A DNA stretch of 64,000 nucleotides from an uncultured Pelagibacteraceae bacterium (GTDB lineage: Bacteria > Pseudomonadota > Alphaproteobacteria > Pelagibacterales > Pelagibacteraceae). The translations under genes and the position numbers were made by a program. Below the pieces are notes generated by a model. That model had not been told where the DNA came from, did no database searches, and was given only the letters and a program-made list of their open reading frames with translations. This document shows positions 1 to 64,000 of this stretch, piece after piece; within the stretch, counting starts at the first letter, position 1; every line of letters begins with the position of its first letter. The stretch covers positions 124,001 through 188,000 of the forward strand of contig CABXZD010000001.1 in NCBI GenBank assembly GCA_902516465.1. Direction: 5' to 3'.

Positions 1-693
1 TTTTTCAACTGCATCAGGTAGTCTATGTCTATCAAAATAATGTAGGTGAGTGTCAAAAGGTTTCATTTTTCTTAATGCATCTAAACCAATACGTCCTGCA
101 GCAACAGTTCCAATATGCATACCTTCAACATCATATGATCTTTGAACTGCATCTGCAATGTTCCAGCCCCCTTCATTTACGATCCTATGTTGATTGTGGT
201 AATCTCTTACCATTGAAACTATCATCATGACAATATGCTCAGCTACTGATCTAGAATTACAATAAGTTACCTCTACAACATCAATTTTATTATCCATTGC
301 AGCTTGTAAATCAACGTGATCTGAACCAATACCTGCTGTAATTGCCATCTTAAGATTTTTAGCTTTACCAATCCTTTCTTTTGTCAAATAGTATGGAAAA
401 AATGGTTGAGAAATTACAATGTCAGCATCAACAATATGTTTATCAGCTTCGCATCCATCACCATCTTTACTATTAGTAACAACCAACTCATGACCGTTAC
501 TTTCTAAAAACTTTCGTAATCCAAGTTCACCAGATACACAACCTAATAATTGCCCTGGGGTATAATCTCGACCTTTAGGTGAAGGTAAAGTCATTCCGTC
601 CGGGTATTTTTCTATTTTTGGTAATTGTGAAAGTGCGTAAGATTTTGGCATTCCACCCTTGGGATCATCATATAATACACATAATATTTTCAT
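1..693 (-). CDS. fdh: NAD-dependent formate dehydrogenase (D-2-hydroxyacid dehydrogenase family), C-terminus beyond window edge
   Basis: Reverse-strand reading from ATG at 693: MKILCVLYDDPKGGMPKSYALSQLPKIEKYPDGMTLPSPKGRDYTPGQLLGCVSGELGLRKFLE...ITAGIGSDHVDLQAAMD...VTYCNSRSVAEHIVMMIVSMVRDY; no stop before window edge, so absent from the ORF track. Confidence 0.85.
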   Translation of the reverse strand, partial: MKILCVLYDDPKGGMPKSYALSQLPKIEKYPDGMTLPSPKGRDYTPGQLLGCVSGELGLRKFLESNGHELVVTNSKDGDGCEADKHIVDADIVISQPFFPYYLTKERIGKAKNLKMAITAGIGSDHVDLQAAMDNKIDVVEVTYCNSRSVAEHIVMMIVSMVRDYHNQHRIVNEGGWNIADAVQRSYDVEGMHIGTVAAGRIGLDALRKMKPFDTHLHYFDRHRLPDAVEK

Positions 694-757
694 TTATTCC
701 TCTCTGTAAATTTAAATGTTTAAACATTATCTAACATCATTTTAAGATATCTAGCAA

Positions 758-1225
758 TTAATATTTCTGACTAGGGTAATTTTTTTTTAAAATAAACCTA
801 TTGATAATAATTGCAAATACAATAATTATTATAGAACCTGATATAACAGGACTTAGTAAAAAATCTAGGGAAACGCTACCTATAATCACGATTATTGGAT
901 TACCACCTGCTGGAGGATGGGTTATATTTAACAATATCATTGCTCCAACACCAAATCCTACAGCTAATGGAATAATTAAAAAAATTGGTAATGGAATAAA
1001 ATACAAAAAAATTAGACCTACTGCCGCAGTAGTTAAATGACCGAAAAAAACATTTTTTGGTTGCGCAAAAGGACTTTCAGGGTAGCCATATAGTAAGACC
1101 ATTGAGGAACCAAAAGAAGCTAATAGAAATATTCCTAATCCAGTTTTATAAGTTAAAAAAGTTAATATACTAATTGTTATAGTAGAAAATAATCCAGCGA
1201 AAATCGATTGTTTTAAGTTACCCAT
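758..1225 (-). CDS. HPP family integral membrane protein
   Basis: ORF 155 aa, 4-5 TM segments, YGYPESPFAQPKNVFFGHL and ITHPPAGGNPIIVIIG motifs of the HPP family. Confidence 0.8.
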   Translation of the reverse strand: MGNLKQSIFAGLFSTITISILTFLTYKTGLGIFLLASFGSSMVLLYGYPESPFAQPKNVFFGHLTTAAVGLIFLYFIPLPIFLIIPLAVGFGVGAMILLNITHPPAGGNPIIVIIGSVSLDFLLSPVISGSIIIIVFAIIINRFILKKNYPSQKY

Positions 1226-1229
1226 TTTT

Positions 1230-1628
1230 TTAATTTGATACTATTTTTTTCAGAGCATTGAAAGGTAATAATATACATTCTTTTCTAGAAAAATTTTTTT
1301 TCTTAAATAATTTGTTAAATGATAAATTTTTTTTTTTAAAAATATCAAAATTTCCCTCAAAAAAATTTTTTGCATCCTCACATAATTTTTTTATTTTATC
1401 TTTTCGATTATTGATAGATGCTTTGGAAAGAATACTTGCAGATGCCTGGCAGTAAATACAGGAATTTCCTTGATATCCAAAATCAATTATTTTATTTTTT
1501 TTAATAATCAATTTTATTTGTACTTCGTCTCCACATAAAGAGTTTTTTAATTTTGAATAGTGAGTATGATTTTTGATATTTTTATTATTATCAGAATCAG
1601 ATGCTATACCTAATATTTCTAAGTCCAT
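1230..1628 (-). CDS. IscU/SufU/NifU-N-like iron-sulfur scaffold homolog
   Basis: ORF 132 aa with LCGDEV, GNSCIYCQASASIL and C-terminal Cys (RKECILLPF): three scaffold Cys positions. Confidence 0.7.
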   Translation of the reverse strand: MDLEILGIASDSDNNKNIKNHTHYSKLKNSLCGDEVQIKLIIKKNKIIDFGYQGNSCIYCQASASILSKASINNRKDKIKKLCEDAKNFFEGNFDIFKKKNLSFNKLFKKKNFSRKECILLPFNALKKIVSN

Positions 1629-1801
1629 TTTTATTTATATAATAAAGATGTTAAATCCTTTAGTTAAGCCTTAAATTTTCAAAAAAAAAATAAAAAAAAT
1701 TAGGAAATAAAATACTTTTTTGAAGTATTTTAGTGAAATTTTATTTTATTACAATTCAATTTTTGTTGTAGTTCAAACTAATTACAACTAAATATCTAAT
1801 T

Positions 1802-2707
1802 ATGATAGAGCTAAAAAAAGAAAAAATAGCCATACCAGTTGTTTTGTTCGCTGGCATTTTATGGTCATTTGGACCTTTAGTAGTCAGGTATATGGATAAT
1901 CCACATATGGTGCCTTGGCAGTATATTTTTGGTCGGGGATTAACAATATTTATAATTTTGAATTTGTATCTATATTTTGAGGAAGGAATAAATTTTTATA
2001 AAAATTACAAGAAAATTGGTAGATCTGGAATCATTGGAGGAAGTGGACTAGGAATTGCTATGATTACTTTCATTTATTCAATTACTAACACAAGTGCAGC
2101 AGTTACCTTATTGTGTTTAGCAGCAATGCCATTTTTTACAGCTATAATAGCTTATTTATTTTTGAAAGAAAAAATTACATTTAATGCATGGGTGTCAATT
2201 TTTATAGCAACAATAGGAATTACAATTATGGCATTTGGAAATACAGAAAAAAATTCTTTAATAGGGTTTCTTTTTGGTCTTGCATCTTCGATAGGTTTCT
2301 CTGTATTCTCAGTAACACTAAGATGGAGAAAAGAAACACCTAAGTTTACTACTGTGGCTGTAGCTGGGCTATTTTGTTTTATTTTTGCATCTATAGTTAT
2401 TTTAATTACTAAGCAAAACTTTTTTTCAACCAGTTATAATAGCTCAATGTTTTCTTTACACGGTATTATAGTTTGTTTGGGTTTGATCTTATATTCAATT
2501 GGTTCAAAGGTAATACCAGCTGCAGAGTTGACACTTTTATCTTTAACAGAAGTTATTGGTGGAATTTTCTGGGTTTGGTTACCATTGTTTGGAATAAATG
2601 AAATTCCTTCTACAAGCACCATAGTCGGAGGATTTTTTCTTTTTGTTTCTCTAGTTTACTATAGCTTAATTATGAGATGGAATAAAAGATATATAGCTCT
2701 CAATTAA
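1802..2707 (+). CDS. DMT superfamily transporter (EamA domains)
   Basis: 301 aa, ~10 TM, duplicated EamA-like halves (AAMPFFTAIIAYLFLKEKIT; IPAAELTLLSLTEVIGGIFWVWL). Confidence 0.85.
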   Translation: MIELKKEKIAIPVVLFAGILWSFGPLVVRYMDNPHMVPWQYIFGRGLTIFIILNLYLYFEEGINFYKNYKKIGRSGIIGGSGLGIAMITFIYSITNTSAAVTLLCLAAMPFFTAIIAYLFLKEKITFNAWVSIFIATIGITIMAFGNTEKNSLIGFLFGLASSIGFSVFSVTLRWRKETPKFTTVAVAGLFCFIFASIVILITKQNFFSTSYNSSMFSLHGIIVCLGLILYSIGSKVIPAAELTLLSLTEVIGGIFWVWLPLFGINEIPSTSTIVGGFFLFVSLVYYSLIMRWNKRYIALN

Positions 2708-2721
2708 ATTTTTAGAAAATA

Positions 2722-3837
2722 ATGAGTAAAAATAAAAATATAGTCAATAGTTGGAATGAATGGGACCCATTAAAACATGTAATAGTAGGTAAAGCTGACG
2801 GAGTTTGCATACCCGCTCCTGAACCAGCATTAGATGCAAAAGTGCCTGAAGACTCAGATATGAAAGGCCAATATGGGCCAAGATCAAAGGAGTCTATTGA
2901 TAAAGCCAATCAGCTTCTTGATGACTTTTCAAATATATTAATCAAGCGAGGGATACAGGTCGATAGACCTACACCAATAAATTTTAATCAAAAAATATCT
3001 ACACCAGATTGGGAAGCAGAAACTATGTTCGGTTGTATGCCACCAAGAGATGTATTGCTAACCGTAGGAAATGAAATTTTAGAGGCGACAATGAGTTACC
3101 GTTGTAGATGGTTTGAATATCTGTGTTATAGACCGCTATTAAAAAAATACTTTAATTTAGACACTAGGATGAAACATGAATCTGCACCAAAACCTCAATT
3201 AACTGATGATGATTATAGAAAAGATTATTTATCTGAAAAAATTGGTATTCAAAAAAGATTACAATGGACGAAAGAAAAATTTTTTGTAACTACTGAAGAA
3301 GAACCATTATTTGATGCTGCTGATGTTTTGAGATTTGGTAAAGATTTAATTGTTCAACACGGGTTTACAACTAATTTAAAAGGTATTGATTGGCTTAAAA
3401 GGCATTTTAAAGATCACAGAGTTCACGCTGTGAATTTTCCAGGTGATCCTTATCCTATTCATATAGATGCAACCTTTACGCCTATTAAAGAAGGGCTTAT
3501 TATAAACAATCCTCAAAGGAGGCTTCCAAGAGATCAAAGAAAATTATTCGAAAAAAATGATTGGAAAATCATTGATGCTGCTCAACCAGCACATAATCAA
3601 CCACCTCCTCTTTGTTATTCATCAGTATGGCTTTCCATGAATGTATTAGTTCCTGATCAAAAGACTGTTTGTGTAGAAAAAAGTGAAAGATATCAAGCAG
3701 AACAACTTGATAAACTGGGTATGGAGGTAATACCTGTAGAAATGAGAGACGCCTATGCTTTTGGTGGAGGTCTTCATTGTTGCACTGCAGATGTACATCG
3801 AGAAGGTGAATTAAAAGATTATTTTCCTAACCAATAA
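2722..3837 (+). CDS. Glycine amidinotransferase (AGAT) family protein
   Basis: 371 aa; WNEWDPLKHVIVG, EPLFDAADVLRFGKDL, PIHIDATF, SSVWLSMNVL, GGGLHCCTADVHREGEL match AGAT catalytic Asp/His/Cys regions. Confidence 0.85.
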   Translation: MSKNKNIVNSWNEWDPLKHVIVGKADGVCIPAPEPALDAKVPEDSDMKGQYGPRSKESIDKANQLLDDFSNILIKRGIQVDRPTPINFNQKISTPDWEAETMFGCMPPRDVLLTVGNEILEATMSYRCRWFEYLCYRPLLKKYFNLDTRMKHESAPKPQLTDDDYRKDYLSEKIGIQKRLQWTKEKFFVTTEEEPLFDAADVLRFGKDLIVQHGFTTNLKGIDWLKRHFKDHRVHAVNFPGDPYPIHIDATFTPIKEGLIINNPQRRLPRDQRKLFEKNDWKIIDAAQPAHNQPPPLCYSSVWLSMNVLVPDQKTVCVEKSERYQAEQLDKLGMEVIPVEMRDAYAFGGGLHCCTADVHREGELKDYFPNQ

Positions 3838-3861
3838 AAATTCCAAGGATTAAAAGGTATG

Positions 3862-4611
3862 CTAATTTTCTTTAGTTTTATCAATATTGAAGTTTTCTAA
3901 TCCTGAAGATAAATCATTTTCTATTTCATCCTCCTTTTCTTCAATAAGTCCTAATTTCTCCATTTCAATTTGTTTAAGTCTTTGTTCTCTTAAGTTTTCT
4001 TTGTGTTCTTTTATTTTTTGATCACGATCAAACTTTTCTTCCCACTCTTTAATTTTTAAATATTCTAACTGTCTTTGTTTTTCTTCTTCCTCTTTGATTA
4101 ATTTTAGAGCTTTTTCTTTTCGTCTTTTTTCTTTGAGTTCTAAAATTTTTTGTTCATCCTCTCTAATTTTTAAATCAATATCTTTTCTATTTTGTTGCTC
4201 CTCTTTTAATCTAAGCTCTTTTTCCTTTACCCTCAGTTCTTTAGCGATTTGAGTCAAATCTTCATCCTTTTTAATAAGCCGATAGTATTCTTCTTTTTGT
4301 TTCTCTTCTTTAATTTTAAAATCTTTTAACTTATTTTTTAAATCATCTTCTTTAGACTTTAACTTGCTATCTTCTTTTTTAAGTTTTTCCTCTAAAGTTT
4401 TTAGCTCTTTTTTTTCTTTAATCAGTAAATTTTTTTCTTGAATTTTTTTTATTCTTATCTCTTTGATTTTTCTTTGTTCATTATTTTTTTTAAAATTTAT
4501 AATAACATTACTAAGTGATCTTGAAGTAATATTAGCTATTTTGACTAAAGTACTTTTTTTTTTATAATTTTTTTTTTTTTTATTAGTTCTTTGTTTTTTT
4601 TTATCTGGCAT
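3862..4611 (-). CDS. Highly charged coiled-coil protein of unknown function
   Basis: 249 aa ORF, Lys/Glu-rich long heptad-like helix, very basic N-terminus. Confidence 0.6.
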   Translation of the reverse strand: MPDKKKQRTNKKKKNYKKKSTLVKIANITSRSLSNVIINFKKNNEQRKIKEIRIKKIQEKNLLIKEKKELKTLEEKLKKEDSKLKSKEDDLKNKLKDFKIKEEKQKEEYYRLIKKDEDLTQIAKELRVKEKELRLKEEQQNRKDIDLKIREDEQKILELKEKRRKEKALKLIKEEEEKQRQLEYLKIKEWEEKFDRDQKIKEHKENLREQRLKQIEMEKLGLIEEKEDEIENDLSSGLENFNIDKTKEN

Positions 4612-4779
4612 TTTATGAAAGTATATTTGACCAAAAAATCATAAGTGTTTCAAGAATTTAAGAAATTTTTTGTATTATTACAAATATGAGTTTCAACCTA
4701 TAGGTGATTATTCTCATTAAAACGTTTAATATTCAAATTTTTTTTTGCATTAAACATCTCAAAATATTATTAAGCCTTT

Positions 4780-5415
4780 GTGAGAAGATTTAATAAATTA
4801 ATAATTGCATGTGACGGAGAGTCTGCAAGTGGAAAAAGCACTGCTGCAAAGTTAATATCAAAAAAATATAATTTATTACTAATTAATTCGGGTTTACTTT
4901 ATAGATATGCGAGTATTTTAATTATAAAAAATAATCCTAAAAATATTTATTCTTTTATCAAAAATAAATTTAAAAATGTTTCCTATAAAAAAATTGCCAA
5001 ACTCAATTTACATTCTGAAAAAATTAGTAATCATGTTGCGACCTTAGCTCAAAATAAAAAAATAAGACAAATAATTAATATGTTCCAAAAAAAAATTATA
5101 AAAAAAAATAAAAGAATTTGTGTTGAGGGTAGGGATATCGCGAGCAAAATTTTAGTTTCAAATCCTAAATACGATTTAGCATTCTATTTTAAATGTAATT
5201 TAGATGTTGCAAGTTATAGAAGATGGATCGATATAAAAAAAAAAGTCTCTTTAAAAGCTGTAAAGAAATCTTTATCCAAAAGAACAATGATGGATAAAAG
5301 TAGAAAAAACAGTCCTTTGATCAAGGTTAAGGATGCGATCTTAATTAGAACTGATAAACTATCAAAAAATCAAGTATTATCTAAAATGTCAAATTACATT
5401 GATAAATTAGATTAA
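4780..5415 (+). CDS. cmk: Cytidylate kinase (GTG start)
   Basis: 211 aa; ACDGESASGKSTAAKLISKKY P-loop, VEGRDIASKILVS, KRTMMDKSR. Confidence 0.8.
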   Translation: MRRFNKLIIACDGESASGKSTAAKLISKKYNLLLINSGLLYRYASILIIKNNPKNIYSFIKNKFKNVSYKKIAKLNLHSEKISNHVATLAQNKKIRQIINMFQKKIIKKNKRICVEGRDIASKILVSNPKYDLAFYFKCNLDVASYRRWIDIKKKVSLKAVKKSLSKRTMMDKSRKNSPLIKVKDAILIRTDKLSKNQVLSKMSNYIDKLD

Positions 5416-6698
5416 TTTTTTTCTTTCTCTGTAAGTTTCTCTTCTATTGGTTCTGTAATTGGGTTCAGCTCTATACCGGCTGGCGTTATTGTTTGAGGCA
5501 TAGCAACGAATTGAGAATCTGGATTATCCACCGTTTGTCTTACTCTCATTCTATAAATTCCAAATATTCCAATTATTCCATGAAAAAAAAATAAAAAAAT
5601 AAAAAAACCATTTGCACCAACTATATCCATAAAAATTGAACATAAAAATGGACCACTCATAGCTCCTAAACCGAAAGTAAATTGCAGACCAGCCCCTGCA
5701 GATACGAATTTATCTTTTGATATATAATCATTAGTATGGGCTAAAATTAATGAAAACATTGGTAAACTACAAAAAGAAAATAAAACAAAAAAAACATAAA
5801 ACCAGGTTTTACTCGTGGCTAAATCACCTGGTAAGTACATTTGTTTTGAAACTAATATAGCTAATATTGAAAATATAGCAGCTCCAAATGTGCTACAAAC
5901 AATTACTTTTCTCCTATCATAAACATCTGAAATTTTTCCTATTGGAAATTGAGCTATAGCACCAGAAATTGCTAAAAGAAAGGTTACTAGAGATATCTCA
6001 AATATAGTAAAATTCATTGAAGTTGCATAAACTGCAAGCAAAGTGAATACTGCTGACTGAATAGTCCCATAAAAAAAAGAACTTATTATTCCAAATGGCG
6101 ATACTTCGTAGAGATCTTTTAAAGACATAGCTTTAATCTTTTTAAAAGTTGGTGGTTTTTTTTTAGTTAATAATATTGGTATTAAGGCCAATGATGTAAT
6201 TACTGAGACTAAAATAAACGGTTGAAAATTTTGTGGACTACTAAAATTTAGCAAAAACATTCCAACACCGATAGATCCATACAATATAACCATATATAAA
6301 GATAATACACTTCCTCTATTTTTGTTATTTGATCTATCGTTCAACCAACTCTCAGCAACGGTATAAATGCATACCATACTGACTCCAGTTAAAAACCTTA
6401 ACAAAAACCAGACGAAGGGATTAATGATAATTGAATGAACTAAAATTACTAATGATGCTAATGATGCAAATGCAGCAAAAACTCTTATGTGACCAACTCT
6501 TGATATTATATTTGGAATTGTGGCTGCCCCTATAAAATAACCTACAAAATAACCAGACATCATAAAACCAGTTGCGGTAAGGCTGAATTCCTCTTGAACA
6601 GCTCTTACACCTAATAAAGAGCTCTGGAAACCATAGGCCATCATTATAAAGCCCATTCCCAAAAAAAGAGCCCATGAGTTCTTTAATAATTTATTCAT
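5412..6698 (-). CDS. MFS transporter
   Basis: 428 aa, 12 TM-like segments, MFS motif ...GKISDVYDRRKVIV. Confidence 0.85.
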   Translation of the reverse strand: MNKLLKNSWALFLGMGFIMMAYGFQSSLLGVRAVQEEFSLTATGFMMSGYFVGYFIGAATIPNIISRVGHIRVFAAFASLASLVILVHSIIINPFVWFLLRFLTGVSMVCIYTVAESWLNDRSNNKNRGSVLSLYMVILYGSIGVGMFLLNFSSPQNFQPFILVSVITSLALIPILLTKKKPPTFKKIKAMSLKDLYEVSPFGIISSFFYGTIQSAVFTLLAVYATSMNFTIFEISLVTFLLAISGAIAQFPIGKISDVYDRRKVIVCSTFGAAIFSILAILVSKQMYLPGDLATSKTWFYVFFVLFSFCSLPMFSLILAHTNDYISKDKFVSAGAGLQFTFGLGAMSGPFLCSIFMDIVGANGFFIFLFFFHGIIGIFGIYRMRVRQTVDNPDSQFVAMPQTITPAGIELNPITEPIEEKLTEKEKN

Positions 6699-6756
6699 AA
6701 AATTTGCTGTAATTATTCGCGATGTATTATTAAATCAAGTCTTAATTGTGACAAAC

Positions 6757-7617
6757 TTAGAATCTTTTGAGTTTCAAAAATGAGTGAATTGCAATAGTTA
6801 TTATTATAACCAGTCCCCCTGTAAGTGTTTCCACACTTGGTTGTTCTTTGATTATAAGCCAGACCCATATTGGACCAATAATGGTTTCAAGTAAGAAAAA
6901 TAAATTCACTTCTGCAGCAGGTATAAATCTTGGTGCTATAGTGACTAATACAAAAGGTATAGCAACACACAAAATACACATTAAAGGTACAATAATTAGG
7001 TCTTTGTTCTCAAGAACAAAACTCTCTATAAAAAATAACGCAAAAGTTGCCACAAACAGCTTACCTATAACAGCTGCTGGAACCAAATTTTGAGATTTTG
7101 CAGAACGAATGGTTACTGCTCCTATAGCAAGTCCAATTGCTGTAATAAATCCTAAAATGTCACCAAAGAAATTTCCTAATTTTAAAGAGTCAAAAAAAAT
7201 ATAAATTATCGCTAAAAAAGTAATAATGATAGAAACCAAAGTTTTTTTATCTGGAGGTTCTTTTAGAAAAAAAGCCCCAAGAATAGCTGACAACATAGGA
7301 GCAGTAGCTATCATTACCAGAGTATTTGCTACATTTGTATTCTGTATTGAAACCACAAAAGTAATGTTTGTTATACTAAATGTTACGATATATATAATCC
7401 CATGATAACCACTTGAGAAAAGAATCTTAAAAAAATTTGATTTATAAATTAGCAACATTCCCAAAAAAACTGTCAAAAAGGGTATAATACCTCTATAAAA
7501 AACAAGCCCCCAAGTATCTACACTTGAAAGTCTTATAAATAAAGAATCTGGTGTAATGAATAATACTGCTACAAACGCAAGTAAAGAACCCTTCTGCTGA
7601 TCTGATAAATTATTCAA
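6757..7617 (-). CDS. DMT superfamily transporter (EamA)
   Basis: 286 aa, ATAPMLSAILGAFFLKEPP and AAEVNLFFLLETIIGPIWVWL. Confidence 0.85.
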   Translation of the reverse strand: MNNLSDQQKGSLLAFVAVLFITPDSLFIRLSSVDTWGLVFYRGIIPFLTVFLGMLLIYKSNFFKILFSSGYHGIIYIVTFSITNITFVVSIQNTNVANTLVMIATAPMLSAILGAFFLKEPPDKKTLVSIIITFLAIIYIFFDSLKLGNFFGDILGFITAIGLAIGAVTIRSAKSQNLVPAAVIGKLFVATFALFFIESFVLENKDLIIVPLMCILCVAIPFVLVTIAPRFIPAAEVNLFFLLETIIGPIWVWLIIKEQPSVETLTGGLVIIITIAIHSFLKLKRF

Positions 7618-8549
7618 GCCTTAAGTTCTTCCCAAAAAGTTTTGGCCAAATTAATTTTTGTTAAATCATAATAAGTTTTCAATCCAGTAGGGGATGTAAC
7701 ATTAATGTCACCATTAAGTTTTTGATCAATAAAATCAATTCCAGCAAAAAAAATATTTTTTTTTTTTAAATTACGAGCAACCAATTTAGATATTCTTTTT
7801 TCAATGGTTGTTAATTTCGTGTTTACCGGAGTAGCACCTTTACTCATATTACTTAAAAAGGATCCTTTCCTAGGCACTCTAGAAATCGCCCCTACAACTT
7901 TACCATTAATAAGAAAGACTCTTTTATCACCTTTGTTTATTTTTGATAAAAATTTTTGGCAGATTACATGGTCGTGTTTTTTTAAATATTTTTTTACAAA
8001 ATTTAAATTAAATTTTTTCAAAAGATAAATATCATTTCCGCCATAACTATGGGTAGGCTTTAATATAACTTTTCTATTTATAATAAAAAATTTTTTAATT
8101 TCATTTATATTTTGAGTAAAAATGGTATTTGGCATATATTTTTGATATTTCGCAGAGTAAAATTTTTCTGACACATTTCTAATAGATGTTGGATCATTTA
8201 TAATTCTTACTTTTTTTTTGATTATATCTAAAATATAAGTTGTTGAAATATACTCCTGATTAAATGGAGGATCTTGCCTGATTAAGATAAATTTACACTT
8301 CATTAAGTCTAACTTTTGTTTATGTAGAATCTTAAATTTTTTTTTTCGAGTGTAATTAAATTTAACAAAGAAACCCTCGGCTACAATCTTAGAATTGATT
8401 ATTGATAAATTTTTAGGCTCATAATAAAAAATCTTGTAATTTTTACTTTGAATTTCGTTAGCCAAAAAAATACTTGTATCTGTTAATATGTTAAGCTTTG
8501 AGGGATGATTTCCTTGAATAGCAACAATTTTATTTATCATAAAGTACAC
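7614..8549 (-). CDS. gshB: Glutathione synthase
   Basis: 311 aa ATP-grasp; LIRQDPPFNQEYISTTYILD, KPTHSYGGNDIYLL, NVTSPTGLKTYYDLT; more likely start at ATG 8540. Confidence 0.85.
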   Translation of the reverse strand: MYFMINKIVAIQGNHPSKLNILTDTSIFLANEIQSKNYKIFYYEPKNLSIINSKIVAEGFFVKFNYTRKKKFKILHKQKLDLMKCKFILIRQDPPFNQEYISTTYILDIIKKKVRIINDPTSIRNVSEKFYSAKYQKYMPNTIFTQNINEIKKFFIINRKVILKPTHSYGGNDIYLLKKFNLNFVKKYLKKHDHVICQKFLSKINKGDKRVFLINGKVVGAISRVPRKGSFLSNMSKGATPVNTKLTTIEKRISKLVARNLKKKNIFFAGIDFIDQKLNGDINVTSPTGLKTYYDLTKINLAKTFWEELKA

Positions 8550-9825
8550 TTAAATCTTCATTTTTTGAAAATCTATTAATCATATGATCCGCATTTGTAG
8601 TTTTATTATCAATTAATTTTTGCAAGTGGTTGAGAAATAGAGTTTCATTTTTTCCGCTTTTATTTATTATATCTCTTTGATTTAGTCCTTTTCTTGATAA
8701 ATCTAACAATTTTGATGCCCAGTAAAGAAGATCCTTGCCCATTAATTGTGTGTTAAATCCTTTTTGAGGAGCCTCTAAATAAGCATTAATAATTTTATCT
8801 TTGTCCCATTTTACTACTAATTCATAAACTTCATCGAGATTACCGTATAGCAACCCAACATTAAAAGCAGGACCTGCACACAGACAGTCCCAACCACATG
8901 TATCCATTGATCTAAGCTCTATATATCTCTTTAATCTATTCTCAGTGAAAATTGTGCTTAAATGAATAGATAAATCATTCTCATTTGGTGAACGATTTTT
9001 AACCTCAAAAATTTTTCCATTCATAAAGTCTTTAAAAGTATATTTTTTACCTGATATGTACCCTTCATTATCATGTATAAATAAAAGAGGATAATTTATT
9101 ATAAATTCTGCGTATTTTTCAAAATTTAATTTCTCCAAAAAAACTTTTGGCAGGCCCCCTCTTGAGGTGTTCTGCCAGACCTTTGATCGATATGATAAAT
9201 AATTACTTTTTTTTTTTTCTACAATTGAGGAGTTTGCAAATAAGGCAATGATAATAGGAACAATCGAATTAACAACTTGAAATTTTTTGATGAAATCATA
9301 TTCAGAGTCGTAATCAATATTTAATTGTGTTCCACATGTTCTATACATCATATCAAGACTTAATTCGCCTCCCTTTGGCATATCCTTTGTCATTAGTTTA
9401 TATCGTTCTTTTGGGTTGTTAGGAATCTCTTCAAGTTTTGAAATAGGATCAAATCCTGCACTTACAATATTAATACCCAATTTTTTGGTTACTTGCCTTA
9501 ACTCAAATAAATAATCTTGAGACTCAGCACATGCTTCATGAATATGACTCAACTTATCACCTGATAATTCAATTTGATTTCCTGGTTCTAAAGTAATATT
9601 TTTTCCCCCTTTATTTAAAGCAATAACATTTTCTTTTTCATAAATCGGGTTCCAACCAAATTCTAACAAAGATGAAAACATCTGTTTTATTTTTGAATAA
9701 TCAATTCTTTTATTGTCCTTGTTATTAAATAAAAATTTTTCATGCTCTATACCAATTTTGAAACTTTTATTCTTCTTAATACCTGATTTAAAATAATCTA
9801 TTATTTGTTCTTTAGATGTAATCAT
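8530..9825 (-). CDS. gshA: Glutamate--cysteine ligase
   Basis: 431 aa; GIEHEKFLFN, ITLEPGNQIELSG, MMYRTCGTQLNIDY, RYIELRSMDTCGWD. Confidence 0.85.
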   Translation of the reverse strand: MITSKEQIIDYFKSGIKKNKSFKIGIEHEKFLFNNKDNKRIDYSKIKQMFSSLLEFGWNPIYEKENVIALNKGGKNITLEPGNQIELSGDKLSHIHEACAESQDYLFELRQVTKKLGINIVSAGFDPISKLEEIPNNPKERYKLMTKDMPKGGELSLDMMYRTCGTQLNIDYDSEYDFIKKFQVVNSIVPIIIALFANSSIVEKKKSNYLSYRSKVWQNTSRGGLPKVFLEKLNFEKYAEFIINYPLLFIHDNEGYISGKKYTFKDFMNGKIFEVKNRSPNENDLSIHLSTIFTENRLKRYIELRSMDTCGWDCLCAGPAFNVGLLYGNLDEVYELVVKWDKDKIINAYLEAPQKGFNTQLMGKDLLYWASKLLDLSRKGLNQRDIINKSGKNETLFLNHLQKLIDNKTTNADHMINRFSKNEDLSVLYDK

Positions 9826-9855
9826 AAGTTATTTAATAATACTTTACTGATATAA

Positions 9856-10413
9856 TTAAAGTAGAGAATATGGTTTCCTAGAAAAAATTTTTTTTACCAT
9901 TGGCTTAAAAAATTTTAATGGTAGTGATTTATAACTAGGGTCAAATGAATTTTGATCATATTTTTCACAAAAATCGATTGTATCTTGATAATACCTGTGA
10001 CCTTTGTATTTATCTCTCTTATTTCTGTCCCCGCCCAAATGGTGCGCATAATAATACATTTGAAATTCACCATGCTTTTCTATTATCCAGTGGGTTTTTT
10101 CTGAAACGTATGGTTTTAGAATTGAAGCAGCATATTCTGAATGGTTCATTGGAGCTAGTTCATCCCCGATATCATGAAGTAAAGCTGCAACGACCATCTC
10201 CTCACTCTCTCCGTTATTATAGGCTCTAGTTGCACTTTGAAGTGAATGCTCTAATCTTGATATTTGGTAACCTTCCAATGTCTCTGTGAGATTAGACATA
10301 AAATCTATTATCCTATCTGAAGTTTTTTTAGCAAAATCTTTTTCATGTTTGTCTAAAAAAAGATAATCCTCTTTAGTTCCATTTTTCATTTGTGTAAAAC
10401 TTACTTTTTTCAT
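9856..10413 (-). CDS. HD-domain protein (predicted metal-dependent phosphohydrolase/oxygenase-like)
   Basis: 185 aa; RLEHSLQSA...VVAALLHDIGDELAPMNHSEYAASILKPYVSE...HHLGGDRNKRD. Confidence 0.75.
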   Translation of the reverse strand: MKKVSFTQMKNGTKEDYLFLDKHEKDFAKKTSDRIIDFMSNLTETLEGYQISRLEHSLQSATRAYNNGESEEMVVAALLHDIGDELAPMNHSEYAASILKPYVSEKTHWIIEKHGEFQMYYYAHHLGGDRNKRDKYKGHRYYQDTIDFCEKYDQNSFDPSYKSLPLKFFKPMVKKIFSRKPYSLL

Positions 10414-10416
10414 TAT

Positions 10417-11898
10417 TTAATTATTTGAAGCTGTACTTAACAATGACAGTTGAGTTATTTTACTATCACCTAATTCGTCGACTGGCTTTACTGGATAATC
10501 ACCGGTAAAATAATGGTCAGTTAGTTGTGGGTAAGTTTCGTTTCTTTTATTGAAACCAATAGCTTTATACAAACCATTGATTGATAAAAATTTTAAAGAT
10601 TTAGCTCCAATATAATCTCGTATTTCATCATTGGATTTGTTAGCCGCCAACAACTCTTTTTTTGTTGGAGTATCAACTCCATAAAAATCGGGATATTTTA
10701 TTTCTGGGCAAGCTATCATTACATGCACCTCTTTTGCTCCTGCATCATACAACATCTTCACAATTTTATGAGATGTAGTTCCTCTAACTAGCGAGTCATC
10801 AATTAGAATTATTTTTTTATTTTTTATTGTAGTTTCATTTGCATTTAATTTTAATCTAACCCCTAAACTTCTAATTTTTTGGCTCGGTTCAATAAAGGTT
10901 CTGCCAACATAATGGTTCCTTATTAATCCATGTTCAAAATTAATATTTATTTTTTGTGAAAATCCGAGAGCAGCTGCATTTCCTGAATCTGGTACTGGTA
11001 CAACTATATCGGCATCAACATTATTCTCATTTGCAAGTTCTTTACCTAAATTCTTTCTGTGCTCATATGCAGTTTTGTTATCTAAAAGACTATCTGGCCT
11101 TGAAAAATAAATATATTCAAAAACACATGGCCTTACTTTTTTTGGGGGAAATGGTTTAATACTAATCAATTCATTATTTTCTATTAAAACTATTTCTCCG
11201 TTTTCAACCTCTCTTAAAAATTTAGCTCCAATTATATCTAAAGCACATGTTTCAGATGCTAATACGTAACTTCTGCCTAACTTTCCAATCACTAGTGGTC
11301 TAATTCCGTAAGGATCTCTTACACCTATTAAAGAAGTTTGAGTCAGCATTACTAAAGCATAACCACCTTGTATTTGAAATATAGCATCGACAACCTTGTC
11401 AATTGTTTTAGATCTTTTAGATTTTGCAATTAGTTGAACAATAGTCTCAGTGTCTGAGGTAGTATAAAAAATCGCACCCTCTTCAACGAGTTTATTTCTT
11501 AACGAAATTGAATTTGTTAAATTTCCATTGTGTGCAACGCCAATACCACCAGCATTCGTATCTGCAAAAAAGGGCTGAATATTTCTTAAAGTATTATTTC
11601 CAGTGGTGCTATATCGATTATGGCCTATGGCATAATCACCTTTAAGGTTATTAAGAACTTTTTCTTTATTAAAATTATCACCCACTAAACCAAATCTTTT
11701 CTCTGAATAGTATTTTTTACCATCAAAAGAAACTATTCCACAACCCTCTTGACCACGATGCTGTAAAGCGTGTAGACCTAAAGCTGTTAAGGCAGAGGCA
11801 TCTTTCGCATTACTAACCCCAAATACCCCACATTCTTCTTTTATCTTAGGATCAAAGTTCTTCAATTTTCTCTTTAGAGTCTTTATATTTTTTTTCAT
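10417..11898 (-). CDS. purF: Amidophosphoribosyltransferase
   Basis: 493 aa; EECGVFGVSNAKDASALTALGLHALQHRGQEGCGI, PRPP loop IILIDDSLVRGTTSHKIV. Confidence 0.95.
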   Translation of the reverse strand: MKKNIKTLKRKLKNFDPKIKEECGVFGVSNAKDASALTALGLHALQHRGQEGCGIVSFDGKKYYSEKRFGLVGDNFNKEKVLNNLKGDYAIGHNRYSTTGNNTLRNIQPFFADTNAGGIGVAHNGNLTNSISLRNKLVEEGAIFYTTSDTETIVQLIAKSKRSKTIDKVVDAIFQIQGGYALVMLTQTSLIGVRDPYGIRPLVIGKLGRSYVLASETCALDIIGAKFLREVENGEIVLIENNELISIKPFPPKKVRPCVFEYIYFSRPDSLLDNKTAYEHRKNLGKELANENNVDADIVVPVPDSGNAAALGFSQKININFEHGLIRNHYVGRTFIEPSQKIRSLGVRLKLNANETTIKNKKIILIDDSLVRGTTSHKIVKMLYDAGAKEVHVMIACPEIKYPDFYGVDTPTKKELLAANKSNDEIRDYIGAKSLKFLSINGLYKAIGFNKRNETYPQLTDHYFTGDYPVKPVDELGDSKITQLSLLSTASNN

Positions 11899-12400
11899 TT
11901 GGAAATTCTTTTAGTAAATAATTACTACCTTTTTCTAAATATGGAAAGACGAATGATTTGTCTAAATTTATTGGCCATTTATCGTAATTATACACAATAT
12001 GTATGCCTGAAAATATAAATATACAAATAATATATGCCCTGACGAATCCAAAAAAAAAACCAAATATTGTATCTAAGCTACCAATTCCTGAATAACTAAT
12101 GGCTTTACTAATTCCACGATTAACCATTAAGATCAAAAATATTACAATTGTAAAAATTGTAATGCCAAGTCCGATATCGAGTACATATTCATTATCGATT
12201 ATATCTTTAAAATAAGGTTTAATTTTTGGAAAAATAATCAAAGTCATCACATAAGCTAATAACCATTTAGCTATTGACAAAATACTTAATACAAAACCTT
12301 TTTTGTAACATTTTATTAGTGAGAGAATAGTTAAGATTAAATAAATAAGATCAATAACGGAAGTTGTCTGATAAAAGTCTTTTAGCACTTCAATCATCAA
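11852..12400 (-). CDS. cvpA: CvpA family membrane protein
   Basis: 182 aa, 4 TM, adjacent to and overlapping purF as in many proteobacteria. Confidence 0.8.
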   Translation of the reverse strand: MMIEVLKDFYQTTSVIDLIYLILTILSLIKCYKKGFVLSILSIAKWLLAYVMTLIIFPKIKPYFKDIIDNEYVLDIGLGITIFTIVIFLILMVNRGISKAISYSGIGSLDTIFGFFFGFVRAYIICIFIFSGIHIVYNYDKWPINLDKSFVFPYLEKGSNYLLKEFPNEKKYKDSKEKIEEL

Positions 12401-12401
12401 A

Positions 12402-14789
12402 TTATTTTTTAAATGGTTTAATTAATAATATTAAAGTAGGAAGCAAGGTTAGGACTGAAATCATTGCTAATAACATAGCCAAACCTGTAAAGATCCCAAA
12501 GTAAATTGTAGGAATAAATTTAGATAAAATTAGTATTGAAAATCCAAAAACGATTGTAATGGACGTATTTAAAATTGCTTTACCTACAGTAGAGTGGCAG
12601 AGAACAAGGGTTTTATTGTATTCACCTGAACTATTAAACTCTTCTTTGAACCGGTAAATATAATGGATGCTATTATCTACAGCAATTCCAATAGTAATTG
12701 CAGCAATAGTAATTGTCATCATATCAAGAGGAATACCAAGCAATCCTATGATTCCAAGTATAAAAAAAGCAGCTATAAAATTTGGAACCACACCAATTAA
12801 AGATAATTTAATATTTTTGAAAAGCACTAAGAACATAACAAATATACCTACCATGACTAGTCCTAAAGTAAGAATTTGTGATTTAAAAAGACTTTGGAGT
12901 AAATTGTTAAATAGAATTAAAACTCCTGCAAGTTTATACTCTTCCTCTTTTAGTTTTAATTTATTTTTTAAGTCATAATTTATCTTATTAATTAAATCAT
13001 TTCTTCTTAAATTTTTTTGAGAGTCAATTATACGAAGATTAATCCGCGCCTCATTATCTTTAATAGAAATGTAGGGATCAATTATTTCAGATTTTATACT
13101 TTTTGGAATTTTTGAGTATAAAACCCCCATCTCTAAAGTACCCAATGGTTTATTGTTATTCAGTAAAGTGGCTACATCAATAATTGATGAAAATGATAAA
13201 ACTTTTCCAACTTGAGGTAAGTTATCTAAGTAATTGTGAACTTTGGCTATTTTGTCTATTTTATCTTTAGTAAACCAGTATTTTTCATCATTCTCTTCAT
13301 CTTCATCACCCCAATCTTCGAATTCATCTTCTTCATCAATTTTTGGTATTTCTCCTTTCGAAAATTTTATAATTACCTCAAGAGGTGTGGTCCCACCTAA
13401 TTTTTCATCTATTAGTTTCATTCCTTTATAAATTTCCGTTTTTTTACTAAAATAATTTATAAAACTATTTTCGACCTCTAGACGACTAATTCCAACTAAA
13501 CTAAATACAATTACCAACCCCGTTAAAATAAAAATAATTTTATGATTATTTTGAGATATTTTTGCAAAAAAAGAGGTGATGTTTGAATTTTCATATTTTT
13601 TTAAAGAAATATTTTCTTTTGGTACAAAACTAATAAGAGTGGGTAATAACGTAAACGTTATAATAAAAGAGGTAATTAAACCCAATGTCATCATCCAACC
13701 AAAATCAATAATAGGTTTTATTTCACTAAAAATAAGAGAGAGAAATGCAATGATAGTAGTTAAAACTGTGTATAAAATAGGCCAAAACATTTTTTTCGTA
13801 GTTAAAGTAATTAATTCTATTACATTTTTTAAAGGATAAGACTCTCTTAGCTGTAAAAATCTAGTGCTCATATGAATGTTCATTGCCATAGTTAAAATTA
13901 ACATAAGAGCAATAAAGTTTGATGAAATAACAGTAACTTTCCAGCCTAACAATCCAAGTATTCCTGTCATTATTACAACTGAAAAAAAACAACTACTTAT
14001 GGGGACTATGATCCAAATTAATTTACGAAAAACGAACCACAAAGTTGCAATAATAAATAATAGCACTCCTATGCCAAAAACAATAATATCGCTTTTAATA
14101 AATGACATCATATCATCAGCTATCATTGGTATTCCACCTAAATGAATTTTACCAATATCCTCATAGCTTTTAATAACATCTCTTATTTCGATAATATTTT
14201 GATGGTTTTGTTTTTTAATTTTTTCTTTCAATCTCTCAGATTCTTTTTTTGATTTATCATTAATATTTGCTAATTCTTTATTTCTTTTTATATTAACAAT
14301 GATACCGCTTGTTTTGCCATCTTCACTAATAACAAAATTTCTAAAGACAGGACTATTAGTAATTTCATTAAAACCTCTAATTCTATCGACATCTTCATCT
14401 TTAAGAGTTTTAAATTTTTCAAGTCGTTCTTGAAGAGGTGCGTCAGAACTATCTAGTAGGGGTATATCTAGCAAAGTTATTACACTATGTACCCAATTTA
14501 AACTTTGAATCTTATACTTTAGGCTTAATAGATTATTAATTGAGGTATCAGAAATCATACCTTCATTAGGAGTATAAGTTAAAATCAAAAATTCTTTAGC
14601 ACCATACCTTTTTGATATTTCCTGAAGATATTTCAGATCTGGATCTCCTTCAATTAAAAGTGTCTCAGAAGAAGCATCTAATTTAAAATCCTTTGAATAA
14701 TATCCAAAACTAAACAAAGTGATGAGGAGTATTATAAAAATTAATTTTGGATTTTTGAGTATTATATTTTGATAAAATTGGGCAAACAT
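12402..14789 (-). CDS. RND/MMPL-family transporter
   Basis: 795 aa, 2x6 TM topology, two large periplasmic loops, AITIGIAVDNSIHYIYRFKEE. Confidence 0.85.
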   Translation of the reverse strand: MFAQFYQNIILKNPKLIFIILLITLFSFGYYSKDFKLDASSETLLIEGDPDLKYLQEISKRYGAKEFLILTYTPNEGMISDTSINNLLSLKYKIQSLNWVHSVITLLDIPLLDSSDAPLQERLEKFKTLKDEDVDRIRGFNEITNSPVFRNFVISEDGKTSGIIVNIKRNKELANINDKSKKESERLKEKIKKQNHQNIIEIRDVIKSYEDIGKIHLGGIPMIADDMMSFIKSDIIVFGIGVLLFIIATLWFVFRKLIWIIVPISSCFFSVVIMTGILGLLGWKVTVISSNFIALMLILTMAMNIHMSTRFLQLRESYPLKNVIELITLTTKKMFWPILYTVLTTIIAFLSLIFSEIKPIIDFGWMMTLGLITSFIITFTLLPTLISFVPKENISLKKYENSNITSFFAKISQNNHKIIFILTGLVIVFSLVGISRLEVENSFINYFSKKTEIYKGMKLIDEKLGGTTPLEVIIKFSKGEIPKIDEEDEFEDWGDEDEENDEKYWFTKDKIDKIAKVHNYLDNLPQVGKVLSFSSIIDVATLLNNNKPLGTLEMGVLYSKIPKSIKSEIIDPYISIKDNEARINLRIIDSQKNLRRNDLINKINYDLKNKLKLKEEEYKLAGVLILFNNLLQSLFKSQILTLGLVMVGIFVMFLVLFKNIKLSLIGVVPNFIAAFFILGIIGLLGIPLDMMTITIAAITIGIAVDNSIHYIYRFKEEFNSSGEYNKTLVLCHSTVGKAILNTSITIVFGFSILILSKFIPTIYFGIFTGLAMLLAMISVLTLLPTLILLIKPFKK

Positions 14790-14811
14790 TTAACCCCTTT
14801 TATATTGGAAT

Positions 14812-16230
14812 TTAACGTATTTGAGTATCCTTAAATTTCGTAAACATGGCCTCGAACTCTAACATCACATTTCCAGTTGGACCATGTCTTTGTTTACCAA
14901 TGATTAATTCTGCTAAATTTGAAACTTCATTCATTTTTGCTTGCCATTCTGCATGTTCTACTGTGGCTGGTCTAGGTTCTTTGTTTTCTAAGTAATATGA
15001 TTCTCTATAGACAAACATAACCACATCAGCATCTTGTTCAATTGAGCCGGATTCTCTTAAATCTGATAATTGGGGTTTTTTATTGTCTCTTTGCTCAACT
15101 TGTCTTGATAATTGAGATAGAGCTAAAACTGGAACTGATAATTCTTTAGCCAATGCTTTTAAACCTTGGGTAATTTCTGAAACTTCTTGGACACGTCCGT
15201 CTTTATAATTTAGAGAACCTTTCATTAATTGGATATAATCAACAACAATCATATCAAGACCATGTATTCTTTTAATTCGTCTTGCTCTATTACTCATTGC
15301 AGCAATACTTATTGCAGGAGTTTCATCTATAAATAATGGCAGTTCCGAAATATTTTTAGAAGTTTCTATAAATTTATCAAACTGTTCATCAGAAATTTTT
15401 CCCCTTCTTATATCATTAGACTTAATTCTTGATTGTTCAGCAAGTATTCTTGTTGATAATTGCTCAGACGACATTTCTAATGAAAAAAAGGCAACACAAG
15501 ATTTTCTCTTATTTTCTTGAAGTTTTTGAGCAGCATTAAATGCTATATTAGTTGCTAATGCAGTTTTTCCCATTCCAGGTCTGCCTGCTATAATAATTAA
15601 ATCAGATTTGTGAAGACCTCCTAATCTGTCATCTAAATCTTTTAATCCCGTAGGAACTCCTACTATACCAGCTTCATTTTTATAAGCTGCTGAAGCCATC
15701 TCAATTGTCTGTCTCATAGCCTCATCAAATTTTATCAATGAAGAATTAAAAGACCCCTTTTCAGCAAGATCAAATAATAATCTTTCAGAATTTTCAATTA
15801 TACTTTGACCATTAGTATTCAAATCGTTTAGTTTTGCTGTATCAATTGTTTGTTCTGAAATCTTAATTAATTCTCTTCTTACAAACATATCATATATAAT
15901 TTTTGAATATTCTGTTGACTGTCTCGCCGATGTAGAAAATTTCGTTATTTTAACTAAATAATCAGGAACGTTTAAATCATTTTGTTCATCCTCAAAATAA
16001 TTTTTTAAGGTGATGGGATTAGCCAGCATTCCTTTGTAGATAAGGCTTTCAATAGCGGCAAATATTTTTTGATGCATAGGATCATAAAAATTATTACTAG
16101 AAATTATTGTATTGATTTCATCAAAAATTTCATTTGTGACTAATATTGAACCAATAACTGACTGTTCAGCCTCAATATTGTTGGGTAATTCTTTAAATTT
16201 ATCTTTAACCAAGCTTAGACTGTTATCCAT
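14812..16230 (-). CDS. dnaB: Replicative DNA helicase
   Basis: 472 aa; LPNNIEAEQSVIGSIL, IIAGRPGMGKTALATNIA, VDYIQLM, LSQLSRQVEQR; no intein apparent. Confidence 0.97.
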   Translation of the reverse strand: MDNSLSLVKDKFKELPNNIEAEQSVIGSILVTNEIFDEINTIISSNNFYDPMHQKIFAAIESLIYKGMLANPITLKNYFEDEQNDLNVPDYLVKITKFSTSARQSTEYSKIIYDMFVRRELIKISEQTIDTAKLNDLNTNGQSIIENSERLLFDLAEKGSFNSSLIKFDEAMRQTIEMASAAYKNEAGIVGVPTGLKDLDDRLGGLHKSDLIIIAGRPGMGKTALATNIAFNAAQKLQENKRKSCVAFFSLEMSSEQLSTRILAEQSRIKSNDIRRGKISDEQFDKFIETSKNISELPLFIDETPAISIAAMSNRARRIKRIHGLDMIVVDYIQLMKGSLNYKDGRVQEVSEITQGLKALAKELSVPVLALSQLSRQVEQRDNKKPQLSDLRESGSIEQDADVVMFVYRESYYLENKEPRPATVEHAEWQAKMNEVSNLAELIIGKQRHGPTGNVMLEFEAMFTKFKDTQIR

Positions 16231-16298
16231 ATTTTATAGCTTATATAAAAAGAAATAGAATTACATTCTAAAAAATTAATGGGGAAAAAATTGTATAA

Positions 16299-16757
16299 TT
16301 ATTGAATGGTTTCCGCTGTATCCACTATAATTGTGATTTCAGCATCAACTTCAGAGTGTAAAAAAATTTTGACTTTAAATTTACCTAATGATTTGATTTC
16401 TTGAATTGGTTGTATCATTGATGGTTTTATCTCAATTTTTTCTTTTTCGAGTATAAGTTTTGCAATTTCTGTAGGTTTTACCGAACCATATAACTCTTTA
16501 TTTTCTGTACTCAGTTTCTTAATCTTAAAAATTTTTTTATTTATCTTCTCAAAAACTTTTTTTGCTAGGTCTTTCCTTTCATTATCTTTTTTAGTTAAAT
16601 CAGATTTTATTTTTTCAACTCGAGTTATATTTTCTTTGGATGCATATAAAGCTTTGTGGTTAGCAATTAAAAAATTTCTTGCGTAACCTCTCTTTACTTC
16701 TATAATATCTCCTATAGAGCCAAATTTTTTTAAGTTTTCTAACAGAATTACTCTCAT
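16299..16757 (-). CDS. rplI: 50S ribosomal protein L9
   Basis: MRVILLENLKKFGSIGDIIEVKRGYARNFLI. Confidence 0.97.
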   Translation of the reverse strand: MRVILLENLKKFGSIGDIIEVKRGYARNFLIANHKALYASKENITRVEKIKSDLTKKDNERKDLAKKVFEKINKKIFKIKKLSTENKELYGSVKPTEIAKLILEKEKIEIKPSMIQPIQEIKSLGKFKVKIFLHSEVDAEITIIVDTAETIQ

Positions 16758-16758
16758 T

Positions 16759-17031
16759 TTATATTAATGCTAGGTTTCTTGCTCTTTTTATTGATAATGA
16801 TAGTTCCCTTTGTTTCTTTTGACAAACATTAGTAATTCTAGAAGGTAAAATCTTCCCATTTTCTGACATGTATTTTTTTAAAAGTTTAATATTCTTATAA
16901 TCAATTTTAGGGGCACCTTTTGTAGAAAGTGGACAATTTTTTTTAAATTTATATTTATTTGGTTGAAAAATGCTTAATTTAGCAAAGTTACTTTGTTTAC
17001 TTTTTTTATTTCCGCTTTGTCTTTTTGGCAT
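16759..17031 (-). CDS. rpsR: 30S ribosomal protein S18
   Basis: [48 protein letters not shown]. Confidence 0.97.
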
Positions 17032-17039
17032 ATTAATAT

Positions 17040-17384
17040 TTAGTTTTCTCTTTTTTCACTTTCTTCTTTTTTTGAAAAATAGTTTGTTTCTAAATCAAAA
17101 TTTTTCACTTTTACTGTTAAGTATCTAAGGAGTTTTTTATCGATCGCCTCGTTTTTTTCAAGCTCACTAATTATATTACCTTTACCTTTTATTTTAAAAT
17201 GTATGTAACTACCTTTCTTATTTTTTTTAATCAGATATGACAGATTTAGTAGTCCCCAGTTCTCAGTTTTGACTACCTCACCACTATTTTTTTCTATTAT
17301 TTTAGAATATTTTTCAGTTAATTGTTTGATCTCACTTGGAGAGGTGTCTTGACGGGCTATAATTGTATGTTCGTATAAATTCAT
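17040..17384 (-). CDS. rpsF: 30S ribosomal protein S6
   Basis: [22 protein letters not shown], conserved S6-S18-L9 order. Confidence 0.95.
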
Positions 17385-17471
17385 TAATATTCTTTAATAA
17401 AATCAGAGGATATACTATTATAAGGTCTCAATTTCAATAGTTAAAAAATTGAAAAAAAGGTTTTTTTAAAG

Positions 17472-18398
17472 ATGTTTTCAGTAATTTTTCCAGGTCAAGG
17501 TTCACAACTCGTAGGGATGGGTAAGGATCTTTTTGAAAAATATGATTTAGTTAAGAATTTATTCAAGGAAGCTGATGATGTTTTAAATTTTCATTTATCC
17601 AAAACTATCTTGGAGGGACCTAAGGAAGATCTAAATCTTACTGCTAATACACAGCCAGCCATTTTTTTAATTAGTTATTCAATTTTTAGAATAATTAAAA
17701 ATGAATTTAATATAAATTTGAATAATGCTAATTATTTTGCTGGACATTCCTTGGGCGAGTATTCGGCATTATCTTGTGCAGAATATCTTGATTTTTCAAC
17801 CACTATTAAATTATTAAGAATTAGAGGGGAAGCAATGCAAAATGCAGTACCTAACGGTGAAGGAGGAATGACTGCAGTATTAGGTATTAATATAGATATA
17901 TTAGAAAAAGTACTGGAAGATAATAAAAAAGATTTTTTTGTTGAAATAGCAAATGATAATTCTGAGGGTCAAATAGTTGTGAGTGGTAAAAATCTTGATT
18001 TAGAAAAATTAAATTTAATTTTAAAGTCACATAACATCAGAAGTATAAAATTACCAGTTAGTGCACCTTTTCACTGTAAACTTATGAACAGAGCTACGCA
18101 AGTTATGAAAAAAGAACTTGATAAAACTTCTTTTTTAAATGGAAAAAATTTACTAATTTCAAATGTTACGGCCAAAGCAATATCCGACAAGCATGAAATA
18201 AAAAAGTTACTTATTGATCAAATTGAGAATAGAGTTAGATGGAGAGAAAGTATCATCTACATGATAAGTAAAGGAGTAGATCATTTTATTGAAATAGGAC
18301 CTGGTAAAGTATTGTCAAGTTTAATTAAAAGAACAGCAAAAAATGTAAAAATCGATACAATTAATCTTGAGAGTGATATAAAAGACTTAAAGATATGA
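17472..18398 (+). CDS. fabD: ACP S-malonyltransferase
   Basis: VIFPGQGSQLVGMGKDLF, GHSLGEYSALSCAE, APFHCKLM. Confidence 0.95.
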   Translation: MFSVIFPGQGSQLVGMGKDLFEKYDLVKNLFKEADDVLNFHLSKTILEGPKEDLNLTANTQPAIFLISYSIFRIIKNEFNINLNNANYFAGHSLGEYSALSCAEYLDFSTTIKLLRIRGEAMQNAVPNGEGGMTAVLGINIDILEKVLEDNKKDFFVEIANDNSEGQIVVSGKNLDLEKLNLILKSHNIRSIKLPVSAPFHCKLMNRATQVMKKELDKTSFLNGKNLLISNVTAKAISDKHEIKKLLIDQIENRVRWRESIIYMISKGVDHFIEIGPGKVLSSLIKRTAKNVKIDTINLESDIKDLKI

Positions 18399-19132
18399 AT
18401 GATTTAAAAAATAAAAATATTATTGTCACAGGTGCATCAGGTGGAATAGGTAATTCAATTATTGAAAAACTCCATAATTGTGGAGCAAATATATTAGCAT
18501 CTGGAACTAAAATTGAAAAACTTGAGGAATTAAAAAAAAAATTTAAAAATATTAAAATTCTAAAATTTGATATTTCAAAAAGTGATAAAATTGAGAGTTT
18601 TATTGAAGAGGCTGCAGTCAACCTTGGACAACAATTAGATTGCCTAGTTAATAATGCAGGAATAACTCAAGACAATTTAGCAATACGAATGAGTCTGGAT
18701 GAATGGAAAAATGTAATTGATGTAAATTTAACATCGACATTTCTACTTACTAAATTTGCAGTAAAAAAAATGTTAAGAAGTAAGTCAGGAAAAATCATTA
18801 ACATAACTTCTATTGTTGGTCATACTGGAAATCTTGGGCAAAGTAATTATACTGCCTCTAAAGCTGGAGTTGTAGCGATGTCAAAAAGTTTAGCTTTAGA
18901 GTACGCAAGAAAAAACATAAATATAAATTGTATTTCACCAGGATTTGTTAAAACAGCTATGACAGATAAAATTGATGAAAAATATAAAGAAACTATAATC
19001 TCAAAGATACCATCAGGTAGATTAGGTCAACCTGAAGACATTGCAAATGCTGTTCTTTTTTTGGCATCGAGTCAATCTGATTACATCAACGGGGAAACAC
19101 TTCACGTTAATGGCGGTATGTATATGGCTTGA
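18395..19132 (+). CDS. fabG: 3-oxoacyl-ACP reductase
   Basis: VTGASGGIGNSI, NNAGITQDNLAIRM, SNYTASKAGVVAMSKSLALE, NGETLHVNGGMYMA. Confidence 0.95.
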   Translation: MNDLKNKNIIVTGASGGIGNSIIEKLHNCGANILASGTKIEKLEELKKKFKNIKILKFDISKSDKIESFIEEAAVNLGQQLDCLVNNAGITQDNLAIRMSLDEWKNVIDVNLTSTFLLTKFAVKKMLRSKSGKIINITSIVGHTGNLGQSNYTASKAGVVAMSKSLALEYARKNININCISPGFVKTAMTDKIDEKYKETIISKIPSGRLGQPEDIANAVLFLASSQSDYINGETLHVNGGMYMA

Positions 19133-19181
19133 CAAAATAAGTTTTTAAACTAATAAGAATTTATAACTATAAAGGATTAAT

Positions 19182-19421
19182 ATGTCAGAAGACGTTTCAA
19201 GCAAAGTAAAAAAAATAGTGGCAGACCACCTTGGTATAGATGAAGCAAAAGTAACAGAAGAATCCAGTTTTATTGATGATTTAGGTGCAGATAGTCTAGA
19301 TACAGTGGAGTTAGTAATGGCTTTCGAGGAAGAGTTTGGTTCAGAAATTTCCGATAGTGAAGCTGAAAAAATTTTAACTGTTGGAGATGCAGTTAAATTT
19401 ATAGAGGGAAAAGCTAATTAA
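19182..19421 (+). CDS. acpP: Acyl carrier protein
   Basis: 79 aa; [26 protein letters not shown]. Confidence 0.97.
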
Positions 19422-19428
19422 TTTTTAA

Positions 19429-20061
19429 ATGCCCACTGATATTGATGGGGTAATGATAATTTTATCATCTCCTTCTGGAGCAGGTAAAACAAGTCTAGTA
19501 AATCTTCTTTCAAGATTAGAAAACTTTGAAATTTCGATTTCACATACCACCCGTAAGCCTAGGCCCAACGAAATTCCTGATAAAGATTACTATTTTGTAA
19601 ATGAGGAAAAGTTTAAAAGATTAATTAATGACGAAGAATTTTTAGAATATGCAAAAGTTTTTAATAATTATTATGGAACATCTAGGACTCCAGTTATAGA
19701 TAAATTAAATAAAGGAAAAAATATTTTGTTTGATATAGATTGGCAAGGTGCAGATCAAATTAAAAATAAAAAACTTAATTATAAATTGATAACTTTTTTT
19801 ATACTACCTCCGAGTAAAAAAGTCTTATTTGAAAGATTGTCTAATAGGGATATGAAAGATAAATTAATAGCTGATGAGAGAATGAAACAATTTAGTAGGG
19901 ATGTGTTACATTGGATTAATTATGATTATGTAGTTATTAATGATGATTTGCAAAATTGTTATATGAAAATTAAAAAACTAATCGAAGCAGAATTAAATAA
20001 TGGATCAAAAGATTATGATCTTGAGTATATTAGAAATCATGTAGAAAAATTAACTTCTTAA
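19429..20061 (+). CDS. gmk: Guanylate kinase
   Basis: [37 protein letters not shown]. Confidence 0.95.
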
Positions 20062-20838
20062 TTTTTCGTATTCCTCTGCTAATTTGTAGTAAGTTTTAAA
20101 GTTTAGATTATGAGGTCTCAAATTTAAACTAATAGCTAGTTTTTTTAAAATGATTAAATTATTCTTGAATAGTTGATTGTAAGGTTTTTTAATCATTTTT
20201 CTTCGTTGACTAAAAAAAATTCTAGTAATCTTTTCTAAATTTTTAGGATCTTTAAGTTTTATGAAATCTTTTTTTAAAGAAAAAAATAATAAAGAACTAT
20301 TTATTTTTGGTTTAGGAGAGAAGCTTTCAGGACTGATATCAATTATTTTTTTGATATCTAATTTCCAATTAGCCAAAATTGTTAATCTACCATAATTCGA
20401 ACAATTGTATTTTGAAATAATTCTATCTGCTACCTCTTTTTGAAACATCAGTATTAAATTACTAAACCATATTTTTTTATCGTTCAAATTTAAAATCCAT
20501 TTACATAAAATTTCTGTAGATATATTATATGGTAAATTACCAAAAACTATTAGTTTATCTTTGGATAAAGAATCTTCCTTAAATTTCAGTACATCCTCAT
20601 TAAAAATTGTAATTTGGTCTGTAAAATTGTTACGCAATAATAAAGCTAAATTTTTATCTTTTTCAATTACATAAATTTTTTTAGGTTTTTTTTGCAGTAA
20701 CGCCGAAGTCAGGTTTCCTGTACCAGGGCCAATTTCTAAAATTGTTTTATCCTTTATTTCGATAATATTTGATATTGTACTGATAATATTCTTATCAACC
20801 AAAAAATTTTGTCCTAAACTTTTTTTAGCTTTTATCAC
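20050..20838 (-). CDS. rsmA: 16S rRNA (adenine1518/1519-N6) dimethyltransferase
   Basis: [41 protein letters not shown]. Confidence 0.95.
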
Positions 20839-21776
20839 CTATTATCTAAAAATTTGATTGCATTTATTAAACTTAGAGGAGTAGAGATATTTTTATTTAT
20901 CATTTTTTCGTTTGGTCCGTGATCAGGAGATATTCTGTAAAAAGGTAATCCTAATGTGATATTAATGGCATTATATTCTTTTAATGTTTTCATTGGTGCA
21001 AGAACTTGATCATGGTACATACCTAGGATAACATCATATTTTTTTCTATTTTGTTTTAAAAAAATTGTATCTCCTGGAAAGGGACCATAAACATTATAAC
21101 CTCTATTTCTTAAATTTTTGATTGCAGGTTTAATTATTTTACTATCTTCATTTTCTTTGAGGAAACTTTCACAATGTGGATTTAAACCTGTAATTGCTAA
21201 CTTTGGTTTAAAACCCATCTCTTTAATATAAAAATTATTAATTAGAGCAACTTTTTCTTTAATCAGTTTTTGATTAAGTTTTTTTGAGACTAGTTTAAGT
21301 GGTAGATGTGTAGTTATGGGGCAAACAGATAATTCTTTATTATAGATTAACATTGCAACTTTATCTTGCTTGAATTTTTTTGATATATACTCTGTAATTC
21401 CAAGAAATTTTTTATTAAGGAACTTAGATTTGTTAACTGGGCCATTTATAAACTTATTTGTTAAACGAGAATTTAAAATTTTAAATGCAATTTCAAAAGT
21501 TTCTTTAACGTAGACTTGAGTTCTATTCCGAACTAAATCTACATTTATAATATAAATAGATTTATTCTGAAATTGATATTTATTGATATCTTTAAAATGT
21601 ATCAAATTAATTTTCTTTCTGAAGTTGAACTTTTTTATTTGATTTTTCAGAATTTCTATAGATGCAATTAAAATTAATGGACTTTGAATTTTTTTAGATT
21701 TAACTGCTTTAAAAAAAATCTCAAAAAAAATACTTTTAGGTTCTCCTGCAACAATAACTATGGGCTTATTTTTCAT
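20835..21776 (-). CDS. pdxA: 4-hydroxythreonine-4-phosphate dehydrogenase
   Basis: GPVNKSKF, GITEYISKKF, AITGLNPHCES, LGMYHDQVLAPMKTL, SPDHGPN. Confidence 0.9.
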   Translation of the reverse strand: MKNKPIVIVAGEPKSIFFEIFFKAVKSKKIQSPLILIASIEILKNQIKKFNFRKKINLIHFKDINKYQFQNKSIYIINVDLVRNRTQVYVKETFEIAFKILNSRLTNKFINGPVNKSKFLNKKFLGITEYISKKFKQDKVAMLIYNKELSVCPITTHLPLKLVSKKLNQKLIKEKVALINNFYIKEMGFKPKLAITGLNPHCESFLKENEDSKIIKPAIKNLRNRGYNVYGPFPGDTIFLKQNRKKYDVILGMYHDQVLAPMKTLKEYNAINITLGLPFYRISPDHGPNEKMINKNISTPLSLINAIKFLDNR

Positions 21777-22695
21777 TAATTGAATAATTTATTTTTGATT
21801 TATTAAAAAAAATTCTTGAAAATTGATTAAGTTGTTTATTTGTCTCATAAACTATCATTTTATTTAATTCTTCTTTTTGATTGATTTTAATTTTATTGAA
21901 TCTAATTTCCTCAATTTTAAGAATAAGAAAGTTATTTCCAATTTTTATAACTTGAGAATGTTGTTTTTCCTCTAGTCTGTTTAATTCTTTGACAATCTTT
22001 TCAGACAAATTTTTCTCATCAATCCATCCAATTTTTCCTCCTAGCTTTGAACTTTCTGATATACTGTAAATATTTGCAGTATTGTTAAAACCTATTTTTT
22101 CAATGCTTAAGAGTATATTTTTAATAATCTGATTGATAACTTCATCTTTGTTTTTTTCAAAAACAATTTCAGACAATAAATATTCTTTTTTTGTTTTATT
22201 TTTCTGGTTTTGAATTTTTTTTAGCAATAATCTTTCATCAATTTTAACTTGGTTAATATATCGATTATAAATTAGTTCATTCCATAAAATTTCTATTTTT
22301 AATTTTTGTTTAATTTCATTGATCGAATAATTTTTTTTATTTAGAAGGTAGCTTTCGAATTCAGCTTCACTATTAAAATTTAGTTGTGAATAAAGATCCT
22401 TTAAATATTGTTTAATTCCAGGATGATCAGAAGCCAAATCTACAAATTTTTCTATCTCTTCTTTTTTTATAATCTCATTAATAAGTGAGTTTTTAGCTAT
22501 ATTAAAAATCTTATCATTATCTAATTGCGTTAAATTTTTATTTAAACTTTTTAAGTATTCTCCCTCTTTTTTAATGTCTAAATTAGTGATTATATTATCA
22601 TCGATCGTTGCATATATATAAATACTATTACTCGAAAGCGCTGGAGTGATATAGTAAATAATAGAAAATAGAATATATAAGATTTTTTTAAACAT
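21766..22695 (-). CDS. surA: SurA-like periplasmic peptidyl-prolyl isomerase/chaperone
   Basis: signal peptide, SurA N-domain ATIDDNIITNLDIKKEGEYL, parvulin-like SSKLGGKIGWIDEKNLSEKI, between pdxA and lptD. Confidence 0.8.
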   Translation of the reverse strand: MFKKILYILFSIIYYITPALSSNSIYIYATIDDNIITNLDIKKEGEYLKSLNKNLTQLDNDKIFNIAKNSLINEIIKKEEIEKFVDLASDHPGIKQYLKDLYSQLNFNSEAEFESYLLNKKNYSINEIKQKLKIEILWNELIYNRYINQVKIDERLLLKKIQNQKNKTKKEYLLSEIVFEKNKDEVINQIIKNILLSIEKIGFNNTANIYSISESSKLGGKIGWIDEKNLSEKIVKELNRLEEKQHSQVIKIGNNFLILKIEEIRFNKIKINQKEELNKMIVYETNKQLNQFSRIFFNKSKINYSINEK

Positions 22696-25082
22696 TAATT
22701 TTTTAAATTTGGTGAGCTTGATTCACCAAAAGGAATTATAGTAAGTTTGAAAAAAATACTTTCTTCAGGTTTTATATCTCGATCGCTATAGTAATCTTTA
22801 TTATATTCTATCGATGCAGCCAGACAATCATTTTTATATTGGTACATAAAATTATAATATTCTGTTAAGTCAGTTTTTTTATTTCGTCTGGTTGAAAATA
22901 ATAAACTATTTGTATCATCAAAATTATACTGAGATGTATTCTTTAAATACGTAATTTTTTCTTTAGAATTATTCTCGTTAACATAATCAAAAGTAGTTAC
23001 AAAGTTATTCATACTAATTTCAGTCTCAAAGTTTTCGTAACTAGTATCTTTCAAGTTGTTTTTTAAAGATGTATTATAGCTTGTAGATAGATATTTATTT
23101 GGGTTAATTGTCACCTCGCCAAAAAAATTAGAGGTCTTAGCTCCCAATTGGTTGGTTTGAGGCAAATCATCGTTCTCCTCATATCTAAGATTATTTGCCA
23201 ATTTGAGATTTAATATTTCTCGAGAGTTTTGTTTATCAAAAACTGTAAAATCATTTCCATATGCTAAGGAAAAACCACCTTCTATAGTATCATTTGTTGA
23301 AAGTCTGTTTATGTTAAACAAACTATTTGCATCAATCCTTAATTCTTCATTTCTAATATTTTTTGTATTGTTAGGACTGATTTTGAATGACAGTTTAGGT
23401 TTTAAAATTTTTTGAAAATTATCATTTTGTTTGATTAAGGGTAAGGATGAATTAAATTGCAGTATACTAGAAAAATATTGAGATGTACTCTCTTTAAATT
23501 TTTCTGAATTTTGTGAATTTGAATTCACATTTTTTACTATAAAATCAAAGTTATTATAAAAACCATAATTACTGATTTTTGGATCTGAATTAAATATAAA
23601 ATCATTTACATTCGTCTTTTCCAATATGTTTGTTTGGTAATTTCTTATAAGACTTTCTGATTTAAATAAAAAATTACCATCAAAATTTGTATTATTGTTA
23701 ATATTTTTCACTAAATTTAATTTAGGTAAAACATATTCATATTTATCACTATTTTTTTCTTTAGTTAAATCTTCATAAACTAATAAGCTTGTATCAATTG
23801 ACATTTCATCAGAGAATAAACTAAAATTCATATAATTTTCCAAAGAATTATAGTTAGTGATTAAAGGTGATCTAAATTTATTAGCTTGAAGATAAGTATC
23901 ATTAGAAGTTTTTTCTAAATTTAGAAACAAATTGCTATCATCAAAATAATTTGAATCAAAACTTTTATCATATTTATAAAAAAAATGGTTTTTTGAGTTT
24001 CCATCTTTATGTTGAAAGATACTAAAATCACTTAGGTGACTACTTTTAGCATTAACTTGTCTGTATTCAGTTTGAACTAAAACTTGATCATCAGTATAAA
24101 AGCGTGGGGTAAAAGTAAAGTCTTTGTTATCACTTAAAACTTTAAAGTAAGGTAAGCTTAGATAATTGTTTGAGTTTGGTGAATTCTTAATTGTTGGTAT
24201 TAAAAAACCTGATTTTCTATCAACAGTTGGATCAGGATGAAAAAATTTTGGAAAATATGCTACTGGCACATCATAAACCCTCAACCAAGCATCTTTATAA
24301 TTGATTACTTTATTTTTTTTATCATGTTTGACCTTATTAGCAGATAGTGCCCATGGTGGACACTTTCCATTTCTTTTTTTACAAGTTGTAAAAATTCCTT
24401 TTGTAATTTCTGTGTTTTCATTATCGTAAATAACACTATTTCCTTTAATTCTTGGTTCGTTATTTTCATTAAAAGACTCATTATTTAGATCAATAACAAC
24501 ATCTTTTCCATACAGTTTATTAGAAATAGTATTGAGATATGCAATTTGAATTTTAATATTGTTGTTCTCTGGATCTTTTAAATTGGCATCATTAACTTTT
24601 ATTATGTTCTCATTTAAGTCAAAGTTGAAATATTTAGTCTGAAGTATATTGTTATTACGGTCTCTTAAAGTTGATTTTGTAGAGGACTTAATTTTATTCT
24701 TATTTTTATTATAAATAATTGTATTTGTTTCTATTACAAGTTTTTTTTTTTCATCAATTACTTTAACATTGTCATATGCTTTTAAAATATTTTTTTTTTG
24801 ATCAACTTCCAGCTCATTAAAATCTATTCTTATGTTACTTGATTTGATAAATGCAATTCCTTGTGAGGCTTTTAATAAATTTAAATCTTTAAAATATTCA
24901 AAATTTAATGCCTGAATTTCTAAATCTTTATCTAAAGAAATAGCTTTGCCTTCACCTGCAACTATCAGGTTCCCCTCATTTAAAATTTCGATTTTTTTTG
25001 TCTCGAAATTAAATTCATTAGCTAAGGACACACTTTGAAACACAAAGAAAATCAAAAGAAATTTTTTAATCTTATTTTTCAT
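22695..25082 (-). CDS. lptD: LPS-assembly protein LptD
   Basis: 795 aa, signal peptide, OstA-like N-domain, PPWALSANKVKHDKKNKVINYKDAWLRVYDVPVAYFPKFFHPDPTVDRKSGFLIPT. Confidence 0.92.
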   Translation of the reverse strand: MKNKIKKFLLIFFVFQSVSLANEFNFETKKIEILNEGNLIVAGEGKAISLDKDLEIQALNFEYFKDLNLLKASQGIAFIKSSNIRIDFNELEVDQKKNILKAYDNVKVIDEKKKLVIETNTIIYNKNKNKIKSSTKSTLRDRNNNILQTKYFNFDLNENIIKVNDANLKDPENNNIKIQIAYLNTISNKLYGKDVVIDLNNESFNENNEPRIKGNSVIYDNENTEITKGIFTTCKKRNGKCPPWALSANKVKHDKKNKVINYKDAWLRVYDVPVAYFPKFFHPDPTVDRKSGFLIPTIKNSPNSNNYLSLPYFKVLSDNKDFTFTPRFYTDDQVLVQTEYRQVNAKSSHLSDFSIFQHKDGNSKNHFFYKYDKSFDSNYFDDSNLFLNLEKTSNDTYLQANKFRSPLITNYNSLENYMNFSLFSDEMSIDTSLLVYEDLTKEKNSDKYEYVLPKLNLVKNINNNTNFDGNFLFKSESLIRNYQTNILEKTNVNDFIFNSDPKISNYGFYNNFDFIVKNVNSNSQNSEKFKESTSQYFSSILQFNSSLPLIKQNDNFQKILKPKLSFKISPNNTKNIRNEELRIDANSLFNINRLSTNDTIEGGFSLAYGNDFTVFDKQNSREILNLKLANNLRYEENDDLPQTNQLGAKTSNFFGEVTINPNKYLSTSYNTSLKNNLKDTSYENFETEISMNNFVTTFDYVNENNSKEKITYLKNTSQYNFDDTNSLLFSTRRNKKTDLTEYYNFMYQYKNDCLAASIEYNKDYYSDRDIKPEESIFFKLTIIPFGESSSPNLKN

Positions 25083-26151
25083 TAACTCTTATTAAACCTA
25101 TGATCGAAAATATGGAAATAAATAAAATTGGTAGAAAAATTGATATTAAGATAGGGATTTTTCCATTATTTCCAAGAGAACTAAACATAAAATTTATATA
25201 ATATATTATTACTGACATTAAAATTCCTAAAATAATATGAAAAAAAAGAGATTTATCTTTTTTAAAATTAAACATTATAATTGAGGACAGAATAGTCAAA
25301 ACACCGTAAAATAATGGCGTTGAAAAAAGTTTAAGAAGATGAATTGTAATTTCATCTGACGAGTATCCTAACATCTCGTAATCTTTCTTAAGACCAAATA
25401 ATTTTATTATATTTAATGTTGAGATATTTGAAAATAAATTTGTAATTTTCTCTTTATCAAAATTAGTTTGAAATTCTAATTCTGGAATGTCCTTTTTAGA
25501 AATATTTTTAATAGTGATTGTTGGGTCTTTAATTATCCACTTTTTTTTATTGATATTGACTGTTTTTGCTTGAATAATTTTCTCTAGGTCAAAATTTTGA
25601 TCAAATTGATTAATTATAACATCACCCAAATTATCGTTTTTAATTGATTTTGCTTTTATAATTATTACAGAATTTTCAATTTCATCTTTCAACCATAATC
25701 CATTATCTGTTACCACAGCAAGGTATTTATTATCATTTGAGGACCTATTTTTTATATCTGTGTAAATAAAATTTAAAGAAGAAGCTATGTTATAAAAAAT
25801 TAAAACTGTAATTATTCCAATAAAAATTGAAGATAAAAATAAAATTTTAATTATTTTCAAGTTACTTAAACCATTATTTTTCATATGGTTTAATTCGTCT
25901 TTTTTAAATAAATCAAAAAATAAAAATTGCGTCGATATTAAAAAAATAAAAGGAAATATTTCAAACAAGGTGATTGGAGCACTTAAAAATGTTAAAAAAT
26001 AAGGGAACAAGAAATTAACTTCTGAATTTTTGAAAAATGAGATCTCTTCAAGAATACTGAGAATAATTATTAGACTCAAAAAAATTAAACTAATGACAAA
26101 AAATTTGTTTATGAAATTTTTGATTATATATTTCTCGTAAACTTTAAGCAT
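25072..26151 (-). CDS. lptG: LPS export permease LptG
   Basis: 359 aa YjgP/YjgQ-type; MLKVYEKYIIKNFINKFF, HMKNNGLSNLKI. Confidence 0.88.
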   Translation of the reverse strand: MLKVYEKYIIKNFINKFFVISLIFLSLIIILSILEEISFFKNSEVNFLFPYFLTFLSAPITLFEIFPFIFLISTQFLFFDLFKKDELNHMKNNGLSNLKIIKILFLSSIFIGIITVLIFYNIASSLNFIYTDIKNRSSNDNKYLAVVTDNGLWLKDEIENSVIIIKAKSIKNDNLGDVIINQFDQNFDLEKIIQAKTVNINKKKWIIKDPTITIKNISKKDIPELEFQTNFDKEKITNLFSNISTLNIIKLFGLKKDYEMLGYSSDEITIHLLKLFSTPLFYGVLTILSSIIMFNFKKDKSLFFHIILGILMSVIIYYINFMFSSLGNNGKIPILISIFLPILFISIFSIIGLIRVNEK

Positions 26152-27259
26152 ATTTAATTTTATTATAAAAAATTGTATAGATTAAAATAAAACTTATCCA
26201 CGGCAATAATAAGTACATAATAGATGTTAAATTTGAACTAGTAGAATATCTTAATGAGGCTTCAGATAAGATTAAAATTAAAAGTGTGACTAAAAATATG
26301 TAACGTTTATATTTCTCATAAGTAATATTATTTTTGGGTACTATAACCAAAAAGCAGCATAGGAGTGCGATAATAGGAATATACAAAGGTTTATAAAATC
26401 TCTTAAGTAATTCTTGGTCAACTTCTTTAGATAATTTTTTTTCACATCTAAATTTTCTATCTATATTTGTTAAATTACTATCTTCATTTTTCAACGAACA
26501 TTTTAATAGAGCCACAGATTGCCTCTCTTGAATTTTAGGAACTAAAATTGTGTATGATGTAAAGTCTGCTAAGTTAAAATCAATTTGATCAAAGTTAAAA
26601 ACATTTATTTTATCTTTTTCATTATTAATAATTCGTCCATTATAAAGTTTGAATATTTTTTGTTGATTGTTATCAACAATTACTCCCGATTTAGCATAAA
26701 TCATTCTTGAATTTGTTTTAGAAGAATCATCCAAGAAAATATTATTAAATGAACCATTTTCATTTTGAGAATTGATAAAAATAGTTAAGCCTTTAACAAC
26801 GTTTATAAATTTACCCTCTTTAATCAAAGAAGAGAAAAAATCTACGTTTGAATTTTTTAAAAATTCACGTGCCTTATATTGTGAAAAGGGTGATAAAAAA
26901 CTTCCTAACCATATTTGAATTACAGTTAGTATTATTGACATATAAATAACTGTGTTGGCAAAATTTATTTTTGTGATTCCGTGAAACCAAAAAATTGACA
27001 ATTCATTTCTGGACTCATAACTAATTAAAACATAAAAAAGAGAAATAAAAAAAACAAAAGGAATAATTCTATGGATTATTTTAGGAAAATTGAAAATTAT
27101 GAAAGAAAAATAGGTTTTAAGCCCATGTCCATCTTGTGTGACAAAATCGAAATAGTTTACTGCCTGTATTGTCCATACTATTAATCCTATGGAAAAACAC
27201 ATTATTATGAATAAAATGAATGTATCTTTAATAAATTTTCTAAATATTAATTTTTTCAT
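26144..27259 (-). CDS. lptF: LPS export permease LptF
   Basis: 371 aa YjgP/YjgQ-type; RNELSIFWFHGITKINFANTVIYMS; tandem with lptG. Confidence 0.88.
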   Translation of the reverse strand: MKKLIFRKFIKDTFILFIIMCFSIGLIVWTIQAVNYFDFVTQDGHGLKTYFSFIIFNFPKIIHRIIPFVFFISLFYVLISYESRNELSIFWFHGITKINFANTVIYMSIILTVIQIWLGSFLSPFSQYKAREFLKNSNVDFFSSLIKEGKFINVVKGLTIFINSQNENGSFNNIFLDDSSKTNSRMIYAKSGVIVDNNQQKIFKLYNGRIINNEKDKINVFNFDQIDFNLADFTSYTILVPKIQERQSVALLKCSLKNEDSNLTNIDRKFRCEKKLSKEVDQELLKRFYKPLYIPIIALLCCFLVIVPKNNITYEKYKRYIFLVTLLILILSEASLRYSTSSNLTSIMYLLLPWISFILIYTIFYNKIKYA

Positions 27260-27319
27260 TGAAAATATTTAATTTCTAAATATATAGCATTCATTTATAA
27301 CTCTTTGTAATTAAATATT

Positions 27320-28777
27320 ATGACTGTTAAGATTAATTTTAAAAATAATACCTCTAAAAAAACCTCTACAAATCTTGTTTTATTTGTAAATGAAAATTTT
27401 AAAACAGATTCTCTGAAAAAGTATATTTCTAAGTTTGAGCTAAATTACATATCGGATATATTAAAGACAAGTGATTTAAACAAAAACTTATTTGTTTTTG
27501 AACTTAGTTCAAAAAAAAAAATTATCTTAGTTTCTGTAAAAAAAAATTTAAAAAATTCTGAAATAGAAAATTTAGGAGCTGAATTTTATGGGCGGATAAA
27601 TTATGGAAAAAATAATGAATACCTTATTAATTCAGATAGTATAATTGGTAGTTATGAAAATTTCATTGGTTTTTTTCTTCACGGACTTAAATTAAAATCT
27701 TATGAATTTAAAAAATACAAAACAAATAAAAAAACAAAAAATATTATCTTAAATGTAATTGGTAACAGGAATAAACTTTCGAAGAGTACTCAATTAAAAT
27801 TTACTGCATTAGAAAAGGGAACTTTTTATACCAGAGATCTGGTTTCTGAACCTGGAAACGTTCTTCATCCAGACGAATATGCGAAAAGATTAAATTCTTT
27901 AAAAAAAGTTGGTTTAAAAATAAATATATATGATGATAAAAAATTAAAGAAATTAGGCATGAACGCTTTACTTGGTGTAGGTCAAGGAAGTATAAGAGGT
28001 TCATACCTTGTAACTATAGAATGGAAGGGAGTTAAAAATAATTCAAAGCCTCTAGCTTTTGTCGGAAAAGGAGTTTGCTTTGATACTGGTGGCTATTCTC
28101 TCAAACCTGCTAAATTCATGGAAGATATGACATATGACATGGCTGGCTCAGCAACAGTTGTTGGTTTAATGAAAAGTCTTGCATTAAGAAAAGCAAAAAT
28201 AAATGCAGTAGGTGTTGTTGGACTTGTAGAAAATATGGTCAGTGGAAATGCTCAAAGACCAGGCGATATTGTTAAATCTTATAGTGGTAAAACAATTGAG
28301 ATTTTAAATACTGATGCAGAAGGAAGATTAGTTTTAGCAGATGCGCTTACTTTTACAGAAAAAAAATTTCAGCCTAAATTTATAGTTGACCTAGCAACTT
28401 TAACTGGTGCTATTATAGTCTCTCTTGGATCAGAGTATGCTGGACTTTTTTCTAACAATGATAAATTGTCTAAACAGTTAGTTGATGCTGGCCAAAAAGT
28501 AGATGAAAAATTATGGAGAATGCCACTGCATAAAAATTACGATAAATTAATAAATTCCAAAAATGCTGATATGCAAAATATTAACTATGTTGGGGGTGCT
28601 GGCTCAACGACTGCAGCACAATTTTTACAAAGATTTATTTTAAACAAAACACCCTGGGCTCATCTAGATATAGCTGGAATGGCTTTTTCAAAATATGGTG
28701 GTGCATTAAATTCTGGAGGCGCAACTGGTTACGGGGTGAGATTGTTAAATCAATTAATTGAGGATTATTATGAGTAA
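27320..28777 (+). CDS. pepA: Leucyl aminopeptidase
   Basis: FVGKGVCFDTGGYSLKPA, NAQRPGDIVKSYSGKTIEILNTDAEGRLVLADAL. Confidence 0.95.
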   Translation: MTVKINFKNNTSKKTSTNLVLFVNENFKTDSLKKYISKFELNYISDILKTSDLNKNLFVFELSSKKKIILVSVKKNLKNSEIENLGAEFYGRINYGKNNEYLINSDSIIGSYENFIGFFLHGLKLKSYEFKKYKTNKKTKNIILNVIGNRNKLSKSTQLKFTALEKGTFYTRDLVSEPGNVLHPDEYAKRLNSLKKVGLKINIYDDKKLKKLGMNALLGVGQGSIRGSYLVTIEWKGVKNNSKPLAFVGKGVCFDTGGYSLKPAKFMEDMTYDMAGSATVVGLMKSLALRKAKINAVGVVGLVENMVSGNAQRPGDIVKSYSGKTIEILNTDAEGRLVLADALTFTEKKFQPKFIVDLATLTGAIIVSLGSEYAGLFSNNDKLSKQLVDAGQKVDEKLWRMPLHKNYDKLINSKNADMQNINYVGGAGSTTAAQFLQRFILNKTPWAHLDIAGMAFSKYGGALNSGGATGYGVRLLNQLIEDYYE

Positions 28778-29180
28778 TATAGAACAGACTTTATCAATAA
28801 TAAAACCTGACGCTGTAGAAAGAAATCTAGACAACGCTATCAAAGATATGTTTAAAAGTAATGGTTTCTTAATTGTGAAGGAAAAAAAAATTCAGATAGA
28901 AAAATACGAAGCAGAAAAATTTTATAAAGTTCATGAGACTAAGTCATTTTATAACGATCTATGCTCCTATCTTTCATCTGGCCCAATAGTAGCTATGGTT
29001 TTAGAAAAAGAAAATGCTGTATTAGATAATAGAGAGTTGATGGGTGCAACAAACCCTAAAGATGCATTAAAAGGAACAATTAGAGAAAGGTATGGAATTT
29101 CTATTGATAAAAATTCAGTGCATGGATCTGATAGTTTAAAAAATGCTGAAATTGAAATTAATTTTTTTTTTAAAGACTAA
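28758..29180 (+). CDS. ndk: Nucleoside diphosphate kinase
   Basis: EQTLSIIKPDAVERN, MGATNPKDALKGTIRERYGISIDKNSVHGSDS; probable start ATG 28770. Confidence 0.95.
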   Translation: MRIIMSNIEQTLSIIKPDAVERNLDNAIKDMFKSNGFLIVKEKKIQIEKYEAEKFYKVHETKSFYNDLCSYLSSGPIVAMVLEKENAVLDNRELMGATNPKDALKGTIRERYGISIDKNSVHGSDSLKNAEIEINFFFKD

Positions 29181-29790
29181 AGATTTTCATTATCGCTTTT
29201 GGATATAGCTTATGTTCCTCGATTAAGATTTTTTTAGCTAGAGTTTTACTAGTTTCATTTTTTTTGATCTTTACTCTTTTTTGAAGAATAATCTTACCAG
29301 AATCAAGTTTTGTATTTACAAAGTGAACAGTACAACCTGAATATTTTTCCTTTTTTTTTAAAACTCTTACATGGGTATTAAGACCCTTAAATTTTGGGAG
29401 AAGAGATGGGTGTATATTTAATATAGTCCCATTAAAATTTTTTATGAAAGATTTAGAGAGAATTTTCATAAAACCAGCCAAACAAATTAATTTTATTTTT
29501 CTCTTTTTTAATTCAAAAAGAATTTTTTTTTCAACTACCTTTTTCTCTTTAAAGTTAAATATTTTTTTTTTTGTATTAAAAATCTTACTATAATTTAAAC
29601 CTTTTGCTTTGGGATTATTTGAAATGATTATACTTATCGAAATAGGTGATTTCTTTAATACTGAGAATTTTAGAAGTGAATTTAGATTACTACCTTTTCC
29701 TGAAATAAAAACCGCTGTTTTTACTTTATTAGATCCAGTTGATTGAACCATCGAGCCTAATTTTATTTTTTCCTTTTGAAATTTTTCCAA
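29170..29790 (-). CDS. purN: Phosphoribosylglycinamide formyltransferase
   Basis: VKTAVFISGKGSNLNSLL, GFMKILS, NIHPSLLPKFKGLNTH; probable start ATG 29751. Confidence 0.92.
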   Translation of the reverse strand: MEKFQKEKIKLGSMVQSTGSNKVKTAVFISGKGSNLNSLLKFSVLKKSPISISIIISNNPKAKGLNYSKIFNTKKKIFNFKEKKVVEKKILFELKKRKIKLICLAGFMKILSKSFIKNFNGTILNIHPSLLPKFKGLNTHVRVLKKKEKYSGCTVHFVNTKLDSGKIILQKRVKIKKNETSKTLAKKILIEEHKLYPKAIMKIFSL

Positions 29791-30757
29791 TGATATATGG
29801 TTTAAATTCTTTAGAGAAATATTTTTTAATTTTTTTAAGATTTTTTGGATTAATTATAAGACAAAATCCGACACCACAATTGAATGTTTTGAGCATTTCT
29901 TTATCTGAAATACCATTTTTTTTAAGCCACTTAAAAATTTTATTAGCTTTTATTTTTTCTAGATTTATTTTAGCAATTAAATTTTCAGGTATAATCCTTT
30001 TAAGATTATCTTTAATACCACCACCAGTTATATTTGCACATCCATTAATTAAATTTTTATCGATCAATTTAAGCACTTCTTTAACATAAATCTTAGTGGG
30101 TTTTAAAAGTTCAGTTTTTAAAAATTTATTTTTTTTAACATTTATTTTTTTTTTATTTAATAAATGTCTTACCAATGAGTAACCATTTGAATGTAGCCCA
30201 CTAGATGGAATAGCTAGAATTAAATCATTTTTTTTAATTTTTTTTTTACTTATAATTTTATTTTTACTCACTACTCCTACAGCAAAACCTGCTATATCAA
30301 ATTTTCCTTTTTCATAAGTCCCCGGCATTTCAGCTGTTTCACCACCAGCTAATTCACATCTTGATATTTTACAACCTTTTAAAATACCTTTCATTATTGA
30401 TTTAAGTTTGGTTAAATCAATTTTGTTGATGGAAATATAGTCTAAGAAAAGTAGAGGTTTTGCCCCTTGTACAATTAAATCGTTAACACTCATCGCAACT
30501 AAATCAATTCCGATTGTATCAAATTTATTTAATATATTTGCAATTTCAATTTTTGTTCCCACACCATCCGTACAAGCGACTATTTTGGGTTTTTTGATAT
30601 TATTTGGAATATTTGAAATCGATCCAAAACCACCGATATTATTAATCTTTTTTCTTGTTAGATTTTTTCTGGATGCTCTAGAAATAAAATTTACAAATTG
30701 ATCTGCAGCTTTAATATTCACTCCACTTTTTTTATAGGTAAATAAGTTTTTATTCAT
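29729..30757 (-). CDS. purM: Phosphoribosylformylglycinamidine cyclo-ligase
   Basis: VACTDGVGTKIEIAN, GAKPLLFLDYIS, CELAGGETAEMPG, GLHSNGYSLVR. Confidence 0.95.
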   Translation of the reverse strand: MNKNLFTYKKSGVNIKAADQFVNFISRASRKNLTRKKINNIGGFGSISNIPNNIKKPKIVACTDGVGTKIEIANILNKFDTIGIDLVAMSVNDLIVQGAKPLLFLDYISINKIDLTKLKSIMKGILKGCKISRCELAGGETAEMPGTYEKGKFDIAGFAVGVVSKNKIISKKKIKKNDLILAIPSSGLHSNGYSLVRHLLNKKKINVKKNKFLKTELLKPTKIYVKEVLKLIDKNLINGCANITGGGIKDNLKRIIPENLIAKINLEKIKANKIFKWLKKNGISDKEMLKTFNCGVGFCLIINPKNLKKIKKYFSKEFKPYIIGKISKGKNKIRLDGSINWI

Positions 30758-30768
30758 TATTATATAGT

Positions 30769-31848
30769 ATGTTGAGTATATATAAAAGATTTCACCCTAA
30801 GATCTTATATATTTTTTTTGTAATCCTATCTCTAATAATATTTTTTTTTTCCACAAGTAAGTCTTATAGCAAAGGTTTTGATATTAATAATATTGAAATA
30901 TCTGAACCTTTTGAGATAAATTTTAACAAAAATCAAGTAATAGATGAAGGTTTTAAAAAAGCGTTTTCAGAATTAGTTTTATTAATATTAAACTCCTCAG
31001 ATCAAATTAAAGTAGAAAAAGTAAGATTAAGTGAAATTAAAGCTATGATTGAAACATTTTCAATCAAAGAGGAAAAGTTTGTAAATGAAACTTATTATTT
31101 AAATTTGGGAGTATCATTTAATAAAAAAAAGATCTTCAAATACTTAGAAGGTAAGAATATTTTTCCATCAATTCCTCTAAAAAAAAAAATTTTATTTATC
31201 CCTATAATTATCGATGAAAATGAGAAAGAACTACTCATTTTCTCTAATAATAAAATCTTCAGTGAGTGGAATAATGATAATTCCAGCTATCATTTGATAG
31301 AATATATTCTTCCAACCGAAGATCTTGAAGATTTAAGTTTATTAAAAAAAAAATATGATTTTATTGAGGACTATGATTTTAAAGAAATCACAAGTAAGTA
31401 TAACTTAAAAGACTCAATTGTTGCACTAATTTTTAAAAATGAAAGAGATGTCAGAATTTTATCTAAAATTAATATTAATGATGATATAATTCTAAAAAAC
31501 CAGTCGTTCACTAATATGGATCTTGAAAACTCGCTTAAGATAAAATCAATTACAAATGATTTAAAAATTATTTATGAAGATTATTGGAAAAAATTAAATC
31601 AAATTAATACATCTATAAAACTTCCTATTAATGTAAGAGTTAAAAGTTCTGATAATAAGAAAATTTTAAATTTTGAAAACATTTTATACAATGATGACTT
31701 AATATATGATTTTTCAATTATCAAATTTGATAAAGATTTCGTTTATTATCAAGTAATTTTTAATGGGACACCAAACAATTTTTTAAATTCTATGAACGAA
31801 AATGAGTTAAATTTTAATACCCAAAACGTAATTTGGACTCTTAAATGA
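30769..31848 (+). CDS. DUF2066-like secreted protein
   Basis: 359 aa, N-terminal hydrophobic segment, position between purM and hda-like gene. Confidence 0.55.
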   Translation: MLSIYKRFHPKILYIFFVILSLIIFFFSTSKSYSKGFDINNIEISEPFEINFNKNQVIDEGFKKAFSELVLLILNSSDQIKVEKVRLSEIKAMIETFSIKEEKFVNETYYLNLGVSFNKKKIFKYLEGKNIFPSIPLKKKILFIPIIIDENEKELLIFSNNKIFSEWNNDNSSYHLIEYILPTEDLEDLSLLKKKYDFIEDYDFKEITSKYNLKDSIVALIFKNERDVRILSKININDDIILKNQSFTNMDLENSLKIKSITNDLKIIYEDYWKKLNQINTSIKLPINVRVKSSDNKKILNFENILYNDDLIYDFSIIKFDKDFVYYQVIFNGTPNNFLNSMNENELNFNTQNVIWTLK

Positions 31849-32507
31849 ATGACTTAAAACAACAAATAATTAAATTTGATTATGATAAAAACTTTAGTTA
31901 TGAGGATTTTTATATATCTAAATGCAATGAACACGTTTTAAGATACCTTGAAATGTGGCCTAAATGGGAAAAGAATTTTTTAAATATTATTGGGGAAAAG
32001 TTTTCTGGAAAGTCCCATATAATTAATATTTTTTTAAAAAAATTTAAAGGAATTAAATTAAATTCAGATTCTATTAATAACAAAGTTTTAAGAGAAATTA
32101 AAGTTTATCAAAATATTATTTTAGAAAATTTAAATGAAAATATTGACGAAAGACTGATTTACACTTTATTGGACTTAATTGAACAAGATAATAAATATTT
32201 AATAATTACTTCAATAAAACCTATTGTTGAAATGAACTTTAATTTAGATGATTTAAAATCAAGATCTAAAAATTTTATATTACAAAATATAGAAAAACCA
32301 GATGATGATTTGATTTTTGCTTTAATCTTAAAAAATTTGTCAGATCGTCAAATTTCTTTAGATAAAAAGATGATTAATTACATAATTAAGAGGATAGATC
32401 GATCTTATAGTAAAATTTTTGATTTTATATATAAGATCGATGAAATTAGTTTAAAAAAAAGGAAATCTATTAATTTTAAAATTATAAAAGATGTTTTGGA
32501 GGGATAA
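31845..32507 (+). CDS. DnaA-related regulatory inactivator (HdaA-like AAA+ protein)
   Basis: 220 aa; WPKWEKNFLNIIGEKFSGKSHIINIF, C-terminal NLSDRQISLDKKMINYIIKRIDRSYSKIFDFI. Confidence 0.75.
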   Translation: MNDLKQQIIKFDYDKNFSYEDFYISKCNEHVLRYLEMWPKWEKNFLNIIGEKFSGKSHIINIFLKKFKGIKLNSDSINNKVLREIKVYQNIILENLNENIDERLIYTLLDLIEQDNKYLIITSIKPIVEMNFNLDDLKSRSKNFILQNIEKPDDDLIFALILKNLSDRQISLDKKMINYIIKRIDRSYSKIFDFIYKIDEISLKKRKSINFKIIKDVLEG

Positions 32508-34292
32508 TTGAATAAATATAGAAGTCATAATTGCAATGAATTAAGAAAAAAAGATATAGATTTAAAAGTATCTCTTTCTGGATGGGTTAATAAAAAACGT
32601 GACCATGGAAATCTTCTATTTATAGATCTTAGAGATAATTATGGAATAACTCAGTGCATAATAGATAAAGAAAACACAAATTTTTCACTTTTAGAAAAAA
32701 TTCAATTAGAAACAGTTATTAAAGTAACAGGAAGAGTTGTTGATAGATCAGATGAAACAGTAAATAGAGAGATTGAGACTGGAGAAATAGAAATTTCAAT
32801 AGAAAATTTTGAAGTCTTGGGATCTTGTATAGAATTACCAATGCCAATTTTTAGTGATCAAGAATATTCTGAGGAAATCAGACTCAAATATAGATTTTTA
32901 GATTTAAGGAGAAAAAAAATTCATGAAAATATAATTTTAAGATCAAAAGTAATTTCATTTATAAGACATGAAATGAATAATTTGGGATTTTTAGAATTTC
33001 AGACACCTATATTAACTTCCTCAAGCCCAGAGGGTGCAAGAGATTTCTTAGTGCCAAGTAGATTAAATCCTGGAAAATTTTATGCTCTTCCTCAAGCTCC
33101 TCAACAATTTAAACAATTAATTATGGTCTCTGGGTTTGATAAATATTTTCAGATTGCTCCATGTTTTAGAGATGAGGACGCTAGAGCAGACAGAAGCCCA
33201 GGTGAATTTTATCAATTAGACATGGAGATGTCATTCGTAGAACAAGAGGATGTTTTTGAAATAGTTGAGAAATTACTATTAAAGACGTTTAAAAAATTTT
33301 CTAAAAAAAGACTAATGTTTGATAGATTTCCTAGAATACCTTACTCAGAGTCATTATTAAAATACGGCAATGATAAACCTGATTTGAGAAATCCCTTAAT
33401 AATTCAGGATATCACTGAAATTTTTACTAGAGAAGATGTTTCTTTTGAAATATTTAAAAAACTTGTAAAATCTGGCTCAAAGGTACGTTGTATTGTAACT
33501 AAAAATACAAAAAATAAACCAAGAAGTTTTTTCGATAATATAGATAAATGGGCAAAAGAGCAGGGCGCATCAGGGCTAGCTTACTTTACTATTGAAAAAG
33601 ATAAACAACTTTCCGGTAAAGGACCAATTGGTAAATTTTTTTCACATCAATCTTTAGAGGCATTGATAGATCTGACACAAGCAAAAATAGGAGATAGTAT
33701 ATTTTTAGCATGCGCCAAAGAGAGAGAATTAGAAAGAATCACCTCTCTAGCAAGAGATAAAATAGCTAAAGATTTGGATTTAATTGACGAAAATGCTTTT
33801 GCTTTTTGCTGGGTAGTAGATTATCCAATGTTTAAAAAAGATGAAGAAACACAAATTATAGAATTTAGTCACAATCCTTTTTCCATGCCCCAAGGAAATC
33901 CGGATAAGATTGATTTTAATAAACCATTAGATATTCTTGCTTATCAATATGATATAGTTTGTAATGGTATCGAACTCTCATCAGGTGCAATTAGAAATCA
34001 TGTACCAGAATTAATGTATAAACTTTTTTCAATTGCTGGTTATGACAAAAAACAAGTAGATGAAAAATTTAGTGGGATGATTAATGCGCTGAGTTACGGA
34101 GCACCTCCTCATGGTGGAATTGCTCCTGGAATTGATAGAATTGTGATGCTTTTAGCCGATGAGAAAAATATAAGGGAAGTAACAATGTTTCCAATGAATC
34201 AAAATGCTCAAGATTTAATGATGAATGCTCCTTCTAAAATTGATGAGAGACAACTAAAGGAATTAAATCTTATCTTGAAATCAAAAAAATAG
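32508..34292 (+). CDS. aspS: Aspartyl-tRNA synthetase (TTG start)
   Basis: 594 aa; SGWVNKKRDHGNLLFIDLRDNYG, FRDEDARADRSPGEFYQLDMEMSF, GIAPGIDRIVMLLADEKNIREV. Confidence 0.97.
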   Translation: MNKYRSHNCNELRKKDIDLKVSLSGWVNKKRDHGNLLFIDLRDNYGITQCIIDKENTNFSLLEKIQLETVIKVTGRVVDRSDETVNREIETGEIEISIENFEVLGSCIELPMPIFSDQEYSEEIRLKYRFLDLRRKKIHENIILRSKVISFIRHEMNNLGFLEFQTPILTSSSPEGARDFLVPSRLNPGKFYALPQAPQQFKQLIMVSGFDKYFQIAPCFRDEDARADRSPGEFYQLDMEMSFVEQEDVFEIVEKLLLKTFKKFSKKRLMFDRFPRIPYSESLLKYGNDKPDLRNPLIIQDITEIFTREDVSFEIFKKLVKSGSKVRCIVTKNTKNKPRSFFDNIDKWAKEQGASGLAYFTIEKDKQLSGKGPIGKFFSHQSLEALIDLTQAKIGDSIFLACAKERELERITSLARDKIAKDLDLIDENAFAFCWVVDYPMFKKDEETQIIEFSHNPFSMPQGNPDKIDFNKPLDILAYQYDIVCNGIELSSGAIRNHVPELMYKLFSIAGYDKKQVDEKFSGMINALSYGAPPHGGIAPGIDRIVMLLADEKNIREVTMFPMNQNAQDLMMNAPSKIDERQLKELNLILKSKK

Positions 34293-34293
34293 T

Positions 34294-35115
34294 TTATTTT
34301 TTTCCTTTAAGACTAATTTTAACATCTGAAAGATCTACAAGATTTTTTTTGTAATTATTTCTAACAAAACCCTTACTTGTAATATCCTTAACAATTTTAA
34401 GTAATTGATTCTGATCATCAGAATTTTGTTCATTTAAGCTAGATTTTTCTGTGTCACCTATAGAAGGAGTGTGAGCGAGATCTTCCCGATTTTGATACGA
34501 AATAGCAAGTTCTCTAAAAATATAGTCCAAAATAGATGACGCACTTAGAATTCTATCATTACCATATACTTTTCCAGAAGGTTCAAATTTTGTTCCTACA
34601 AAAGCACTAATGAATTCATCTAAAGGCACTCCATATTGTAGACCTAAAGAAACAGCAATTGCAAAATTATTCATTAACGCTTTTACTAATTCTCCTTCTT
34701 TGCTGGTGTCTATAAAAATCTCGCCAATTTTACCATCCTCATATTCTCCTGTATGTAAATAAACTTTATGATTTCCAATAGTTGCCTTTTGAATGTAGCC
34801 TTTTCTTCTATCTGGCATACTAAATCTTTTACTATTTTGATCTGAAGCGATATTTGTCTTAATTATATTTTCTATATTCGGTGCTGCCTGATCTTTACCT
34901 TCTAGAATATTATTAACACTTTTATTTTCAATAACTTTATTGTTTTTTGGATCAAGATTTTTTGTTTTTCTATTGTCAAGCTTAACATCTAATACCTCAA
35001 ACTTACCATCATCTCTTTTTTCCAGATTTTTTAATTCTGCTTCGTTTACCTCGTCTAGGTAATGATTTACCTTAAAAGTGCATGTGTAATAAGTTTCAAC
35101 TAGATATTTTGCCAT
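34294..35115 (-). CDS. Stand-alone NrdJ (B12-dependent ribonucleotide reductase) C-terminal/TSCPD-domain protein
   Basis: 273 aa; [104 protein letters not shown]; no catalytic barrel present. Confidence 0.8.
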
Positions 35116-35230
35116 TTAACTCCAATCTATAATTTTATTTGTAAAATGATTCTTTTTATTTATATACAAAATCAAATTTTAGTCTAATTTAAATTTTACA
35201 ATTTTGAATTGAAAAAACAAAAATATTTTT

Positions 35231-35596
35231 ATGTTGACACTTTTTAAAAAGTTATTCATCTGGTGGAATCAAGATACCTTTGGAACAAAATTGAAAACGA
35301 TTTTTTTTGGCAAATTCGTAGGAAAGGATTCTTTTGGAAATAAATATTATGAAAGTAGAAATGGTAAAAGATGGGTAATATATTCTGATGAAATAGATGC
35401 AACAAAAATACCTGTAGAATGGTATTCTTGGATACATTTTACTCCTAATAAAATTGAGAAGGAGCATAAATTTAATAAATATAATTGGCAAAAACCTCAT
35501 CAGCCAAATTTAACAGGCACTGAAAAATCTTATTATCCCAATAAAAATAAAAATGTACTTAAAAAGAAATATAAGTCTTGGAAAGATGAAAGTTAA
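35231..35596 (+). CDS. NADH:ubiquinone oxidoreductase 17.2 kDa (NDUFA12-like) subunit
   Basis: WWNQDTFGTKLKTIFFGKFVGKDSFGNKYYESRNGKRWVIYSDEIDATKIPVEWYSWIH. Confidence 0.9.
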   Translation: MLTLFKKLFIWWNQDTFGTKLKTIFFGKFVGKDSFGNKYYESRNGKRWVIYSDEIDATKIPVEWYSWIHFTPNKIEKEHKFNKYNWQKPHQPNLTGTEKSYYPNKNKNVLKKKYKSWKDES

Positions 35597-35960
35597 AATA
35601 ATTGTATTTTTAATAGTTTTTAACTTTTTTGCTTCTCATCAAATTAATTCTTCAGAAAACTTACAAGGAAATTTTACTGATATAAAAGTTTTGGATAAAA
35701 TTAGTTCAAAAAATTTATTAATCCAACTTAAAAACGGAGATGAAATTAGATATAAAGATTTATTAATAAAAAGTATGAAATGTACTAATTCACAGTTTGA
35801 CGATAATCCTGAAATCACTGCGTATATTCAAGTAAGAGATCTTGATAGTAAAAATAAAAATGATGTTTATGTTTTTAATGGATGGATGTTTTCATCGAGC
35901 CCATCTATAAAACCATTTGATCATCCAGTATATGATATTTGGCTAGTTGCTTGTTATTAA
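35586..35960 (+). CDS. DUF2155-domain secreted protein
   Basis: signal peptide, IKVLDKISSKNLLIQLKNG...CTNSQFDDNPEITAYIQV..VFNGWMFSSSPSIKPFDHPVYDIWLVAC; start moved in from ORF-track start 35553. Confidence 0.8.
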   Translation: MKVKIIVFLIVFNFFASHQINSSENLQGNFTDIKVLDKISSKNLLIQLKNGDEIRYKDLLIKSMKCTNSQFDDNPEITAYIQVRDLDSKNKNDVYVFNGWMFSSSPSIKPFDHPVYDIWLVACY

Positions 35961-37294
35961 ATCAACTTATCATTATCTAACCAACTTACATTAAAATTAG
36001 AGTTAATAAATTTTTTATGATTTAGAAGTTTTTTATGTAAAGGGATTGTTGTTGTTATACCTTCTATTACAAATTCATCTAATGATCTTTTCATTCGCTG
36101 TATAGCTTCGACCCTATTTCTTCCATGACAAATAAGCTTACATATCATGCTGTCATAATATGGTGTTACTTTATAACCTTGAAATATTGCTCCATCCACT
36201 CTAGTACGAAACCCAGAGGGTTGATGACACATATTTATTGTTCCAGGAGAAGGTTGAAAATTTTTACTTGCATCTTCAGCATTAATCCTACACTCTATAG
36301 CGTGTCCTCTTGGGTTGATATCACTTTGTTTTAGAGCCGTTTCTCCTGAAAAAGCAATCCAAATTTGTTCTTTGATAATGTCTATTCCTGTTACCATCTC
36401 TGTCACTGGATGTTCAACCTGAATTCTGGTATTCATTTCTAAAAAGTAAAATTTACCATCCTCATAGATAAACTCTATAGTTCCAGCACCCTCATATCCA
36501 ATTTTACTAACCATATTTACAGTTTTTTCAAATAGATCCTTTCTAATATTATCATTTAATACTGGACTTGGAGTTTCTTCTATCAATTTTTGATGTCTTC
36601 TTTGAACAGAACAATCCCTTTCATGTAAATGTATAGTTCTGTTTTTTCCAGACAAAATTTGAACCTCTATGTGTCTAGGATTTTGAAAAAATTTTTCAAT
36701 ATAAACTTTATCATTACCAAAATATTTTTTTGCCTCAGATTTTGCAGTAGAAAAAAGAGTATCAAAATCTTCTTCTTTATTTACAATTTTCATTCCTTTT
36801 CCACCGCCACCACCTGATGCTTTAATCAAAATTGGGAAACCAATTTTTTTTGAAAGTTCTTTAGCCTCTGTCAGATTTTGAACACCGTCCTCTGAACCGT
36901 CAATAATTGGTAGTCCATTTTCTTTGGCAATTTTTTTAGCTTGAATCTTATCGCCCATCATTTTTATATGTTTAGAAGATGCTCCAATAAACTTAATTTT
37001 ATTTTCTTCCAAAATTTTAGCGAAATTAGCATTTTCAGATAAAAAACCATATCCAGGATGGACTGCTTCAGCACCAGTCAAATCTATTGCTGATAACAGA
37101 GCTGGAATATTTAAATAACTACTTGCTGGTTGATGAGAGCCAATACAAACACTTTCGTCAGCTAATTTTACATGCATACCATCTCTGTCAACATCAGAAT
37201 GGACAGCTACAGTTTGAATTCCCCATTCTTTACACGCTCTGATTATTCTAACCGCAATCTCCCCGCGATTTGCAATTAAAATTTTTTTAAACAT
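35957..37294 (-). CDS. accC: Acetyl-CoA carboxylase biotin carboxylase subunit
   Basis: MFKKILIANRGEIAVRIIRACKEWGI, GGGGKGMKIV, EMNTRIQVEHPVTEMVTGIDI. Confidence 0.97.
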   Translation of the reverse strand: MFKKILIANRGEIAVRIIRACKEWGIQTVAVHSDVDRDGMHVKLADESVCIGSHQPASSYLNIPALLSAIDLTGAEAVHPGYGFLSENANFAKILEENKIKFIGASSKHIKMMGDKIQAKKIAKENGLPIIDGSEDGVQNLTEAKELSKKIGFPILIKASGGGGGKGMKIVNKEEDFDTLFSTAKSEAKKYFGNDKVYIEKFFQNPRHIEVQILSGKNRTIHLHERDCSVQRRHQKLIEETPSPVLNDNIRKDLFEKTVNMVSKIGYEGAGTIEFIYEDGKFYFLEMNTRIQVEHPVTEMVTGIDIIKEQIWIAFSGETALKQSDINPRGHAIECRINAEDASKNFQPSPGTINMCHQPSGFRTRVDGAIFQGYKVTPYYDSMICKLICHGRNRVEAIQRMKRSLDEFVIEGITTTIPLHKKLLNHKKFINSNFNVSWLDNDKLI

Positions 37295-37725
37295 TATTCT
37301 AAAATGATTAAGGTCTGCCCATATTCGACAGGCTGGCCATCTTTAACTAAAATTTCTTTTACTACCCCATCAAAACTTGAAGGTATGTGATTCATAGTTT
37401 TCATTGCTTCAACAATCATTATTGTATCACCCTTTTTAATTTTTTTTCCAACTTCAATAAATTTTTTAGCCCCTGGTTCAGGTGCGTGATATGCAGTACC
37501 TATAATTGGCGAAACAACTTCTAAACCATTCTTTTTATTAGTTGTAGTATTTGAAATTTTTTCTGTAGAAGAATTATTAGGATTTGGTAAATTTTGAGGA
37601 TTTATTGATAAATTGTTTTTAGAAACTTTGATTTTTTTATCTTTCTCTGTATATTCTAATTCTGTTAGATTAAATTCTTCTAAGTAATCACTCAACTCTT
37701 TAATTATTTTTTTATCTATTTTCAT
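37294..37725 (-). CDS. accB: Biotin carboxyl carrier protein
   Basis: PIIGTAYHAPEPGAKKFIEVGKKIKKGDTIMIVEAMKTMNHIPS. Confidence 0.97.
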   Translation of the reverse strand: MKIDKKIIKELSDYLEEFNLTELEYTEKDKKIKVSKNNLSINPQNLPNPNNSSTEKISNTTTNKKNGLEVVSPIIGTAYHAPEPGAKKFIEVGKKIKKGDTIMIVEAMKTMNHIPSSFDGVVKEILVKDGQPVEYGQTLIILE

Positions 37726-38161
37726 CTTTTAAAAGGTTTTGCATTGCAATTATGGCTAAAGTATAACCTTTTTCACCTAAACCAAAAATACCACCATCTG
37801 CAACATCACTTATTAATGATTTGTGACGAAATTTCTCTCTTTTGTATATATTTGATATGTGTAATTCAATTATAGGTTTATTAAAGATATGCAATGCATC
37901 TCTTATAGCAACTGAAGTGTGTGTGAATGCTGCAGCATTAATTATCATCCCATCAAAATTTTTTCTAGCATCTTGAATTAAATTGACTAATTCACCCTCT
38001 ATGTTGGACTGAACAAATTTTACTGTTAAGCCGAGTTCCTTTGATTTCACTTCACATTTGTCTTTCAGTTTGTTAAAAGTTATTGATCCATATTGGGATT
38101 GTTCTCTTTCACCTAATAGATTAAGATTTGGACCGTTAACAATAATAATTTTATTACCCAT
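37712..38161 (-). CDS. aroQ: Type II 3-dehydroquinate dehydratase
   Basis: IIVNGPNLNLLGEREQSQYG, INAAAFTHTSVAIRDAL, ELHISNIYKREKFRHKSLISD. Confidence 0.95.
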   Translation of the reverse strand: MGNKIIIVNGPNLNLLGEREQSQYGSITFNKLKDKCEVKSKELGLTVKFVQSNIEGELVNLIQDARKNFDGMIINAAAFTHTSVAIRDALHIFNKPIIELHISNIYKREKFRHKSLISDVADGGIFGLGEKGYTLAIIAMQNLLKDENR

Positions 38162-38177
38162 ATGTTTCTTATATACG

Positions 38178-38396
38178 ATGAAAAAAATAAAAAAAATAAA
38201 AATTAATTTGAACGGAAAAACAAAGTTAATTAACGAAAATTCGAAAATTCAAACTCTAATTACAGATTTGAAAATACCTTTAAAAAAAGTTGCTATTGAA
38301 TTAAACCATGAAATATTGGATAAAAAAAAATTAAATAAGATTAAACTTAGAAATAATGATAAAATTGAAATTGTTCATTTTATTGGGGGTGGTTGA
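38178..38396 (+). CDS. thiS: Thiamine biosynthesis sulfur carrier protein
   Basis: 72 aa ubiquitin-fold-like ORF ending HFIGGG, directly upstream of thiG; ORF-track start 38058 lies inside aroQ. Confidence 0.85.
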   Translation: MKKIKKIKINLNGKTKLINENSKIQTLITDLKIPLKKVAIELNHEILDKKKLNKIKLRNNDKIEIVHFIGGG

Positions 38397-38401
38397 AATT
38401 A

Positions 38402-39172
38402 ATGAGTGATACGTTTGTGGTTGCAAATAAGAAATTCAAATCAAGGCTTATTGTCGGCACAGGAAAATATAAAAATATGAAAGAGTGTGCTAAGGCTGTA
38501 AAATTATCTGGAGCAGATATCGTGACAGTTGCAGTGAGAAGAGTGAATATTGTTGATAAAAAAAAACCACTATTGATGGATTATATCGATCCAAAAAAAA
38601 TTACTTATTTACCAAACACAGCAGGATGCTTTAACTCAAAGGATGCATTAAGAACATTAAGATTAGCCAGAGAGATAGGTGGTTGGAAATTGGTAAAACT
38701 TGAAGTTTTAGGTGACAAACAGAACCTGTTTCCTGAAATGATAGAAACACTTAACTCAACAGAAATACTGGCAAAAGAAGGATTTAAAGTTATGGTTTAT
38801 TGTAATGATGATCCTTTAATGGCTAAAAGATTAGAAAATTCTGGGGCGAGTGCAATCATGCCTCTTGCTGCGCCAATAGGTTCTGGTTTAGGAATACTTA
38901 ATAAAATAAACATTAAGATTATAAGAGCTCAAACAAAACTACCTTTAATAATTGATGCAGGTTTAGGTCAAGCATCTGATGCAACTATCGCTATGGAATT
39001 AGGTTGCGATGGTGTTCTTGTAAATACTGCTATTGCCGGAGCAAAAAAACCATTTGATATGGCTTTAGCGTTTAAAAATGCAGTTATAGCTGGTAGACAA
39101 AGTTACCTTTCTGGACGAATAAAAAAAAATTTTTTAGGTGCTCCCTCTTCTCCAACAAAAGGAATTATTTAG
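38402..39172 (+). CDS. thiG: Thiazole synthase
   Basis: FKSRLIVGTGKYKNMKECAKAVKLSGADIVTVAVRR, LIIDAGLGQASDATIAMELGCDGVLVNTAIAGA; ORF-track start 38393. Confidence 0.95.
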   Translation: MSDTFVVANKKFKSRLIVGTGKYKNMKECAKAVKLSGADIVTVAVRRVNIVDKKKPLLMDYIDPKKITYLPNTAGCFNSKDALRTLRLAREIGGWKLVKLEVLGDKQNLFPEMIETLNSTEILAKEGFKVMVYCNDDPLMAKRLENSGASAIMPLAAPIGSGLGILNKINIKIIRAQTKLPLIIDAGLGQASDATIAMELGCDGVLVNTAIAGAKKPFDMALAFKNAVIAGRQSYLSGRIKKNFLGAPSSPTKGII

Positions 39173-41009
39173 CTTTTTTAAAAAATCTTTTTTTTTTAAA
39201 TATTTTTTTTTTGAATTTTTTTTTATCTTTTAAATCTATTATATTGTCATCTTTTTTTAATTGTTCAAGATTTTTCATTTTTTCGTAGTGCTCTATTAAT
39301 TCTAAAGTTTTTTTCGATTTATTTTTAAAATCAATAATATATTCTGGAATTATCAAATTATTATCCGTTATTATATCAATTTTAGATTTATTTTTTTTTT
39401 CAAAATAAGTTAAATCATTTACAAAATTTTCTTTTAAAAAGTCTGAGATCTTCTTACAAACTTTCAATTCAACAAATTTTGCTTTGTTTAAAACAGTTTT
39501 TATTTCTACTAATTTAAGTATTTTAAGTGCAAAAGACTCGTCAGTTAAGTTTATTTTCCATTTAACAGCACTTTCTCTGAGCCTTTGTCTTGACATTTCT
39601 AGTAAACCAAAATTACTTATCCTTCCAATCTGAATACGAGCTCTATCTGTGCGACATTTTTCTTTGAGCCTTTTCTCAACCGATTTTCTGTTTGCATAAC
39701 TTAGCATATCTATAAAATCAATTATGATTAAACCCGATAAGTCTCTAATCTTAATTTGACGCGCAATTTCATCAGCTGCCTCAAGGTTTGTATCTACAGC
39801 AGTGTTTTCAACATTTTTTTGTTTAATTGAGCTTCCAGAATTTATATCAATTGAAACTAGAGCCTCAGTCGGATTTATTACCAAATATCCACCAGAACTT
39901 AGTTTAATTTCAGATTCAAATATTTGGTTTAATTTTTGCTCAATTCCTTTCTCAATAAACAAAGGAGTCTTTCCTCTATATTTCTTAATTCTTTTTAAAT
40001 GAGATGGCATCATCATTTTTAAAAAATTTTGTGCTTTTTTATAACCCTCGTTACCTTCCACAAATATATTTTTAGTATTTTCATCGTACATATCTCTTAG
40101 TGTTCTTTTAATTATTTCACTCTCCCTATGTATTAACAATGGTGCAATCGAGTTTAGAGCATTGTCTTTAATTTGGTTCCATGTTTTTATCAAAGTTTCT
40201 AAATCTTGATTAATTTCATTTTTAGTTTTATTACTTCCTGCAGTTCTCACAATCAAACCCATTTCTTTTGGTATCTCTATCTCATTTAGGATTGTCCTTA
40301 TTTTTTTTCTTTCGGCAGGGTTATAGATCTTTCTTGATATACCTCCACCCTTGGGTGTATTTGGCATTAGCACAATATACTTCCCTGCAATAGATATAAA
40401 TGTACTTAATGCAGCTCCTTTTTGACCACGCTCATCTTTAATTACCTGAATTAAAATTACTTGGTTAGGTTTTATAACCTCTTGAATTTTATATTTCTTA
40501 AATTTAAATTTTTTGATCTTATCTTTAATTTTTTCTTCCTCAGAAAATTCCTTATCTTGGATTTCACTTTTTTCAATTGGATCATCAGCCTCTAAATTAC
40601 CTTCAGCTAGATTCTCTTCCTCTTTTGCTTCCACTGTTTTTGAAAGCTCTTCTCTAGCTTCCTTTTCCTCTTTTTTGATAATTTCTAAATCGCTTTTTGG
40701 AATCTGATAATAGTCTGACTGAATGTCATTAAATGATAGAAAACCGTGTTTCTCTCTACCAAAATCAACAAACGCTGCTTGCAAAGAGGGTTCAATCCTA
40801 CTTACTTTACCTAAGTAGATATTATTTTTTATTAAATTATTTTTTATGCCTTCGTACTCGTAATCTTCGATTCCATGTTCCGATTTAAGCACAACTCTAG
40901 TTTCATTTGGATGCGATGCATCAATGTATAAATTTTTTTCCATATAATGATTGTTTTTTGGTTCATTTAAATTTTCTTTTTTAAAATTCTGATGCCTTAT
41001 CTTTACCAA
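39165..41009 (-). CDS. rne: Ribonuclease E/G
   Basis: YIDASHPNETRVVL, S1-like VSRIEPSLQAAFVDFGREKHGFLSF, EALVSIDINSGSS, IIDFIDM; likely start ATG 40943. Confidence 0.93.
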   Translation of the reverse strand: MVKIRHQNFKKENLNEPKNNHYMEKNLYIDASHPNETRVVLKSEHGIEDYEYEGIKNNLIKNNIYLGKVSRIEPSLQAAFVDFGREKHGFLSFNDIQSDYYQIPKSDLEIIKKEEKEAREELSKTVEAKEEENLAEGNLEADDPIEKSEIQDKEFSEEEKIKDKIKKFKFKKYKIQEVIKPNQVILIQVIKDERGQKGAALSTFISIAGKYIVLMPNTPKGGGISRKIYNPAERKKIRTILNEIEIPKEMGLIVRTAGSNKTKNEINQDLETLIKTWNQIKDNALNSIAPLLIHRESEIIKRTLRDMYDENTKNIFVEGNEGYKKAQNFLKMMMPSHLKRIKKYRGKTPLFIEKGIEQKLNQIFESEIKLSSGGYLVINPTEALVSIDINSGSSIKQKNVENTAVDTNLEAADEIARQIKIRDLSGLIIIDFIDMLSYANRKSVEKRLKEKCRTDRARIQIGRISNFGLLEMSRQRLRESAVKWKINLTDESFALKILKLVEIKTVLNKAKFVELKVCKKISDFLKENFVNDLTYFEKKNKSKIDIITDNNLIIPEYIIDFKNKSKKTLELIEHYEKMKNLEQLKKDDNIIDLKDKKKFKKKIFKKKRFFKKAK

Positions 41010-43370
41010 ATTCCGGTATATAATGGAAACGAAATGAATAAATTTTTACTTAATATTTTGATAATTCTGACAAGTTTTTCCTTAGTTATTTTAGTAACTG
41101 TTTTGGTAATTTTATGGACATTTTCCAATAATATACCTGACTATAAATTTTTAAAAAATTATAAACCCCCTGTTTCTAGCAGAGTATATTCTGGGGATGG
41201 AAGTCTGGTTGCAGATTTTTCGAAAGAAAAAAGAATATTTGTACCTTACGACTCATTACCAAAAAGTGTTATTTACTCGTTTTTATCAGCTGAAGATAAA
41301 AATTTTTTTTCACACCCTGGAGTTGATGCTAAAGGGGTTCTAAGAGCTGTAATAAATAACATAAAAAACGTTTTATCCTCTAAACGTTTAGAGGGAGCAT
41401 CAACAATCACCCAACAAGTTGCTAAAAACTTTTTATTAACAAATGAAGTTAGTTTGAATAGAAAAATTAAAGAGGCAATACTTGCTTTTAGAATAGAGAG
41501 AGCTCTTTCAAAGGAAAGAATTCTTGAATTGTATTTAAATCAAATTTATCTTGGTAGTGGAGCCTACGGAGTAGCGGCCGCTAGTCTAGAATATTTTGAT
41601 AAATCTATTAAAGAATTAAATTATAATGAATCAGCTTTACTTGCCGCACTCCCTAAAGCCCCAAGTAAGTATAATCCATATAGAAATATGGAGTTAGCTA
41701 AGTTTAGAAGAGATTTAGTTTTAGAAAACCTTTTAGAAAATGGCTTTATAAATCAGAATGATTATCAAAAATTCAAGAATCAAGATATAATACTAAAAAA
41801 GAAAAAAAAGATATTTTTAGAAGATGCTCAATATTATATCGAGGATGTAAGAAAAAATATTATAGAAAAATTAACTTATCAAAAAGTCTATAAACAAGGG
41901 TTCAACATAAATTCTCCTATTGATTTAAATTTACAAAAAATTGCAACCAAAGCTTTAAGGGATGGACTAATCACCTACGATCAACGAAAAGGTTGGAGAG
42001 GACCCTTGGAAAATAAAAGATATGAAAAAAATTGGAGTGAAAATTTAAAAAAATATAAATTAGAAAAATCTATTGGTTGGGAAATTGCAATTATCAAAAA
42101 AATCAATCAGTTTTCAGTTACTATTGAAACGGTAGATAAACTAAATGGAGAAATAGATTATAAAGATCTTAGTTGGACCAAGAAAGAGATAAACGAGATT
42201 TTAAAATCAGGTGATATTGTTTATGTTAAAAAGATTAGTAAAAATAAATTTGCATTACAGCAACTACCAAAAATTAATGGAGGAATTGTTGTTATGGATC
42301 CTTATACAGGAAGAGTCTTAGCACTAAGCGGTGGTTTTAGTTTTAAAAATAGTGAATTTAACCGAGCAACTCAGGCATTAAGACAACCCGGTTCAGCCTT
42401 TAAACCATTTATATATGCACTTGCTCTAGAAAATAATTACACACCTACCTCGCTCGTTTTAGATGCACCATTAGTTTTGGATCAAGGATCAGATCTAAAA
42501 ATGTGGAAACCACAAAATTATGGTAAAAAGTTTTATGGACCTTCTACACTTAGAATTGGTTTGGAAAAATCAAGAAATTTGATGACAGTAAGAATAGCAC
42601 AAAATTTAGGTATTGAAAAAATTATTAATTTTTCAAAAGATTTGGGTATATATGAAAATCCAGAAAAATTAATTTCAATTTCATTAGGCTCAACAGAAAC
42701 TACTTTGCTTAAATTAACAGCAGCTTACTGTTCTTTTGTGAATGGAGGAAAGTTGGTTAATCCAATATTAATTGACAGAATTCAAGACAGTGAAGGAAAT
42801 ACATTGGTCAATAATGAAAAAAGAACTTGTGAAAATTGTGAAAAAATTTCTTTTACAAGTAATGAATATCCAAGAATTAAAGATAATTACAAACAAATAT
42901 TTTCTCCACAAACTGCATATCAAATGACCTCTTTATTGGAGGGAGTGATTCAAAGGGGAACAGGTAAAAAATTAAGAAAATTAAATTTAAATTTAGCAGG
43001 TAAAACTGGAACAACAAATGAGAATACTGATGCTTGGTTTATAGGTTTTACCTCTAATCTAGTAGTAGGAGTTTATGTAGGTATGGATGAACCAAAAACG
43101 TTAGGAAAAAACGAAACTGGATCAAAAACAGCATTACCCATTTTTCAAAATTTTGTTAAGAAAGCCATAAGAAAGAATGATGCAAGACCATTTAAATCAT
43201 CAGAAAATATAACTATGATGGTAGTTGATCCGTTAACTGGTCAAAAAGCTAAGTTTTCCTCTAAAAATACAATTGTTGAAGTTTATAAGAGTAAAAATGT
43301 AGTTGATGGTAAGGTTGTGTACACAATTAATAATAGATTAGAGTCTAATAATATATTAAAGTTTTACTAA
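40992..43370 (+). CDS. mrcA: Penicillin-binding protein 1A
   Basis: SAEDKNFFSHPGVDAKGVLRA, EGASTITQQVAKNFLL, RQPGSAFKPFIYA, LAGKTGTTNENTDAWFIGFT; likely start ATG 41034. Confidence 0.95.
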   Translation: MPYLYQIPVYNGNEMNKFLLNILIILTSFSLVILVTVLVILWTFSNNIPDYKFLKNYKPPVSSRVYSGDGSLVADFSKEKRIFVPYDSLPKSVIYSFLSAEDKNFFSHPGVDAKGVLRAVINNIKNVLSSKRLEGASTITQQVAKNFLLTNEVSLNRKIKEAILAFRIERALSKERILELYLNQIYLGSGAYGVAAASLEYFDKSIKELNYNESALLAALPKAPSKYNPYRNMELAKFRRDLVLENLLENGFINQNDYQKFKNQDIILKKKKKIFLEDAQYYIEDVRKNIIEKLTYQKVYKQGFNINSPIDLNLQKIATKALRDGLITYDQRKGWRGPLENKRYEKNWSENLKKYKLEKSIGWEIAIIKKINQFSVTIETVDKLNGEIDYKDLSWTKKEINEILKSGDIVYVKKISKNKFALQQLPKINGGIVVMDPYTGRVLALSGGFSFKNSEFNRATQALRQPGSAFKPFIYALALENNYTPTSLVLDAPLVLDQGSDLKMWKPQNYGKKFYGPSTLRIGLEKSRNLMTVRIAQNLGIEKIINFSKDLGIYENPEKLISISLGSTETTLLKLTAAYCSFVNGGKLVNPILIDRIQDSEGNTLVNNEKRTCENCEKISFTSNEYPRIKDNYKQIFSPQTAYQMTSLLEGVIQRGTGKKLRKLNLNLAGKTGTTNENTDAWFIGFTSNLVVGVYVGMDEPKTLGKNETGSKTALPIFQNFVKKAIRKNDARPFKSSENITMMVVDPLTGQKAKFSSKNTIVEVYKSKNVVDGKVVYTINNRLESNNILKFY

Positions 43371-44465
43371 TGGATGATAAATTTATAATTTACAAAAAAG
43401 AAATTCAAAATATAAATCAAAGAGTTAAGGAGTATCTTTGAAACCAATAGTATTTATTCTAAATTAGAGACACATAGCAAAAAAATGCTTGAACCTAATT
43501 TTTGGAAAAATAAAACTTACTCAAAAAATATTTTAAAAGAAAAAAAATTATTTGAAGACCTTATCAAATCTCATAAAGACTCTGTTCAAAAATTAGAAGA
43601 TTTAAAAGATTTGTATCAATTATCTATTGAAGAAAAAAATATTAATGTTCAAAAAGAGGTATTTGAAAGTATAAGAAATTTAAGAGATGCAGTAAAAAAA
43701 GATGAAGTGAAGTGTTTTTTGTCAAACGAAGCAGACTCCCTTGATAGTTATGTGGAAATCCATGCTGGAGCTGGAGGTACTGAAAGCCAGGATTGGGCGG
43801 ACATGTTGAGAAGAATGTACTTGAAATGGTCAGATAATAAAAAATTTAGATCTCATTTAATCAGTGAACATAGAGGTGATGAAGCAGGTATAAAATCTTC
43901 CATAATAATGATAGAGGGTGATTATGTTTTTGGATGGCTCAAAAAAGAGTCTGGAATTCATAGATTAGTGAGGATTTCACCATTTGACTCTGGTGCTAGA
44001 AGACATACTAGTTTCGCAAGTGTATGGGTTTATCCCGTTGTAGATGATAATATTAATATAGAGATTTTGGATAAAGATTTAAGAATAGACACTTATCGAT
44101 CAAGTGGTGCAGGCGGACAGCACGTTAATACAACGGATAGTGCTGTAAGAATAACTCATATACCCTCTAAAATAGTTGTTCAGTGCCAGAATGAGAGGTC
44201 ACAACATAAAAACAAAGAAACCTGCATGAATATGCTAAAGGCTCGTTTATATGATTTTGAGATAAAAAAAAAGTCTGAGGAAACACAAATTTCAGAAACA
44301 TCTAAAGCTGAAATTGGCTGGGGTCACCAAATAAGATCATATGTGCTACAACCATATAGACTTGTTAAGGATAATAGAACGAATTTCGAAAGTACTAATC
44401 CAGAAAAAATCCTAGATGGCGAAATTGATGAGTTTTTACAAAAATCTTTGTATGAAATTAAATGA
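43370..44465 (+). CDS. prfB: Peptide chain release factor 2, expressed by programmed +1 frameshift: join(43370..43438,43440..44465)
   Basis: 0-frame MDDKFIIYKKEIQNINQRVKEYL then TGA at 43439-43441; +1 frame continues ETNSIYSKLETHSKKMLEPNFWKNK...GAGGTESQDWADML...SSGAGGQHVNTTDSAVRITH. Confidence 0.95.
43427..43441 (+). promoter_or_regulatory. prfB programmed +1 frameshift signal AAGGAG-TAT-CTT-TGA
   Basis: Internal Shine-Dalgarno-like AAGGAG, 3-nt spacer, CTT slippery codon, in-frame TGA. Confidence 0.93.
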
Positions 44466-46654
44466 GTAAATTAATCTTTAGATTACTTATTTTTTTAATA
44501 TTGATAACGATTGGAATAATAACTTATTTGAGTTTTGTAGGCATTGAAACAAAAAAATTTAATAAGCAAATAGAAAAACAAATAAAAAATATTGACAGTG
44601 ATTTACAAATTAATTTAAATAAGATTAAGATTGTTTTAAATCCAATAGAATTTAAAATAAAAGCAAAAACTATAGGAACTTCTTTAAAAATCAGAGATAA
44701 AATAATTGAAATTGAGGGTATCAATGGTGAAATATCAATAAATTCTTTACTTAATAAAAAATTTTCTATAACTAATTTAGAGATATCTACCAAAACTATA
44801 GAAATTAAAAAATTAATTTCTTTCGCTAGAACTTTAAAAAACGATCCCAAACTATATATTTTAGAGCGCATAGTTAAAAAGGGATTTATCATTGCGGATA
44901 TTAATTTAGAATTTGATACACAAGGTATATTAAAAAAGAATTACAACATTAAAGGAATAGTAAAGGATGGAAATTTAAAAATTTTAAAAAAATATGAGGT
45001 TAATGGACTTAATTTTATTTTTAATATTGTAGATAAAAACTTTAAGTTTGAAGATATTTCGCTTAACTTAGATACAATACCTTTTTCATCTAATAAAATA
45101 CTTGTAAAAAAAATTAAAAAAAATTTTTTTATTGAAGGAGACATAAAAAATAAAAAAATTAAATTGAGTGAAGAAAAAATCCCTTTGTTTATCAAGCGAT
45201 TAAGTCCGAATCTTAATATTGAGAGTATAAACTTTAATACGGATAATAAATTTTCTTTTAAAGTAAGTGATAAATTAGATTTTGATAATTTAAAGATAAG
45301 CTCTAATCTTAAAATTAATCATTTATTAATAAACAAGGCTTTAAAGTTAAAAAATATATTTCCAAAAATTAAAAAAAAGATTGAATTTTTAGATCATGAA
45401 ATAAAAATAAATTATAGTAAAAAAAACCTGTTAATAGATGGTGAAGGGGCGATTTCTTTCCAGCAAGAAAAGGATAAAGTAAGATATAAAATTGATAAAG
45501 ATGGAGAAAATTTAAAATTTCTATCAACTTTAACTATTAAGAATAATCCGTTAATAATTGATGTGTTGGGATATGAAAAAAATAAAAATAATGAATTGAA
45601 AATAGATCTAGACGGGAATTATACTTTAAATAAAAAGATTATTATAAATTCTTTCAAATTAACTGAAAAAAAAAATACAATCAATTTCAATGAATTAGTT
45701 ATAAGTAAAGATTATAAAATTAATAGTATTAAAAATATTAATTTAGATTATTATGATAACGAAAATAAAAAAAATCAACTTAACATCACAAAAAAAAACA
45801 AAAATTATTTTTTAGAAGGGCCTCTATTTAATTCAAGTAATTTACTGAGAAGATTAAATAATTCAGATGGTGAAAATAAAAAAAGTCTTTTTGCTGGAGA
45901 CTTTGGTATAATTTTTCAAATTGACCAAATTATCCTTGACAAAGAGCATACAGTACAAAATTTTAAGGGAGATATCATTTTTGAAAATAATGAAATTCTT
46001 AAGGCAAATCTTGATGCTGATTTTTCATCAGAAAAAAAATTAAAATTTACAGTTAATACAAAAGAAGAGGGTAAAATCATTACCTTATTTCTTGATAAGG
46101 CTAAACCAGCTATTAGTCAGTACAGTTTTATAAAAGGTTTTGAAAATGGTTCCTTAGATTTTTACTCAATTAAAGAAGGTAATAGATCTAAATCAACTTT
46201 AAAGATATATGATTTTAAACTTAAAGAGGTTCCTGCTTTAACAAAATTACTAACTTTAGCATCATTACAGGGTATTGCTGATATTTTGACCGGCGAAGGG
46301 ATTAGATTTGATGAATTTGAAATGAATTATACAAATGAAGGATCATTAATAGAAATTGAGGAAATTTATGCAATCGGACCAGCAATATCAATTTTAATGA
46401 ATGGGTATGTTGAAAAAAATAAAGTTGTTAGTTTAAGAGGCACATTAGTTCCAGCTACAACAATTAATAAAGTAATTGGGTCAATACCAGTTCTAGGAAA
46501 AATATTAGTTGGACAAAAGACTGGAGAGGGAGTTTTTGGAGTAAGTTTTAAAATTAAGGGGCCCCCAAAAAAATTAGAAACAACCGTTAATCCTATAAAA
46601 ACTTTAACACCTAGGTTTATAACAAGAACCATAGAAAAAATTAAAAAGAATTAA
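44462..46654 (+). CDS. AsmA/YhdP-like large periplasmic-facing protein
   Basis: 730 aa, single N-terminal TM, C-terminal LTKLLTLASLQGIADILTGEGIRFDEFEMNYTNEGSLIEIEEIYAIGPAISILMNGYV..LVPATTINKVIGSIPVLGKIL. Confidence 0.75.
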   Translation: MSKLIFRLLIFLILITIGIITYLSFVGIETKKFNKQIEKQIKNIDSDLQINLNKIKIVLNPIEFKIKAKTIGTSLKIRDKIIEIEGINGEISINSLLNKKFSITNLEISTKTIEIKKLISFARTLKNDPKLYILERIVKKGFIIADINLEFDTQGILKKNYNIKGIVKDGNLKILKKYEVNGLNFIFNIVDKNFKFEDISLNLDTIPFSSNKILVKKIKKNFFIEGDIKNKKIKLSEEKIPLFIKRLSPNLNIESINFNTDNKFSFKVSDKLDFDNLKISSNLKINHLLINKALKLKNIFPKIKKKIEFLDHEIKINYSKKNLLIDGEGAISFQQEKDKVRYKIDKDGENLKFLSTLTIKNNPLIIDVLGYEKNKNNELKIDLDGNYTLNKKIIINSFKLTEKKNTINFNELVISKDYKINSIKNINLDYYDNENKKNQLNITKKNKNYFLEGPLFNSSNLLRRLNNSDGENKKSLFAGDFGIIFQIDQIILDKEHTVQNFKGDIIFENNEILKANLDADFSSEKKLKFTVNTKEEGKIITLFLDKAKPAISQYSFIKGFENGSLDFYSIKEGNRSKSTLKIYDFKLKEVPALTKLLTLASLQGIADILTGEGIRFDEFEMNYTNEGSLIEIEEIYAIGPAISILMNGYVEKNKVVSLRGTLVPATTINKVIGSIPVLGKILVGQKTGEGVFGVSFKIKGPPKKLETTVNPIKTLTPRFITRTIEKIKKN

Positions 46655-47898
46655 TTAAATTCTATTTTAAGGTGTCTTTTTTTTCCAATAGAAAGTTTAA
46701 GATAATTTTCATTTAAGAAATCTTCGTTAATTTGAAATTTTTCACTTTGTATCAACTTGTTATTTATCTTAATAGCATTTCCTTTGATTAATCTTCTAAT
46801 TTCGCTTTTTGAATTTTCTAGATTTGAATAAATAATTAAATCAATAATATTTATATTTTTTTTTATCAAAGATTTTTGAATCTTGATTGTTGGTAAATTT
46901 GTACCTGTAGAATTTACCTTAAAAGCCTCTTTAGCAGTTGTCTCTGAATTAATTGCTTGTTTTTTGCCGTGCAACATTGTCGTAGCTTCATTTGCGAGTA
47001 ATATCTTTAATTCATTAACATCTTTACTCTTTAGATTTTCAATTTTATCAAGTGAAAGATTTGTAAAAAATTTTATAAATCTAATTACGTCTCTATCATC
47101 AGTATTTCTCCAAAATTGCCAATAATCGTATGGAGATAATAATTTTTTATCTAACCATACAGCACCGTCTACGCTTTTACCCATTTTAGCCCCTGTTGCT
47201 AAAGTAATTAGTGGTGTTGTTAAGCCGTAAGTTTTTTTATTAGAATGTCTTTTAATTAGCTCAACTCCATTAACAATATTTCCCCATTGGTCTGAACCTC
47301 CAATCTGAAGGACACAATTTTCTTTTTTGTTTAGTTCCATAAAATCATAAGCTTGTAAGATCATATAATTAAATTCCATGTAACTTAATGATTGTTCTCT
47401 ATCTAGCCTAGTCTTTACGCTATCAAATGTTAACATCTTATTAATTGTAAAATGTTTTCCAATATTTCTTAAAAAGTTAATATAGTTTAGATCTTTAAGC
47501 CACTTATAATTGTCGACAAAAATTGGGCGAATTTTTTTATCTTTAGTATTTAAAAAGATTTTAAGTATTTTTTTGATATTTTCGGCATTCTTTCTAATAT
47601 CTTTATCATTTAAAATTTTACGAGTTTTATCTTTTCCAGATGGATCACCGATTCGGGTGGTTCCACCTCCCAATAGAACAATTGGTTGATGCCCATGACT
47701 TTGAGCTAATTTTAAACACATTATTTGAAGAAGACTACCAACATGAAGGCTTTCAGCAGTGCAATCAAAACCTATATATGCTTTTATTTTATCCTTATCT
47801 AATAAATGAGATAATTCTCTTTCATCAGTACATTGATAAAAATAACCTCTATCTTTAAATTCTTTTAAAAATTTATTCATAAGAATATAATCTAACAA
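46651..47898 (-). CDS. tyrS: Tyrosyl-tRNA synthetase
   Basis: AYIGFDCTAESLHVGSLL, GGSDQWGNIVNGVELI, GAKMGKS, C-terminal S4-like domain. Confidence 0.95.
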   Translation of the reverse strand: MLDYILMNKFLKEFKDRGYFYQCTDERELSHLLDKDKIKAYIGFDCTAESLHVGSLLQIMCLKLAQSHGHQPIVLLGGGTTRIGDPSGKDKTRKILNDKDIRKNAENIKKILKIFLNTKDKKIRPIFVDNYKWLKDLNYINFLRNIGKHFTINKMLTFDSVKTRLDREQSLSYMEFNYMILQAYDFMELNKKENCVLQIGGSDQWGNIVNGVELIKRHSNKKTYGLTTPLITLATGAKMGKSVDGAVWLDKKLLSPYDYWQFWRNTDDRDVIRFIKFFTNLSLDKIENLKSKDVNELKILLANEATTMLHGKKQAINSETTAKEAFKVNSTGTNLPTIKIQKSLIKKNINIIDLIIYSNLENSKSEIRRLIKGNAIKINNKLIQSEKFQINEDFLNENYLKLSIGKKRHLKIEFN

Positions 47899-47927
47899 TA
47901 TACAAGTTTTTTTAAAAAAAAATATTA

Positions 47928-49070
47928 ATGAAAAATAAAGAATTTACTGCACTTGGTTTAATGAGTGGAACTTCAATGGATGGTATAGACGTTTCTTTAG
48001 TTAAATCTGATGGAGAATACCGTTTTCAAGGTATTTTAAATTATTATAGGGAATTTAGTGATGATCTTAGACAAAAATTGATTAATTTGAGAACTTTAAT
48101 TAATGAAAAAAATGACCTCGAAAAGTATGCGAATGAACTAAAAGAATTGGAGAGGAAAATTACATTATTTCACAGTGAAATTGTTAATGATATTTCTCAA
48201 AGGTACAAAAAAAAAATTGATTTGGTAGGGTTTCATGGGTTGACAATTTTCCACGATTCCACAAAAAAAATTTCACTACAGTTAGGTGATGGTAAGTTAT
48301 TATCACAACTTACAAAACATATAGTCATAAATAATTTTCGACAAAAAGATTTGAAAAATGAAGGCCAAGGAGCGCCTTTAACTCCAGTATTCCATAGATT
48401 GATCTGTTATTTAATAAATAAAAAAAAAAAAATTCAATATCCAATCATTTTAATGAATATAGGAGGAATTACCAATATAACAAAAATAAAAAATAACAGA
48501 GACTCAAATGAGAAAAATTTATCTGCTTATGACATTGCGCCTGGTAATTGTTTAATTGATGAATGGGTCAGAAAAAATACTAAACAAAAATTTGATTATA
48601 ACGGAAATTTTGCTAAGTCCGGAAAGGTTGATCAATTAGTATTTAATCAAATTATAGATAACTTAAATATTGAGTCTTACGAAAAATCTTTAGACATAAA
48701 AGATTTCGATTTATCATTTGCAAGAGGATTATCATTTTTAGATGGTTGTGCAACCATAACATTATTTACTGCTTATTTAATTGCAGAGGGAATCAAGCAA
48801 AACGATGATAACAGCAAGATTTGTTTAATATGTGGAGGAGGTAGAAAAAATAATTTTTTAATAAGAAATATCAAAAAATATTTTAAATCAAAAAAATTAA
48901 AATTTGAGAATATTGAAAAATATAATTTTGACGGTGACTTTATAGAGTCACAAGCATTTGGTTTTCTAGCTATAAGAACATTTTTAAAAAAGCCTATTTC
49001 TTATCCCAAAACTACCAGATGTAAAAATCCAACTATTGGTGGAGTTATTAATAAAAATTTTAGTAAATAG
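47928..49070 (+). CDS. anmK: Anhydro-N-acetylmuramic acid kinase
   Basis: GLMSGTSMDGIDVSLV, VGFHGLTIFHD, GQGAPLTPVFHRL, MNIGGITNIT. Confidence 0.93.
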   Translation: MKNKEFTALGLMSGTSMDGIDVSLVKSDGEYRFQGILNYYREFSDDLRQKLINLRTLINEKNDLEKYANELKELERKITLFHSEIVNDISQRYKKKIDLVGFHGLTIFHDSTKKISLQLGDGKLLSQLTKHIVINNFRQKDLKNEGQGAPLTPVFHRLICYLINKKKKIQYPIILMNIGGITNITKIKNNRDSNEKNLSAYDIAPGNCLIDEWVRKNTKQKFDYNGNFAKSGKVDQLVFNQIIDNLNIESYEKSLDIKDFDLSFARGLSFLDGCATITLFTAYLIAEGIKQNDDNSKICLICGGGRKNNFLIRNIKKYFKSKKLKFENIEKYNFDGDFIESQAFGFLAIRTFLKKPISYPKTTRCKNPTIGGVINKNFSK

Positions 49071-49716
49071 CTATTTCTTCTTTAATGTATTTATCAATTA
49101 CTTTAATCAAACTTTTTTCATTTTTAGTAAAGAAATGATTTGAATCCATCACAGAATAAAATTGAACCTTGATTCCTTTTTGTAAGCTTAAGCGTTTATT
49201 TAGTTCATTTATGTAATCTGAGGGAACTAACTCATCTTTTTTTCCATGCACAACTAGACCTGATGTTGGACAAGGTGATAAAAAAGAGAAATCATAAACA
49301 TTCGGCTGAGGTGAAATTGCAATAAATCTATTTATTTCTGGCCTCCTCATTAAAAGTTGCATCGCTATGAGAGACCCAAATGAAAAACCAGCTACCCAAC
49401 ATTGTGAATTATCAAAATTTTCTCTCTCCAACCAATCAAGAGCAGCTGCTGCGTCTGCCAGCTCTCCCTGACCATTATCAAATTCTCCATCGCTTTTTCC
49501 AACACCTCTAAAATTTACTCTACATACTGAGAAATCGTTATCCATAAAAGAATGAAAAGTTTCAACAACAACTTTGTTATTCATAGTTCCTCCATATTGA
49601 GGGTGAGGTTGTAAAACAAGAGCAATTGGTGAAGTACTTTTTTTACTCTTATAATATTTAGCTTCTAATCTTCCTGCAGAGCCAGGAATAAATATATCTA
49701 AAATTTTGTTTTCCAT
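49060..49716 (-). CDS. Alpha/beta hydrolase
   Basis: 218 aa; LVLQPHPQYGGTMNNKVV, FRGVGKSDGEFDNGQGE, GFSFGSLIAMQLL. Confidence 0.85.
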   Translation of the reverse strand: MENKILDIFIPGSAGRLEAKYYKSKKSTSPIALVLQPHPQYGGTMNNKVVVETFHSFMDNDFSVCRVNFRGVGKSDGEFDNGQGELADAAAALDWLERENFDNSQCWVAGFSFGSLIAMQLLMRRPEINRFIAISPQPNVYDFSFLSPCPTSGLVVHGKKDELVPSDYINELNKRLSLQKGIKVQFYSVMDSNHFFTKNEKSLIKVIDKYIKEEIAIY

Positions 49717-49799
49717 AATTGTAATTGATTACTATTCTCAAAAAAAAAATAGGTTTATCACAACTACGTGACATAATGTTAGTATTTTTTTTATTATAG

Positions 49800-49831
49800 A
49801 TACTTGACTATTTTAGTCGGGTTTATATATA
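49800..49831 (+). promoter_or_regulatory. suf operon promoter with overlapping IscR type-1-like operator
   Basis: ATACTTGACTATTTTAGTCGGGTTT (49800-49824); TTGACT -35 at 49804-49809 and TATATA -10 at 49826-49831 (16-bp spacer). Confidence 0.8.
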
Positions 49832-49851
49832 CCCCAGTAAAACAACGATTT

Positions 49852-50277
49852 ATGAAACTTACATCTAAGGGCAGATATGCGGTAATGGCTTTAGTGGATC
49901 TGGCAAAATTTAATAACATTAATCCAGTTTCTTTAAGAGATATCTCACTAAGACAGGGGATCTCTTTAGATTATTTAGAGCAGATATTCGCGAAATTAAG
50001 AAAGAAAGAAATAGTTCAAAGTGTAAGAGGAACACAAGGAGGATATATTCTAAACAAAAAAGCTAAAGAAATAAAACTAACGAATATTTTTGAAGCAGTA
50101 GACGAAAAAGTAAAAACTGTGCAGTGCAAAAAAGAGTCAAAAAAAGGATGTAATGGTAAACTAGTAAAATGTTTAACCCATAATCTTTGGGATGAACTTG
50201 AGAGTCACATAAATAATTTTTTTGATAAAAAAAGTTTAGATGATTTAGTTAAAGATAATGAAGAGAAAAGAGTTTAA
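49852..50277 (+). CDS. iscR: Rrf2-family Fe-S regulator, IscR-like
   Basis: [61 protein letters not shown]-x7-C-x6-CLTH cluster; ORF-track TTG start 49804 lies in promoter. Confidence 0.9.
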
Positions 50278-50279
50278 CA

Positions 50280-51722
50280 ATGGACACTAGAGAAAAAGAT
50301 ATAGAAAATTTAAAAGATTACAAATATGGTTTTTCAACCGATATTGAAAACATAAGAGCGCCAAAGGGTTTAAATGAAGATGTAATCAAGTTTATTTCAA
50401 ATATCAAGAAGGAACCAAAATGGATGTTAGATTTTAGATTAAAGTCATTTAAAAGACTTCAAAACTTAAAAGAACCAGATTGGCAAAAACCAAAATATCC
50501 AAAAATAGATTATCAGGACTTGTATTATTATTCAGCGCCCAAAAGCATGAGTGATAAACCCAAAAGTCTTGACGAGCTTGATCCAAAACTTTTAGAAACA
50601 TATAAGAAGCTAGGTATTCCATTACAAGAACAAGCAAGATTAAATGGTATTGCTATTGATGCTGTTTTTGATTCAGTTTCGGTTGCAACAACATTCAAAG
50701 ATGAATTAACTAAACAAGGAATAATTTTTTGCTCTATGTCTGAGGCTATTCAAAAACATTCAGATTTAGTTAAAAAATATTTAGGAACCGTTATTCCAAC
50801 AACAGATCATTTTTTTGCGACATTAAATTCTGCTGTATTTACGGATGGGTCGTTTGTATATATTCCTGAAGGTGTCAGATGTCCTATGGAACTATCAACT
50901 TATTTTAGAATTAACGCATCACAAACGGGACAATTTGAAAGAACTTTAATTATAGCAGATAAAGGAAGTTATGTAAGTTATCTAGAGGGTTGTACTGCAC
51001 CAATGAGAGATGAAAATCAACTTCATGCAGCTAACGTAGAATTAATTGCTCTCGATGATGCTGAAATAAAATATTCTACAGTACAAAATTGGTATCCTGG
51101 AGATGAAAACGGTAAAGGAGGAATATATAATTTTGTGACTAAAAGAGGCTTATGCAAAGGTAGAAATTCTAAAATTTCTTGGACACAAGTAGAAACGGGC
51201 TCAGCCATAACATGGAAATACCCTAGTTGTATATTAAAAGGAGATAATTCAATTGGGGAATTTTATTCAATTGCAATTACCAATAATCATCAAAAAGCTG
51301 ATACCGGAACTAAGATGATACACTTAGGAAAAAATACAAAGAGTAAAATTATATCAAAAGGTATTAGCGCAGGATTTTCTGATATGACTTATAGAGGATT
51401 AGTTGACATTAATCCAAAGGCAAAAAATTCAAGCAATTATACTCAGTGTGACTCCTTATTAATGGGTAATAAATGTGGGGCTCACACTGTTCCATATATA
51501 AAAAACAAAAATTTTAATTCCAATATAGCACATGAAGCTACGACTTCTAAAATAAGTGAAGAACAACTACACTATTGCCAACAAAGAGGCTTAAACCCAG
51601 AGGAGGCTGTTGGATTAATTGTAAACGGATTTTGTAAAGAAGTGCTTCAACAATTACCAATGGAATTTGCAGTAGAGGCTCAAAAACTCGTGGGTATTAG
51701 CTTAGAGGGGAGTGTTGGCTAA
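50280..51722 (+). CDS. sufB: Fe-S cluster assembly protein SufB
   Basis: [51 protein letters not shown]. Confidence 0.96.
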
Positions 51723-52456
51723 TGTTAAAAATAAATAATTTAAATGCCAACATTGAAGATAAATCAATTTTAAAAGATTTTTCACTTAATATTAATCCTG
51801 GTGAAGTTCATGCAATTATGGGCCCAAATGGTTCTGGTAAAAGCACATTATCAAACATCTTATCAGGTAAAAAGGGTTATGAAATTTCTGGGGAAGTACT
51901 TTTTGAGAATAAAAATTTATTTGAACTTGAAACTGAGGAAAGAGCACACAAAGGAATATTTTTAGCTTTTCAGTATCCATTAGAGATTCCAGGTGTAAAT
52001 ACAAATATATTTTTGAAAACTTCTTTAAATGCAATAAGAAAAGCAAAAGGAGAAAAAGAACTTGATGCAATAGAATTTTTAAAATTGGTAAAAGAAAAGG
52101 CTAAAGAATTAAAATTTGATGAAGAAAAGTTAAATAGGCAATTAAATGTTGGTTTTTCTGGGGGAGAAAAAAAGAAAAACGAAATTTTACAAATGTCTAT
52201 GTTATCTCCTAAATTATCTATTTTAGATGAAACTGACTCTGGTTTGGATATTGATGCTTTAAAGGTTGTATCTGATGGAGTAAACACATTAAGAAATAAA
52301 GATAACTCTTTTTTAATAATCACTCACTATCAAAGATTATTAGATTACATAAAACCTGATTTTGTTCATGTTTTAATGAATGGGAAAATAATTAAGTCTG
52401 GAGGACCAGAACTAGCATTAGAATTAGAAAAAAAAGGGTATGAAAATTTTAATTAA
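51722..52456 (+). CDS. sufC: Fe-S cluster assembly ATPase SufC
   Basis: GPNGSGKSTLSNILSG, FLAFQYPLEIPGV, SGGEKKKNEILQM. Confidence 0.96.
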   Translation: MLKINNLNANIEDKSILKDFSLNINPGEVHAIMGPNGSGKSTLSNILSGKKGYEISGEVLFENKNLFELETEERAHKGIFLAFQYPLEIPGVNTNIFLKTSLNAIRKAKGEKELDAIEFLKLVKEKAKELKFDEEKLNRQLNVGFSGGEKKKNEILQMSMLSPKLSILDETDSGLDIDALKVVSDGVNTLRNKDNSFLIITHYQRLLDYIKPDFVHVLMNGKIIKSGGPELALELEKKGYENFN

Positions 52457-53704
52457 ATGACTGAAAAAATTAAAACAGATTTTGAAAAAACAGTTAAAAC
52501 TTCAGCTTTTTCTGAAAAAGATGTTGCGTTAAAAGAAAAATACTTAAATAGATTTATAGAGAATGGCTTCCCAAGTAGAAAACTTGAAAATTGGAAATTC
52601 TCGGATCTAAATCAGATTATAAAAAAAAATATTGGTGAATTAAGCTTTTATAATAATGATTCACTTCCTAACAAAGTTGACACATCAATTTTTGTTGAGG
52701 GCTTAGAACATAATAAAATTATTTTCATAAATGGAAGAGTAGAAAAGATTGATTTTACTTATGAAGACCAAGATAAAATAAAGATTAACGATGACTTTAA
52801 ATTTATGGACGAATTTAAAAACAGTAATTCTTTATTATCTCTAAATAATGCTTTCGCAAATAAATGCTACAAAATTACACTTAAAAAAGGTTATTCTATG
52901 AAAAAACCTCTTGTGATCTACCATACTACAAATGAAAAAATAAAATCTAGAAATTTAAATTTGAGATTAGAATTTGAATTAGAGCAAAATAGCTCTTTAA
53001 GATTAATTGATTTGTTTAAAGATGAAGCAGAAAATAATTTTGTAAATATTTTTTATAATTTTGACTTAAAAGAAGATGCAATTTTAAAAAATTATAAGAT
53101 TGACAAAGTTATTAATCAAAACATCCGGTATTCATATAATAATATTGAACAAGGTAAAAACAGTGTTTCCGAAACTTTTATTTTGTCATCTGGCTCGAAT
53201 TTTTCAAAAAATGAGATTAATTGTAACTTAAAAGGAGAATATTCTTCAGCATTTATAAATGGTATTTTCTCCTTAAATAATGAGCAACACCATGAAGTAA
53301 GAACCATAATAAATCATTTAATTGAAAACACAAAAAGTTTTCAATTAATTAAAAGTGTTTTAGGAAAAAATTCAAAATCTGTATATCAGGGTAAAATTTT
53401 TGTGGACTCAAAAGCACAAAAAACTGACGGATATCAATTAAGTAAAGCAATTTTACTTGACGAAACTTCTGAATTTAATGCCAAGCCTGAATTAGAAATT
53501 TATGCCGATGATGTAAAATGTTCTCATGGTTCTGCGTCTGGAAGTCTAGATGAAAACTCTATATTTTATTTAATGTCTAGAGGGCTGAATTATCAACAGT
53601 CAAAAGAACTTTTAATTAACGGATATTTATTAGATGTAGTTGAAAAAATTACAGACTCTGAAATAAAAAATTTGATTAAAAGTATGGTTGGAATAAGTGA
53701 ATGA
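52457..53704 (+). CDS. sufD: Fe-S cluster assembly protein SufD
   Basis: FPSRKLENWKFSDLN, KPELEIYADDVKCSHGSASGSLDENSIFYLMSRGL. Confidence 0.93.
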   Translation: MTEKIKTDFEKTVKTSAFSEKDVALKEKYLNRFIENGFPSRKLENWKFSDLNQIIKKNIGELSFYNNDSLPNKVDTSIFVEGLEHNKIIFINGRVEKIDFTYEDQDKIKINDDFKFMDEFKNSNSLLSLNNAFANKCYKITLKKGYSMKKPLVIYHTTNEKIKSRNLNLRLEFELEQNSSLRLIDLFKDEAENNFVNIFYNFDLKEDAILKNYKIDKVINQNIRYSYNNIEQGKNSVSETFILSSGSNFSKNEINCNLKGEYSSAFINGIFSLNNEQHHEVRTIINHLIENTKSFQLIKSVLGKNSKSVYQGKIFVDSKAQKTDGYQLSKAILLDETSEFNAKPELEIYADDVKCSHGSASGSLDENSIFYLMSRGLNYQQSKELLINGYLLDVVEKITDSEIKNLIKSMVGISE

Positions 53705-54918
53705 ATATAGATAATATAAAAAAAGAATTTCCTATTTTTGATGAAAAAATTCAAAATAATGATTTAGTTTATTTAGATAGTGCTAACTCATCACAAAAAC
53801 CAAAAGTTGTTATAGATAGAATTAATGAATTTTATACTAAACAATTTTCAAATGTAGGGAGAAGTATTCATTATTTAGCAGTAGCTGCTACGAATTTGTA
53901 TGAAAATACAAGATCCTCAGTTCAAAAATATATAAACGCCAAAGACAAAAATGAGATTGTTTTCACAAAAGGAGCTACAGAGGCACTAAATTTAGTAGCA
54001 AATACTTTAGGTCAAAAACATTTAGAGGAAGGTGATGAAATATTACTAACTGAATTAGAACATCATTCTAATTATGTACCTTGGCACTATTTAAGGAAAT
54101 CGAAAAACATTAAGATTAATTTTGCAGAAATTAATGAAGTAGGTGAAATACCGATAGAAAATATTGAAAAAAAAATTACACCAAAAACAAAGATTATAGC
54201 TATTAATCATTTATCAAATGTAACAGGGGCAATTTTGCCAATAAAAGAAATTACTAACTTAGCTCACTCTAAAGGTATCATAGTAGTAGTAGATGGTTGT
54301 CAGGGAGCCCCTCATTTAAAAATTGATGTGCAAGACCTTGACTGTGATTTTTATGCAATTTCATGTCATAAAATGTATGGACCCACTGGATTGGGTATCT
54401 TGTATGGTAAAAAGAAATGGCTTGAAGAGTTACCTCCCTATCAAGGTGGAGGCGGAATGATAAAAGAGGTAAAGAAAGACAGAATAACATATGGTGATCT
54501 ACCAAATAAATATGAAGCTGGGACAATGGCTACAGCTCAAGTTATAGCGTTCGACCAATCTATTAAATTTTTAGAAAGTATTGGTATTGAAAATATCGTT
54601 AAACACGAAAAAGATCTAATTGAATATGGTCAAGAAATTTTAAAAAAAAATAATTCTGTTAAATTAATTGGTAATCCAAAAAATAAAGGTGGGGTATTAT
54701 CTTTTACAATAGAAGGGGTGCACCCACATGATATTGCAACAATTTTAGATGAGGATGGCGTAGCAATAAGAGCTGGCCATCATTGTTGTCAAATATTACA
54801 TGATAAACTTGAAATACCAGCAAGTGCTAGGGCTTCAGTCGGAGTATATAATACAAAAGAAGATTTTGACAAATTAAACGAGTCGATTAATAAATGTAAA
54901 AAAATTTTTAATCTATAA
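53701..54918 (+). CDS. sufS: Cysteine desulfurase SufS
   Basis: YLDSANSSQKPKVVIDRI, FTKGATEALNLVANTLG, SCHKMYGPTGLGILYGKK, IRAGHHCCQ. Confidence 0.96.
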   Translation: MNIDNIKKEFPIFDEKIQNNDLVYLDSANSSQKPKVVIDRINEFYTKQFSNVGRSIHYLAVAATNLYENTRSSVQKYINAKDKNEIVFTKGATEALNLVANTLGQKHLEEGDEILLTELEHHSNYVPWHYLRKSKNIKINFAEINEVGEIPIENIEKKITPKTKIIAINHLSNVTGAILPIKEITNLAHSKGIIVVVDGCQGAPHLKIDVQDLDCDFYAISCHKMYGPTGLGILYGKKKWLEELPPYQGGGGMIKEVKKDRITYGDLPNKYEAGTMATAQVIAFDQSIKFLESIGIENIVKHEKDLIEYGQEILKKNNSVKLIGNPKNKGGVLSFTIEGVHPHDIATILDEDGVAIRAGHHCCQILHDKLEIPASARASVGVYNTKEDFDKLNESINKCKKIFNL

Positions 54919-55382
54919 TGAATTTAAAAGAACTTTATCAAGAACTAATCCTAGAACATGGAAAAAATCCAAGAAATTTAGGTAAACCAGAAAATTTTAA
55001 TAAAGATGCGAAAGGGAATAACCCTTTATGTGGGGATAATGTGCACGTTTATCTAAAATTAAATGATCAGCGAAAGGTTGAGGATATATCTTTTGAGGGA
55101 AGTGGGTGTGCAATTTCAATGGCTTCAGCTTCAATTATGACAGACTTAATAAAAGGTAAAAGTGACAATGAAGCTAAAGAAATAATAGAAGATTTTTTAG
55201 GAATGATTAAAGAGAATCCTAGTTTAAAATCTAATATATTAAAAGAAGATGATAAAACTAAATTGATGTGTTTGTCAGGAGTAAAACAATATCCAATGAG
55301 AGTTAAATGTGCTACATTATCGTGGCATACTTTAGTTTCTGCAATGCAAAATGATGGAAAACAAGTAAGCACGGAAGATTAA
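54918..55382 (+). CDS. sufU: SufU-type scaffold/sulfur-transfer protein
   Basis: ELILEHGKNPRNLG, NPLCGDNV, GSGCAISMASASIMTDLIKG, long insertion then RVKCATLSWHTL. Confidence 0.85.
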   Translation: MNLKELYQELILEHGKNPRNLGKPENFNKDAKGNNPLCGDNVHVYLKLNDQRKVEDISFEGSGCAISMASASIMTDLIKGKSDNEAKEIIEDFLGMIKENPSLKSNILKEDDKTKLMCLSGVKQYPMRVKCATLSWHTLVSAMQNDGKQVSTED

Positions 55383-55387
55383 TATTT

Positions 55388-55684
55388 ATGAAAACAAAAG
55401 AGAAAGTAATAGAGGAAATAAAAAAAATTTATGATCCTGAGTTGCCGGTAAATATTTACGAATTAGGCTTAATATACGACATTAAGATAAATGGTACAAA
55501 AGCAGAAATCAAAATGACTTTAACTACACCTAATTGTCCTGTTGCAGAAAGTTTACCAAAAGAAGTTAAAGAGGGGGCAATGCAAGTAGATGAAATAGAT
55601 AGTGTAGACCTTGAATTAGTTTGGGACCCGCCTTGGACGAAAGACATGATGTCTGATGCAGCGAAATTGGAGTTAAATTTATAA
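55388..55684 (+). CDS. sufT: SufT / MIP18 (DUF59) family Fe-S assembly protein
   Basis: KIYDPELPVNIYELGLIYDI, MTLTTPNCPVAESLP, VWDPPWTKDMMSD. Confidence 0.9.
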   Translation: MKTKEKVIEEIKKIYDPELPVNIYELGLIYDIKINGTKAEIKMTLTTPNCPVAESLPKEVKEGAMQVDEIDSVDLELVWDPPWTKDMMSDAAKLELNL

Positions 55685-56019
55685 TGGAGCCTATAATTAA
55701 ATTGAGTGATAACGCAGCTAATAGGATAAAAGAAATTATGGCTAGTGCAGAAAAAGAGGCTCTAGGAGTAAGAGTAACGGTTAAGTCTGGCGGTTGTGCT
55801 GGCATGTCTTATGTTATGGAATATCTAAAAGAGGTTAATCCAAATGATGAAATTATTGAAGATAAAGGAGTTAAAGTATTTATAGACTCTGCAGCTGTGA
55901 TGTACTTATTAGGTACTGAAATGGATTATAAAAAAGAGGATTTTTCGTCAACTTTTGTTTTTAATAATCCTAATGAAACAGAAAGATGTGGTTGTGGCGA
56001 GTCTTTCAAGGTTAATTAA
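55684..56019 (+). CDS. sufA: A-type Fe-S carrier protein
   Basis: VTVKSGGCAGMSYVMEY, ERCGCGESFKVN. Confidence 0.9.
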   Translation: MEPIIKLSDNAANRIKEIMASAEKEALGVRVTVKSGGCAGMSYVMEYLKEVNPNDEIIEDKGVKVFIDSAAVMYLLGTEMDYKKEDFSSTFVFNNPNETERCGCGESFKVN

Positions 56020-56090
56020 TTCTTAATTAATAATATTATTTACACTTATATTAAAATTTTCTAAAATAAATTAATTTTATATTTGTTAAT

Positions 56091-58100
56091 ATGAGTAAAG
56101 AAAAAATTTCACAATTAGAATCATTAAGAGCTAAATCAAAAAGAGAAGCAGACTTGTTCTTTTCTTTGTGTGAAAATGGTCAAAATTTCGTAGAAAGTAA
56201 AAAATTAAAAGATGCTTTGGATCACTCTGGTCTAAAGCCAAATGATAATAGACTTCAAAGCCTCTTTAAGAGACTTGAAGCTCATGGTGATAAAATTGTT
56301 TTTGAGGACTTTATTAGCATTATAAGAACATCTGGTCTTTTAGTAGAAAAAGCTTTGAGAGGGCAGTTAGCATTGCCTGATTTTACTAATTTTTCAAAAA
56401 ATATAGATAAAATTTTTGATGAAGTTAAAAAAATCAAATCTGGTGAATTGGCATCATATATTCCACCGCTTGCAGAAGTTGATCCAGATCAATTTGGTAT
56501 TTCTATAGTTACAATTGATGGTCAAATTTACCAAAGAGGTGACTCACAAACAGATTTTTCTTTTCAATCAATGTGCAAACCATTTAATTACTGTTTTGCA
56601 CTCGAAGCATTAGGTTTGGAAGAGGTTTCAAAACATGTAGGGAAGGAACCTTCAGGAAGACAATTTGATGATTTAACTTTATTGGCTAGATCAGCTTCAA
56701 GTAAGAGTTTTTCACGTGTCCCTTTTAATCCAATGGTAAATGCTGGTGCAATTATGACAGCTGGTTTAATTGACCCTAACGACTCTTTTACCCAAAGACT
56801 AAGACACATTAGACAACAATTTGGTCGCCTTATAGGTTGGACTGCAGATGATAGCCCTAGTGCTGAGATGCCAAGATTTAATAAAAGTATGGCACGTCAA
56901 GAAAATTTCAAAGGCTATAATAACATCGCCATGGGATATTTATTGATGGCAACTGGTAGTTTGCCTCATACAAAAACTGATCTACATATGGATATACATC
57001 CAGATGAAGATGAATTTGATTTTTATATTGAACCAGCTGTTACCGAGGCACTAAAACTTTATTTTAGCATTTGTTCCTTAGAAATGACTGCTACCGATGT
57101 TGCGATGGCAGCAGCCACTCTTGCAAACAGTGGTGTTTGTCCTATTTCTCAAGATCGTGTTCTTAGTCAAAAAACTGTTCGTAATTGTTTACCAGTACTT
57201 CAGTCTAGCGGAATGTATAATGCCAGCGGTGCTTTTTTCCAACAAGTTGGTTTACCTGCAAAAAGTGGAGTTGGTGGAGGTGTGCTACTGGTTGTTCCAC
57301 AACTTATGGGAATTTGTATTTTTTCTCCACGTTTGGATGCTCAGGGTAACAGTGTGAGAGGAATAGAGATGTCTAAAAGACTAACATCAAAATATCTTGT
57401 TCATACTTTTGATGGCACAATGACAGATACTGATCGACTGGATCCCAAATTACCTATTGCTAGATGGGAGGCAAACAGTTGTGGAGAGGCAATTTGGGCC
57501 GCAAGCAACGGTAACATAAGAACTTTAGAAAGTTTAGTTAGTCAACAGCGAGATCTTCAAACAGGTGATTATGATATTAGAACACCTTTGCATCTTGCTT
57601 CAGCAGAGGGCCAATTGGAAGTTGTAAAATTTTTATTAGATCATGGTGTTAAACCTATACCTGATCGTTGGGGAGGTTATCCCATCTCTGATGCGAGAAA
57701 TAATAATCATAAAAAGATTGTAGATTTATTTGAAAAATTAGACATCAAATATACCGAGCCTTTCCATTTAGTTGAAAATCCAAAAGGTAAAACCGATAAA
57801 ATTGCTAAATTTGATGATGAACTTATGGTTATCGAGTTACTTTTTGCAGCAACAGAAAATAATGTAGATAATATTCGTCATTTAGTTGCTAAAGGTGTGC
57901 CAGTGAATGCAGGAGATTATGATTTAAGAACTGCTTTACATTTAGCATCAGCCGAAGGTAATTTAGAGGCAGTAGAATATTTAGTAACCCATGGTCATCC
58001 TCTGAATGTTCGTGACCGTTGGGGTGCTACACCATTAGACGAAGCTAAAAGAGAAAAAAGAAAATCGGTAGTTGACTTTCTCAACAAGTATAAATCTTAG
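56091..58100 (+). CDS. glsA: Glutaminase with N-terminal helical/EF-hand-like region and C-terminal ankyrin repeats
   Basis: 669 aa; SFQSMCKPFNYCFALEALG, GKEPSGRQFDDLTLL, NPMVNAGAIMTAGL, YNNIAMGYLLMATG, PAKSGVGGGVLLVVP; ankyrin motifs TPLHLASAEGQLEVVKFLLDHG and TALHLASAEGNLEAVEYLVTHG. Confidence 0.92.
   Translation: MSKEKISQLESLRAKSKREADLFFSLCENGQNFVESKKLKDALDHSGLKPNDNRLQSLFKRLEAHGDKIVFEDFISIIRTSGLLVEKALRGQLALPDFTNFSKNIDKIFDEVKKIKSGELASYIPPLAEVDPDQFGISIVTIDGQIYQRGDSQTDFSFQSMCKPFNYCFALEALGLEEVSKHVGKEPSGRQFDDLTLLARSASSKSFSRVPFNPMVNAGAIMTAGLIDPNDSFTQRLRHIRQQFGRLIGWTADDSPSAEMPRFNKSMARQENFKGYNNIAMGYLLMATGSLPHTKTDLHMDIHPDEDEFDFYIEPAVTEALKLYFSICSLEMTATDVAMAAATLANSGVCPISQDRVLSQKTVRNCLPVLQSSGMYNASGAFFQQVGLPAKSGVGGGVLLVVPQLMGICIFSPRLDAQGNSVRGIEMSKRLTSKYLVHTFDGTMTDTDRLDPKLPIARWEANSCGEAIWAASNGNIRTLESLVSQQRDLQTGDYDIRTPLHLASAEGQLEVVKFLLDHGVKPIPDRWGGYPISDARNNNHKKIVDLFEKLDIKYTEPFHLVENPKGKTDKIAKFDDELMVIELLFAATENNVDNIRHLVAKGVPVNAGDYDLRTALHLASAEGNLEAVEYLVTHGHPLNVRDRWGATPLDEAKREKRKSVVDFLNKYKS
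57486..58097 (+). repeat. In-tandem duplicated ankyrin module inside glutaminase (348-bp period)
   Basis: GDYDIRTPLHLASAEGQLEVVKFLLDHG..DRWGGYPISDA (from 57564) versus GDYDLRTALHLASAEGNLEAVEYLVTHG..DRWGATPLDEA (from 57912). Confidence 0.85.
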
Positions 58101-58129
58101 CCTAAATATCTAAATAATTATTCCTAAAA

Positions 58130-59536
58130 CTAGCAGCTATAGTACATTTGAAATTCAATTGGATGAGGGGTATCTCTAAATTGTTGTACCTCTTCCATTT
58201 TTAATTCAATGTAAGCATCTATTTGATCATCAGTAAACACTCCACCTTGTTTTAAAAAAGCTCTATCACCATCTAATGCGGTACAAGCTCCTTTTAAAGA
58301 TGTGCAAACTGTTGGTATACCTTTTAGTTCATCACCTGACAAAGCGTATAGATCTTCATCCATTGGTTTACCAGGTTTAATCTTATTTTTAATTCCATCT
58401 AAACCAGCCATCAACAAAGCGGCAAAAGTTAAGTATGGATTACCTGAGGCGTCTGGAAATCTTACCTCAACTCTCTTACCATTTTTACTAGTAGAGAAAG
58501 GAATTCTACAACTTGCTGATCTATTTCTTGAAGAGTAAGCTAAAAGAACAGGTGCTTCAAAACCTGGGATTAATCTTTTATAACTGTTTGTGGATGCATT
58601 AGTAAACGCATTCAATGCTCTTGCATGCTTTATGATACCACCAATATAATGCAAACACGTATCTGATAATCCCGCGTACTTATCACCAGCAAATAGAGGT
58701 TTTTTATTTTTCCATATAGATTGGTGAACATGCATTCCTGAGCCGTTGTCGCCTTTTACTGGTTTAGGCATAAATGTTGCTGTCTTTCCAAATGAGTGAG
58801 CAACTTGATGAACTGCATACTTATAAATTTGCATGTTATCCCCTTGAGTGACCAAAGTGTTGAACATTGTACCTAGCTCATGTTGACTTGGGGCAACTTC
58901 ATGGTGGTGTTTTTCAACTTTTACACCCATTTCTTTCATAGCTTTTAAACATTCAGATCTTAAATCTTGGCCACCATCTACAGGAGGAACTGGAAAGTAT
59001 CCACCCTTAACTCCTGGTCTATGACCCATATTGCCATTATCGTATTTTTTACCAGTATTGTATGGACCTTCAGTACTGTCAATTACAAAACCAGTGTCAT
59101 TCATGTCATTTTTAAACCTTACGTCGTCAAATACAAAAAATTCAGCCTCTGGCCCAAAAAAAGCAGTATCACCAATACCAGAGTCTTTTAAATATTTTTC
59201 TGCCTTCTTTGCTGTTGATCGTGGATCTCTCTCGTAAAATTTTTTAGTTATTGGATCCATTACATCACAAAAGATTACAAGAGTGTTATGAGAAAAAAAC
59301 GGATCAACAAATGTCCTTGATAAGTCAGGTTTTAAAATCATATCAGATTCATTAATTGCTTTCCAACCTGCTATAGAAGAACCGTCAAAAAATATTCCAT
59401 CATTAAGCATGTCTTCATCAACTGTTTTTAAATCTTGTGTTACATGCTGAAGTTTACCTCTTGGGTCGGTAAATCTTAAGTCAACGTACCCAATGTCTTT
59501 ATCTTTTATTGTCTTTAATACATTTTTAGCACTCAT
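58130..59536 (-). CDS. glnA: Type I glutamine synthetase
   Basis: [71 protein letters not shown] (adenylylation-site region). Confidence 0.97.
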
Positions 59537-59693
59537 GAATTCTCCCTGTATAAATTTTAAATTTATGATAAATCTGAGTTGTGATATCAGAAAATACTAA
59601 TAAAATCTTTTCTATTACATAATAACACATATGCATTTATCGCATACATACGATGATAGTTATGTATAATAGTTTTCTATTCTCAGTTTAATT

Positions 59694-60173
59694 ATGACCT
59701 TATTAGATAAAGAGCCAGTAAAAAGAGTAGATAAAATATTAAAGAAATTTGATCGAAATCAAAGAGTGTTAATTTTAGAAAATTCTGCAAGGACAGCTAC
59801 GGATGCCGCTACGTCTTTAGGTTGTGAAATCGGTGCGATTGTAAAAAGTTTACTTTTTAAAACTGAGGATACATTTACCTTATGCCTTGTCGCTGGGGAT
59901 AAAAAAGTTTCTCTAAAAAAAACAAAAAAAATATTAAACATTAAAGATGTTTCTATGGCTTCTGCTGATACTGTAAAAGATATTACAGGTTTCACAATAG
60001 GGGGTGTTTCCCCTATTGGTCATCTTAACAATATTTTCATTTTAATTGATGGTTCCTTAGAAAGATATGAAAACGTATATGCTGCTGCAGGTCATCCTAA
60101 TTGTGTTTTTAAAATTCAATACACAGATCTTCAAAAAATTACAAAAGGATTAGTTAAAGATATAATTGAATGA
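59694..60173 (+). CDS. YbaK/ProX-type aminoacyl-tRNA deacylase domain protein
   Basis: ARTATDAATSLGCEIGAIVKSLLFKT, ITGFTIGGVSPIGH, AAGHPNCVFKI. Confidence 0.88.
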   Translation: MTLLDKEPVKRVDKILKKFDRNQRVLILENSARTATDAATSLGCEIGAIVKSLLFKTEDTFTLCLVAGDKKVSLKKTKKILNIKDVSMASADTVKDITGFTIGGVSPIGHLNNIFILIDGSLERYENVYAAAGHPNCVFKIQYTDLQKITKGLVKDIIE

Positions 60174-61042
60174 GACAACCAAAATTATTAGATTATTTTT
60201 TACTTACTTTACTTGCTTTAATTTGGGCTTCTGCTTTTTTTAATATAAAAATCGCAACTTATTCGTTTGGTCCTGTAACAATTGCTTTCCTAAGAGTTTT
60301 TTTTGGTGCGATACCAGTGCTTTTACTTTGTTACATAAAAAAAGTAAAAATTGAGGCCTTTTCAAAAGATTGGCATTGGTTTGCCATGATTGGTTTTATT
60401 AATTTAGTAGCACCCTTTTTTTTAATTGCTTATGGAGTTCAGTCAGTTCAAAGCAATCTAGCTGCTATTCTTATGTCCACAACACCATTAAGTTCAACAG
60501 TTCTTGGACATTTTTATCTTAAAAATGAAAAATTCAATTTTATTAAAACTGTTGGAATTTTAATTGGTTTTGCGGGAATAATATTTTTATTCTCAGACAA
60601 TATACTTATAGATGAGAATAATTTTTTGTCTGCCTTAATAATTTTACTTGGTTCAACCTGTTATGTAGTTGGAGGAGTTTTGACTTTAAAAATAAGTAAA
60701 AAAAAAAATGAGAATGTAACAGGTTCAATTTTGATATGGGCAACTATTATTTTAATTCCATTAGTAAGTTTTATTGAACAACCTTGGAATTTAGAACCAA
60801 GATTAGATTCAACAATCTCTGTTATTTATCTTGGATTAGTTTCTACTGGTATTGCTTGGCTTTTAAGATTTAAAATTTTAGTAAATAATGGTTTAATTTT
60901 TCAATCTCAGGTTTCTTATTTAATACCTATTTTTGGAACAATATTAAGTTATATATTTTTGAGAGAATTAATAACTTTCAAGGTTTTAATCTCATTAACA
61001 GCAGTTGTTATTGGTATTTATTTTGTAAAAAAAGCGAAATAA
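60170..61042 (+). CDS. DMT superfamily transporter (EamA)
   Basis: 290 aa, ~10 TM, LLALIWASAFFNIKIA, YLIPIFGTILSYIFLRE. Confidence 0.88.
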   Translation: MRQPKLLDYFLLTLLALIWASAFFNIKIATYSFGPVTIAFLRVFFGAIPVLLLCYIKKVKIEAFSKDWHWFAMIGFINLVAPFFLIAYGVQSVQSNLAAILMSTTPLSSTVLGHFYLKNEKFNFIKTVGILIGFAGIIFLFSDNILIDENNFLSALIILLGSTCYVVGGVLTLKISKKKNENVTGSILIWATIILIPLVSFIEQPWNLEPRLDSTISVIYLGLVSTGIAWLLRFKILVNNGLIFQSQVSYLIPIFGTILSYIFLRELITFKVLISLTAVVIGIYFVKKAK

Positions 61043-61043
61043 T

Positions 61044-62054
61044 TTAAATTAATTTTTTGACCCAAGTTTTAGGAGTTTTATCATTTATGATTTCTACTGG
61101 TAAATGATAACTAAATTCTTTAACACCATTTTGTTTTATATAATCACATGTCTTAGAGATAGCTTCTTTTAATTTAGTTTTAGTTTTATAGTTCAAAAGT
61201 CGTCTAGATTTATCAGCACTACAAGTAGCTAATTTTACTTCTTGTGGTCTATCTCCAACATAAATAGGATCACCATTAAAACCAGTAACATTTGCTACCA
61301 TTTTTGCTACTTCATTTATAGTGATCATTTCTTCATCAGGACCAATATTAATTATTTCTTTATTAATTTTTTTATCTAAAGCTAATTTTTCCAAACAAAA
61401 AATTACATCATCGATATATGAAAAGCATCTTATTTGATTCCCATCACCATAAATTATTGAAGGTTTATTTTGTAGATTCCTATTAATAAAAATTGATAAA
61501 ACATTTCTAAATGGGTCATCGTATTTTTGATATGGTCCAATTATATTATGAGGAACAGCAATATTCCATTCCATGCCATTTAAATTTGCTAAAATTTTTA
61601 AGGTTTCTTCACCTGCAACTTTTGCTATCCCATAGGGATCTACAGGCTGGGCTTTCATCTCCTCGTTAAATGGACTTTTTTGATTTCCATATCGTGCCAT
61701 GGATGAACAATAAACAAATCTTCTAACCTTATTTTTAATTGCTGCTGTAATTGTTGAAACACTTGCTTGATAAATATTTTTTGTAATTATGTTAGGAGAA
61801 AAAACTGATAATCCTTCATGTGCAGTCGCAGCACAATGATAAACGATATCTATTCCTTTTGTAATTTCTGTCATTTTTTTTAAATCACAGCAGTCTGCCT
61901 CAAAAAATTTAATTTTTTTTTCGTCTAGATTTGATATTTCACCACCGATTAAAGTATCATTTCCATGAACTTCGTGACCTAGGTTTATGAGTTTTTTTGC
62001 TAGATGACTTCCCAAAAAACCAGCTATACCTGTTATAAATATTTTCATAGACAA
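61044..62054 (-). CDS. NAD-dependent epimerase/dehydratase (extended SDR)
   Basis: FITGIAGFLGSHLAKKLINLGHEVHG, YHCAATAHEG, YGIAKVAGEE. Confidence 0.88.
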   Translation of the reverse strand: MSMKIFITGIAGFLGSHLAKKLINLGHEVHGNDTLIGGEISNLDEKKIKFFEADCCDLKKMTEITKGIDIVYHCAATAHEGLSVFSPNIITKNIYQASVSTITAAIKNKVRRFVYCSSMARYGNQKSPFNEEMKAQPVDPYGIAKVAGEETLKILANLNGMEWNIAVPHNIIGPYQKYDDPFRNVLSIFINRNLQNKPSIIYGDGNQIRCFSYIDDVIFCLEKLALDKKINKEIINIGPDEEMITINEVAKMVANVTGFNGDPIYVGDRPQEVKLATCSADKSRRLLNYKTKTKLKEAISKTCDYIKQNGVKEFSYHLPVEIINDKTPKTWVKKLI

Positions 62055-62097
62055 CTGTCTTTTATATCTTTATTTATAAATTGTAAATTAGTCACCT

Positions 62098-63006
62098 ATG
62101 ACATATCTAAATAATTTGACTGTTATAATTGTAACTTTTCGTACTGATAAAGAAATTTTGTATAATTGCATCAATTCAATAGACTCAAATGTAAAAGTCC
62201 TGATTATTGAAAACTCTGAAGATGTTAGTTTTAAAGATCTTTTGGAAAAAAAATATTTAAATGTTTCAGTAATTTTAGCTAAAAAAAACTTAGGTTATGG
62301 TGCTGGAAATAATTTAGGATTAAAGAATATACAAACAAGGTATGGATTAGTTTCAAACCCAGATGTTGTTTATGAAAAAGATTTTTTTGTAAAATTAAAA
62401 GATTATTTAACTTCAGATATACAATTCTCTATTATTGGTCCATCATATTTTAAAACAACAGATCATTCTCCTTTTGGAGCTTTTGATAATAAAAATGATA
62501 TTCTGTTAAAGAAAAAAAATTACGATAATAATTTTCTTAAAGAGGTAGACTGGGTAGTAGGATGTTCTTTGTTGATCGACACAAAAAATGTTGATCTAAA
62601 TGATATGTTTGATGAAAATATATTCTTATATTTTGAGGAAATTGATCTTTGTAAAAGAATAAAATTCAAAAGAGGTAAAATTTTTAATAGCTCTATTTTA
62701 AAGATAAAACATTTGGGTCATAAAGGCTCGGCTGCTACAGATCCCAAATATTCAATTGAAACTGAAATGTTTAGAAATTGGCATTGGATGTGGTCCTCAT
62801 TTTATTATTATAAAAAACATAATAATTATTTTTATGCTTTGATTAAAATGTCAGGAAAATTTGTAAAATCAATAATTAAAACAATCTTATTTTCAATTTT
62901 ATATAACCAAAAAAAACAAACAATGTATTTTGCAAGATTTTATGGATTATTATGTTCTTTTCTTGGAATTAAATCTTTTTATAGAGTCAAATCTTTATTT
63001 AAATGA
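62098..63006 (+). CDS. Family 2 glycosyltransferase (rhamnosyltransferase-like)
   Basis: LTVIIVTFRTDKEILYNCINSI, NLGYGAGNNLGLK, NPDVVYEKDFF, FLYFEEIDLCKRIKF, HLGHKGSAA. Confidence 0.88.
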   Translation: MTYLNNLTVIIVTFRTDKEILYNCINSIDSNVKVLIIENSEDVSFKDLLEKKYLNVSVILAKKNLGYGAGNNLGLKNIQTRYGLVSNPDVVYEKDFFVKLKDYLTSDIQFSIIGPSYFKTTDHSPFGAFDNKNDILLKKKNYDNNFLKEVDWVVGCSLLIDTKNVDLNDMFDENIFLYFEEIDLCKRIKFKRGKIFNSSILKIKHLGHKGSAATDPKYSIETEMFRNWHWMWSSFYYYKKHNNYFYALIKMSGKFVKSIIKTILFSILYNQKKQTMYFARFYGLLCSFLGIKSFYRVKSLFK

Positions 63007-63712
63007 TTTCCATTAATTGTTCGTACTCAATTATATTCATTAATTTTTTATGATGGTGGAAATAATCATCAAATTTCAAATTTAACGAATCAATGTTATT
63101 GTTATCAAGTAGGTTACGATTTGGTCTTTTAATTATTACACCTATACCAAAATCAGCGTAACAAGTATAAACATCAAGATCTTTTGATTTTCTAGACTCC
63201 ACTATAGCTTTCCAAACATCTCCATTCCATGTCCATTGACATCTAGGAACTGCTTGCTCAAAATAATTGTTTGGTAAACAATCGTGTAATAAAATTATTC
63301 CACCTTCGTTAAGAAATTTAAGGGAATTAGAAATATCTTTTCTTACTTGATGGTATTCATGAAGACCATCTATAAAAACACAATCAAAAAATTCTTTATT
63401 ATTTAAAAAAAACTGATCGCTGGTCATTCTTATAGTTCCGCCAGTCATTGGATCTACACCGACTTTTTTTAAACAATTTACATGATTAAATAACTCATCG
63501 TCAAAACATCCAATCTCTAAATATTTCTTATAGTTTTTTTTAACTATTATATTTTGAACTAACTCTTTTCTTGATTTTTTTTTTGAAAAATTAAATCCTA
63601 TATTTCCAAGTTTTTTGTCGTGAAAAAGGTAGTGATAAAAATATATAAGTTTAAGAACTTTTGAACTATTTTTTAATCGTATTAATTTTTTGTTTATAAA
63701 ATTTATCATCAC
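62999..63712 (-). CDS. Class I SAM-dependent methyltransferase-like protein
   Basis: YLEIGCFDDELFNHV, FDCVFIDGLHEYHQVRKDISNSLKFLNEGGIILLHDCLP. Confidence 0.8.
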   Translation of the reverse strand: MMINFINKKLIRLKNSSKVLKLIYFYHYLFHDKKLGNIGFNFSKKKSRKELVQNIIVKKNYKKYLEIGCFDDELFNHVNCLKKVGVDPMTGGTIRMTSDQFFLNNKEFFDCVFIDGLHEYHQVRKDISNSLKFLNEGGIILLHDCLPNNYFEQAVPRCQWTWNGDVWKAIVESRKSKDLDVYTCYADFGIGVIIKRPNRNLLDNNNIDSLNLKFDDYFHHHKKLMNIIEYEQLMEII

Positions 63713-63860
63713 GTGCGTAATATTTTTGAATTTTTAATTAACAAAAAAAATATTAATGACTTTTTTTATAAGCACAAGATATAGTATTTATACAATTTCA
63801 GGTAGAAAAATAAAATTATTACAAATAGACACTTATGAATATTCTTAGTTAAATAAACTT

Positions 63861-64000
63861 ATGGCTATTAAGAAAAAAAAAATAGCAAAAAATAGGACCA
63901 AAAAAAAAAAATATAAATTGGTCAATATTTCCAGAAAAAAAAAAATTAAACGAATAAAAAAAGTCGTAAGAAAGAAATCTGCGACTAAGAAGCGTTCTAA
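63861..64000 (+). CDS. Lys/Arg-rich small basic protein, 3' end beyond window
   Basis: Open frame to window edge: MAIKKKKIAKNRTKKKKYKLVNISRKKKIKRIKKVVRKKSATKKRS... Confidence 0.4.
   Translation, partial: MAIKKKKIAKNRTKKKKYKLVNISRKKKIKRIKKVVRKKSATKKRS

Follow-up and report, generated by a model that had tools for sequence, protein, structure and literature searches.

A putative IscR type-1 operator at the head of the SAR11 iscR-suf operon and its apparent loss together with iscR in one clade

The iscR operators of E. coli and other enterobacteria consist of a 25-bp palindrome that lies before iscR and over its promoter, with an autorepression logic, and the same arrangement is described here for SAR11. 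In the gammaproteobacterial control, Providencia stuartii (L226), two tandem sites precede iscR (24/25 and 23/25 matches), whereas SAR11 has a single site before iscR-suf. In the alphaproteobacterium Caulobacter crescentus, IscR likewise has a long ligand spacing (C95, C105, C112 and H115) and heads one Fe-S operon, isc-suf, which it represses when iron is sufficient, through a site that overlaps the -35 (PMC11475020). Caulobacter differs, however, in its regulon of about 300 genes, its iscS gene and the low resemblance of the site at its own promoter to its type-2 motif (PMC11475020). Rhodobacter sphaeroides also has an Rrf2 regulator heading isc-suf, a cluster-dependent repressor with a palindromic box over promoters, but this IscR has a single Cys ligand and many iron-uptake targets (PMC4618611), whereas the SAR11 regulator has a Cys3-His set and only the suf site is seen.

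An iron response of the suf genes is known from SAR11. Iron limitation of Ca. Pelagibacter ubique raised the mRNA of SAR11_0738-0745 1.76- to 2.44-fold; for the regulator's own mRNA, SAR11_0738, the rise had p = 0.062 (PMC2864753). This gene is listed as 'sufA, transcriptional regulator' and is the first of a run with the same gene order as the operon considered here (PMC2864753). The suf proteins showed no rise although their mRNAs did (Smith et al., PMC2864753), which points to additional post-transcriptional control at the level of translation.

The window, the whole 64-kb stretch of DNA analysed, carries the following features:

49800..49824, + strand: putative IscR type-1 operator, ATACTTGACTATTTTAGTCGGGTTT (consensus match, uniqueness, conservation among relatives)
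49804..49809, + strand: TTGACT, probable -35 hexamer inside the left half-site (seen in the sequence; promoter role predicted)
49826..49831, + strand: TATATA, probable -10 hexamer after a 16-bp spacer (seen in the sequence; promoter role predicted)
49852..50277, + strand: iscR, predicted Rrf2-family Fe-S sensing regulator, 141 aa, ATG start (profiles, alignment, fold model)
50280..51722, + strand: sufB (above the NCBIfam cut-off)
51722..52456, + strand: sufC (NCBIfam)
52457..53704, + strand: sufD (NCBIfam, just below the equivalog cut-off)
53701..54918, + strand: sufS, cysteine desulfurase (NCBIfam)
54918..55382, + strand: sufU/NifU-like (NCBIfam)
55388..55684, + strand: sufT-like SUF-associated protein, paaD in older annotation (NCBIfam)
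55684..56019, + strand: sufA/hesB-like A-type carrier, the last gene of the operon (NCBIfam)

The order iscR-sufB-C-D-S-U-T-A given by the initial annotation is borne out by the NCBIfam profiles, and iscR-sufBCDSUTA is the sole Fe-S cluster assembly operon of the host. Directly after it, at 56091-58100 (+), lies a gene for a 669-aa glutaminase with an N-terminal EF-hand_14 and C-terminal ankyrin repeats. This order of EF-hand, glutaminase and ankyrin domains is that of animal kidney-type glutaminase.

At 49800-49824, 24 of the 25 bases agree with the E. coli IscR type-1 consensus, ATASYYGACTRWWWYAGTCRRSTAT, the single mismatch being T for A at position 24. When up to three mismatches were allowed, this 25-mer was the sole match in the window (none was found in 100 shuffles) and also in the 1.04 Mb host assembly. 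The near-perfect operator over the suf promoter that had been read from the letters alone is therefore upheld, as are the positions of TTGACT and of TATATA 16 bp downstream of it. In an alignment of 93 sequences from the genus set, the TTGAC of the probable -35 is 100% conserved; columns 49825-49832 are about 78% conserved, with T49828 and A49829 at 100%. Transcription is predicted to begin at about 49838.

The start codon of iscR bears directly on this layout. The mechanical open reading frame starts at TTG 49804, inside the operator, and the initial annotation had judged this start to be wrong and placed the ATG at 49852. The alignment agrees: an ATG is found at the aligned M1 in 134/134 distinct relatives of the host family, and an in-frame stop lies at most 16 codons upstream of it in 114 of them, so ATG 49852 is the predicted start and TTG 49804 is rejected. 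The distance from the operator end to this ATG had been put at about 28 bp; the ATG was right, and the gap is 27 bp.

Conservation of the motif in relatives was a check set beforehand. The result is footprint-like within the genus, and the site extends to other SAR11 genera and a second family. At the level of the order, the pattern with up to three mismatches occurs in 215/297 genomes, and most host-genus genomes, like most of those in the second SAR11 family (f2, which includes AG-422-B15), have a single match. The strict form is found in 0/46 genomes from other genera of the host family; most of these genera keep iscR, with a diverged site in the corresponding position such as AATCCTGACTAAATCAGTAGGAATT. 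The 134 distinct regions upstream of iscR in the host family all reach 21/25 or more at 20-50 bp before the ATG, counted on the E. coli pattern or on one broadened for SAR11, whichever fits, against 4/1340 shuffled upstream regions. On the E. coli consensus alone, only 95/134 score at least 21 and the remainder 16-20; recognition of the diverged sites thus depends on the broadened pattern. Freshwater relatives of the Fonsibacter type (L223, L225) retain both iscR and the site.

An earlier conservation plot anchored on the motif could favour the motif, and the comparison was repeated with an unanchored MAFFT alignment of 93 sequences of the same type. Mean identity to the window was 0.87 for the operator and 0.78 for the -10 region, against 0.536 for the upstream spacer, 0.465 for the leader and 0.60 for iscR third codon positions. 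A weight matrix trained only on family f2 gave the window site 25.9, compared with 12.9 for the best of 1000 shuffles. The promoter layout varies across the family, since two genera, g5 and g6, have a degenerate left half-site and TTGACT. In a run of loci mostly from g5 (L039-L050), about 30 bp before iscR, many left half-sites and TTGACT are degenerate while the right half, AGTAGGAATT, is kept. The degeneracy in g5 suggests a weaker or rearranged control there. The iscR/hydrolase intergenic region holds a second conserved block, at 49744-49783, that is common to several SAR11 genera and has the core GTGACA/GCGACA. The block probably serves the alpha/beta hydrolase gene on the minus strand as its divergent promoter, which would read CTAACA-17 bp-GATAAA on that strand.

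The protein encoded at 49852..50277 is assigned as IscR by profile, predicted fold and invariant Cys3-His ligands. It is the only Rrf2 protein found in the host genome and scores 127.8 bits with the Rrf2 domain PF02082 (cut-off 30). Its best-scoring model is the IscR equivalog TIGR02010, at 177.3 bits, below the cut-off of 207.55. This shortfall reflects the cut-off, since the seven other alphaproteobacterial proteins tested (168-192 bits) all fall below it as well, while two gammaproteobacterial ones (217-221 bits) pass. The scores with the RirA profile NF008886 and the NsrR profile NF008240 are 50.4 bits each, far below cut-offs of 193 and 182. The best PDB sequence match is E. coli IscR, and the nearest PDB folds to the AlphaFold model (pLDDT 86) are 4hf2, 4hf1, 4hf0 and 4cic, all IscR.

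The putative cluster ligands are arranged as C92-x7-C100-x6-C107-x2-H110. This Cys3-His set, already noticed in the initial annotation, is kept in 133/134 family proteins, all but one copy with a broken frame, and is invariant across 26 diverse proteins, gammaproteobacterial ones included. The spacing is indeed longer than in E. coli, as had been remarked, but it is not unusual: it is ordinary in Alphaproteobacteria, for example in Caulobacter. Among the residues of the E. coli recognition helix and wing, Y41, E43, Q44 and R59 are kept in the window protein and position 40 is D, not S. The E43-Q44 pair is kept in 133/134 family proteins; residue 40 is variable, and in some proteins of the genus F replaces Y41. 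Base 19 of the operator is C in nearly all sequences of the host genus and A elsewhere. A coupling between residue 40 and this base was considered and set aside; it fits specificity drift but is confounded by descent.

The type-1 site is common to gamma- and alphaproteobacteria, in keeping with the earlier statement that it is conserved at great evolutionary distance. In family f2 the operon reads cysE-iscR-sufB..., with a cysE that scores above the TIGR01172 cut-off; here the operator precedes cysE, at a distance of about 740 bp from iscR. In two other alphaproteobacteria, the best site is 791 bp (L228) and 856 bp (L233) before iscR. These cases indicate that the operator goes with the operon head, also where a different gene comes first.

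A genome scan for further IscR targets had been proposed with the original reading and yielded none as strong as the suf site. With a relaxed core pattern, nine genomes of the genus gave only the suf site at 0-1 mismatches, and core matches with 2 mismatches were about as frequent as those of a reversed-pattern control. SAR11 IscR thus looks like a local rather than a global autoregulator, the single target being meant for type-1 sites only. One genome (G105, contig 4, 155749-155773) has a second near-consensus site, ACACTTGACTAAAATAGTCTGGTCT, with 3 mismatches.

In one part of SAR11 the regulator and its site appear to be absent together. No IscR was found in 8/8 genomes of genera g2 and g4. 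Six of these were searched further: none had an Rrf2 protein, sufB was present in 6/6, and their sufB upstream regions showed no operator by three matrices, the best scores lying in the shuffle range. Three of the six (G001, G007 and G158) are single-contig assemblies, 99-100% complete with contamination of at most 2%. At four loci without iscR (L142-L145, from G001, G007, G158 and G032), synteny is intact, with sufB as the very next gene after the divergent hydrolase. In a SufB tree, g2 and g4 form one clade (100/98 support) that is sister to g3 (95/93), which indicates that iscR and the operator were lost once; as evidence, the co-loss therefore counts as one event only. As judged from these genomes, the clade has lost iscR, all Rrf2 genes and the operator, and has kept suf. 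It is probably subclade IIIa. Genomes of the host genus in which iscR is missing (five checked: G115, G120, G124, G142 and G153) were rejected as further losses and are read as assembly gaps, since sufB is also cut or missing in them.

Taken together, the evidence makes it very probable that 49800-49824 is the operator of iscR-sufBCDSUTA and that the operon would be autorepressed by holo-IscR. This is the best reading because the site is conserved, iscR and the operator were lost together, the protein is assigned as IscR, and the mRNA of the operon rises about 2-fold under iron limitation; derepression on loss of iron fits repression by holo-IscR, as reported for Caulobacter. In the proposed mechanism, IscR made from the first gene would carry a [2Fe-2S] cluster on Cys92, Cys100, Cys107 and His110 when Fe-S clusters are sufficient. 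A holo-IscR dimer would then bind the palindrome over the -35 and just before the -10, blocking RNA polymerase. When iron or clusters are short, apo-IscR would leave the site and the operon would be derepressed.

The iron response could instead be carried by Fur or Irr, both of which are encoded in Ca. P. ubique (PMC2864753), with IscR acting at the site only as a weak modulator or activator. The conserved block at 49744-49783 could be taken to favour this, if regarded as an element without an assigned role, but its position suits the promoter of the divergent hydrolase better. Moreover, the conserved element over the promoter is the IscR type-1 palindrome, its place over the -35 and -10 is that of a repressor, and the operator and iscR were lost together while suf was kept, all of which make control by Fur or Irr improbable. 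It is somewhat less probable still that the protein is not IscR but resembles RirA, sensing iron through a [4Fe-4S] cluster and recognising a box like the one found here. Its C-x7-C spacing is reminiscent of RirA. Palindromes similar to the operator are also found in RirA boxes and in the Iron-Rhodo-box (PMC4618611). However, the protein scores 177 bits with the IscR profile versus 50 with that of RirA and 50 with that of NsrR, the fourth ligand, in CxTH, is conserved, iscR stands first in the suf operon, and the genome shows no other outstanding sites.

TTGACT serves as both -35 and half-site, and it could be argued that only the promoter hexamers are conserved and that the palindrome is a coincidence. 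There is very little chance of this, as the right half, 49814-49821, is 89-100% conserved except at 49819 despite falling within the promoter spacer, and the f2 weight matrix scores the site far above shuffles. Promoter spacers are not usually conserved. A role of the palindrome as an RNA hairpin, terminator or attenuator is just as hard to credit. A terminator-like stem was scored at 49802-49822, but it lies upstream of the predicted transcription start and no Rfam family matched in the window. Of 41 sequences whose right half is not AGTC, 40 have a stem short of 1-3 of its 7 pairs, yet the half-sites remain recognisable. A paper on structured RNAs of SAR11 makes no mention of suf.

Autorepression by holo-IscR is a known kind of circuit, found here in a new and important lineage, and the added value lies in its natural loss in one clade. 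A literature search found no paper describing an IscR circuit in SAR11, although an earlier prediction is possible, as Rodionov et al. 2006 may list such sites for SAR11. On balance, we favour the view that SAR11 IscR has shrunk to an autorepressor of one operon, its sole strong type-1 site being its own suf operator, and that one clade, probably IIIa, discarded both regulator and site and is a natural knock-out, its suf operon being expected to have lost the response to iron.

Finally, a type-1 operator has persisted between gamma- and alphaproteobacteria, and its place at the operon head is retained despite a change of first gene. SAR11 bacteria are among the most abundant marine heterotrophs, and the regulator and site assigned here would provide a missing link in the iron-limitation data of PMC2864753. 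At the time of that 2010 study, no genetic system for SAR11 knock-outs existed (PMC2864753). The single loss of iscR and its operator in one clade may serve as a natural mutant, so that the mechanism could be tested without genetics by comparing suf induction in Ia and IIIa.
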